Shown here: in pieces, positions 1-32,577 of the stretch
Position numbering within the stretch: position 1 is the stretch's first letter
How the letters are laid out: each line of letters starts with the position of its first letter
Origin: Xanthomonas sp.
GTDB taxonomy: Bacteria; Pseudomonadota; Gammaproteobacteria; Xanthomonadales; SZUA-5
Direction: 5' to 3'
DNA length: 32,577 nt
NCBI GenBank assembly: GCA_020693165.1
Contig: JAIMJQ010000030.1
Span: 1-32,577 of the forward strand
Program-made: the position numbers and the translations under genes
The notes under the pieces: model-generated
Told to the model about the DNA's origin: nothing
What the model saw: the letters and a program-made list of their open reading frames with translations, nothing else
Databases searched by the model: none

Positions 1-1
1 A

Positions 2-28
2 TCAATAACTTACGCCATGGGTTCATGG
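2..28 (-). repeat. 27-bp dispersed repeat, copy 1 (minus orientation)
   Basis: Reverse complement of 2-28 is CCATGAACCCATGGCGTAAGTTATTGA. It matches 32370-32396 and 32528-32554 on the plus strand except for 2-3 positions. Confidence 0.75.
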
Positions 29-102
29 AAAGTCACCTTTTCCGAAGTGGCTCGTGGAGAATGGCGACGCGGCGATCCAGGGCGCGGCCAAGGAGGCATG
101 GC

Positions 103-504
103 ATGACCAGAGGTGAGTGCAACTGCGGCGCGGTCCAGTACGAAATCGACGGCGATCTGTTCGGGATCTTCGTCTGCCATTGCTCGATCTGTCGCCGGGC
201 GACCGGCAGCAACGGCATTGCCGTGGTTCTGGTGGACAAGGGTCAATTCCGGTGGGTGCAAGGCGAGCAGTTCATTGCAACCTGGAAGAAACCGAACACC
301 GAATGGCAGACCTGGTTCTGCAGGACCTGTGGTTCTCCCGTGCCCGGCGAGAACGATCCGAAGAAGATGTTTGTTCCGGCTGGCACCCTGACCGAGGGCG
401 GCAACGAGCTGCGCGTCATTCACCATATCTGGGTGGCCTCGAAAGCGGTCTGGGACGACATCGGCGGCGCCGGCAAGCTGCATGCCGAGGGATTTTCGGG
501 ATAG
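103..504 (+). CDS. GFA / CENP-V domain protein (glutathione-dependent formaldehyde-activating enzyme-like)
   Basis: MTRGECNCGAVQYEI...CHCSICRRATGS...CRTCGSPV carries the Cys motifs of the GFA family. AAGGAGG at 90-96 lies just before ATG 103. Confidence 0.88.
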   Translation: MTRGECNCGAVQYEIDGDLFGIFVCHCSICRRATGSNGIAVVLVDKGQFRWVQGEQFIATWKKPNTEWQTWFCRTCGSPVPGENDPKKMFVPAGTLTEGGNELRVIHHIWVASKAVWDDIGGAGKLHAEGFSG

Positions 505-702
505 GACCGCTACCGGCGGCGATTGCGATCGGCCATCAACCTCGCTTCGCTTTGGCAGGCTGGGTCTTCGTGTCGACAGAGCCCGATGATGCGGCGTCGT
601 GTGTACGCGAGGCCGCGGCGCTTTGCGAACTGCCTAAAGACCGCGGCGCCGGCGCGATCGGGCTTTTCGGCGCCCATCGGGTCCAGGCGCGCCGGGGCCG
701 CG

Positions 703-1593
703 CTACGCCAGCAGTCGTTCCCCACTCTGCCTTGCCCGCGCCTTGCGCACGCGTTGGCGCGGCGCGCTGTCGGCGACCTGCAGCATCGCCTTGAGCACAC
801 GCAGCAGTGCTTCGAGGTCGGCGCGGTTGTGTTGCATGACCCGCAACAGGTCGCGCGTGGCGCCGCTCGTGAGGAATTCGCGCCATGCCCTGGGTGCCTC
901 GCTGCCGGGAAGGTCGTTGGCGCGCTCGCGACCGACCAGCATGCGCTCGGCGGTGGTCAACCGGCAGTTCGGCCAGATGCCGCGAAATGCGCGGCGCACC
1001 GGATACAGCAGATCCCAGTGTCCGAGCTTGGATGCATTTGACTGGCGTCCGTGCAGGGTTTCCAGCGTGCGCATCGCCGGCACATCGAAGCGCTTGCCGT
1101 TGTAGCTGATCAGGTGCGCATCGCCAGCGCATTCGTCGACCCAGGCATCGACCAGCGCGCCCTCTCCCGCCGGGCTGGTCAGCAAATACTGGCGCAACAG
1201 CCAGGCTTGATCCTGCCAACGCAGCACCCCCAACAGAAACACCTTGAGACCGACACCACCGCACAGACCGCTGGTTTCGGTGTCGAACAGGCGCAGGCGC
1301 CCGATGCCGATCGTGGTGTCGGCGTCCCATGGCGGCGTCAGTTCGCCCGGAAGCTCAAGTCCGGCCAGTTTCAGCTTCAGCGCACTGACGCGTACCTCAT
1401 GCAGCCGCAGTCCGGGGGCAAGCTCCACGCCGGGCAGTTCGGGCGATGGCATCGATGCGCCGAACCCCTGGCGTTCACGCGCCAACAATCGCAGTCGGGC
1501 GAGGCGATCAGCCCAATCCGGATCGATTGGCGCGCGCACCTCAGCGGCCGCGCGACCACGCAATTGCCCCAGACGTGAACGCAGATCCAGCAT
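703..1593 (-). CDS. mrfB: YprB/MrfB-like RNase H-fold (DEDD-type) exonuclease
   Basis: Exonuclease-like motifs LFDTETSG, LISYNGKRFDVP and HNRADLEALL. It lies immediately downstream of a YprA-type helicase in the same orientation. Confidence 0.82.
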   Translation of the reverse strand: MLDLRSRLGQLRGRAAAEVRAPIDPDWADRLARLRLLARERQGFGASMPSPELPGVELAPGLRLHEVRVSALKLKLAGLELPGELTPPWDADTTIGIGRLRLFDTETSGLCGGVGLKVFLLGVLRWQDQAWLLRQYLLTSPAGEGALVDAWVDECAGDAHLISYNGKRFDVPAMRTLETLHGRQSNASKLGHWDLLYPVRRAFRGIWPNCRLTTAERMLVGRERANDLPGSEAPRAWREFLTSGATRDLLRVMQHNRADLEALLRVLKAMLQVADSAPRQRVRKARARQSGERLLA

Positions 1594-1605
1594 CGCCCGT
1601 CCCGA

Positions 1606-4077
1606 TCAATGCAGCCCGCTGCTGGTCGGCCAGTTGCTTTCGGCCAGCGCTGGCACCGGTCCGGCAGGCGCGCGCAGCAGCGCAAGCACCCTGAGTGCGC
1701 TGCCCTTCGGCGAGCGCTGCTCGTCGCTCGCCAGGATCGGACCAACACAGGCTGGACATCCAGAACCGCAGCGACATCCGGACACCAGTCCGATCGCAGC
1801 GCCGATCAGTTCGTCGCGACGCTCGAACAATGGCCGCGACAGGCCGATGCCGCCGGGATAGTTGTCGTACAGGTAAACTGCCGGCGCAAATTCGGCCATT
1901 GCGCCAGCATCGAGCACTTCACCCGATGGCCCGCGCATCTCGCCGCGGCCCTTGCCCGACACCTGCGCCGACCAGTCGTTGTCGCCACTGCCAACCGCCT
2001 TGCCGAGATCGCGCGGTTCGCACATCGACAACAGCGTGGCCACCGTATGCAGTGCGTACGCCGCACCGAGAAAGCCGTCGAGTGCTTCGAAGCGCGTCTT
2101 GAAGGCGCGATCGATGGCGTCGGGCGACAATCGCCACCACACCGAGGTGGTTTGCAGCTCCTGGTCCGGCAGGTTGACCGGTCCATAGCCGATGTTCTCG
2201 TGGCTGTAGTAGCGAATCTTCTTGTACCCGGTGACTCGTCGCACGACATGCACTTCACCGTGCTGGGCGGCGCCCTCGCCGGCATCGGCCTGCCCGAATT
2301 CGCTGAGTGGTTTCAGCCGCGTGTAGTCGATGGCGTCGGTGTAGTAGTCGACGTGGGTGCGGGTGACGTAGGCCTTGCGGCCTACCCAGTCGAGCTTTTC
2401 GACCTGCCATGGCACCGACTGCACCATGTAGATCGCGCCTTCGTACAAGGTCAGCGCGGCCGAGGAGTAATCGACTTCGGCAATGACGGTCTGCTTGCCA
2501 CCGGTGCGGTCGACGACCACGAAATTGCCGTCGGCTACCGAGCGCAGGTTGATCGCATTGGCGGGATAGCTGTCGTCGATCCAGTGCCAGCGACGACCGT
2601 CCCGATGCAACACCCCCTCCTCGGTCAGGTACTCGAGGAACTCGGCGATATCGCGCTCGCCGTAGCGGTCGGCCTCGGCGAACGGCAGTTCGAAGGCGGC
2701 GCAGCGGATGTGGTCGAGCAGGATCAGCAATTGGTCGGGATCGATCCGCGCGTGCTCCGGCGACTGCTCCAGGAAATAGGCCGGGTTGCGCACGACAAAC
2801 TGATCGAGTGCGTCGCTGCTGGCGACCATGACGCCGAGTGCGGACTGCTGGCGCCGCCCTGCCCGCCCGAGCCGCTGGCGGGTAGCGGCGATGCTGCCGG
2901 GGTAGCCGCACAGCAGGGCGACATCGAGCGAGCCGATATCGACACCGAGTTCCAGCGCCGAGGTGCTGACGATGGCGTCGATCGCACCCTGACGCATCAA
3001 CTTCTCGGTCAAGCGGCGCTCATCGGGCAGATAGCCGCCGCGATAGGCACGCACGCGCGCCGGCCTGCGCGGGTCGTGGTCGAACACGTCCTTCAGGTAT
3101 TTGGTCAGCACCTCGACCATCAGCCGCGATTGCGCGAACACGATCGCCTTGAGGCCGGCCTTCAGTGTCAGCCGCGCCAGCTTGCTGACCTGCGAACGCG
3201 CCGAGGCGCGGATCCCGAGATCGGGGTTGATCGGCGGCGGGTTCCAGAACAACAAGTGGCTGGCGCCGCGCGGTGCACCGCTTTCGGTGACCGCGCGCAT
3301 CGGCAGTCCGGTCAGTGCCTGCGCGTGCTCACGCGGGTTGCCGATGGTCGCCGAGCAGCAGACGTATTGCGGACGCACGCCGTAAAACGCGCAAATCCGC
3401 TGCAATCGTCGCAATACGTTGGCGACATGGGCGCCGAACACACCGCGATAGCTGTGCACCTCATCGATGACGATGAAACGCAGCGACTGGAAGAACTGCG
3501 CCCACTTGGTGTGATGCGGCAAGATTGCCTGGTGCAGCATGTCCGGATTGGTGACGACGATATCGCCCTTGGTGCGCACCGCCTGGCGCGCGTCCGAGGG
3601 CGTGTCGCCATCGAAGGTGTAGGCGCGCACACCGAGGTCGGCGGCGCGATTCAGCTCCATCAGTTCGGCGACCTGATCCTGCGCCAGCGCCTTGGTCGGA
3701 AACAGGTACAGCGCCTTGGCTTCGTGCTGCAGAACCGCGTCGAGCACGGGTCCGTTGAAACACAGCGTCTTGCCCGAAGCGGTGGGCGTCGCGATCACGC
3801 AATGCGCACCCTCGTGCAGCACGCGCCAGGCTTCGGCCTGGTGGCTGTACAACTCGCGGATCCCGCGGGATTTCAATGCGCTGCTCAAGCGCGGGTCGAT
3901 GTGATCGGGAAAGCGCTCGTAGCGACCACACTGCGCTGGCGCAACTGCCTCCGCCGTGATGCAGCCACGGTACTTGCGCTTGAGCCTGGCAACCAGCGCG
4001 GCAACCCGGTCCGGGGCCTGCGGTTCCGGCGCAATGAATCCCGACTCGACATCCGACACGACAGCGTTTAGGCTCAC
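1606..4077 (-). CDS. mrfA: YprA/MrfA-like DEAD/DEAH-box helicase with C-terminal DUF1998-type cysteine cluster
   Basis: Walker A ATPTASGKT, DEVH box (VIDEVHSYRG), motif VI QRLGRAGR, and C-terminal CRCGSGCPAC. GTG start at 4077 is assigned from the longest ORF. Confidence 0.9.
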   Translation of the reverse strand: MSLNAVVSDVESGFIAPEPQAPDRVAALVARLKRKYRGCITAEAVAPAQCGRYERFPDHIDPRLSSALKSRGIRELYSHQAEAWRVLHEGAHCVIATPTASGKTLCFNGPVLDAVLQHEAKALYLFPTKALAQDQVAELMELNRAADLGVRAYTFDGDTPSDARQAVRTKGDIVVTNPDMLHQAILPHHTKWAQFFQSLRFIVIDEVHSYRGVFGAHVANVLRRLQRICAFYGVRPQYVCCSATIGNPREHAQALTGLPMRAVTESGAPRGASHLLFWNPPPINPDLGIRASARSQVSKLARLTLKAGLKAIVFAQSRLMVEVLTKYLKDVFDHDPRRPARVRAYRGGYLPDERRLTEKLMRQGAIDAIVSTSALELGVDIGSLDVALLCGYPGSIAATRQRLGRAGRRQQSALGVMVASSDALDQFVVRNPAYFLEQSPEHARIDPDQLLILLDHIRCAAFELPFAEADRYGERDIAEFLEYLTEEGVLHRDGRRWHWIDDSYPANAINLRSVADGNFVVVDRTGGKQTVIAEVDYSSAALTLYEGAIYMVQSVPWQVEKLDWVGRKAYVTRTHVDYYTDAIDYTRLKPLSEFGQADAGEGAAQHGEVHVVRRVTGYKKIRYYSHENIGYGPVNLPDQELQTTSVWWRLSPDAIDRAFKTRFEALDGFLGAAYALHTVATLLSMCEPRDLGKAVGSGDNDWSAQVSGKGRGEMRGPSGEVLDAGAMAEFAPAVYLYDNYPGGIGLSRPLFERRDELIGAAIGLVSGCRCGSGCPACVGPILASDEQRSPKGSALRVLALLRAPAGPVPALAESNWPTSSGLH

Positions 4078-4082
4078 GGCTC

Positions 4083-4121
4083 GTTCTCTTTCTGTTCTCC
4101 CTGCCGCTCAGCGTAGAGAAC
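4083..4121. promoter_or_regulatory. Putative LexA operator: GTTC-N7-GTTC direct repeat (4083-4097) plus inverted GAGAAC (4116-4121)
   Basis: GTTCTC at 4083-4088 and 4094-4099, GAGAAC at 4116-4121; start spacings are 11 and 22 bp. Lies between divergent mrfA and lexA. Confidence 0.55.
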
Positions 4122-4123
4122 CA

Positions 4124-4753
4124 ATGGAAAACACGCAAGCGCTTTCTTTGACCGCCGGACAACGCCAATTGCATCAGCACCTGCGCGAGCGCCAATCGCT
4201 GGGCATGGCGCCGGCAACGCTGGACCAACTGTGTGCCGAACTGGGGCTGACGTCGCGCGGATCGCTGCACAAGCAGGTGCGTGCGCTGGTCGACGCCGGC
4301 CTGGTCGAACCCATGGACGGCAAGCAGCGCGGCGTGCGCCTGAGCGCGCCGGTTGCTGCAGAAGCCGACGAGGCCGATTCGCTGCCGCTATTGGGCAAAA
4401 TCGCCGCCGGGCGACCGATCGACGCGCTGGCCGGCAACGAGCGGATTCCCGTGCCGCCGCAACTGCGCCCGCGCGGCGAAGGCTACGCGCTCACCGTCAG
4501 CGGTGAATCGATGCGTGACGCCGGCATCCACGACGGCGACGTGGTAATCATCGAGGCGCGCGAACACGCGCGCTCCGGCGAGATCGTGGTCGCGCTGATC
4601 GACGGCGAAGCCGCCACTCTGAAGCGCCTGCGACCACGCAGTGGCTGGATCGAACTGGAGTCCGAGAACCCGGATCACCCGACCCAACGCTATGAGCCCG
4701 AGCGCGTGCGCATTCAGGGTGTCGTCGTCGGGCTGATGCGACGCTACGCGTAG
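4124..4753 (+). CDS. lexA: LexA repressor (S24 family)
   Basis: N-terminal wHTH, cleavage region LLGKIAAGRP (Ala-Gly), catalytic Ser in SGESMRDAGIHDGD and Lys in AATLKRL. Confidence 0.93.
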   Translation: MENTQALSLTAGQRQLHQHLRERQSLGMAPATLDQLCAELGLTSRGSLHKQVRALVDAGLVEPMDGKQRGVRLSAPVAAEADEADSLPLLGKIAAGRPIDALAGNERIPVPPQLRPRGEGYALTVSGESMRDAGIHDGDVVIIEAREHARSGEIVVALIDGEAATLKRLRPRSGWIELESENPDHPTQRYEPERVRIQGVVVGLMRRYA

Positions 4754-4989
4754 GTCGGTGTTCCGCTGCCTTTGCGCCAATCCCTGCCGAGCAAGCCCGG
4801 CACGACAAGAGCACGCAGGCCGATTCTTTTGAAGCGGAGATGGCTCCACTCCACGGAGGCCCGGTCAACGTAAAGGCAGCATGAAGTTTCAGTTCAGGCG
4901 CACTGAACGACGAGTTCCCGGATGGAACGTTCGCCACGATTAGAGTTCAGACTCGATACCGCCGCACCGGCATCACCAGGAGCAGCACG

Positions 4990-5328
4990 ATGCAGATTCA
5001 AGTCATCGATCAGCAACAAGCCGATCCGCAACGCCTGCGATCCATGTTCATCGTCCGCGCACTGCGCGCTCTCGATCGCCTCGCACCCGGCATTCTCAAA
5101 TTGGTCGGTCGCTTTCGCGATCTGAACGGTCCCAAGGGCGGAGTCGACCACGCCTGCACCATCGAAGTCGCCCTGCGCGACGGCACTCGCTTCCGCGCCG
5201 AGGCACGCGCCGAGCAGATTCTCACCGCGCTCGATGACGCCTTGGCACGACTGGTCAGACGCATCGACTCGGCGCGCAAGCGTCAGTTGGCGCGCCGCCA
5301 CACTGCGCTCGCATTCGAGGGCGGCTGA
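4990..5328 (+). CDS. HPF/RaiA-like ribosome-associated protein
   Basis: MQIQVIDQQQ...RFRDLNGPKGGVDHACTIEVALRDG...A...LVRRIDSARKR matches the S30AE-like pattern (D-x-NGPKGG-x-D). Confidence 0.65.
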   Translation: MQIQVIDQQQADPQRLRSMFIVRALRALDRLAPGILKLVGRFRDLNGPKGGVDHACTIEVALRDGTRFRAEARAEQILTALDDALARLVRRIDSARKRQLARRHTALAFEGG

Positions 5329-5336
5329 GGCCCACC

Positions 5337-5369
5337 GCTGGCGCGACCTGCACGCGCGGTCGCGCCAGC
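5337..5369 (+). terminator. Strong stem-loop after the HPF-like gene, possible terminator
   Basis: 12-bp perfect stem GCTGGCGCGACC (5337-5348) / GGTCGCGCCAGC (5358-5369) with a 9-nt loop, 9 nt after the stop. The T-rich tract (TTGTTTT) is only some 8 nt further on, so intrinsic termination is uncertain. Confidence 0.55.
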
Positions 5370-5468
5370 CGGCGCACTTGTTTTCGCAACCAACGGTCAG
5401 CCATCTCGCGGCTTCGTTTTCTTGACCGCAAATGAGTGTTCTTGCCGCGCACGGAGACCCATCCGCGA

Positions 5469-6128
5469 ATGTGCGGCCGCTACTTCCTCGACACACTTCC
5501 GGAACTGCTCGCCGAACAGTTCCGGGTGCACAAGTACCCGGTTTACCCGGTCAGCTACAACATCGCACCCACCCAACCCACGCTGATCCTGCGTCGCCAT
5601 GGCGACGACAACGAATGGGCCTGGGTGCGCTGGGGCCTGGTGCCGCACTGGGCCAAGGACCCCGGCATCGGCGCCAGGTTGATCAATGCGCGCGGTGAGA
5701 CGGTGGCCGAAAAGCCGGCATTTCGCGGCGCTTTCCGCTATCGACGGTGTGTTGTTCCAGCCAGCGGTTTCTACGAGTGGCGCGCCCAGGCAGGCGGCAA
5801 GCAAGCTTTCGCGATTGTTCCGACGGAAGCGAGGTGCTTCGGCTTTGCCGGGCTTTGGGAGCATTGGACCGCACCTGATGGCTCGGTGCTCGAGACCAGC
5901 TGCGTGGTGACCACCACGCCCAATCCGCTGATGGCAGCGATCCACGATCGCATGCCGGCAATTCTCGATCCGGACGACTACCAGAACTGGATGCAGGCTA
6001 CGCCAGCTGAAGCTACTGCGCTGATTCGCCCGTATCCAGTCCAACGCATGCGCACCTACGCCGTCGGCAAAGCGGTCGGCAATGTGCGCAACAATTCGTC
6101 GGATCTCGTCGCGCCGTTGGAGGGCTGA
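5469..6128 (+). CDS. SOS response-associated peptidase, SRAP (YedK/HMCES-like)
   Basis: N-terminal MCGRYF (catalytic Cys2), NIAPTQ, WGLVPHWAKD, NARGETVAEKPAFR, RRCVVPASGFYEW, MPAIL are all SRAP signatures. Confidence 0.95.
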   Translation: MCGRYFLDTLPELLAEQFRVHKYPVYPVSYNIAPTQPTLILRRHGDDNEWAWVRWGLVPHWAKDPGIGARLINARGETVAEKPAFRGAFRYRRCVVPASGFYEWRAQAGGKQAFAIVPTEARCFGFAGLWEHWTAPDGSVLETSCVVTTTPNPLMAAIHDRMPAILDPDDYQNWMQATPAEATALIRPYPVQRMRTYAVGKAVGNVRNNSSDLVAPLEG

Positions 6129-6285
6129 GGACAGCAGCCGTCGATGCGCGAATCTGTACACCGGCCAGGAGCAGCCAGCCGACCTGACACTCGTCACCTC
6201 GCAAAACTGACAGCGCCCACTGCATCGCCGCCACAAGGATGTGGACACTTGCCCCACGCCAATCAAGGCGTCAGGAGCAACGGCC

Positions 6286-7176
6286 ATGCGCAAACCCGTC
6301 ATCGCCCGCTGGAACGAAGTCAGCAAGCGTTTTGGCGCTGTGCTGGCGCTCGACCGGCTCAGTCTCGAGATCCACGCCGGCGAAGTGCTCGCCGTGCTCG
6401 GCCCGAACGGCGCCGGCAAGAGCACTGCACTCAGCCTGCTGATCGGCCTGATTCGGGCCAGCAGCGGCCGCACCGAATTGTTCGGCATGGACCCGACGAC
6501 GCCAGCGGCGCGGCGCAACCTCGGCGTGATGCTGCAGTCCGGCGATCCGCCCGAAGCGCTGACCGTGGCTGAACACGTGCGCCTGTTTTCCGGTTACTAC
6601 CCGCAGCCGCGGGCGGTCGCGGAAACCCTCGAGCTGGCACAACTGAGCGAACTGGCGAATCGCCGCTATGGCACGCTCAGCGGTGGCCAGAAACGCCGCG
6701 TGCAGTTCGCGCTGGCGATCTGCGGTCGACCCCGGTTGTTGCTGGTCGACGAGCCCACCACCGGCCTCGACGTCGAGGCGCGCCGCGGTTTCTGGCAGGT
6801 TCTGCGTGGACTGGTCGCGGAAGGCACGGCGGTGGTTCTGACCACGCACTATCTCGAAGAGGCCGACGCCCTCGCCGACCGCGTCGCACTGATCCAGCAC
6901 GGCGTGCTGGTCGCACTGGACACGCCTTTGGCGATCAAATCGCGCGTCGGCGGTCAATGCCTGCGCTTCCGCAGCAATCTCCCCGAACGACTGTTGCAGC
7001 AATTGCCGGGCGTGCTCAGCGTGCGCCGCGACGGCCTCCATCATGAGTTGCGGGCGACCGAAGTCGAACGCCTGCTGCCACTGCTGCTGGCCGCCGATCC
7101 TGCCCTGCGCGACCTGACCATCAGCGCACAGTCGCTGGAAAACGCCGTCGTCGATCTGATCAAGGAGGCCGCATGA
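6286..7176 (+). CDS. ABC transporter ATP-binding protein
   Basis: Walker A GPNGAGKST, signature LSGGQKRRV, Walker B LLLVDEPTTGLD. Confidence 0.95.
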   Translation: MRKPVIARWNEVSKRFGAVLALDRLSLEIHAGEVLAVLGPNGAGKSTALSLLIGLIRASSGRTELFGMDPTTPAARRNLGVMLQSGDPPEALTVAEHVRLFSGYYPQPRAVAETLELAQLSELANRRYGTLSGGQKRRVQFALAICGRPRLLLVDEPTTGLDVEARRGFWQVLRGLVAEGTAVVLTTHYLEEADALADRVALIQHGVLVALDTPLAIKSRVGGQCLRFRSNLPERLLQQLPGVLSVRRDGLHHELRATEVERLLPLLLAADPALRDLTISAQSLENAVVDLIKEAA

Positions 7177-7940
7177 ACACTGTCGCGATGCGCCCGTCCA
7201 TGCCAGCAATCTATGCGCGGGAATCCTGGTTTGCCTTTATCCAGGTATTGCGCGAACCTGCATTCGCGTTGCCGACGTTGTTGTTTCCGCTCGCCTTCTA
7301 CGCCCTTTTCGGGCTGATCTTGCCGAGCAAGACCGGCAATATGGCGCCGGCGCATTACCTGCTGGCCACCTATGGCGCCTTCGCGGCGATGGGCCCGGCG
7401 CTGTTCGGATTCGGCGTTGGCCTGGCGATGGAACAGCAGATGGGCTGGCTCGCGCTCAAACGCGCCAGTCCGATGCCGATTGGCGCCTATTTCGCGGCAA
7501 AAGTGGTCATGGCCATGCTGTTTGCGCTGGGCTCCACGCTGTTGCTCGGCAGCGTCGCCGTGATCTTCGGGGATGTCCACCTGCGCCTCTCGCAGTGGCT
7601 GCATCTGACCAGCGTGTTGATACTCGGCGCAATTCCCTTCTGCGCAATGGGGCTGTTGATAGGGTCAATGGCGAAAGCGCACGCCGCCGTCGCCATCGTC
7701 AATCTGATCTACCTGCCGATGTCGGCGCTGTCCGGCCTGTGGATCCCGGTGAAGATGTTTCCCGGCTTCATGCAGGACCTCGCGCCGCTGCTGCCTGCCT
7801 ATCATTTCGGCGTGCTGGCGCTCGATGCTGCCGGCTTCCGTGTTGGCAACCCGACCACCGCGCTTGGCGCACTGATCGGATTCACCGTGGTGTTCACCGG
7901 GATGGCGCTGTTCGCCCAGCGCCGCCGATGGAATCCTTGA
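7173..7940 (+). CDS. ABC-2 type transporter permease
   Basis: Multiple hydrophobic segments and ABC-2-like sequence; overlaps the ATPase stop by 4 bp (ATGA). Confidence 0.85.
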   Translation: MNTVAMRPSMPAIYARESWFAFIQVLREPAFALPTLLFPLAFYALFGLILPSKTGNMAPAHYLLATYGAFAAMGPALFGFGVGLAMEQQMGWLALKRASPMPIGAYFAAKVVMAMLFALGSTLLLGSVAVIFGDVHLRLSQWLHLTSVLILGAIPFCAMGLLIGSMAKAHAAVAIVNLIYLPMSALSGLWIPVKMFPGFMQDLAPLLPAYHFGVLALDAAGFRVGNPTTALGALIGFTVVFTGMALFAQRRRWNP

Positions 7941-7956
7941 AGTAGGATGCCCACCC

Positions 7957-9093
7957 ATGAACACGTCAACCGCACCTGATCGTCCAGGCACAGCAACCGT
8001 CGCCTCCGACGACCGCAGCGACTGGTCGTTGTGGCGCCGGAGCAACCTGATCTACCTGGTGTTCGTGTTCCTGCCGCTGCTGCTGGACCCGGCGCTGCGC
8101 GGTGACGCGATGGCCTGGATGGCGTCGCTCGCGGCGATCGCGGTGTTCCTGCCGATCTATTGGCGCAGCTACGAGGTGGGGCCGGCTGCAGTGCTGCCGA
8201 TCGCGATGGTGATGGTGTTGATCGGCAGCGCGCTGACGCCGATCAGCTTCGGCGGCAACACCTTCGTGATCTACGCGCTGGCTACCGTCGGATACGGCCT
8301 GTCGGCGCGCGCCGCGGCGCTCTTTTACGTTGCCGCGTGCCTGGCCTATGGCTTCGTGCTGAGCCTGTCCGGGTTGCCGCCGTGGCTGCTGCTGCCGGTC
8401 GCGATGATCGGCGGCGTGGTGATGATCGGCGCGGTGTTCGGGCGCATCCAGAGCCAGCGCAACGCCGAGCTGCGATTGACCCAGGACGAGGTGCGCCGAC
8501 TGGCGCGGATGAACGAGCGCGAACGCATCGGCCGCGATCTGCACGATCTGCTCGGCCATACGCTGTCGCTGATCGCGATCAAGAGCGAACTGGCCGGCAA
8601 GCTGATCGACCGCGACACCCGCGCCGCCGCAATCCAGGTCAGCGAGATCCAGTCGATCGCACGCAAGGCGCTCAGCGAAGTCCGCGAAGCCATCAGCGGT
8701 ATTCGCGCCTCCGGATTCACTGCCGAACTGGCCGCCGCGCGCCTCAGCCTGCTCAGCGCCGGCGTGTCGCTCGACGCGCGCATTCCGGCCTTGCCGCAAC
8801 TGGCCAGCGAGATCGAATCGGCGCTGGCGCTTAGCCTGCGCGAGGCGGTGACCAACATCGTGCGCCATGCCGCGGCCGACCGCGTCGAGGTCGAACTGCA
8901 GGCCGACCCGCGCTCGCTGGCGCTGTCGATCAGCGACGACGGCCGTGGCTCATCGATCAAACCCGGCAACGGCCTCACCGGCATGCGCGAACGCATCGAG
9001 CAACTCGGCGGCCGGCTCAACGTCGACAGCACGCCGGGGGTCGGTACGCGCTTGCGCATCTGGCTGCCCATCCCACACGGTGCCGCGGCATGA
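7957..9093 (+). CDS. Sensor histidine kinase, HisKA_3 (DesK/NarX-like)
   Basis: N-terminal TM segments, ERERIGRDLHDLLGHTLSLIAIKSELAGKL H-box, and HATPase motifs SDDGRGSSIKPGNGLTGMRERIEQLGG. Confidence 0.93.
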   Translation: MNTSTAPDRPGTATVASDDRSDWSLWRRSNLIYLVFVFLPLLLDPALRGDAMAWMASLAAIAVFLPIYWRSYEVGPAAVLPIAMVMVLIGSALTPISFGGNTFVIYALATVGYGLSARAAALFYVAACLAYGFVLSLSGLPPWLLLPVAMIGGVVMIGAVFGRIQSQRNAELRLTQDEVRRLARMNERERIGRDLHDLLGHTLSLIAIKSELAGKLIDRDTRAAAIQVSEIQSIARKALSEVREAISGIRASGFTAELAAARLSLLSAGVSLDARIPALPQLASEIESALALSLREAVTNIVRHAAADRVEVELQADPRSLALSISDDGRGSSIKPGNGLTGMRERIEQLGGRLNVDSTPGVGTRLRIWLPIPHGAAA

Positions 9094-9695
9094 TCTGCCT
9101 CGTCCTCGCCGAAGACCAGGCGATGGTGCGCGGCGCGCTCGCCGCGCTGCTGCAACTGGAAGGCGACTTCGAAGTCGTCGGCGAGGCCGCCGACGGCGCG
9201 ATTGCGCTGGAAATGGTCGAACGCCTGCGGCCGGACCTGCTGGTGACCGATATCGAGATGCCACGCATGAGCGGGCTGGACCTCGCCGCGCGCCTACGCG
9301 AACGCGACTGCCCCACGCGCGTCGTGATCGTCACCACCTTCGCCCGCGCCGGCTACCTGCGGCGTGCGCTCGATGCTGGTGTGCGCGGCTACCTCTTGAA
9401 GGACTCGCCATCCAGCAAGCTCGCTGAAGCGCTGCGCGAGGTCCACCGTGGCGGCCGCTCGATTGCCCCTGAGCTGGCCGGCGAGGTGTGGCACGATGAT
9501 CCCGAGCGGCTCACCGAGCGCGAACGGGCCGTACTGCGACTCGCCGGCGAGGGCCTCGACTCTGCCGAAATCGGTGAACGCCTGCATCTGTCGGCCGGTA
9601 CCGTGCGCAACTACCTGTCCGAGGCCATCGGCAAGCTCGGCGCCAGCAACCGCATCGAGGCCTATCGACTGGCGCATCAGAAGGGCTGGTTGTAG
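9090..9695 (+). CDS. NarL/DesR-like response regulator with LuxR HTH
   Basis: Receiver domain (AEDQ, VTDIEMPRMSG, LLKDSP) and HTH LTERERAVLRLAGEGLDSAEIGERLHLSAGTVRNYLS; overlaps the kinase stop by 4 bp. Confidence 0.95.
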   Translation: MICLVLAEDQAMVRGALAALLQLEGDFEVVGEAADGAIALEMVERLRPDLLVTDIEMPRMSGLDLAARLRERDCPTRVVIVTTFARAGYLRRALDAGVRGYLLKDSPSSKLAEALREVHRGGRSIAPELAGEVWHDDPERLTERERAVLRLAGEGLDSAEIGERLHLSAGTVRNYLSEAIGKLGASNRIEAYRLAHQKGWL

Positions 9696-9746
9696 TAGGG
9701 CCCGAGTGGGCACTGCTGGCGGACTTTCCAGCCGCTGGCCCGCAGC

Positions 9747-9774
9747 AAGCTCGCGGGCAAAGCCCGCTCCTGCA
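9747..9774. repeat. REP-like hairpin
   Basis: AAGCTCGCGGGCAAAGCCCGCTCCTGCA; perfect stem GCGGGC-AAA-GCCCGC. Closely similar to 21222-21246. Confidence 0.6.
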
Positions 9775-9815
9775 GTACGCTACGCGCCAGTGAGCGACCG
9801 CCGAGGTATCCGACG

Positions 9816-10610
9816 ATGAGCCAGCCCAGCCAGTCACGGCGCAACCTATACCGCGAGCTCTTCGACACCCTGGTCATTCGCGCCGAACGCGCGATGGCCG
9901 TCGACCGGCTGTGCGCCCGCGCCGTGGCGCTGGTGCCCCGCTATGCGCCGGTCAGCGCCAGCACCGGCGTGCCCTGGTACTTCATCGCCGCCGTGCATCT
10001 GCGCGAGAGCGCGTTCGCGATTGCCCATCTGCATAACGGCGATCCGCTCGATGCGCGCACGCAGCAGGTGCCTGCCGGCCGACCGAAAACTCCCGACCCG
10101 CCGTACACCTTCGAGCAGAGCGCCGAGGATGCCCTGCGCCTGAAGAAGTTGCACCGGTGGGCGGACTGGAGCCTGACCGGGACACTTCACCAGCTGGAGC
10201 GCTACAACGGCATCGGCTACCGCAAGCTCGGCAAGCCGAGCCCTTATCTGTGGAGCTTTTCGCAGCACTACCAGCGAGGCAAGTTCATCGCCGACGGCCG
10301 GTATTCCGACACCGCTGTCGACCGCCAATGCGGCACCGCCACGTTCCTGCGCCGACTGCTCGAGCAGCAGCAGTTCAGCTTCCCGGACCAACCCGATCCC
10401 GCCGACGGCACGCCGCTGGTCGTCGCCTACGCCGCACAGCGACCCACCGAGCCCGCGATCGTCGAGCGCGCCACGGCGTTGCAGACCTGGCTCAACAGCC
10501 ACCCCGGCATCTACCTGAGAGTGGACGGCTGGCCGGGCGCGCGCACCAGCAATGCCTTCAGAAGGGTCACCGGCAGCTATTTGCCAGGCGACCCGCGGCA
10601 GCACCAATAA
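9816..10610 (+). CDS. Lysozyme-like peptidoglycan hydrolase candidate with C-terminal peptidoglycan-binding-like segment
   Basis: GVPWYFIAAVHLRESAFAIAHLHNGDPL (lysozyme-like Glu context), YNGIGYRK, and C-terminal LQTWLNSHPGIYLRVDGWPGARTSNAFRRVTG resembling a PG-binding module. No signal peptide is obvious. Confidence 0.55.
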   Translation: MSQPSQSRRNLYRELFDTLVIRAERAMAVDRLCARAVALVPRYAPVSASTGVPWYFIAAVHLRESAFAIAHLHNGDPLDARTQQVPAGRPKTPDPPYTFEQSAEDALRLKKLHRWADWSLTGTLHQLERYNGIGYRKLGKPSPYLWSFSQHYQRGKFIADGRYSDTAVDRQCGTATFLRRLLEQQQFSFPDQPDPADGTPLVVAYAAQRPTEPAIVERATALQTWLNSHPGIYLRVDGWPGARTSNAFRRVTGSYLPGDPRQHQ

Positions 10611-10625
10611 GCAGGAGATTTCGAC

Positions 10626-11585
10626 ATGATTTCGATTCGAGTCCTCGCCTCTACGCTTCTCGCGCTGGCCGAAACGGTTGCCGCGGCCGATCGAATCCCG
10701 GTCCCGGCTGAGTTCGTCCATGATCAAGTGTGGGTGACGCCTACACTTGCTGGCGAGCGGCTGCGGCTGTTCACCGACACCGGCGGCGGATGGAACGCGA
10801 TTTCGGACACCTTGGCGGAACGACTCTCGCTGGTGCGCGAGAAAAGCGACGCTGGCGAACTGGTCGCCTGGCCCGAATTCGATGAAGGGGCCGGCATTCC
10901 AGCAGCGCCGCCGCATTTCATCGGCGGTCGGCTCGTGTTGGCCCCGCACGACCAGTTGTCCGGCACCGACGGCTTCCTGGGTGGGCGCTGGTTTGCCGAC
11001 AGCGTGTGGGAGTTCGATTATCCGAATCGCCGCTTGTATCGGATCGTGGGCTTCGCCATCGACGCGTCGCAGCCCCATCGCGCCGCGCTCGGCTTCCAGA
11101 CCAACGACGCTGGCCAGCGAACCATGCACTTCCCGAGCCTGGACGTCGAAGTCGCGGGTGAAGTCCTGCCGATGCTCTTCGACAGCGGCGCCACTGCGAC
11201 CACTACCGAAACTTCGGCGCCATTGTTCGGTGTCGCGCCCGGCACCAACGTCGGCACCAGCTTCATCGAGCATGAGGTCTTCGAGCGCTGGACCAGGGCG
11301 CACCCCGACTGGCGCGTGGTCGATGCAGCCGATCTCAAGGGGAAGCAGAGGCGCCGCATGATCGCGGTGCCTGTGGTCACCATCGCCGGTCATTCCGTGG
11401 GCCCGGTGTGGTTTTCCGAACAACCGAAGGGGGCGTTTCAGTCGTACATGGCCAAAATGATGGACCGGCCCACCTGGGGGGCGCTCGGCGGCTCGGCGCT
11501 GAAGTACTTCCGCGTCGTAATCGACTACCCCGGCGCGGCGGCATACTTTCACCGATCCTCGACTGGGCGACCGCGCACTCCATGA
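10626..11585 (+). CDS. Exported retropepsin/pepsin-like aspartic protease candidate
   Basis: Signal-like N-terminus and two aspartyl-protease-like motifs: RLFTDTGGGWN and MLFDSGATATTT. Confidence 0.5.
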   Translation: MISIRVLASTLLALAETVAAADRIPVPAEFVHDQVWVTPTLAGERLRLFTDTGGGWNAISDTLAERLSLVREKSDAGELVAWPEFDEGAGIPAAPPHFIGGRLVLAPHDQLSGTDGFLGGRWFADSVWEFDYPNRRLYRIVGFAIDASQPHRAALGFQTNDAGQRTMHFPSLDVEVAGEVLPMLFDSGATATTTETSAPLFGVAPGTNVGTSFIEHEVFERWTRAHPDWRVVDAADLKGKQRRRMIAVPVVTIAGHSVGPVWFSEQPKGAFQSYMAKMMDRPTWGALGGSALKYFRVVIDYPGAAAYFHRSSTGRPRTP

Positions 11586-12115
11586 ATCTGCAACCGCATC
11601 TGCGCAACGCATTGGTTACGCTGCGCCCAATCCATGAGGATGATTTCGAAGCGCTTTACGCGATCGCGTCGGACCCGCAGATCTGGGTGCAACATCCGAA
11701 CCCGATGCGCTACCAGCGCGCGGTGTTCGAGACTTATTTCGCGGGCGCGCTGGAGTCGAAGGGGGCGCTGCTGATCTACCGGACGCGCGACCGCACGCTG
11801 ATCGGATGCACACGTTTTTACGACTTCGATGCCGACAGCCGCTCGGTCAAGATCGGCTACACGTTCTTCGCGCGCAGCAGTTGGGGCCGGGGCCTGAATG
11901 CTTCGTGCAAGGCGCTGATGCTCGAACACGCCTTCGAGCATGTGGATCGGGTCCTGTTCGAGGTCGGCCAGTGCAACGTGCGCTCGCAGGTGGCGATGAC
12001 GCGGATGGGCGCGCGCCGCATTGGCGAAGCGGCGATCGCCTATCACGGCGAGGCGAGCATGCCGAACGTGATCTTCGAGATTACCAGGGCGGATTGGGAT
12101 ACTGGACTGAAGTAG
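11582..12115 (+). CDS. GNAT family N-acetyltransferase (RimJ/RimL-like)
   Basis: LRPIHEDDFEALYAIASDPQIWVQHP, IGYTFFARSSWGRGLNASCKALMLEHAFE, RSQVAMTRMGARRIGE. Start overlaps the upstream stop (ATGA). Confidence 0.9.
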   Translation: MNLQPHLRNALVTLRPIHEDDFEALYAIASDPQIWVQHPNPMRYQRAVFETYFAGALESKGALLIYRTRDRTLIGCTRFYDFDADSRSVKIGYTFFARSSWGRGLNASCKALMLEHAFEHVDRVLFEVGQCNVRSQVAMTRMGARRIGEAAIAYHGEASMPNVIFEITRADWDTGLK

Positions 12116-12376
12116 GATTTGCGCCGGTAAGCGCGATGCAGCCGCGCACACACGTCATGGTGTTCCGGGCAAGCATTCCTTGACAAGTCAGGATGAGCTC
12201 TTCGGATCCAGATCCAGGCAAATGGTCATCCCGATGTCCATCCGGGCATGAGGTCAGATTGCAGGAAGTGGCGGACGATGATGCCGGACGATAGGATCCT
12301 TGCGCCGCCGCAGGCGTGACCGAGGCCGCCGACATGCCTTGCTCGCCACGCACAACGACCCGAACGCCAGGCCACG

Positions 12377-13588
12377 ATGAACACCACCGAGATCTACCTG
12401 ATCGCGATGACGATCATTTTCTGCGTGCCCTACCTGATCTGGCGGTTGGGACGCACGGATTACTTCGCGCCGCTGGTGGTGGTGCAGATCATCACCGGCA
12501 TCCTGCTCGGCCCCGGCATCCTCGGCGCGGCATTTCCTGACTATTACCAGTTCGTGTTCAACCCGCAGGTGATCCAGTCGCTGAACGGCGTTGCCTGGTG
12601 GGCGGTGATGCTGTTCGTGTTCATAGCCGGGATCGAACTGGATCTGCACGACACCTGGCGCAATCGGCGCGAAAGCGGCATTACCGCTGGTCTGGCGCTG
12701 GGAATGCCGCTGCTGTTCGGCTCTGCCGCAGCGCTCGTGCTGCTGTCGCACGCGGGTTGGGTGGGGCCGCGCGCGTTGACCTGGCAATTCGTGCTCGGCA
12801 TCGGCATGTCGTGCGCGGTGACGGCGCTGCCGATCCTGATCCTGTTCATGGAGAAACTTTTCATCCTGCGCACGCCGACAGGGCAGCGCATCCTGCGTTA
12901 CGCCAGCCTCGACGACATTGCCATCTGGGGCGTGCTGGCGATCATCCTGATGGATTGGCAAAGGGTCGGCAAACAGCTTGCCTTCCTGCTCGGCTTTGCC
13001 GTTGCCGGATCCCTGTTGCGCCAGTTGATGCTGCGCATTCCCGAGCGCGACCGCTGGTATGTCGGGCTGATCTGGCTGGCACTTTGCGGCCTCGGCGCGG
13101 ATTGGTCGGGCCTGCACTTCATGGTCGGTGCCTTTCTCGCCGGCGTGGTCATGGACGCGAAGTGGTTCGATCAAGCGCGCATGGACCTGCTGCGCCACCA
13201 TGTGCTGCTGGTGATCATGCCGGTGTTCTTTCTCAGCACCGGATTGCGCACCAATTGGGCGATGGGCGGATCGGCGGTATTCCTGGTCGCCGGCCTGCTG
13301 CTGCTGGCGTCCGTCAGCGGCAAACTGATCGGCACGCATCTGGCGGGCCGGATACTGAAGTGGCCAGCGGGAGAAGCCTCGTTCATCGGCTGGCTGCTGC
13401 AGACCAAGGCGCTGATCATGATCATCTTCGCCAATGTGCTGCTCGACAAGCAGATCATCACCAACGAGACCTTCACTGCATTGCTGCTGATGGCGGTCGC
13501 CAGCACCATGCTGACGGTGCCAGTGGCCGCGCCGAAGCTGAGGGCGCTCGGTGCGATACGCGCAGGCAGCCCATCTCTCGAATCCTGA
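12377..13588 (+). CDS. Cation:proton antiporter (CPA2 / Kef-type membrane domain)
   Basis: Polytopic protein; GILLGPGILG, FIAGIELDLHDTWR, SLDDIAIWGVLAIIL, FFLSTGLRTNW. Confidence 0.9.
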   Translation: MNTTEIYLIAMTIIFCVPYLIWRLGRTDYFAPLVVVQIITGILLGPGILGAAFPDYYQFVFNPQVIQSLNGVAWWAVMLFVFIAGIELDLHDTWRNRRESGITAGLALGMPLLFGSAAALVLLSHAGWVGPRALTWQFVLGIGMSCAVTALPILILFMEKLFILRTPTGQRILRYASLDDIAIWGVLAIILMDWQRVGKQLAFLLGFAVAGSLLRQLMLRIPERDRWYVGLIWLALCGLGADWSGLHFMVGAFLAGVVMDAKWFDQARMDLLRHHVLLVIMPVFFLSTGLRTNWAMGGSAVFLVAGLLLLASVSGKLIGTHLAGRILKWPAGEASFIGWLLQTKALIMIIFANVLLDKQIITNETFTALLLMAVASTMLTVPVAAPKLRALGAIRAGSPSLES

Positions 13589-13601
13589 ACGCGCGGAATT
13601 T

Positions 13602-13686
13602 CGAGGGCACGAGGGCAGGAGGGCACGCGAGAGCGATGGCTCGCTGCGAATCAGCCTTTACGTGCCCTCGTGCCCTCCTGCCCTCG
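13602..13686. repeat. Large imperfect inverted repeat built of GAGGGCAC/G octamers; possible bidirectional terminator or REP-type element
   Basis: Arms 13602-13627 and 13661-13686 are 26 bp with 24/26 complementary positions; each arm is three copies of an 8-mer. Lies between convergent genes ending at 13588 and 13697. Confidence 0.8.
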
Positions 13687-13696
13687 GGAAGATCGA

Positions 13697-14404
13697 TCAG
13701 CGCCCGCCAAACACCGCGCGGCAGCCCTGATCCACCCAGAGCACCCGCTGGCGGGCGTTGTAGCCCCAACTGCGGCCTTTCACGCACGGGTTGTTGGAAA
13801 GCTGGTCGAGCAGGTAGGGCGTTCCCGAATTCCAGTCCCAGGAACAGGTGCGGTAGCGATTGTCCTTGCTCTCGCACTGGATGGTGTAGCTGCCCTGCTG
13901 TTCCCAGTAGCCGCCGCCGTCGTAACCGCCGCCGCCACCGTAGTACGGCGCAAAGCGTCCACGGCAACCACGATCGACCCACACCGCGCTGCGCGTACGA
14001 CCCCAGCTGCGGCCCTCGACGCAGGCCGTCGAAGAGTATTGCTCGACCAGTTGAACCGGTCCGCGGAAACCGATGGGGCATTCGCGATAGCGACCGTCAC
14101 GACTCTCGCAGACGATGCCGCCGCCGGCATGGCCACCGCCGCGACGTTCCTCGAAGACGCCCCGGCAACCGCGGCTGACCCAGATCGCGCCAGGACGATG
14201 GCCCCAGCTGCGGCCCTCGACGCAACTGGAATTGGACAGCTGCCGCACCAGCACCGGCTGGCCGCGAAAACCGCTGTAGCACTCGCGATAGCCACCCTCG
14301 CGGCTTTCGCAAGTCACACTGCCACCGGACTGCGCCGCAAGCGGCCCGCTACCGAGCATCGCCAGCATCGCCAGCACCACCAGCATCAACCACCCAATCC
14401 GCAT
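13697..14404 (-). CDS. Exported DUF3011-like protein with three tandem repeats
   Basis: Signal peptide MRIGWLMLVVLAMLAMLGSGPLAAQ, then three repeats of the form C-E-S-..-YR-C-..-L-..-Q-x-S-..-CV-x-GRSWG-..-WV-..-GCR-x-x-F. Confidence 0.8.
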   Translation of the reverse strand: MRIGWLMLVVLAMLAMLGSGPLAAQSGGSVTCESREGGYRECYSGFRGQPVLVRQLSNSSCVEGRSWGHRPGAIWVSRGCRGVFEERRGGGHAGGGIVCESRDGRYRECPIGFRGPVQLVEQYSSTACVEGRSWGRTRSAVWVDRGCRGRFAPYYGGGGGYDGGGYWEQQGSYTIQCESKDNRYRTCSWDWNSGTPYLLDQLSNNPCVKGRSWGYNARQRVLWVDQGCRAVFGGR

Positions 14405-14533
14405 ATCGCCTCCCATTGCGTGACCGCGAAGCCACGCTGGCGCCGCGCTGCGCTGATCATAGCCACGCCAATGCATCGGCTTCCACTGGCTGCCAGAGGC
14501 GACCGCTACCCGAACCGACACACAGGCTGACGG

Positions 14534-15598
14534 TCAACCCGCCGGCACCGGCTCGAAGCGCGAATCGCCTTCGATCTCGACGAAGTCGCTCTGGAACCAC
14601 TTGAGATTGATGCCGATGCGCCGACTGGCCGGGTCGGCCCAGGCATAGGAAACCGGCTGCCCGGTAGCATCGCTGAGCAGGTTCAAAGTCAGTGCGCGCA
14701 CGCTGTCGCCCTGGAAACTCAAGCGCGCGATCTGCACCGAGTAACCGCTGCGGCGACCATCGTCCATGACGATCGGCACTACCCGACCCTCGCTGTGCAA
14801 CACGACATCGCGCATGGTGTGGAAGCTGCGCTGCTCCGGTCCTGCAGCAGCGCCCGCCTTGTTGATCGCGATCCAGCCGCGGAAGTAGCGCACCTTGCGC
14901 TGCTTGTGCGGAATGCCCTGGGGATTGCCATAAATCAGGCGACCCGTCTGGTCGCGCGCCGTGCTCAGGATCCACAGCCGGTCGCGGCTCAGCTGCAGCC
15001 GATCCTCCACGATCACCGCCTTGGCCAGACGCTCTGAAGCTACCTTGCAGGCCCCCTCGATGGTGCTGCCGATGAACTCGTCGGCGGCGCCATCAAATCG
15101 GAAGTAGACGGCACAATCGGGGGAATAGCGGAGGTCGCCGCTGGTCAGCCGCGCCAGCGTCTCCGGCGCACGGTGGGCGTCGCGCCAGGCCTTCTCGTCG
15201 TTGAAACTGTACTGGTCGAGGCGGATCGCATCGGCCTTCACGTCCACCGCGAAGCGATACAGGCGCAAGCGGAATACGCGGGTCGGGTCGTCGTCCAGCG
15301 TCTGCCGGGCAAAGAACACCGACCCGCCAATCGCTGGCACGCTGACCGGCAGGAACAGCGCGTGCACGCGCTCATGCGCCGGCACGCCGTTGCCCCGCGA
15401 CTGCTCCCGGGCTGCAACCACCTGCTCATAGTTGTCCCATTCGCCGGCAAACCACTCGCTCAGGCGCGCCAGGTTGGCGTCGAGATCCATCGGCGCCGGC
15501 TCGACGGCTGCCGGCTCAACCTGTGCGAAGTCGCCTGAACCCGGCGTCGCCGCACAGCCTGCCAGCAAGGCCAACAGGAACAACCATCCGATCCGCAT
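14534..15598 (-). CDS. CpcT/CpeT (DUF1001)-like chromophore lyase-family lipoprotein
   Basis: Lipobox MRIGWLFLLALLAGC; LARLSEWFAGEWDNYEQ, RLRLYRFAVD..AIRLDQYSF, DCAVYFRFDGAADEFIGSTIEGACKV, LWILSTARDQTGRLIYGN match the CpcT/CpeT domain pattern. Confidence 0.75.
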   Translation of the reverse strand: MRIGWLFLLALLAGCAATPGSGDFAQVEPAAVEPAPMDLDANLARLSEWFAGEWDNYEQVVAAREQSRGNGVPAHERVHALFLPVSVPAIGGSVFFARQTLDDDPTRVFRLRLYRFAVDVKADAIRLDQYSFNDEKAWRDAHRAPETLARLTSGDLRYSPDCAVYFRFDGAADEFIGSTIEGACKVASERLAKAVIVEDRLQLSRDRLWILSTARDQTGRLIYGNPQGIPHKQRKVRYFRGWIAINKAGAAAGPEQRSFHTMRDVVLHSEGRVVPIVMDDGRRSGYSVQIARLSFQGDSVRALTLNLLSDATGQPVSYAWADPASRRIGINLKWFQSDFVEIEGDSRFEPVPAG

Positions 15599-15811
15599 CA
15601 AAGCCTTTCCTTCAGTCAATGGCTCCGCATCGTACGCCAACCGTTCGAGCGACTCGCTGAAACTTCCCGGAAACAGGGACAAGCAGCCTGGCTCGCGGCT
15701 GCGCAGCCGCCGTCGATGACTACGGGCCAGCGCCAGCAGGCAGGCATCATTGGAACGATTGTCGCCTAATATGCACGAAGACGCGGGACTCGCACCGCGA
15801 CTGGAGTCGAC

Positions 15812-16228
15812 GTGAAATATCTGCATACGATGGTGCGCGTGCGCGACCTCGCGGCGTCGCTGCGCTTCTACGAGTTGCTTGGGCTGCGCGAGGTTATGCG
15901 CAAGGACAGCCCGCAAGGTCGGTTCACGCTGGTCTATCTGGCGGCACCTGGCGACGATGACGCGCAGTTGGAGCTGACCTGGAACTACGACGACGAGGAT
16001 TACGGCAGCGCGCGCAATTTCGGGCACGTGGCCTACGCCGTCGACGATATCCACGCGCTGTGCCGCAAGCTGATGGATGCCGGGATCGCCATCGCCCGAC
16101 CGCCGCGCGACGGGCGCATGGCCTTCGTGCGTTCGCCCGACCAGATTTCGATCGAACTGCTGCAGCGAGGTCCGGCGCTGACACCGTGCGAGCCATGGAC
16201 GTCGATGCCCAATGTCGGCAGCTGGTAG
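15812..16228 (+). CDS. gloA: Lactoylglutathione lyase (glyoxalase I)
   Basis: MKYLHTMVRVRDLAASLRFYELLGL, LELTWN, FGHVAYAVDD, ISIELL; His/Glu metal ligands are at the expected places. Confidence 0.9.
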   Translation: MKYLHTMVRVRDLAASLRFYELLGLREVMRKDSPQGRFTLVYLAAPGDDDAQLELTWNYDDEDYGSARNFGHVAYAVDDIHALCRKLMDAGIAIARPPRDGRMAFVRSPDQISIELLQRGPALTPCEPWTSMPNVGSW

Positions 16229-17480
16229 CGCACTGGCACCACCGCGACGGGTAGTCGTCATCGGCGGCGGCCCAGCCGGTCTGATGGCCGCCGAGCGCGC
16301 GCGCGATGCCGGCGCCGAGGTCGCCCTGTATGAGCAGATGCCGTCAGTGGCGCGCAAGTTCCTGATCGCCGGCAAGGGCGGGCTCAACTTGACGCACAGC
16401 GAGGCGTTCGCCAGTTTCGTCCGGCGCTATCGCGAGCGCGCCGCCGAAGTGGCGGCTTGGTTGGCGCAATTTGACGCCGACGCGCTGCGCAACTGGGCGC
16501 ACGATCTTGGCTATCCGACCGTCATTGGCAGCTCCGGGCGGGTGTTCCCTGCCGACTTCAAGGCCGGGCCACTGCTGCGTGCGTGGGTGCGCCGGATTCG
16601 AGCCAAAGGCGTCGTCATGCACATGCGCCACCGCTGGCTCGGCTGGACCGCTACGGGCGCCTTGCACTTCGCCTGCGACGACGCACTTCTGGAGGTGCAA
16701 GCCGATGCCGTGGTGCTGGCATTGGGCGGCGCGAGCTGGTCGGCACTCGGCGCGGACGGCCGCTGGGTCGCTACGATGGCGGCGCGGGGCATCGACGTCG
16801 CCCCGCTGCGCCCTGCCAACTGCGGGTTCGAATGCACATGGTCGGCGCATCTGCTGCAGCGCCATGCCGGAGCGCCGATCAAATCGGTCGGATTGCGCGT
16901 AGCCAGAGTCGGCGACGCCGCAGCGGGCTCGCCGGCCGCCAATGAGGTCAGGACCGGCGAGTTCGTCATCACTGACTACGGTGTCGAAGGCAGCGCGATC
17001 TACGCGCTCTCGGCGCCACTGCGCGAAGCCATCGATCGCGATGGCATGGTCGAACTCCGCGTCGACCTTGTCCCCGGACGCAGCGTCGCGCAGCTGGCGC
17101 AGTCGCTGTCGGCGCCACGCGGCAAACGCACTCGCAGCGAACATCTGCGCCGCGCGACCGGTCTGGACGGCGCCCGCGCGGCGCTGCTGTACGAATGCAT
17201 CGAGCGCTCCGATCTGGACGACCCGGCAAGGTTGGCGTACGCCATCAAGGCGCTGCCCTTGCGCCTGCTGCGCCCACGACCGATCGACGAGGCAATCAGC
17301 AGCGCTGGCGGAGTTCGCTTCGAGGAGCTGACCGACAACCTGATGCTGCGGCGCTGGCCCAACGTCTGGTGCGCCGGCGAGATGATCGACTGGGAGGCCC
17401 CCACCGGGGGCTATCTGCTGACGGCATGCTTCGCCAGCGGATACATCGCCGGGCGCGCCGCAGCAGGCGCAGCGGCATGA
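16212..17480 (+). CDS. HI0933/TIGR03862-type FAD-dependent flavoprotein
   Basis: VVVIGGGPAGLMAAERARDAGAEVALYEQMPSVARKFLIAGKGGLNLTHSE and C-terminal WCAGEMIDWEAPTGGYLLTACFASGYIAGRAAA. Confidence 0.92.
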   Translation: MSAAGSALAPPRRVVVIGGGPAGLMAAERARDAGAEVALYEQMPSVARKFLIAGKGGLNLTHSEAFASFVRRYRERAAEVAAWLAQFDADALRNWAHDLGYPTVIGSSGRVFPADFKAGPLLRAWVRRIRAKGVVMHMRHRWLGWTATGALHFACDDALLEVQADAVVLALGGASWSALGADGRWVATMAARGIDVAPLRPANCGFECTWSAHLLQRHAGAPIKSVGLRVARVGDAAAGSPAANEVRTGEFVITDYGVEGSAIYALSAPLREAIDRDGMVELRVDLVPGRSVAQLAQSLSAPRGKRTRSEHLRRATGLDGARAALLYECIERSDLDDPARLAYAIKALPLRLLRPRPIDEAISSAGGVRFEELTDNLMLRRWPNVWCAGEMIDWEAPTGGYLLTACFASGYIAGRAAAGAAA

Positions 17481-18598
17481 AATGTCACTACTACGACAAT
17501 GCCCGCTGTCGCTCCTGCAGCGAACTGCCGCTGGCTTATCCGGATCAACTCGCGCGCAAACAGGCCGCCGCCCAGCGTGCGCTGCCGGGCGTCGCGCCAG
17601 ATCGGTGGCTGGCGCCGGTCGCGAGTCGCGAGACGGGTTTTCGCAACAAGGCCAAGATGGCGGTGGGCGGCAGTGTCGAGGCACCGACGCTGGGCCTGCT
17701 GGATGCCGCCGGGATTGGCGTCGACCTGGTGCAGTGCCCGCTGTATCCGGCGTCGATGCAGGCAGCCTTCACCCGCATCCGCGAGGCGCTGATCGCGGCG
17801 CGCGCGACGCCGTACGATCTCGGCTCGCGCCGCGGCGAAGCCAAGTACGTGCTGCTGACCGAGGCGCCGGGCAGCGGCGAGCTGCTGCTGCGCTTTGTGC
17901 TGCGCTCGCGCGAGGCGATCGAGCGACTCGCCAGGCAGGTACCCGCGCTGCAAGCCGCGCTGCCAATGCTGCGCGTGGTGTCGGTCAATCTGCTGCCCGA
18001 GCACAAGGCGGTGATCGAAGGCGATACCGAAATCATGCTGACCGCGGACGACAGCATCCGTTGTCGTCTCAACGACATCGAGTTCCGGCTGACGCCACGC
18101 AGTTTCCTGCAGACCAACAGCGAGGTCGGTGCTGCGTTGTACGCGCAGGCACGCGAGTGGATCACGGCGATCGCACCGGCGTCGGTGTGGGACCTGTACT
18201 GTGGCGTCGGCGGCTTTGCCATGCATGCGGTTGCCCCCGGGCGCAGGGTCGTCGGCGTGGAAAGCACTGCCGAGGCGATCGCGGCCGCGCGCGCAAGCAA
18301 CAGCGCGATCGAATGGGTTTGCGCCGATGCCAGCGACTGGGCGTGCGCGCGGACTGCAGTGGCCGATTGCATCATCGTCAATCCGCCGCGACGCGGCATC
18401 GGGCGGCGACTCGCCGGCTGGCTCGACCAGAGTTCGACGTCCTCGCTGGTGTATTCCAGTTGCAATGTCGAAACGCTCGCCGCCGACCTGGCGGCGATGC
18501 CGAACTACCGCACTGTCGCAGCGCGCATGTTCGACATGTTCCCGCATACGACGCACTTCGAGACGCTGGTGCTGCTCACGCCGCGCACATCCGGCTGA
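17477..18598 (+). CDS. rlmC: 23S rRNA (uracil(747)-C(5))-methyltransferase RlmC
   Basis: MKCHYYDNARCRSCSEL and QCPLYP [4Fe-4S] cysteines; LYCGVGGFAMH; NPPRRGIG; YSSCNVETLAADL. ATGA overlap with the upstream flavoprotein. Confidence 0.9.
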   Translation: MKCHYYDNARCRSCSELPLAYPDQLARKQAAAQRALPGVAPDRWLAPVASRETGFRNKAKMAVGGSVEAPTLGLLDAAGIGVDLVQCPLYPASMQAAFTRIREALIAARATPYDLGSRRGEAKYVLLTEAPGSGELLLRFVLRSREAIERLARQVPALQAALPMLRVVSVNLLPEHKAVIEGDTEIMLTADDSIRCRLNDIEFRLTPRSFLQTNSEVGAALYAQAREWITAIAPASVWDLYCGVGGFAMHAVAPGRRVVGVESTAEAIAAARASNSAIEWVCADASDWACARTAVADCIIVNPPRRGIGRRLAGWLDQSSTSSLVYSSCNVETLAADLAAMPNYRTVAARMFDMFPHTTHFETLVLLTPRTSG

Positions 18599-18792
18599 CC
18601 GTGACGCGGGCTCGACCCCCTGCCCCGTTTTGACCTTGTTCGTGGCGCCAACAAGCGCACCGACCGGAGTAACCGGGACTCACCGTTTCGCGGTTTGATC
18701 GCAAGCATGCAGCAGTGGCAACGCCCGATGGTAGGCTCACGAACCCGCAGGCGCCCTTCGCGCCGCCCAACTCTTCGCAGCCGATCTTCGTC

Positions 18793-19680
18793 ATGCTGTC
18801 ATTCTTCCCTGGGTTCGTCATCTTGTTGCTGACTTCGCTGCTGGCGCTCACCAATACCGTGGTACTGGTGCCGGTGTTGTTGCTGCTGGCGCTGTTCAAA
18901 CTGCTGTTGCCGATCGCTGCCGTGCGGCGCCTGCTGAGCCGCATGATCATCCTCGTCGCCGAGACCTGGATCGGGATCAACAACGCCATGATCCGGCTGT
19001 TCACGCGCGACCAGAGCTGGGTCATCGAAGGCGACGAACACCTCAAGCGCGATGGCTGGTATCTGGTGCTCAGCAATCATCAGAGCTGGGTCGACATCCT
19101 GGTGCTGCAGTACGTCTGCAACCAGCGCATCCCGATCCTGAAGTTCTTCATCAAGAGCCAGTTGATCTGGGTGCCGTTCCTCGGCCTCGCCTGGTGGGCA
19201 CTGGATTTCCCGTTCATGAAGCGCTATTCGAAGGAACACTTGGAAAAGCACCCGGAACTGCGCGGCAAGGATGTCGAGGCCACTCGCCGCGCCTGCCAGA
19301 GATTCGCCGAACTGCCGGTTTCAGTGATGAATTTCGTCGAGGGCACACGTTTCACGCCCGCCAAGCACGACCGTCAGCGATCGCCATTCAAGCATCTGCT
19401 GAAGCCGAAAGCCGGCGGCGTCGCCTTTGTACTGGAAACCATGGGCGAGACGCTGCGCTCGATCATCGACATCACCATCGTCTATCCGGACGGCCGCCCA
19501 ACCCTGACTGCCCTGCTTTCCGGCCGCGTCAGTCGCGTGCGCATCCACGTGCAACGGCGCGAAATCCCGCGCGAACTGCTGGTTGGCAATTATGAGAACG
19601 ACGTCGAGGTCCGCGAGCGCTTCCAGACGTGGATCAACGGGATCTGGGCAGAGAAGGACCGGTTGATCGCTTCCTTGTAG
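18793..19680 (+). CDS. Acyltransferase, PlsC/YihG-like
   Basis: Acyltransferase motifs LSNHQSWVDILVLQ and NFVEGTRFTPAKH after N-terminal TM segments. Confidence 0.9.
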   Translation: MLSFFPGFVILLLTSLLALTNTVVLVPVLLLLALFKLLLPIAAVRRLLSRMIILVAETWIGINNAMIRLFTRDQSWVIEGDEHLKRDGWYLVLSNHQSWVDILVLQYVCNQRIPILKFFIKSQLIWVPFLGLAWWALDFPFMKRYSKEHLEKHPELRGKDVEATRRACQRFAELPVSVMNFVEGTRFTPAKHDRQRSPFKHLLKPKAGGVAFVLETMGETLRSIIDITIVYPDGRPTLTALLSGRVSRVRIHVQRREIPRELLVGNYENDVEVRERFQTWINGIWAEKDRLIASL

Positions 19681-19741
19681 CGTGGCCTGCGCGCGGCCGT
19701 GCGTTCACCCGGTACTTGGCGCAAACGCAGCGCCGGACTTC

Positions 19742-21115
19742 TCACGCGGCTTCGGAATCCGCCACCCCTGACGCCACGCGGTGCACCACATCGGCCAGCA
19801 TGCCCGCCTGAGACTCGACCACGGCGCCATCGCGCGCTTCCACCGTAACCCTGATCAGTGGTTCGGTGCCCGACGCGCGCAGAACCAAACGCCCATGCTC
19901 TCCCAAGGTACGCTCGACCTGTACCCGCGCAGCCTGTATCTGCTCGTCACGCAGCAAGGCCCTGGCATTGCGCGGCACCTTTACATTGATGGTCTTCTGC
20001 GGGAAGCGATGCAGATCGCCAACCAGTTCCACCAGCGTGCGTCCGCTCTCGGCGATCACTTCGAGCAGCAGCAGCGCCGTCATCAGGCCGTCGCCAGTGC
20101 TCGCCTTGTGGCGACAGATCACATGGCCCGAGGCCTCGCCACCGAGGATGCCGTCGACTTCGCGCAGCCGCTGGTGCACATGACGATCACCGACCGCGGC
20201 GCGTTCGAAGCCGATGCCGAGTTCGCGCAACGCCAGTTCGATGCCCAGATTGGTCATCACGGTACCCACCACTGGCCCGCGCAACAGGCCGCGCGACTGC
20301 CAATGACGCGCCAGCACGTAGACGATGTCGTCGCCGTCGATCAGGCGCCCGTCGGCGGTCAGCGCCATCAGTCGGTCAGCGTCGCCGTCGAGCGCGAATC
20401 CGACGGCGGCACCGGTGCGCATCACTTCGGCGCGCAAGGCAGTCAGGTCGGTGGCGCCGTAACCGTCGTTGATATTGAAGCCGTTCGGGCTGGTGCCGAT
20501 CGATCCGACACGCAAACCGAGTTCGCCGAGCAGGCGCGGCGCCACGCGGTAGGCGGCGCCATGGGCGGCGTCGACGATCACGTACAGGCCAGCCAGCGCC
20601 GCCAGGTCGCCGTCCAGTCGCGACTTCAGAAACTCGATGTAGCGTCCCGGCGCATCCGGCAGGCGCGTCGCCTTGCCCAGATCGCGCGGCGACACCGACA
20701 AGCTCGGCGCATCGAGTTCCGCCTCGATGGCCAGTTCCACGGCGTCGTCGAGCTTCTCGCCACTCGCCGAGAACAGCTTGATGCCGTTGTCTTCGTAGTG
20801 ATTGTGCGAAGCGCTGATGACGATGCCGGCGGTGGCCCGCTGGCTGCGCGTCAGATAGGCGACCGCGGGCGTTGGCAGCGGACCGAGCAGCATGGCATCT
20901 GCACCCGACGCGGCAAGCCCCGCTTCCAGCGCGGACTCCAGCATGTAACCGGACAGGCGTGTGTCCTTGCCGATCAGCACGCGCGGGCGCTGGCCGTCGC
21001 GACGCAGCACGGCGCCGAGAGCGCGCCCAAGGCGCAATGCAAACTCGGCAGTGATCGGCTCTTCGCCAACCCGGCCACGAATACCATCGGTTCCGAAATA
21101 CTTGCGCTCAGTCAT
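19742..21115 (-). CDS. glmM: Phosphoglucosamine mutase
   Basis: KYFGTDGIRGRVG; phosphoserine loop ISASHNHYEDNGIKLF; DGDADR; EASGHVICRHKASTGDG; RASGTEPLIRVTVEA. Confidence 0.97.
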   Translation of the reverse strand: MTERKYFGTDGIRGRVGEEPITAEFALRLGRALGAVLRRDGQRPRVLIGKDTRLSGYMLESALEAGLAASGADAMLLGPLPTPAVAYLTRSQRATAGIVISASHNHYEDNGIKLFSASGEKLDDAVELAIEAELDAPSLSVSPRDLGKATRLPDAPGRYIEFLKSRLDGDLAALAGLYVIVDAAHGAAYRVAPRLLGELGLRVGSIGTSPNGFNINDGYGATDLTALRAEVMRTGAAVGFALDGDADRLMALTADGRLIDGDDIVYVLARHWQSRGLLRGPVVGTVMTNLGIELALRELGIGFERAAVGDRHVHQRLREVDGILGGEASGHVICRHKASTGDGLMTALLLLEVIAESGRTLVELVGDLHRFPQKTINVKVPRNARALLRDEQIQAARVQVERTLGEHGRLVLRASGTEPLIRVTVEARDGAVVESQAGMLADVVHRVASGVADSEAA

Positions 21116-21173
21116 CCGCGCATGCTCGGCCAGTCGAGGGTCGGGAGCAAGGGGACGTGAGCGGGCAAGCTGT

Positions 21174-21246
21174 GGGAGCGGTGCACTGGGAGCGACCTTG
21201 TGTCGCGCGCTTGAGGTGCCAAAGCTCGCGGGATAAACCCGCTCCC
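21174..21246. repeat. REP/BIME-like multi-stem element between folP and glmM
   Basis: Outer arms GGGAGCGG (21174-21181) / CCGCTCCC (21239-21246); inner stems GCGAC-N5-GTCGC (21192-21206) and GCGGG-ATAAA-CCCGC (21228-21242). Confidence 0.65.
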
Positions 21247-21256
21247 TCGAATAAAC

Positions 21257-22165
21257 CTAATCGTCGTCGAACAGACTCGCCGACACCGAGCGCGAATCGG
21301 TTGCGATGCGCGCTGGCGTGTGTGCCGCGACGGCCTGCCACACGGCAAGTGCATCGCGCGTCGCCGCGACATCATGCACGCGCACGATGGCCGCGCCACG
21401 TTGCACCGCGAGCAATGCCGCGGTGACCGAACCGTGGACGCGCTCGGTGACCGCCTCGCGCCCGATCAACGCCGCAATCATGCGCTTGCGCGACAAGCCG
21501 GCGAGGATCGGACACCCGAGCACCTTGAACGACTCCAGCCGCGCCAGCAGTTCGACGTTGTGCTCCAGCGTCTTGCCAAATCCGAAGCCCGGATCGATGA
21601 CGATGCGCTTCTTGTCGATGCCGGCGAACTGGCAAGCCAGGATGCGATCGGTCAGGAAGCGCTGCACCTCGGCACAGACATCGTCGTAGCTCGGCGCCTG
21701 CTGCATGGTGCCGGGCTCACCCAGCATGTGCATCAGGCAGATCGCCGCGCCGCTGTCGGCGGCGGCATCCAGCGCACCGGGCTGGCGCAGCGCATGGACG
21801 TCATTGATCAGGCCTGCGCCCGCATCCACCGCAGCGCGCATGACCTCGGGTTTGCTGGTATCGATCGAGATCGGCACCGCAGTCGACGCGGCCAGCGCCT
21901 CGATCACCGGCATGACGCGCGCCAACTCCTCGTCGACCGACACCGGGGTTGCCCCCGGGCGCGTCGACTCGCCACCGATGTCGATGAGATCGGCGCCCTC
22001 GGCTATCAGCGCCAGTGCGTGCGCGATTGCAGTCGCGGTGTCAGCGTACTCACCGCCGTCGGAGAACGAATCGGGGGTGACATTCACCACCCCCATGATC
22101 CGCGGCCGGTCCAGGATCAGCAGTCGGCCGCGGCAATCCAGCGTTGGTCTGGGGGCATCGAACAC
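21257..22165 (-). CDS. folP: Dihydropteroate synthase
   Basis: MGVVNVTPDSFSDGG; IDIGGESTRPGATPVS; ISIDTSKPEVM; DPGFGFGKTLEHN. GTG start at 22165 proposed; an upstream extension would overlap ftsH. Confidence 0.95.
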   Translation of the reverse strand: MFDAPRPTLDCRGRLLILDRPRIMGVVNVTPDSFSDGGEYADTATAIAHALALIAEGADLIDIGGESTRPGATPVSVDEELARVMPVIEALAASTAVPISIDTSKPEVMRAAVDAGAGLINDVHALRQPGALDAAADSGAAICLMHMLGEPGTMQQAPSYDDVCAEVQRFLTDRILACQFAGIDKKRIVIDPGFGFGKTLEHNVELLARLESFKVLGCPILAGLSRKRMIAALIGREAVTERVHGSVTAALLAVQRGAAIVRVHDVAATRDALAVWQAVAAHTPARIATDSRSVSASLFDDD

Positions 22166-22179
22166 GCGCGCCCTGCTCG

Positions 22180-24090
22180 TCAGGTCTGCGCGGCAGGCGT
22201 CGCCGTCGGCGTCACCGGGGCCGTCGGCTTGCCCGGGTTGCTCGGCGCACCGCCATCGCCCTCGTGCCAGTCGGTCGGCGGCGGCACATCGCGATTGTTC
22301 ATGATCGCGTCGATCTGGATGGCATCGATGGTTTCGTACTTCATCAACGCGTCCGCCATCGTGTGCAGCTTGTCGGTGTTCTCGACCAGGATCGCCTTCG
22401 ACGTGGTGTAGCAGCGGTCGATCAATGCGCGCACTTCGGCGTCGATCAGCTCCGCGGTTTCCGGCGACACTGTCTTGGTCTGCGTGATCGAACGGCCGAG
22501 GAACAACTCCTCTTCCTCGTCGCCGTACATCAACGGGCCGAGCTGATCGGACATGCCCCACTTGGTGACCATGTTCCGCGCCAACTGGGTGGCACGCATG
22601 ATGTCGTTGGAGGCACCGGTGGTGACCTTGCCATGGCCGAAGATCAGTTCCTCGGCGAGACGGCCGCCGTACAGCGAGCAGATCTGGCTTTCCAGCCAGG
22701 TGCGGCTATGGCTGTAACGATCACCCTCGGGCAGGAACATGGTGACGCCGAGCGCTCGACCGCGCGGGATGATCGACACCTTGTACACCGGGTCGTGCTC
22801 GGGAACGACGCGGCCGATGATCGCGTGCCCGGCTTCGTGATACGCGGTCAGACGCTTCTCGTCCTCGCTCATCACCATCGAGCGGCGCTCGGCGCCCATC
22901 ATGATCTTGTCCTTGGCGCGCTCGAAATGGGTCATCGCCACGTCGCGCGAGTTGTCGCGCGCGGCGAACAGCGCCGCCTCGTTGACCAGGTTGGCGAGAT
23001 CGGCACCGGAGAAGCCCGGCGTGCCGCGCGCAATCACGGCCGGGCGAACATCGTCGCCCAGCGGAACCTTGCGCATGTGTACCTTGAGAATCTGCTCGCG
23101 ACCGCGCACGTCGGGCAAACCGACGACGACCTGGCGATCGAAGCGGCCTGGACGCAGCAGCGCCGGATCGAGCACGTCGGGGCGATTGGTGGCGGCGATG
23201 ACGATGGTGCCCTCGGTGCCCTCGAAACCATCCATCTCGACCAGCAACTGGTTCAGCGTCTGCTCGCGCTCGTCGTGACCACCGCCGAGTCCGGCGCCGC
23301 GATGACGGCCCACCGCGTCGATTTCGTCGATGAAGATGATGCACGGCGCGTGCTTCTTGGCCTGCTCGAACATGTCGCGCACGCGGCTGGCGCCAACGCC
23401 AACGAACATCTCGACGAAGTCGGAGCCAGAGATGATGAAGAACGGCACTTTGGCCTCGCCAGCAATGGCCTTGGCCAGCAACGTCTTGCCGGTACCCGGC
23501 GGACCCACCATCAGGACGCCACGCGGAATCTTGCCGCCGAGCTTCTGGAACTTGCCGGGGTCGCGCAGGAATTCGACCAGTTCGTGGACTTCTTCCTTGG
23601 CTTCGTCGACGCCGGCGACGTCGGCGAAAGTGACCTTGACCTGGTCCTCGCCCTGCAGGCGCGCGCGGCTCTTGCCGAAGGACATGGCGCCGCGGCCGCC
23701 ACCGCCACCTTGCATTTGGCGCATGACGAAAATCCAGAAACCGATCAGCAGCAGCACCGGCAGCAGGTTCAGGATCAGACCGAACAGCGAGAAGCCGGTT
23801 TCTGGCGCCGACTGCACCACCTTGACGTCATTGGCGATCAAGGTTTCAACCAGGCGCGGATCTTCGGGCACGTACAGTTCGAAGGACTTGCCGTCCTGCA
23901 GCTTGCCGGTCACCTTGCGGTCGGCTCCGATCCTGACCTCGAGCACCTGCTCGCGTTCGACTTTCTGCAAGAACTCCGAATAGGACAGGCCGGTGCTCAA
24001 GGCCGTGGTCGGCCCGAAGCTGCGGAAAACGCCCAGCAGAACCAGCGCGATCACCGTCCACAGCAGCAAGTTCTTCATCAAGTCGTTCAA
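22180..24090 (-). CDS. ftsH: ATP-dependent zinc metalloprotease FtsH
   Basis: [18 protein letters not shown] (TTG start, GGAG upstream at 24097-24100), [48 protein letters not shown]. Confidence 0.97.
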
Positions 24091-24228
24091 AACACACTCC
24101 TTTCGACCGCGATGCGACCCGTCGCACCTGCAGTTAACCATCTTCAAATGTACTCGACCTTAAGCATGCTCTGGCCGAGTTCTGCAACCTCGTTGGCGGC
24201 CGATTCAGGCTTCGTCGCCACCGCACCG

Positions 24229-24858
24229 CTACGCCAGAATATCCTTGAACCCTGTCGCCAGCGCGTATATTTCCCGGCTGCGTCCGCGTGAAGCCTTCGG
24301 TTTGCGCAGATTCACCTTGTCAAAATTCGCTCGCAACAGCCTGACGTAGTCATCGAAGCCTTCGCCCTGGAATAATTTGACCAGATAACCACCACCGCGG
24401 CGCAGATGCGCCCTGGCAAAATCGAGCGCCAGTTCAGCCAGCAGCATGGAGCGCGCCTGGTCGACTGACGCCACACCGCTGATGTTGGGGGCCATGTCGG
24501 ACAACACAAGATCGACTTTGGTATCACCCAGAACCTGCTCCAGTTGCGCCAACACCTCGTCGCTGGTGAAGTCGCCCTCGATGATCTCCACGCCCGGCAA
24601 CTCGTCCATCGGCAGGATGTCGAGCGCAATCACGCGCCCCCGGCCTTTCAACCACTCCTGCGTAACCTGGCACCAGCCGCCCGGTGCCGCGCCCAGATCG
24701 ACAACGACCATGCCGGGCCGCAGCAGCAGATCGCGTTCGAGCAGTTCCTCAAGCTTGTAAGCCGCCCGCGAACGCATGCCCTCGGCGTGCGCCTTGCGCA
24801 CGAAGGGATCGGAAAAGTGCTCGTTGAGCCAACGACCGCTGCTCTTGCTGCGCCCCAT
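24229..24858 (-). CDS. rlmE: 23S rRNA (uridine(2552)-2'-O)-methyltransferase RlmE
   Basis: [23 protein letters not shown]...[10 protein letters not shown]...[15 protein letters not shown]...[10 protein letters not shown]...[10 protein letters not shown]. Confidence 0.96.
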
Positions 24859-24931
24859 CCGGCGAGTGGGTCCAATACGGAATCGGCGCCATGATAGCCT
24901 TCGCGCCCCAGATATCACCGGAGCGCAAGTC

Positions 24932-25225
24932 ATGGCAGTCAACAATGCGCAGCGCCGCTACCTGCGCGGCCTGACCCACGGGCTCAACCCGGTGGTGATG
25001 GTGGCCGAGCGCGGACTGGCGCCATCGGTCATGAAGGAAGTGGAGATCGCCCTCGCCCACCATGAACTGATCAAGGTGCGCGTCAGCGTCGGCGACCGCG
25101 AGGCGCGCGATGCCTTGATCGCCGAGTTGCTGGCAAGCACCGGCGCCGAGCTGATCCACAAGATCGGGAACGTGGTGAGCATCTATCGCCGCAATCCCGA
25201 GCAAACACGCATCGAACTGCCCTGA
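24932..25225 (+). CDS. yhbY: YhbY-family RNA-binding (CRM domain) protein
   Basis: [45 protein letters not shown]...[14 protein letters not shown]; divergent from rlmE as in other gammaproteobacteria. Confidence 0.95.
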
Positions 25226-25243
25226 CGTCGCGGAGCCGCACCG

Positions 25244-25618
25244 ATGCAGCTGACATGGCAACCCGACGAAAGCCCGCTGGCGGTCACCGGAATCGACGGC
25301 AGCCGGGTGCGCGTAGGCGAAAACTGGCGCGAACGCAGTTTCTGGGTGGATGCCCGACGCATCGAAGAGTGGGCACCACCGAGCATGGATGAACTCGACG
25401 CCAGCGCCCTGGAAACGCTGATCGCCGCCGGCCGCGAGATCATTCTGCTGGGCACCGGATCCCAAACGCGCCTGCTTGCACCGCAGTTGCAAGCGCTTGT
25501 ACTACGCCAGGGATGCGGCATCGAGTGCATGACCAACGCCGCCGCCGCGCGCACCTACAACGTGCTGCTCGGCGAGAACCGCTCGGTGCTGGCGGCTTTC
25601 CTCATCACACAGGTGTAG
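25244..25618 (+). CDS. Mth938-like (DUF498) domain protein
   Basis: VRVGENWRERSFWVDARRIEEW...EIILLGTGSQTRLLAPQLQALVLRQGCGIECMTNAAAARTYNVLLGENRSVLAAFL. Confidence 0.85.
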   Translation: MQLTWQPDESPLAVTGIDGSRVRVGENWRERSFWVDARRIEEWAPPSMDELDASALETLIAAGREIILLGTGSQTRLLAPQLQALVLRQGCGIECMTNAAAARTYNVLLGENRSVLAAFLITQV

Positions 25619-25713
25619 CGTTCAGTTGTTCCCATACCGTTCGTCCTGAGCGTTTCCCCCACGCTGTTCCGGGGGAAACAGTCGCAGGACGCGAACTGGC
25701 CGGGTCCGATGCC

Positions 25714-27456
25714 CTAAGCCAACCGCGCGCTGATCCGGGCATGCTCTGCGCGCAGCCTCTCCGGCACGCGATCGCCGAAGCTGTCGAGGTAATTGCCGAT
25801 TTCGGCCACCTCGTTGCGCCAGCCGTCGGCGTCAACCGCAAGCAAGCTGTCCAGGGCGCCGTCCAGATGTTCCAGGCCCCGCAGGTCAAGATCTTCCCGA
25901 CGCGGCAGGAAACCAATCGGCGTTTCCTCGGCGCCCGCGCGCCCCGCGCAGCGATCGATGATCCATTGCAGCACGCGCAGGTTGTCGCCGAAACCTGGCC
26001 ACAGGAACTTGCCGTCGCTGCCCTTGCGGAACCAGTTGACGTGGAAGATCCGCGGCAGGTGTTCAAGGTGATCGTTGAACGAAAGCCAATGCCCGAAATA
26101 ATCGGCGAAGTTGTAGCCGCAGAACGGCTTCATCGCCATTGAATCGCGACGCACCACGCCGACCGCACCGGTCGCGGCCGCCGTCGTTTCCGATGCCATC
26201 GAGGCTCCGACCAGCACGCCGTGGTTCCAGTCGCGCGCCTCGAACACCAGCGGCACCAGTGACTCGCGGCGCCCGCCGAAGATGATCGCCGAGATCGGCA
26301 CGCCGGCCGGGTTGTCGGCCTGCTCGGTGAAACTCGGACATTGGCGCATCGACACGGTGAAGCGCGAGTTCGGATGCGCCGCCGGGCCATTGGCCGGATC
26401 GTAGTCGCGACCCTGCCAGTCCTTGACCGGACGCTCGTCGGACAGACCTTCCCACCACGGCTGGTTGTCGGCGGTCACCGCGACGTTGGTGAAGATTGCA
26501 TCGTGTCCGAGCGTCTCCACGGCGTTGCGATTGGTCTTGCGGCTGGTGCCGGGGGCGACGCCGAAGAAACCGGATTCGGGATTGATCGCATACAGGCGGC
26601 CATCCGGACCCGGATGCAGCCAGCAGATGTCATCGCCGATCGTCCAGACTTTCCAGCCGGGATGCGTTTCCGGCGGGATCAGCATGGCGAGATTGGTCTT
26701 GCCGCAGGCCGAAGGAAACGCGGCTGCAATGTAGTGCGTCTCACCGGCGGGATTCTGGATACCGACGATCAGCATGTGCTCGGCCAGCCAGCCTTCCTCG
26801 CGTGCCTGCCAGCTGGCGATGCGCAAGGAATGGCATTTTTTGCCCAGCAGGGCGTTGCCGCCATAACCGGAGCCGTAGCTCTTGATCAGCAACTCTTCCG
26901 GGAAATGCATGATGAAGCGGCGTTCGGGATCGAGTTCACCGATCGAATGCAGGCCGCGCACGAAGCGGCCCTCGTGCTCGATCCGCGCCAGCGCCGGCGT
27001 TCCCATGCGGGTCATGATGCGCATGTTGGCGACGACATACGGGCTGTCGGTGATCTCGACGCCGCAGCGCGAGTACGGCGAATCGATCGGACCCATGCAA
27101 TAGGGCACCACGTACATCGTGCGGCCGCGCATGCAGCCGTCGAACAGCGCGTCCAGCTTCTGGTGCGCCACCGACGGCTCCATCCAGTTGTTGTTCGGTC
27201 CAGCATCGTCCTGATGCCGCGTGCAGACAAAGGTCAGGTGCTCGACGCGGGCCACATCGCTCGGATGCGAACGGTGCAGGAAGCAATCCGGATGCGTTTG
27301 CGGATTGAGCGGCAGCAGGTCGCCGCGATCAACCATCAGCGCCTCGAGCGCTCGGCGCTCGGTTTCGCTGCCATCGCACCAATGGATCGCGTCAGGTTTG
27401 GTCAGCTGCGCGACTTCCTGAACCCAAAGGTTCAGCGTATCCAGGCGGGAACCCAT
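25714..27456 (-). CDS. pckG: Phosphoenolpyruvate carboxykinase (GTP)
   Basis: [92 protein letters not shown]. Confidence 0.97.
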
Positions 27457-27649
27457 GGTAAATCCTTTATTTTCAATAACTTATGGACAACTTCTCGGCC
27501 CTGAGGGGCCGAACATAGCGGGCCGCCGCGGAAAATACAATGAACATCGGTCGATACCCTGCATACGATTGCACATGGGCGTCGAAAGGCATTGTTCCAA
27601 AGCAAACCCGAAGCGACCAACAGCACGCGCCGGAATTCGCTGCGAAGCC

Positions 27650-28255
27650 CTACTCGCCCGGAATCAGCGTATCGATCATGTGCCCGACATAGGCGTCGAA
27701 CACTTCCGAACTGAGGCGCGACGAGCGCAATTGCAGGGTCAGCTGCAGCAGGCCGACGTACGCGGAATAGGCCAGGCGTGCCCGATGCTCGGCGGATTCA
27801 TGATCCATCCCGGCTTGCTGAAACACCCGCGCCAGGTAGTCCATGCGCTCGTGCGACACCCGATCCAACACCGGCGCCACCACCGGATGGTCCGCGGCCT
27901 TCAACAACGCCGCATAGATCTTGTGCGAGCGCATTTCGCGACTGGTGAGCCGGAACAGTTCGCGCAAGCGCTTGCCCGGATTCTCGATCGACTCGACGCG
28001 CGCCAGCAGGTTGTGGGTATCGGTGTCTTCCCAGCGCTTCAATGCCGCCTCAATCAACGCGTCGCGCTGGCTGAAATGCCAGTAAAAGCTGCCCTTGGTC
28101 ACCCCGAGGCGGCGGGCCAATGACTCTACCGCAACCGCAGCGACGCCCTCCTCGGCCATCAGCTCGAGCGCGGCGAGTTCCCAGTCCTGGGCCGACAGGC
28201 GTTGCTTTTCTTGGCGCTCGGGAACGGGCTGGACGTTGGTCATCAGATGAGTCAT
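27650..28255 (-). CDS. TetR/AcrR family transcriptional regulator
   Basis: N-terminal HTH AALELMAEEGVAAVAVESLARRLGVTKGSFYWHFSQRDALIEAAL. Start could also be the internal ATG at 28243. Confidence 0.92.
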   Translation of the reverse strand: MTHLMTNVQPVPERQEKQRLSAQDWELAALELMAEEGVAAVAVESLARRLGVTKGSFYWHFSQRDALIEAALKRWEDTDTHNLLARVESIENPGKRLRELFRLTSREMRSHKIYAALLKAADHPVVAPVLDRVSHERMDYLARVFQQAGMDHESAEHRARLAYSAYVGLLQLTLQLRSSRLSSEVFDAYVGHMIDTLIPGE

Positions 28256-28284
28256 GAGTGGGTGGAAGAAATGTGAAAATAGTC

Positions 28285-28337
28285 CATACGCAAGCGTATT
28301 GACAGCTCAGGCACGCGTCAACATACTCACCCGTATG
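28285..28337 (+). promoter_or_regulatory. Promoter with two putative TetR operators (CATAC-N6-GTAT)
   Basis: Site 1 CATACGCAAGCGTATT (28285-28300), site 2 CATACTCACCCGTATG (28322-28337). -35 TTGACA (28299-28304), 17-bp spacer, -10 CATACT (28322-28327). Confidence 0.6.
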
Positions 28338-29213
28338 GAGTGCCCTGCCGTGCCGATTCCAGACTCCGATTCCCGTCCGCAAGTGCGCATGCACGCCGGT
28401 CGCGGTGATCTGTCGCTGGCAATCGAGCATTATGGCCGCAGCGACGCGCCGCCGCTGCTGTTTGCGCACGGATTCGGGCAAAACCGCCACGCCTGGCGCG
28501 AAACCGCAACGCAGTTGGCGCGCGAAGGCTGGCACGGGCTCGCCATCGATGGCCGCGGCCATGGTGACTCCAACCGGGCACCCGACGGCGACTACCATCT
28601 CGAGCATTTTGCTGAAGACCTGGTCGCAATTGCCCGCTCGCTGCCCGAGAAGCCGATCCTGATCGGCGCCTCGATGGGTGGCCTGCTGGGACTGTTGGTC
28701 GAGGGCGAACTGCCGCAGAGTGTGTTCCGCGCAATGGTGCTGGTCGACGTTACCCCGCGCTGGGAGACCGCGGGCGTCGGCCGCATCCTGAGCTTCATGG
28801 CGCTGCACCCGGAGGGCTTCGACAGCCTCGAGCACGCCGCCGATGAGGTCGCCCGCTACCTGCCCCACCGCGAACGCAAGGACCCGGAGCGCCTGCGCAG
28901 CCAACTGCGCGAGAGCAGCGACGGTCGCTGGCGCTGGCATTGGGATCCGCGTCTGCTCGAGCGCGTAGCCGCCGAAGCCGAAGGCTATATCCCGCGACTG
29001 CAGGCCGCTGCAGCGCGCGTGCAGATTCCGGTGTTGCTGCTCAGCGGCGGCCGCAGCGACGTGGTTTCCGAGCACACCATCGGCGAATTCATGCAACTGG
29101 TTCCGCACGCCGAACATGTGCGCATCGAGGATGCCACGCACATGGTGGTCGGCGACCGCAACGATGTCTTCACCCGGGAAATCTCACGATTCCTGCAGCG
29201 CTTTGATTCCTGA
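28335..29213 (+). CDS. Alpha/beta hydrolase
   Basis: LLFAHGFGQNRHAWRETA, IDGRGHGDSNR, nucleophile elbow LIGASMGGLLGL, terminal DATHMVVGDRND. Start could instead be ATG 28389. Confidence 0.92.
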   Translation: MECPAVPIPDSDSRPQVRMHAGRGDLSLAIEHYGRSDAPPLLFAHGFGQNRHAWRETATQLAREGWHGLAIDGRGHGDSNRAPDGDYHLEHFAEDLVAIARSLPEKPILIGASMGGLLGLLVEGELPQSVFRAMVLVDVTPRWETAGVGRILSFMALHPEGFDSLEHAADEVARYLPHRERKDPERLRSQLRESSDGRWRWHWDPRLLERVAAEAEGYIPRLQAAAARVQIPVLLLSGGRSDVVSEHTIGEFMQLVPHAEHVRIEDATHMVVGDRNDVFTREISRFLQRFDS

Positions 29214-29241
29214 TCCGAACTTGCTTCAAGGAGCACGACTG

Positions 29242-31716
29242 ATGTCCGCATTCATTCCCCTGCTGGCACTGATCGTCGTCGGGCTGACCTGTGGTTTCGT
29301 CCGCACCGGCCTCAAGACGTGGACCGTCGCCAGCACCGCAGCACTGGTGCTGGCCTCGCTGTACAGCGGTGCCTCGTGGATCACGCTGGCTCTGACCTGG
29401 GCAGTCTTCGCTGCCGTCGCGGTGGTGCTCAATCACCGGCCGCTGCGCGTGCAACTGCTCAGCCAGCCGATGCTCGACATCTACCAGCGCATCGCGCCGC
29501 AGTTGTCCGACACCGAGCGGGTGGCGCTGGAAGCCGGTACGGTGGGCTGGGAGGGCGAACTGTTCTCCGGGCGCCCGCGCTGGAAGCAGTTGCTGGCGCA
29601 GCCCGCGCCGCAGCTGAGCGGCGAAGAAAAGGCGTTTCTCGATGGCCCGGTTGAAGAGGTCTGCGGCCTGGTCAACGACTGGGAGATCACCCACGAGCGC
29701 AACGACCTGTCGCCGCAGCTGTGGGACTTCCTCAAACGCAACCGCTTCTTCGGCATGATCATTCCGAAGCAGTACGGCGGACTCGGCTTCTCCGCGCACG
29801 CGCACTCGGTGGTGCTGCAGAAGCTGTCGAGCATCAGCCCCACTCTCAGTACCACCGTGGCCGTGCCCAATTCCCTCGGCCCGGCCGAACTGCTGCTGCA
29901 TTACGGCACTGAAGAGCAGAAGAACCACTACCTGCCGCGCCTCGCCGACGGCCGCGAAATCCCGTGCTTCGGCCTGACCAATCCCTGGGCCGGCTCGGAC
30001 GCCACCTCGATTCCGGATTTCGGCGTGGTCTGCAAGCAGGTCGTCGACGGCAAGGAAGTGCTCGGGCTCAAGCTGACCTTCGAGAAACGTTACATCACGC
30101 TGGCACCGGTGGCGACGGTGATCGGACTGGCGTTCCGCCTGCTCGACCCGGAGCGCCTGCTCGGCGACAAGGAGGACATCGGCATCAGTCTGGCGCTGAT
30201 TCCGCGCTCGACGCCGGGCCTCGAGGTCGGACGTCGCCACTTGCCGCTGAACATCCCGTTCCAGAACGGCCCGGTCAGCGGCAAGGACATGTTCGTGCCG
30301 CTCGACTGCCTGATCGGCGGTCAGACCTACGTCGGCCAGGGCTGGCGCATGCTGGTCGAGTGCCTGTCGGTGGGTCGCGCGATTTCGCTGCCCTCGGGCT
30401 CCACCGGCAGCGTGCGCATGGCCGCGGTCGCGACCGGCGCCTACGCGCGCATCCGCAAGCAGTTCGGCATGTCGATCGGCCGCTTCGAGGGCATCGAAGA
30501 GGCACTGGCGCGCATTGGCGGCCTCAGCTACGCGGTCAGCGCGGTGTCGCGCATGACCGCCGCTGCGGTCGACCAGGGCGAAAAGCCGGCCGTCACCTCG
30601 GCCATCGCCAAATACCACGCGACCGAGCTCGGCCGCTCGATCATCCAGGATGCGATGGACGTCCATGGCGGCAAGACCATCATCCTCGGGCCGAAGAACT
30701 ATCTCGGTCGGCAATGGCAGGGCGCGCCGATCAGCATCACCGTGGAAGGCGCCAACATCCTCACCCGCAACATGATCATCTTCGGCCAGGGCGCAGTGCG
30801 CTGCCATCCGTACGTGCTCAAGCTGATGCAGGCAGCGGCCATCGCCGACCCGGAACGCCGCAGCGTCGAGTTCGACCGCACCTTGTTCCAGCACGTCGGC
30901 TTCGCGGTGTCCAACGCCTGTCGCGCGTTCATTTACGGCCTGACCCACAGCCACATCGGCGCTGCTCCCGGCGACCGCTACCTGCAGCGCTACTACCGCA
31001 AGCTGTCGCGCTACAGCGCCGCGCTGGCGCTGGTCGCCGACACCTCGATGCTGATGCTCGGCGGCAAACTCAAGCAGAAGGAACGCCTGTCGGCACGCCT
31101 CGGCGATGTCCTGAGCTACCTCTACATCGCCTCGGCGATGCTCAAGCGCTTCGAGGATCAAGGGCGCCCGGAACTCGATCGCCCATTCCTCGCGTGGGCC
31201 TTCCATGAGTGCATCCACCGCATCCAGGGCGCACTCGACGGCGTGCTGCGCAACTTCCCGATCCGCCCGGTGGCGTGGGCGCTGCGCGCCCTGGTGTTCC
31301 CGATCGGCCGGCTGGAAGCCGCGCCGGGGGACCGCCTCGGGCGTCGCGTGGCAACTTTGCTGATGTATCCGAATGAAGCCCGCGATCGCCTGGCCGAGTT
31401 CTGCTACCTGACCCCGAGCGCCAACAACGCCGTCGGCCAGATGAATGCGGCGCTGGCCGAGATCATCGAAGCCGAACCGGTAGAGCGCAAGATTTCCAAG
31501 GCAGCCAAGGTCGGCACACTGACGTCTCCGGAGGCGAGCGCGCAACTGGCCGAGGCGGTGCAATACGGCGTGATCACCGAGGACGAGCGCGCGCTGCTGC
31601 TGCGCACGCGCGCCGCCATTGCCGAGATCATCGCGGTCGACGACTTCGATACCGCTGATCTGGTCGCAGGTCGGCGCGCCGATGGTGGGCGCCCGGCCCT
31701 GCGCAGCGCCGCCTGA
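29242..31716 (+). CDS. fadE: Acyl-CoA dehydrogenase, FadE type (membrane-anchored, long)
   Basis: N-terminal TM segments, then FFGMIIPKQYGGLGFSAHAHS, GLTNPWAGSDATSIPD, MDVHGGKTIILGPKNYLGRQWQGAPISITVEGANILTRNMIIFGQGA. ATG 29242 is preceded by AAGGAG. Confidence 0.95.
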   Translation: MSAFIPLLALIVVGLTCGFVRTGLKTWTVASTAALVLASLYSGASWITLALTWAVFAAVAVVLNHRPLRVQLLSQPMLDIYQRIAPQLSDTERVALEAGTVGWEGELFSGRPRWKQLLAQPAPQLSGEEKAFLDGPVEEVCGLVNDWEITHERNDLSPQLWDFLKRNRFFGMIIPKQYGGLGFSAHAHSVVLQKLSSISPTLSTTVAVPNSLGPAELLLHYGTEEQKNHYLPRLADGREIPCFGLTNPWAGSDATSIPDFGVVCKQVVDGKEVLGLKLTFEKRYITLAPVATVIGLAFRLLDPERLLGDKEDIGISLALIPRSTPGLEVGRRHLPLNIPFQNGPVSGKDMFVPLDCLIGGQTYVGQGWRMLVECLSVGRAISLPSGSTGSVRMAAVATGAYARIRKQFGMSIGRFEGIEEALARIGGLSYAVSAVSRMTAAAVDQGEKPAVTSAIAKYHATELGRSIIQDAMDVHGGKTIILGPKNYLGRQWQGAPISITVEGANILTRNMIIFGQGAVRCHPYVLKLMQAAAIADPERRSVEFDRTLFQHVGFAVSNACRAFIYGLTHSHIGAAPGDRYLQRYYRKLSRYSAALALVADTSMLMLGGKLKQKERLSARLGDVLSYLYIASAMLKRFEDQGRPELDRPFLAWAFHECIHRIQGALDGVLRNFPIRPVAWALRALVFPIGRLEAAPGDRLGRRVATLLMYPNEARDRLAEFCYLTPSANNAVGQMNAALAEIIEAEPVERKISKAAKVGTLTSPEASAQLAEAVQYGVITEDERALLLRTRAAIAEIIAVDDFDTADLVAGRRADGGRPALRSAA

Positions 31717-31727
31717 GGCCACCCGCG

Positions 31728-32255
31728 ATGGCCGGCAGCGAATCGGTCCAGGGCGTCGGCGAACAGCCCGGCGCCGGCAGCGCGGCGCTGAGGCTGTTTC
31801 GGCGCCTCGGCGGCAGCGGCTTCGGTCGCCGGCTGTGCTCGTGGCTGATCTGTAGGCAGGCGCCCTACTTCAGCAGCACCTCGCCGTTGCTGGAGATCCT
31901 CGAACCGGGTCATTGCGTTGCCAGCATCGCGCATAAACGCCGGGTGCAGAACCATATCGGCACGGTGCATGCGATTGCACTGTGCAACCTCGCCGAGTTC
32001 GTCGGTGGCCTCGCCACCGATGCGGCGATGACCCGCTCGCTGCGCTGGATACCGAAGGGCATGACGGTACGCTATCTGAAGAAGGCGGTCGGTCCGATGC
32101 GCGGCGAAGCCACGCTGGATCCGATCGGCGATATCGGCACTGGCGCCGAACGCAGCGCGCGCGTGGTGGTCAAGGACCGCAACCAGGAAGCCGTGTTCGA
32201 CGCCGAGATCACGATGTGGGTCAGCCCGAAGCGGACCGACCCACGCAGTTCCTGA
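31728..32255 (+). CDS. Hotdog-fold DUF4442-type thioesterase-like protein
   Basis: ILEPGHCVASIAHKRRVQNHIGTVHAIALCNLAEFVGGLATDAAM...VRYLKKAVGPMRGEATLD matches DUF4442 thioesterases. Confidence 0.8.
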   Translation: MAGSESVQGVGEQPGAGSAALRLFRRLGGSGFGRRLCSWLICRQAPYFSSTSPLLEILEPGHCVASIAHKRRVQNHIGTVHAIALCNLAEFVGGLATDAAMTRSLRWIPKGMTVRYLKKAVGPMRGEATLDPIGDIGTGAERSARVVVKDRNQEAVFDAEITMWVSPKRTDPRSS

Positions 32256-32369
32256 TCGCGGCAACGAGCGCGCACGTTCTGGTGGCGCCTTGCGTTTCAC
32301 AAAAGCTGCGCGGTCACCTTGGACCTCGTGATTTTGAGTTTCCTTTTCCGGCCGGAAACTGCACACCGG

Positions 32370-32396
32370 CCATGAACCCATGTCGTAAGTCATTGA
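32370..32396 (+). repeat. 27-bp dispersed repeat, copy 2
   Basis: CCATGAACCCATGTCGTAAGTCATTGA. Confidence 0.75.
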
Positions 32397-32409
32397 TTCG
32401 TCATTGCGA

Positions 32410-32508
32410 GGCATGCGCGGCGAGAAGGCTTGATCTTCCCTCGATATCGGGCGCATGCCGCGGCAATCCAGCGACTTGACGGCGTCAAGGCAACCGTCGC
32501 TGGATTGC
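32410..32508. repeat. Two adjacent hairpins forming a REPIN/MITE-like element
   Basis: Hairpin A: GGCATGCGC (32410-32418) / GCGCATGCC (32451-32459). Hairpin B: GCAATCCAGCGAC (32463-32475) / GTCGCTGGATTGC (32496-32508), with inner TTGAC-GGC-GTCAA. Confidence 0.75.
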
Positions 32509-32527
32509 TTCGTCGCTGCGCTCCTTC

Positions 32528-32554
32528 CCATGAACCCATTGCGTAAGTCATTGA
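32528..32554 (+). repeat. 27-bp dispersed repeat, copy 3
   Basis: CCATGAACCCATTGCGTAAGTCATTGA; 25/27 identical to copy 2. Confidence 0.75.
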
Positions 32555-32577
32555 AATTATTTAAAACCGCTCACCCT

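Follow-up and report, generated by a model that had tools for sequence, protein, structure and literature searches.

A second LexA of alphaproteobacterial type and its putative four-half-site operator shared with mrfAB

In the window (the whole 32,577-nt stretch of Xanthomonas sp. DNA analysed here), the divergent genes mrfA and lexA2 share two GTTC-N7-GTTC-type boxes. Sequence comparison indicates that the second LexA of this genome, LexA2, very probably binds this operator and represses both lexA2 and mrfAB. On phylogenetic grounds, LexA2 is of alphaproteobacterial descent and no duplicate of the canonical LexA (LexA1). The locus comprises the following features.

703-1593, minus strand: mrfB, RNase_H_2, a DEDD-type exonuclease gene directly downstream of mrfA (PF13482; order same in relatives)
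1606-4077, minus strand: mrfA, read divergently from lexA2; DEAD-box helicase carrying the MrfA Zn-binding domain (PF00270, PF00271, PF09369)
4046-4074, plus strand: candidate weak lexA2 promoter, TCGACA (4046-4051), 17 nt, TAGGCT (4069-4074), within the first codons of mrfA (spacing judged by eye in relatives)
4083-4132, no strand assigned: whole putative operator with four half-sites, arranged as two mutually inverted GTTC-N7-GTTC-type boxes (pattern search and relatives)
4083-4099, plus strand: box 1, half-sites GTTCTC 4083-4088 and GTTCTC 4094-4099 (sequence; conserved in orthologues)
4110-4138, minus strand: candidate weak mrfA promoter, TTGCGT (4138-4133), a 17-nt spacer that is exactly box 2, TACGCT (4115-4110) (relatives; parallel in genome G126)
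4116-4132, minus strand: box 2, inverted, half-sites GAGAAC 4116-4121 and GAAAAC 4127-4132 (sequence; spans the lexA2 start codon)
4124-4753, plus strand: lexA2, second LexA repressor, 209 aa, wHTH and S24 peptidase (TIGR00498, PF00717, PF01726, alignment)
4253-4279, plus strand: LexA2 recognition-helix codons, SRGSLHKQV, residues 44-52 (alignment to the LexA proteins of E. coli, Bacillus and Alphaproteobacteria)

The putative operator and the proteins at the locus

Re-reading the sequence bore out the layout on which the original prediction of a LexA box was built: a 46-bp gap (4078-4123) between the mrfA GTG at 4077 (minus strand) and the lexA ATG at 4124 (plus strand), GTTC at 4083-4086 and 4094-4097 with N7 spacing, and an inverted GAGAAC at 4116-4121. 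These three half-sites are real, but a fourth had been missed. It is GAAAAC at 4127-4132, exactly 11 bp past GAGAAC and within lexA2 codons 2-3, and box 2 (GAGAAC-N5-GAAAAC, 4116-4132) overlaps lexA2 codons 1-3. The symmetry axis of the four half-sites falls at 4107.5. Near 4078-4132 there was no CTGT-N8-ACAG, even with one mismatch allowed.

The gene labelled lexA does encode a LexA, but it is the second of two in this genome and not the canonical one. LexA2 scored 137.6 bits on TIGR00498 (cut-off 110.95) and also matched PF01726 and PF00717. In an alignment with E. coli LexA, both the Ala-Gly cleavage site (IAAGRP, 93-98) and the catalytic motifs (Ser in SGESM, 126-130; Lys in ATLKR, 164-168) were intact. 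From the HTH serine on, LexA2 reads SRGSLHK, which is nearer to alphaproteobacterial SKSGIHR and Bacillus SSSTVHG than to the SPNAAEE/SANAAEE of E. coli LexA and LexA1. LexA1 itself, encoded on contig C98, scored 229 bits on TIGR00498; its gene has a CTGT-N8-ACAG box, CTGTATATTCATACAG (other strand CTGTATGAATATACAG), directly before the start and an ImuB-type polymerase gene downstream. From its position, we take the gene between these two to be imuA.

In a whole-protein tree of 57 LexA sequences, the relatives of LexA2 formed one clade, sister to the alphaproteobacterial LexA clade (98/86) and separate from the canonical LexA of Gammaproteobacteria. Without the DNA-binding domain, the catalytic domain alone still placed LexA2 and alphaproteobacterial LexA in one group (100/98), although not as two tidy sister clades and with an uncertain branch order inside the group. 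Because the group persists without the DNA-binding domain, it is not an artefact of similar helices, and the description of the box as alphaproteobacterial-type holds literally. Separately, the LexA2 proteins of family f4 (L143, L145, L146, L147) are extended at the N-terminus by roughly 90-160 aa and have QLDLW or QMDLW at residue 23. The motif resembles a beta-clamp-binding peptide, and these LexA proteins might bind the replication clamp.

A standard consensus promoter scan found no strong promoter at the locus, and part of the conservation of the lexA2 promoter hexamers may reflect mrfA codons. In the mechanism that we propose, LexA2 would act through the shared operator both as its own repressor and as the repressor of the divergent mrfAB, with LexA2 dimers on each of the GTTC-N7-GTTC direct repeats. 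The lexA2 transcript probably starts in the region under box 1, where bound LexA2 would block lexA2 initiation; box 2 fills the likely mrfA −35/−10 spacer and covers the lexA2 start codon, where bound LexA2 would block mrfA. On DNA damage, RecA filaments would promote LexA2 self-cleavage and thereby the joint derepression of lexA2 and mrfAB. This switch would be separate from the LexA1/CTGT-N8-ACAG unit that leads the imuB-type polymerase gene.

Conservation of the boxes

The divergent mrfA/lexA2 arrangement occurs in 12 genomes from two families (f1 and f4). Half-sites were present at all 12 loci and at least one exact box at 11, with G031 having one mismatch per box. Across the loci compared, the step inside a box was invariably 11 bp, whereas the distance between boxes varied (total 47-51 bp in the pattern-search loci, longer in G063 and G051). 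A fixed step with a variable inter-box distance suggests two separately bound boxes without a rigid 22-bp phase. Of the earlier proposal that the hexamers lie 11 and 22 bp apart on one helical face, the 11-bp step thus stands and the 22-bp phase does not. Box 2 is an exact GAAC-N7-GAAC in G003, G008, G063 and G051; in most family members the fourth half-site is imperfect, with AAAC for GAAC. The opening codons of LexA2 (mostly MEN, in two cases MKN) persist in f4 despite the extension between them and the wHTH, which fits selection on the DNA because GAAAAC/GAGAAC overlaps these codons. The column of the mrfA start codon (GTG/ATG) is conserved in relatives as well.

Chance was ruled out as the origin of the operator by pattern counts against a reversed control and by the uniqueness of the longer motif. 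Plain GTTC-N7-GTTC matched three times in the window against 0.87 expected, and the other two matches, at 22490 and 25628, look like background. GTTCTN6GTTCT matched exactly once in the window's genome (~77% complete), in the mrfA/lexA2 gap. We searched 399 genomes of the order for the four-half-site pattern (GTTCN7GTTC-N16..24-GAACN7RAAC), with the reversed pattern as control, and found it in 17. Eight of these were family members, all eight in the data set with a lexA/mrfA locus, and the match always lay at the mrfA/lexA2 gap; a ninth had it at the distant lexA2-umuC promoter of G126. Matches at unrelated places came from 8 genomes, compared with 6 for the reversed control. One of them, in G128, adjoins pilin-like and adhesin-like reading frames and was taken as chance.

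The plain motif gave 96 matches across G000 against 63 in the control, a genome-wide count that is uninformative because the motif is too short. These matches include a repeated GTTCGAACCTTGTTC element. Copies of GTTCGAACCTTGTTC / GTTCGAACAAGGTTC lie on G000 contigs C2, C52, C65, C75, C81, C91, C117, C130 and C135, some of them paired about 85-90 bp apart; they probably form a family of interspersed repeats, which would raise the GTTC-N7-GTTC count of this genome.

More distant LexA2-type genes carry the same box. In G126 (f8), umuC follows lexA2, GTTCGCAAAATGTTC occupies the 16-bp spacer that separates TTGACT from TATAAT, and farther downstream lies an exact box in inverted orientation. In G027 and G118 (f10), the search for LexA matched a single protein, of LexA2 type; GTTCT repeats spaced 11-12 bp apart precede lexA and the SRAP gene there and, in G118 only, a Y-family polymerase gene as well. 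On the Methylobacter plasmid NZ_CP091426.1, umuDC is divergent from a LexA ~50% identical to LexA2, and GTTCTCTTTTTGTTCTA lies between them. The motif predicted upstream of orthologous lexA genes was therefore kept in families f1, f4, f8 and f10 and on this plasmid; LexA2 is absent from most genomes of the order, and their mrfA, where present, bears another motif. Among ~100 LexA loci, the SRG[SA][LV]H helix goes with exact GTTC-N7-GTTC and NAAEEH-type helices mostly with CTGT-N8-ACAG, and none of the canonical NAAEEH-type LexA loci had the exact direct repeat. Two further LexA2-type proteins have other repeats, also 11 bp apart: GTACTA-N5-GTACTA in G078 (L094/L155), whose helix is SRGSVRH (His to Arg), and ATTCTC-N5-ATTCTC on a Methylophaga plasmid (L235). 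Judging by these letters, helix and operator possibly co-vary.

Alternative readings and the GTCTCA palindrome

The hexamers GAGAAC/GTTCTC could be conserved because ribosomes bind them in the mrfA and lexA2 transcripts, and be no repressor site at all. The distance from GAGAAC to the start codon is indeed 2 nt for lexA2 and 5 nt for mrfA, and GAGA is weakly Shine-Dalgarno-like. However, this would not account for half-site 2, half-site 4 or the invariant 11-bp steps, the motif survives as AGAAC without GAG in G003, G008 and G057, and its copies in G126, G118, G027 and the Methylobacter plasmid are distant from start codons. On the strength of the AGAAC variants and the start-codon-distant copies we rejected this reading, which we consider extremely improbable.

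A regulator other than LexA2, for example LexA1 or an unrelated protein, might instead bind the operator. In the order, mrfA occurs in 66 of 200 genomes, mostly without lexA2, and seems normally to be regulated by some other factor: GTCTCA-N5-TGAGAC precedes all 22 of the examined mrfA genes that lack a lexA2 neighbour (L249-L270; ≤2 mismatches, most exact). Yet LexA1 is disfavoured by its own CTGT-N8-ACAG box and matching NAAEEH helix, and the GTTC box accompanies LexA2-type genes everywhere, even on a plasmid of another order, so that another regulator seems very unlikely. The differing letters of the G078 and Methylophaga plasmid repeats (GTACTA, ATTCTC) are a counterpoint to binding by LexA2.

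It is also conceivable that LexA2 binds but is no DNA-damage switch, and instead represses mrfAB constitutively or until some other trigger acts. The apparent size of its regulon would be in keeping with this. An alphaproteobacterial SOS regulon would be expected to have the box at recA and other SOS genes; in the window's family, GTTC boxes were absent from the upstream regions of recA, dinB and the SRAP gene, and the LexA2 regulon thus looks like one operator for lexA2 and mrfAB. The uniqueness of GTTCTN6GTTCT in the window's genome likewise makes the regulon look private, although at ~77% completeness more LexA2 sites are possible. A broad LexA2 regulon in this family found no support: GTTCTN6GTTCT matches away from lexA2 were at about the reversed-control level and recA, dinB and SRAP had no box. 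Against a repressor deaf to damage, the Ala-Gly cleavage site and the Ser/Lys motifs of LexA2 are intact, and boxes elsewhere stand at damage-response genes: lexA, SRAP (G027/G118), a Y-family polymerase (G118) and lexA2-umuC (G126). We therefore give this reading very little credence and prefer damage-responsive repression by LexA2, with the counterpoint that the regulon of LexA2, as an SOS-type repressor, would then be very small. The region downstream of lexA2 (window 4990-6128) contains a 112-aa gene resembling S30AE (PF02482, below cut-off) and a gene for an SRAP protein of the HMCES/YedK type (PF02586). SRAP is no conserved neighbour of lexA2, though it bears a box in f10.

In the mrfA/lexA2 intergenic regions, GTCTCA-N5-TGAGAC was found in none of 11. 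From this distribution and that of the GTTC boxes, mrfA stands under one of two operators, never both, at the loci examined. It seems that mrfA swapped operators between the GTCTCA palindrome and the GTTC boxes. Of 11 genomes in the LexA2-bearing set, 9 also have the palindrome before recA (≤2 mismatches; L164-L169, L171, L172, L174), and in f2 it precedes uvrA (L293, L295, L296) and a radical-SAM gene (L284, L294, L297, L298); exact copies occurred in 14 of 18 genomes, compared with zero for the reversed control. It looks like the mark of a LexA-independent DNA-repair regulon.

The palindrome further precedes a gene for a 115-aa XRE repressor at L287 (1535-2833, G000:C95) and L274 (1501-1888, G002:C8). 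At L287 the next gene encodes an ImmA/IrrE-type metalloprotease (PF06114), an arrangement that recalls DdrO/IrrE of Deinococcus. As general regulator of the palindrome this pair is unsupported, the protease occurring in 5 of 121 genomes; with such rarity it is probably a regulon member.

We tentatively picture a history that we hold at slightly less than an even chance, in which a mobile alphaproteobacterial-type LexA, often umuC/umuDC-linked, captured mrfAB in some Lysobacterales, and mrfAB left the GTCTCA regulon (recA, uvrA, mrfA) for a private single-operator SOS circuit. In G027 and G118, where the same LexA type is the sole LexA, its boxes would have spread to SRAP (and to the Y-family polymerase in G118), as the model in which a diverged LexA retakes the network predicts.

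Comparison with known LexA and MrfAB systems

Several features appear to be new: the presence in Lysobacterales of a LexA from the alphaproteobacterial lineage together with its own box, the association of this LexA with mrfAB, an operator of four half-sites lying over a start codon, and the GTCTCA exchange. Descriptions of none of these were found in the open-licence literature searched. The operator exchange at mrfA makes turnover of LexA motif and regulon directly testable, and GTCTCA-N5-TGAGAC suggests that Lysobacterales have a DNA-repair regulon which has apparently not been described.

MrfAB is the mitomycin-C repair pair of B. subtilis (PMC11194089). Here we find the same tandem (YprA/YprB) of a helicase with the MrfA Zn-binding domain and an RNase-H-like exonuclease gene, but divergent from lexA2. 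LexA control of mrfAB was not found in the literature searched, and our comparison would tie this little-studied pair to SOS-type control outside Bacillus. The lexA-umuDC and lexA-umuC cassettes (G126, Methylobacter plasmid) are similar in having a LexA2-type protein, the same box and what is predicted to be an autoregulated unit; in contrast, the partners here are mrfAB, with no translesion polymerase.

GTTC-N7-GTTC is the established LexA box of Alphaproteobacteria such as Caulobacter, Sinorhizobium and Rhodobacter (PMC9578287 Table 1, PMC8565304, PMC2248561 Table 5). CTGT-N8-ACAG is that of Gammaproteobacteria, with TTAGTA-TACTAA reported for Xanthomonadales (PMC2248561, PMC8565304, PMC9578287). 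LexA2 shares with its alphaproteobacterial counterparts the half-site, the spacing, the phylogenetic group and a similar helix (SKSGIHR), and the S. meliloti lexA upstream region, as read in this analysis, likewise has two GTTC-N7-GTTC-type repeats. Unlike them, LexA2 resides in a gammaproteobacterial host with a second, canonical LexA, and its four half-sites lie over a start codon, are common to mrfAB and apparently make up a one-operator regulon.

Duplications of lexA are often tied to motif divergence, and a diverged LexA may retake the network (PMC8565304). The LexA paralogues of Xanthomonas have been described as a recent duplication (PMC518961), in contrast to the alphaproteobacterial-type descent of LexA2. 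P. putida and X. axonopodis each have, in one cell, two LexA proteins with independent binding sequences (PMC9578287). The likeness to our locus is that of two LexA proteins in one gammaproteobacterium, which here would be a natural case of two LexA circuits that differ in ancestry and do not overlap in their DNA codes.
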